From: Thermoplasmata archaeon
Lineage (GTDB): Archaea > Thermoplasmatota > Thermoplasmata > Lutacidiplasmatales > UBA184
Assembly (NCBI GenBank): GCA_030042955.1
Contig: JASHYQ010000055.1
Coordinates: forward strand, 1 to 7,158
Reading direction: 5' to 3'
Length of the DNA: 7,158 nucleotides
Under the pieces are notes generated by a model, which saw nothing but the letters and a program-made list of their open reading frames with translations, had not been told where the DNA came from and made no database searches. Below, one piece after another: positions 1-7,158 of this stretch. The translations under genes and the position numbers were made by a program. Each line of letters opens with the position of its first letter. Within the stretch, counting starts at the first letter, position 1.

Positions 1-1782
1 GACCCGGGGGGCCCGACGCTCCTCGAGGCCTGGGACGAGACTGTGACCGCGTCGGGTCGGCGGACCCTCTCCTTCTGGCTTACCAACCCGCTCGCCGACG
101 CCGAGGCGGTCCGCATCCGTCAGGACGCCGTCGCCTCCCTCATCGACCGAGGGGCGGCCCTGGAGGAGCTCCGGTGGAACCTGCACGGGGTCGCCGACCT
201 CGCCCGCATCGCCTCCCGGGTCGCGAGCCGAGGCGTCCGACCCCCTGAGCTCGGCGCCCTGCGCGCGGGCCTGCACGTCGTGGCTCGCCTCCCCGGCTGG
301 CTCCTCGAGGGGGAACCGAGCTCCCGACTCCGAGAGCTCGCCCACGAGCTCGACCCCCCGGCCGACCTCGTCGGCCTCCTGGACTCGGCCCTGCCCGAGG
401 AACTTCCGGCCCGGGAGGACGCGGGTCCGCTGTTCCGGCCCGGTCATGCTCCCGAGGTCGACCGCTGGCGAGCCGCCGAGCAGTCGGCGCTGGCCGAGCT
501 GACAGCGCTCGAGCGGACCGAGCAGGAGGCCTCCGGTATCAAGACGCTGAAGGTCGCCTACAACCAGGTCTTTGGCTACTACTTCGAGGTCACGCGCCCG
601 CACCTGGCCCGCGTCCCGGCCCACTTTCGGCGCCGCCAGACCGTGGCGCAGGCCGAGCGGTTCACGTCCGATGCGTTGGAGGAGATCGAGCATCGGATCC
701 TCGAAGCGCGCGACCGGGCGAGCACGGCCGAATCCGAGGGATGGGAGGAGTTCCTCACCCGGGTCGACCGGGCCGTCCCGGCGGTCCACCGGGTCGCGCG
801 GGCGGTCGGCGAACTCGACACCCTCGCGACCTTCGCCCGCCTAGCCCAGACGCGGGGGTACGTCCGACCGACGGTCGACGACTCTCTGGTGCTCGTGATC
901 CGGGACGGTCGGCATCCGGTCCTCGAGCGGGGGAAGGGCGCCGACTTCGTGCCGAACGACACCGACCTCGAGCCCGAGCAGAGCCGCTTGATCGTCCTCA
1001 CCGGCCCCAACATGTCGGGCAAATCGACCTACATGCGTCAGGTCGGCCTGCTGGTCGTCCTCGCCCAAGCCGGGTCGTTCGTGCCCGCGAAGTATGCCCG
1101 GATCGGCGTCGTTCGCCGCCTCTTCACCCGGATGGGGTTCACGGACGAGATCGGCCGTGGCAAGTCGAGCTTCATGGTCGAGATGTCGGAGGTCTCGGAC
1201 ATCCTGCACGCGGCGGACGACCACTCGCTGGTCCTCCTCGACGAGGTCGGGCGAGGCACCAGCACCTTCGACGGCCTCGCGCTTGCGTGGGCGACCCTGC
1301 GCTACCTCCATGACCGCACGCGGGCGCGCTGCCTCCTGGCCACGCACTACCACCAGCTCACCGAGATGGTCGCCAACCTATCGGGGGCCCGGAACGCGCA
1401 CTTCGCGGTGCGCGAGGGCCCGGACGGGATAGTGTTCCTGCATCGTCTGGTCCCCGGTAGCACGGACCGAAGCTACGGGATCCATGTCGCCCGCCTCGCC
1501 GGGGTCCCCGAGGAGGTTCTCGGGGAGGCCGAGCGATTCCTCCGGCAGCTCGAGACCGAGGGGATCCCGTCGACCGCTCGACCAAAGCGCGGCGCCCGCA
1601 AGGGCCCCCACTACACCCAGGGTGTCCTCCTCGCGACGGAGCCTCCCACCTCCGGAGCCATCCTGCGCGAACTGACCGAGGTCGAGCTGGACCGGCTCAC
1701 GCCCGAGGAAGCTCACCGACGCCTCCGCGAGCTCGCTCGTCGAGCACGGGAAGACTCGGGCGGGGATCGGACGGGCCGATGA
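1..1782 (+). CDS. mutS: DNA mismatch repair protein MutS, C-terminal two thirds (5' end outside window)
   Basis: MutS binds mismatches and small loops, then acts as an ATP-dependent sliding clamp that recruits MutL. The frame is open from the first base and already reads family sequence (TLLEAWDETVT, the start of the lever/core domain), so the GTG at 43 is internal. Comparison with E. coli MutS suggests about 280 N-terminal residues are missing, including the mismatch-contacting Phe-x-Glu. In order: core/lever helices to about 530; the clamp segment KVAYNQVFGYYFEVT near 550-594; ATPase domain with Walker A GPNMSGKST (1003-1029), Walker B LVLLDE (1228-1245) followed by GRGTST, and ATHYHQL (1339-1359). 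The tail has QGVLL (1618-1632) and the usual final helix LTPEEAHRRLREL, aligning with the E. coli QMSLL-to-LTPRQAL region. This is MutS1 type rather than MutS2: it has the clamp segment and tail, and no Smr domain follows. The stop overlaps the mutL start, so the genes are coupled. Confidence 0.96.
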   Translation, partial: DPGGPTLLEAWDETVTASGRRTLSFWLTNPLADAEAVRIRQDAVASLIDRGAALEELRWNLHGVADLARIASRVASRGVRPPELGALRAGLHVVARLPGWLLEGEPSSRLRELAHELDPPADLVGLLDSALPEELPAREDAGPLFRPGHAPEVDRWRAAEQSALAELTALERTEQEASGIKTLKVAYNQVFGYYFEVTRPHLARVPAHFRRRQTVAQAERFTSDALEEIEHRILEARDRASTAESEGWEEFLTRVDRAVPAVHRVARAVGELDTLATFARLAQTRGYVRPTVDDSLVLVIRDGRHPVLERGKGADFVPNDTDLEPEQSRLIVLTGPNMSGKSTYMRQVGLLVVLAQAGSFVPAKYARIGVVRRLFTRMGFTDEIGRGKSSFMVEMSEVSDILHAADDHSLVLLDEVGRGTSTFDGLALAWATLRYLHDRTRARCLLATHYHQLTEMVANLSGARNAHFAVREGPDGIVFLHRLVPGSTDRSYGIHVARLAGVPEEVLGEAERFLRQLETEGIPSTARPKRGARKGPHYTQGVLLATEPPTSGAILRELTEVELDRLTPEEAHRRLRELARRAREDSGGDRTGR

Positions 1783-3542
1783 GCGGTCGGATGCTCCCGG
1801 CTCGTGCGCCGATCCGCCGGCTCGACCGCGCGACGGTCGAGCAGATCGCCGCCGGGGAGGTCGTCGAGCGGCCGGCCTCGGTCGTCAAGGAACTCGTCGA
1901 GAACGCGCTCGACGCGGGTGCCACGACGGTCTCCGTAACCCTCGAGGACGGTGGCCTGACGCGGATCGAGGTGGCCGACAACGGCTTCGGGATTCCTCCG
2001 GGCGAGCTTGCGTTGGCGGTCGAGCGTCACGCGACGAGCAAGCTGCCCCCCGAGGGGCCCGTAGACCGCATTACCTCGCTCGGCTTCCGGGGGGAAGCCC
2101 TGGCCGCCATCGGGACCGTCAGCCGCCTCCGGGTCGTCTCGCGCACGCCCGAGGAGGAGGAGGCCAGCGGACTGTCGGTGGACGGGGGCACGGTCGGTAG
2201 GCGGTTCGCTCAAGGTCGGGCCCCCGGCACGACCGTCGAGGTGAGGGACCTCTTTTTCAACACCCCGGCCCGGCGAAAGTTCCTGAAGGGCCCGGCCGCC
2301 GAGCAGGTGGAGGCGGTCGCCGCCGTCGAGCGACAGTACCTCGGCCATCCTGAGGCGACGTACCGGGTGCGGTCGGGCACGCGGGAGCTTGCGCTCTACC
2401 CGAGCACCTCCGTCCTCCGCGACGCGGCGGCCCGGGTCTTGGGACCGACCCTGCTGCGCGAGTCGTTCGAGGTACGGGGGGACCTGCCCGATGGCCAGGT
2501 CGTGGGCATCCTCGGGCGCCCGGCCGTCGCCGCCCCCTCCTCGCGCGGGCTCTATCTGACGGTTAACGGCCGTACGATCTCCTCGCGTCCGCTCGCCCAG
2601 GCGGTTCGCGCCGCGTTCCTGGATTACCTCCCGCGCACCCGGTTCCCGGTCGGGGTCCTTTGGCTCGACCTCGACCCGGACCGGGTCGACGTGAACGTTC
2701 ATCCCACGAAGCGGGAGGTTCGGTTCCACCACGAACGAGAGCTCGCCGACGAGCTGCGTCGCCGGGTGCGCGAGGCCCTCCTCTCGCACCCGGCGATCCC
2801 CGAAGTCCGCAGCTCCCTGCCGGCTCGCCGCCCACCGACTTCGCCGGCGAGCGGTCCGGGGTCCGGGTCCCCGGCGCCGGCCATTGGAGCGGGGGCTGCG
2901 CGTCAGCGCACCTTGACCCCACCGCCCACGGAGGCCGTGCGCCCGGTGCGCGCACCCGGGGCGAAATCCCGACTCCGTCTGCTCGGATGCGTCGGTGCGC
3001 TCTACTGGGTCGCTGAGGATGCGGACGGGATGGTGCTCATCGACCAGCACGCCGCGAGCGAGCGGGTGGTCTACGAGGACCTGCGGCGGAGGGGAGAGCT
3101 GGCGCACCAGACCCTCATGACCCCGGTTCCCCTGACCCTGAGCGGGGCGCAGCGCGCCGCGCTCACGGCCCATGCGGAGGCGGTCCGCGCCTCCGGGTTC
3201 CTTGTCGAGCCGTTCGGTCCCGAGACCTACCGCGTGCACGCCGTGCCGGTGTACCGCGGGCGGCTCGCCCAGACCGAGGCGCTGCGGGAGCTGCTCGACG
3301 AACTGGCCGCCGGAGGGAGGCCGACCCTTCCCGACAGCCTCGAGGAGCGGACCGCCGCCTCCCTCGCATGCCATGCCGCCATCCGCGCCGGAGACGTGGT
3401 GGAGCCGGAGGAGTTCGCCCGAGTGCTGGACTCCCTAGCGGAACTCCCGGAATCCTCCTACGCCTGCCCGCACGGCCGGCCGATCCTTATCCGGCTGCCC
3501 CGCGGGCGGCTCGACCGGTGGTTCCTCCGGTCCGGGGTGTGA
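1779..3542 (+). CDS. mutL: DNA mismatch repair protein MutL, endonuclease-type
   Basis: MutL couples MutS mismatch recognition to strand incision. The 587-residue product has an N-terminal GHKL ATPase: IAAGEVVERPASVVKELVENALDAG with catalytic E38 and Mg-binding N42, DNGFG at 67-71 and GFRGEAL at 102-108. The transducer domain runs to about 340. A Pro/Ala/Gly/Ser-rich linker spans about 345-395 and a dimerisation/endonuclease domain about 397-587. The nicking motif DQHA(x)2E(x)4E is intact at 422-433, with ACHAA (C531, H533) and CPHGRP (C563, H565) as further metal ligands by analogy with B. subtilis MutL. QTLMTP at 444-449 resembles the clamp-binding QEMIVP peptide. It is therefore expected to be a MutH-independent nickase. 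The ATG lies in the ATGA overlap with mutS; GGGGATC at 1762-1768 is a weak Shine-Dalgarno candidate. The ATG at 1791 is a less likely start. Its stop overlaps the next gene in GTGTGA. Confidence 0.97.
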   Translation: MSGRMLPARAPIRRLDRATVEQIAAGEVVERPASVVKELVENALDAGATTVSVTLEDGGLTRIEVADNGFGIPPGELALAVERHATSKLPPEGPVDRITSLGFRGEALAAIGTVSRLRVVSRTPEEEEASGLSVDGGTVGRRFAQGRAPGTTVEVRDLFFNTPARRKFLKGPAAEQVEAVAAVERQYLGHPEATYRVRSGTRELALYPSTSVLRDAAARVLGPTLLRESFEVRGDLPDGQVVGILGRPAVAAPSSRGLYLTVNGRTISSRPLAQAVRAAFLDYLPRTRFPVGVLWLDLDPDRVDVNVHPTKREVRFHHERELADELRRRVREALLSHPAIPEVRSSLPARRPPTSPASGPGSGSPAPAIGAGAARQRTLTPPPTEAVRPVRAPGAKSRLRLLGCVGALYWVAEDADGMVLIDQHAASERVVYEDLRRRGELAHQTLMTPVPLTLSGAQRAALTAHAEAVRASGFLVEPFGPETYRVHAVPVYRGRLAQTEALRELLDELAAGGRPTLPDSLEERTAASLACHAAIRAGDVVEPEEFARVLDSLAELPESSYACPHGRPILIRLPRGRLDRWFLRSGV

Positions 3543-4090
3543 CAACGCCCCGCGCCCGCTGGCCGAACGAGCAGGCCCTGGTCGAGGAGGGAGCGCGGTA
3601 CCTCGAGGAGCTCGGGTACCGGACCTGGCCCAACCCCGACGGGACCGACTACTTCGACCTCGTGGCGCGGAAAGGCTCGGAGGTTGGCCTGGTCGAGGCC
3701 AAGGTCGCCGACAGCCGGACCGTGCTCGCTCAAGCGCTCACCCGACGGGTCTGGGGGGACTGGGTCGTGGTCCTGGTAGGGTCGCGGAGGTCCGCCGAAC
3801 GGCTCGAGACGCGGACCCGAACGACCCGGGCCGCTCCGGTCGGCGTCTGGACCGTTCAGGACGGTCGAGTGAGGGTACTCCGCCCTGCCCGGTCGTGGGT
3901 CGTTCCCGGCGAGCCCGACCCGTACGCGGAGCTCCGGGAGCGCTTCCGCAGGATCCTGGACGCCCTGGAGGCGGGCGACTTGCCCGCCGGGCTCTCTTGG
4001 AGCTCCGTCCCGGGTTCGGTCCGACGCGCCTCTCACGGACGCAAGTTCAAGGAGTGGCGTCTGGACGAAGGGCACCTGGCCGGCCCGTGA
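3539..4090 (+). CDS. PD-(D/E)XK nuclease-like protein coupled to mutL
   Basis: This is a 183-residue protein with no symbol I recognise. The N-terminal helix (EQALVEEGARYLEELGY, 11-27) is followed by TDYFDLVARKGSEVGLVEAKV. That gives D40, then E53-x-K55 on the next predicted strand: the spacing and hydrophobic pattern of a PD-(D/E)XK (restriction-endonuclease-like) core. E16 or E17 could supply the helix glutamate, and Q65 sits where many such folds have a conserved polar residue. A strand (WVVVLVG, 75-81) and a segment GVWTVQDGRVRVLRPAR follow. This arrangement is common in small stand-alone nuclease-like proteins of actinobacteria and archaea. The last 60 residues are charged and not recognised. 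I chose the GTG at 3539 because it overlaps the mutL stop by 4 nt, the same arrangement as mutS/mutL; an ATG at 3368 would lie 175 nt inside mutL. Fold assignment is by motif only; nuclease activity and a repair role are inference. Confidence 0.68.
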   Translation: MTTPRARWPNEQALVEEGARYLEELGYRTWPNPDGTDYFDLVARKGSEVGLVEAKVADSRTVLAQALTRRVWGDWVVVLVGSRRSAERLETRTRTTRAAPVGVWTVQDGRVRVLRPARSWVVPGEPDPYAELRERFRRILDALEAGDLPAGLSWSSVPGSVRRASHGRKFKEWRLDEGHLAGP

Positions 4091-4093
4091 TCA
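4088..4093. other. Abutting convergent stop codons in a TGATCA palindrome
   Basis: The plus-strand gene ends with TGA at 4088-4090 and the minus-strand glycosyltransferase-like gene ends with TGA at 4093-4091. Together they make the palindrome TGATCA with no base between the genes. No T-run or hairpin is evident just past either stop, so both transcripts should extend into the opposite gene's coding region. Confidence 0.9.
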
Positions 4094-5239
4094 CGCCGCG
4101 ATGAGCTGTCGCTCGGCCGTGATGGTCGACGCGACGCGCTCCGGCTCGAAGCGAGCCGCGAACGACCGACCGGCCTCGACGAGGTGGCGGCGTTGCTCGG
4201 GGTCAGCGAGCAACTCGGCCAGGGCCGCCGCGAGGTCCGCGGGGTCCGGGGAGGGGGCGAAGCGAACGGCCCCCTCGGGCGGCGTCGAGAATTGAACGAG
4301 GGGACTGGCGAGTACGGCGCAGCGGGCTCGCATGGCGAGGATGCTTCCCACGTCGAACCGGGGGGCGCTCGGGGCCACGAGAGCGACGTCCGCCGCGACG
4401 AGCGCGCGTTCGAAACTGGCGGTATCCCGTCCCGCGACCCAGGCCACTCCCGGTTCGACCCGGGCGACCGGGGCTCCCACGCCGACGAGACGCGCCCCGA
4501 CGAAGAGCGAGCGAACCCGTCGGAAGGATTCCTGGACCCGGTCCACCTCAGGGGCACTGGGGTCCTCCGAGAGTACGGGGGCCGCCACCACCAGCACGTC
4601 GAGCGGGAGACGGAGGTCGCGCCGGGCCTCCTCCCGAGAGGGAAGGGGACCCCCGAGCACGGGAGTGGGCGCCTCCGTCAGGAGCCGCGGGTCGACCGAG
4701 TACTCGCGGGTGAGGACGGCCGGAACTTCCGGGTTGTCGTAGAAGAGCCGGTCGGCCTCCCCGAGCGCCTCGCGCTCGAGCCGACGCACGCTCCGTCGGT
4801 CGCGCCACGTCTCGACCCGGCCCATGAAGTTGACCGGATGCTGGTGGGAGGCGACTCCATCGTACGCCGCGAGCTCCACGCCGCGGACCACCCCGTGCAG
4901 AGAGGGGGAGCCCCCCCGTCGGCGGCCCCCCAGCAGCGGTCCGAGCCCGATCGGGTCCCGGATAACGAGTTCGGCGTCCGGTCGGAGGCGGCGACCCGCG
5001 ACGCTCGCGATCGTGGCCCCCTCGACAGCGGCCCCCGGCCGCCGAAGCGGGATCTCGACCGGGACCGCCTCCACCCCCACGGGTGGCTCGGCCGAGGAGG
5101 GTCCGAGAGGGTGGAGGACCCGGACCCGGTCGCCCCTCGCGGCGATTCCCGCGGCGAGCGCCCAGGCCGGCGCGGCGGGGTCATACGGGTCCGCGGGGCA
5201 GGGACCGGCGGCCACCAGGTCGACCGAGCGTCCCGCCAT
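4091..5239 (-). CDS. Divergent GT-B (GT4-like) glycosyltransferase family protein
   Basis: The 382-residue protein has a two-Rossmann, GT-B-like layout. The N-terminal half opens with a strand (SVDLVAAGP, 5-13) and a helix (about 21-35). It includes a GT4-like stretch with SHQHPVNFMGR and LEREALGEADRLFYDNPEVPAVL. The C-terminal half starts near residue 214 (DVLVVAAPVL) and ends with the typical GT4 tail PDPADLAAALAELLADPEQRRHL, then a closing helix after FEPERVAS. No signal peptide or membrane segment is visible, so a cytosolic or peripheral membrane location is likely. The donor-site EX7E motif is absent: the residues aligned with its two glutamates are Pro and Leu around FDVGSILAM (M303), and the usual R..KG loop after the first C-terminal strand is also missing. 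Catalysis may therefore be altered or lost. The ATG lacks an obvious Shine-Dalgarno. It lies 52 nt downstream of the phosphodiesterase gene and may be cotranscribed with it. Donor and acceptor are unknown. Confidence 0.75.
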   Translation of the reverse strand: MAGRSVDLVAAGPCPADPYDPAAPAWALAAGIAARGDRVRVLHPLGPSSAEPPVGVEAVPVEIPLRRPGAAVEGATIASVAGRRLRPDAELVIRDPIGLGPLLGGRRRGGSPSLHGVVRGVELAAYDGVASHQHPVNFMGRVETWRDRRSVRRLEREALGEADRLFYDNPEVPAVLTREYSVDPRLLTEAPTPVLGGPLPSREEARRDLRLPLDVLVVAAPVLSEDPSAPEVDRVQESFRRVRSLFVGARLVGVGAPVARVEPGVAWVAGRDTASFERALVAADVALVAPSAPRFDVGSILAMRARCAVLASPLVQFSTPPEGAVRFAPSPDPADLAAALAELLADPEQRRHLVEAGRSFAARFEPERVASTITAERQLIAA

Positions 5240-5266
5240 CCCGGGGGTTTCGAGGGTCGATAGGCG

Positions 5267-5271
5267 AAAAA
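5267..5271 (-). terminator. T5 tract in the 52-nt gap, possible archaeal U-tract terminator
   Basis: Read on the minus strand, TTTTT lies 20 nt past the phosphodiesterase TAG in an otherwise GC-rich gap. Archaeal termination often uses U-runs, and FttA cuts near them. The tract is also about 28 nt upstream of the next ATG, so it could instead be a poor TATA element for a leaderless transcript. The sequence cannot separate the two. Confidence 0.3.
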
Positions 5272-5291
5272 CGTTCCGTCCCAGTCGCGCG

Positions 5292-6794
5292 CTACGCCGG
5301 GAGGCCCAACCGGGCCCCGAACGAGCGCCCGGACCACTCGGCCGGAGGCGGAACCCCCATCCCCTCGAGGATGGTCGGCGCGACGTCGATCAGACGAACG
5401 GTCCCGGGGGCCGCCCCCGCCTGGATGCCGTCCCCCGCACCGATGAAGATCCCGTCCATGCGGTGGGTCCCCGAGCCGCAGAAGTAGTGCGGCCGGTCCC
5501 GGATCAGAGGCTGGTTGAACGAAAAGTCCATGCGTGGCTCGGTCCGCATCCCATCCACCCGGATCAGGAGCGAGGGGGCGTGCTCGAACTGCCGCCCCTG
5601 GTACAGGTCAGCGGGCTCCAGGACCTCGATGTGCGCCTCCGGGTACGCCTCGAGCCGCGCGCGCAGGGTTCGGAGGACCGCCTCCCGGCCGGCGCCCCGG
5701 AGCTTGGGGCTGCGGAGGTTCAAGTAGATCCCCTCCGGGACCGGGTACGAGTAGGCGACCGTCTCCTTCCAGTCGATCTGGCGGGTGGCCCGCTCGAAGG
5801 AGGCGTCCCCGATGAGGAGGTTCGCCAGGTCCGCCCGGGAACCGTCCCGCAGGAACCCGGCGGCGCGGGTGGAGAGCCCGCGGAGCAGCGGGACCCGCTG
5901 CGCGGCGAGGGAGAGCTGCGCGAAGAGCCGGCGGTTCCAGGGGACCGGAGAGTCCCGGAAAACGAGGAACCCTTCCTCGGCCAGCCATCGGTTGGTCAGG
6001 AAGTCGCTCTCGATGCGGCCGTGCCCGTGGTCGGAGACCACGAACGTCACCGCGGGCCCGCCACTGGCCCGGAACGCCCGGTCAACCTCACCGCACGCGG
6101 AATCGACGGCTCGCCAGAACCGACGGAGGTCCTCGGGAATCTCGGGGACCGGCCGGTCGAGCTCCGTCCAGAGCTGGTGCTGGAGGCGGTCGGTCTCGCG
6201 GAAGAGGGTGAAGAGGAACTCGGGGCGGTGGCTCCGGGCGAGGCCGGCAGCGGCGCGCCCCCGTTGGCGGACCGACTCAGTCGCGGTCGCCACCCAGGCG
6301 TCCCGCTCGGACTCCCGGAAGACGGGCAGCTCCGACGGATACGGCCCCCCGATCTCCCCCTCGACCTCGGCCCGCAGGGAGCGCGGGTAGGTCGACGAGG
6401 TCGCGGAGAACATGCCCGGTAGGATGAACCCATGCACGGGGTAGGGGCTGTGGAGGGGGAAGTTCACGATGCCCACCCGGCGACCCAGCCTCGAGAGCCG
6501 GTCCCAGACCGCTTCCGCGGGGCGGAACGATTGGACGATGCGGGACTCGCCGGGAACCCCGTTCGGTTCCGTGAACCCGAAGATCCCGAGCTCCCCCGGG
6601 TCGAGCCCGGTGGCGAAGGAGTACCAGGCCGGGATCGTCTTCGCTGGATAGACGGACTGGAGCGGCGCTTGGACGCCTCGCTCAGCTAGCCCGCGCAGGA
6701 ACGGAAGGTCGCCGGCCCGCATCAACGGGTCGAGTAGGTCGAAAGTCCCCCCGTCCAAGCCAAGGACCAGAAACCGGCGTGTCGGCAAACTCAT
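5292..6794 (-). CDS. Type I phosphodiesterase / nucleotide pyrophosphatase-like protein (alkaline phosphatase superfamily)
   Basis: This 500-residue metal-dependent phospho- or phosphonate-ester hydrolase belongs to the AlkP superfamily (Pfam type I phosphodiesterase). Two-metal active-site residues are visible in order. D14 lies in VLGLDGGTFD and T53, the likely nucleophile, in PAKTIPAWYSFATG. D202 and H206 lie in ETDRLQHQLW, D255 and H256 in VVSDHGHG, and H444 in GSGTHRMDGIF. The C-terminal RLIDVAPTILEGMGVP segment is typical of the archaeal and bacterial members. No signal peptide or transmembrane helix is seen, so a cytosolic location is likely. I chose the ATG at 6794 because it puts the first strand (RRFLVLGLDGG) about seven residues from the start. 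A weak SD-like GGTGGG ends 4 nt before it. A GTG at 6803 would add three residues but lies inside that SD-like stretch. A BRE/TATA-like element about 50 nt upstream suggests its own promoter. The substrate is not predictable; such enzymes are sometimes found beside glycosyltransferases, as here. Confidence 0.88.
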   Translation of the reverse strand: MSLPTRRFLVLGLDGGTFDLLDPLMRAGDLPFLRGLAERGVQAPLQSVYPAKTIPAWYSFATGLDPGELGIFGFTEPNGVPGESRIVQSFRPAEAVWDRLSRLGRRVGIVNFPLHSPYPVHGFILPGMFSATSSTYPRSLRAEVEGEIGGPYPSELPVFRESERDAWVATATESVRQRGRAAAGLARSHRPEFLFTLFRETDRLQHQLWTELDRPVPEIPEDLRRFWRAVDSACGEVDRAFRASGGPAVTFVVSDHGHGRIESDFLTNRWLAEEGFLVFRDSPVPWNRRLFAQLSLAAQRVPLLRGLSTRAAGFLRDGSRADLANLLIGDASFERATRQIDWKETVAYSYPVPEGIYLNLRSPKLRGAGREAVLRTLRARLEAYPEAHIEVLEPADLYQGRQFEHAPSLLIRVDGMRTEPRMDFSFNQPLIRDRPHYFCGSGTHRMDGIFIGAGDGIQAGAAPGTVRLIDVAPTILEGMGVPPPAEWSGRSFGARLGLPA

Positions 6795-6798
6795 CCTA

Positions 6799-6804
6799 CC
6801 CACC
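6799..6804 (-). promoter_or_regulatory. Weak Shine-Dalgarno-like GGTGGG
   Basis: GGTGGG on the minus strand ends 4 nt before the ATG at 6794. GGTG pairs with the archaeal anti-SD CACC. It supports the ATG over the in-frame GTG at 6803, which falls within this element. Confidence 0.35.
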
Positions 6805-6840
6805 GTAAGGTCGGGGCAGCTAGATTGACCCGACCGCGCC

Positions 6841-6854
6841 TATTTAGGATTTCG
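6841..6854 (-). promoter_or_regulatory. BRE/TATA-like archaeal promoter for the phosphodiesterase gene
   Basis: On the minus strand the bases read CGAAATCCTAAATA: a purine-rich BRE-like CGAAA followed by a TATA-like TAAATA, AT-rich against a very GC-rich background. A start site about 26 nt downstream of the TATA centre would fall near 6818, giving a 5' leader of roughly 23 nt before the ATG at 6794. The element lies in the 105-nt gap after aCPSF1, which otherwise holds nothing I can name. Confidence 0.55.
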
Positions 6855-6899
6855 TCCAAATTCTCCGTCCGGTCCGGCGGGAGGATAGGCCCGGGAGGC

Positions 6900-7158
6900 T
6901 CACAAAAGCCGGATGGCTTCGAGGTTGAAGGGGGCCCGAGAGTCGACGTTGAACCGTTTGTGGAGGCTCCCCGCCAGGTCGACCGTCTTCGACTCCTCGC
7001 CGTGGTTCAGGATGATCCGCTGCGGGCGGGGGTCGAGCGAAGCGACGTAGTTCATCAATTGGACGCGGTCGGAGTGGCCCGAGAACCCCTCGATCGTGCC
7101 GATGTCGAGGCGGACCGGCACCGCGACCTGCCGGGAGCCGTCCAGGAACGTCGCCTCC
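6900..7158 (-). CDS. fttA: aCPSF1/FttA beta-CASP ribonuclease, C-terminal 86 codons (5' end outside window)
   Basis: aCPSF1 (FttA) is the archaeal homologue of the 3'-end cleavage factor CPSF73. It has N-terminal KH domains, a metallo-beta-lactamase core and a beta-CASP domain, and serves as an endo/exoribonuclease and general transcription termination factor. Only the C-terminus is here. The frame stays open to the window edge (EATFLDGSRQVAV before the GTG at 7121), so that GTG is not the start. Diagnostic pieces are TIEGFSGHSDRVQLMNYV with the motif B histidine (GHSD), RIILNHGEESKTVDLA with the motif C histidine (NHGE) that marks RNA-acting family members, and the ending RAPFNLEAIRLL, the conserved tail linked to dimerisation in archaeal family members. 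About 550 upstream residues should lie outside the window. RNase J is less likely because of this archaeal-type tail. Confidence 0.9.
   Translation of the reverse strand, partial: EATFLDGSRQVAVPVRLDIGTIEGFSGHSDRVQLMNYVASLDPRPQRIILNHGEESKTVDLAGSLHKRFNVDSRAPFNLEAIRLL

Follow-up and report, generated by a model that had tools for sequence, protein, structure and literature searches.

The window analysed here is a stretch of 7,158 nucleotides, contig C254 of a draft genome that is 59% complete. It carries three genes on the forward strand: a mutS gene whose 5' end is cut by the window, a mutL gene of the nickase type and a gene for a small protein resembling PD-(D/E)XK nucleases (Table 1). Consecutive overlaps of four nucleotides, in which the stop codon of one gene shares letters with the start codon of the next, link mutS to mutL and mutL to the nuclease-like gene. 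The initial annotation had described these overlaps as tying the three genes together, and its coordinates, reading frame and length are correct. The three genes are likely translated together. A convergent glycosyltransferase-like gene follows and likely marks the end of the operon; beyond it on the reverse strand lie a phosphodiesterase-like gene and then the tail of an aCPSF1-like gene.

The nickase site that had been attributed to MutL is present in both of its parts, that is, in the sequence DQHAASERVVYE, which we take to be the MutL endonuclease motif, and in CPHGRP. A second MutS N-terminal piece occurs elsewhere in the window's draft (G000:C316:206-1444). Its profile range overlaps that of the window's mutS, and it perhaps reflects a strain mixture. 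Close relatives of the nuclease-like protein carry the label Thermoplasmata archaeon wherever their source is given. The order may be Lutacidiplasmatales, and the part of the literature compared here reports mutLS genes for that order (PMC9287336).

Table 1. Features of the mutS-mutL-nuclease locus, with positions in the window
Feature	Positions	Strand	Basis
mutS, 5' end cut by window	1..1782	+	NF003810 606 bits, PF00488/PF05192/PF05190
4-nt stop/start overlap, mutS-mutL	1779..1782	+	Sequence; mutL start 1779 within mutS stop
mutL, nickase type	1779..3542	+	TIGR00585 464 bits, PF08676, PF01119
Presumed MutL endonuclease motif DQHAASERVVYE	3042..3077	+	Sequence and alignment
MutL CPHGRP motif	3465..3482	+	Sequence and alignment
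4-nt stop/start overlap, mutL-nuclease gene (GTGA)	3539..3542	+	Sequence; mutL stop 3540-3542; overlap conserved
PD-(D/E)XK nuclease-like gene	3539..4090	+	GTG start 3539, TGA stop 4088-4090, 183 residues
E11, first-helix glutamate	3569..3571	+	Alignment
D40, predicted metal ligand, invariant	3656..3658	+	Alignment
E53-x-K55, predicted catalytic residues, invariant	3695..3703	+	E53 3695-3697, K55 3701-3703; alignment
Q65...R69-R70, family hallmark	3731..3748	+	Alignment and comparison with relatives not beside mutL
C-terminal tail motif EWRLDE	4052..4069	+	Conserved sequence; low confidence in second structure model
Convergent glycosyltransferase-like gene, likely operon boundary	4091..5239	-	PF13692/PF13439 weak, under cut-off; synteny

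Distribution of the gene and its linkage to mutL

A scan of contigs with the single sequence gave three loci only, and the survey therefore rests on a profile search of genomes. With this profile (A1), the nuclease gene was found in 83 of the 106 genomes of the order (27 of the 39 good-quality ones), in five of nine genera and exclusively in the window's family; mutL scored over the cut-off in 94 of the 106. The initial annotation had proposed a survey of mutL neighbourhoods in related archaea, and the association is conserved within this one family: in 80 of 80 genomes with both genes on one contig, the nuclease gene lies 3' of mutL on the same strand. Seventy-five of these are direct pairs, and five (in clades g3 and g4) have one gene between. 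In the remaining three of the 83 genomes (G050, G094 and G098), the gene is present only as a fragment at a contig end. Two of these drafts, G094 and G098, have no mutL over the cut-off and are neutral on linkage; the draft of G098 yielded no mutS and no mutL. Draft G097 has two contigs (L022 and L109), each with mutL and the nuclease gene, and another genome of the family has a second region, away from mutL, that weakly matches the family profile (G047:C2:61788-62006, E 5e-8).

The overlap context between mutL and the nuclease gene is more than chance. The mutL stop codon lies in an [AGT]TGA context, which permits the four-nucleotide overlap, in 70 of the 75 direct pairs. For comparison, the stop that ends the nuclease gene has this context in 15 of 74 cases (Fisher p 3e-21) and the nuclease-free mutL genes of the same family (g2 and g7) in 0 of 8 (p 3e-8); related sequences were counted as independent, so that both p values are too small. 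In the sister families, two of three genomes have the [AGT]TGA context at mutL without a nuclease gene. The mutS stop has it at 65 of the 69 loci read, a count that includes nuclease-free loci and some duplicates. The nuclease frame is open from the mutL overlap in 67 of the 75 direct pairs. Among the other eight, seven (G033, G048, G056, G057, G059, G064 and G080) have their nearest start 1 to 15 nt downstream, and in G030 the gene is split across two frames (L070, G030:C53:31017-31551) by a frameshift or an assembly error.

The intervening gene of the five g3 and g4 genomes (L035-L039) encodes 305-312 residues and lies inside the likely operon. Its start is overlapped by the mutL stop in all five, and its own stop overlaps the nuclease start in four of them; in L039, the sole one scanned, the product is a GNAT acetyltransferase by profile (PF00583, E 3e-8). 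On the downstream side, aCPSF1 directly follows the nuclease gene at six loci (L076, L078, L081, L085, L099 and L108). At eight others (L008, L035, L037, L041, L079, L083, L084 and L087), none of the three usual neighbours was recognised, which may be due to divergence. In both sets, mutL is still upstream. The glycosyltransferase-phosphodiesterase-aCPSF1 block is itself conserved at many loci; part of the mutL-nuclease adjacency is therefore background, and adjacency alone is weaker evidence than it seems.

The nuclease gene was not found in 23 genomes. In three g1 genomes (G037, G062 and G093), mutS was not found and no mutL scored over the cut-off; G063 and G077 have mutL at a contig end; G069, G103 and G095 have mutS at or near a contig end, with mutL not seen; and in one g5 genome (G015), neither mutS nor mutL was found. 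The other 14 belong to g2 (G004-G008), g7 (G023-G028) and sister families (G001-G003), and 12 of them have mutL over the cut-off. Four g7 loci extend far enough downstream to be read, and in these the glycosyltransferase, phosphodiesterase and aCPSF1 genes come after mutL without an intervening nuclease gene. Because g2, g7 and the sister families f2 and f3 keep MutS and MutL without it, the nuclease is an accessory component that MutSL can do without. The MutL tree (50 rows, quick method, some open branches) needs three changes of presence or absence, for example a single gain with loss in both g2 and g7. A signature of nuclease loss in MutL was not found beyond background, with no columns in g7 and one in g2, compared with 0 to 6 in nuclease-bearing clades.

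The nuclease-like protein and its relatives

The residues D40, E53 and K55, which the initial annotation had placed correctly in the 183-residue product, are kept throughout the orthologues. Together with Q65, R69 and R70, they are invariant in 121 proteins (120 listed, including the window's own record, and the window). Residue 11 is glutamate in 114 of the 121, aspartate in one and a gap in six; among the family loci, it is glutamate in 76 of 78 and a gap in two. The same proportion of family loci (76 of 78, the other two with gaps) agrees at E11, D40, E53, K55, Q65, R69 and R70. In an alignment of 37 diverse rows, down to 38% identity, D34, W75 and E177 join these seven among the kept positions. 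Ratios of dN to dS range from 0.06 to 0.33 in 12 close pairs, of which some have dS >1 and two cover part of the gene only; the gene is shown to be under purifying selection.

The protein is predicted to have the PD-(D/E)XK nuclease fold, as had been proposed for it. Structure models and fold matches in the PDB indicate an alpha/beta core with the invariant D40 on one strand and E53-x-K55 on the next. In the structure prediction, this core starts at residue 11 of 183, and there is no separate DNA-binding domain. No convincing sequence match to a solved structure was obtained. A Pfam search at E up to 1 gave no family for the window protein, and among PHROGs it matched one weak family only, of unknown function (E 0.08). 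The tail motif is present in 74 of 80 family members by a permissive pattern; five of the six misses are cut by contig ends, and one has LRLDE. The tail has a mean pLDDT below 60 in the second structure model.

Searches of the class and phylum (400 and 389 genomes out of larger groups, with at most eight candidates scored each) found only distant relatives beyond the window's family, in 23 genomes. Eighteen loci from 17 of these genomes were read in fetched stretches of 5.5 to 10.3 kb, and neither mutS nor mutL was found at any of the 18. QxxxY is a mark of RecB-like nucleases. It occurs in 17 of the 18 distant relatives (L136, the exception, has QxxxR), whereas the mutL-linked family has QxxxRR; the tail motif is absent in all 18. 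Since QxxxRR and the tail motif are missing from the distant relatives, these two hallmarks set the mutL-linked proteins apart as a branch of their own. By profile comparison, the family is homologous to stand-alone PD-(D/E)XK-like proteins from other Thermoplasmatota (alignment A3, four rows; hhalign 98.1%, E 1e-13), and the glutamate, the aspartate, E-x-K and the glutamine are shared in the five aligned.

Proposed role and alternatives

Wherever the region was read in the alignment, MutL keeps D[QA]HAx[SC]ER and CPHGRP both in nuclease-bearing and in nuclease-free genomes, and the nuclease-like protein is therefore not a substitute for the nickase. An exact search for DQHAxxExxxxE matched only 47 of 99 MutL reading frames. 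Replacement of the nickase was nevertheless rejected, because D[QA]HAx[SC]ER is kept and a change from E to D (or another residue) at the motif's last place explains the misses. Many relatives have aspartate in place of this last glutamate, and g2-g5 have DAHA instead of DQHA.

Other repair genes were surveyed in 60 genomes (59 at a completeness of at least 85%, and the window's own), 45 of them with the nuclease gene. The xseA gene is present in three (G002, G003 and G004), none of which has the nuclease gene, and UvrD in 11, seven of which do. For recJ, no genome of the 60 scored over the cut-off, and 51 gave weak partial matches to the model, which is bacterial. That model scored over the cut-off in eight of 14 controls and under it in control archaea too; an archaeal excision nuclease of the RecJ kind may exist in these genomes. 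These results are compatible with an excision nuclease dedicated to the pathway but do not establish one.

We propose, with a probability of roughly 0.5, that the nuclease-like protein is recruited by MutL and acts on the strand that MutL has nicked. Catalysis, contact with MutL and a repair step, which we infer for this protein, would combine as follows. MutS would bind the mismatch, and MutL, to judge from its kept motifs, would nick the new strand. The small nuclease would be held near MutL, as the coupled genes suggest, and the conserved tail ending W-[RKT]-[LI]-[DE]-E is a candidate docking peptide. The nuclease would then cut or trim the nicked strand for replacement; either trimming or a second incision would fit this scheme. 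The observations of the initial annotation are confirmed, and its interpretation, in which a PD-(D/E)XK protein unlike MutH would add a step to MutSL repair, is partly supported. None of the three outcomes that it had named as refuting (no alpha/beta core, D/E/K lost in orthologues, no mutL association in relatives) was observed.

Recruitment by MutL could also serve another end. It is unlikely, though conceivable, that a structure-specific nuclease is brought by MutL to branched DNA (flaps, loops or recombination intermediates) in the style of FAN1 and MLH1, and not to ordinary mismatch excision. We consider it improbable that the gene is a passenger, which settled once behind mutL and is co-expressed with it while serving a different process, for instance recombination or defence. 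In favour of this reading, gene order around the locus shows some conservation in general, the GNAT acetyltransferase gene can occupy the same slot with the same overlaps, and the nuclease gene was seemingly lost twice with no visible change in MutL. However, the two best genomes that yielded neither mutS nor mutL also yielded no nuclease gene, the overlap is retained through several changes of neighbour, and PADLOC gave no match, for which reason a defence gene was rejected. A second strand- or mismatch-directed nicking enzyme, MutH- or NucS-like, is also doubtful, because MutL retains its own nickase motifs, the MutH and NucS profiles gave no match, and the 183 residues include no separate DNA-binding domain. 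The small nuclease-like protein, with its gene overlapping mutL, its invariant active-site residues and its conserved tail, offers one testable candidate for such a repair step.

Comparison with known nucleases

MutH has a PD-(D/E)XK fold and, when called by MutL, cuts at hemimethylated GATC. The window protein gave no match to the MutH profile (Pfam, E up to 1), nor did MutH appear in the family lists of 35 and 37 members. It was also not among the 50 fold matches listed per structure search, which is not evidence against kinship with MutH. The initial annotation had judged the protein to resemble stand-alone nuclease-like proteins more than MutH, and the profile comparisons bear this out. 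MutL here is also of the nicking type. In the part of the literature compared, MutH is a nuclease that serves MutS and MutL, as in the role proposed here (PMC7690668).

For NucS/EndoMS, the NucS_C profile did not match the window protein, and hhalign gave a probability of 0.9% against three NucS sequences. NucS has a separate N-terminal DNA-binding domain, which the window nuclease lacks, and the latter sits with MutSL. NucS_C was found in three of the 106 genomes (L115 in G104, L117 in G024 and L116 in G001), never at the nuclease gene. G104 has NucS alongside MutSL and the nuclease gene, and the draft of G024 has NucS and no MutL over the cut-off. The Hjc profile did not match the window protein and matched members weakly (3 of 35 and 1 of 37, best E 0.008; hhalign 17.9%). 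Replacement of Hjc was rejected, because 89 of the 106 genomes carry Hjc as a gene of its own.

Weak sequence likeness links the family to UPF0102/YraN: the best of 35 family members reached E 6e-5 to the YraN model, and 3fov, a solved UPF0102 protein, reached E 0.0045 to the mutL-linked profile. The curated cut-off was missed (16.2 bits versus 190 for PRK14676, which we take to be UPF0102), and the window protein had no Pfam match to this family. We know of no link between UPF0102/YraN and MutL. The protein of unknown function SPO1766 (3dnx), presumably of family DUF2161, gave no sequence match at E up to 10.

The VRR_NUC profile of FAN1 matched neither the window protein nor the members searched. 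FAN1 is eukaryotic and larger and has a different motif, but in the literature compared it is joined to the MutL homologue MLH1 by a short motif, as proposed for the MutL-linked nuclease. That literature comprised PMC9287336, PMC7884376, PMC5290159, PMC7690668 and PMC8424649. Among titles and abstract openings of open-access journal papers, we found no publication on a nuclease gene behind archaeal mutL, and the protein is apparently a repair component without a name so far. We tentatively raise the possibility that MutS-MutL repair has a third protein of its own here, a strand-excision nuclease docked to MutL in archaea without ExoVII and mostly without UvrD. Such a protein would be the first counterpart in prokaryotes of the MutL-bound nucleases of eukaryotes and would derive from a stand-alone nuclease recruited into the mutSL operon. 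The mutL-linked family illustrates how a repair pathway may take up a nuclease of a generic kind.
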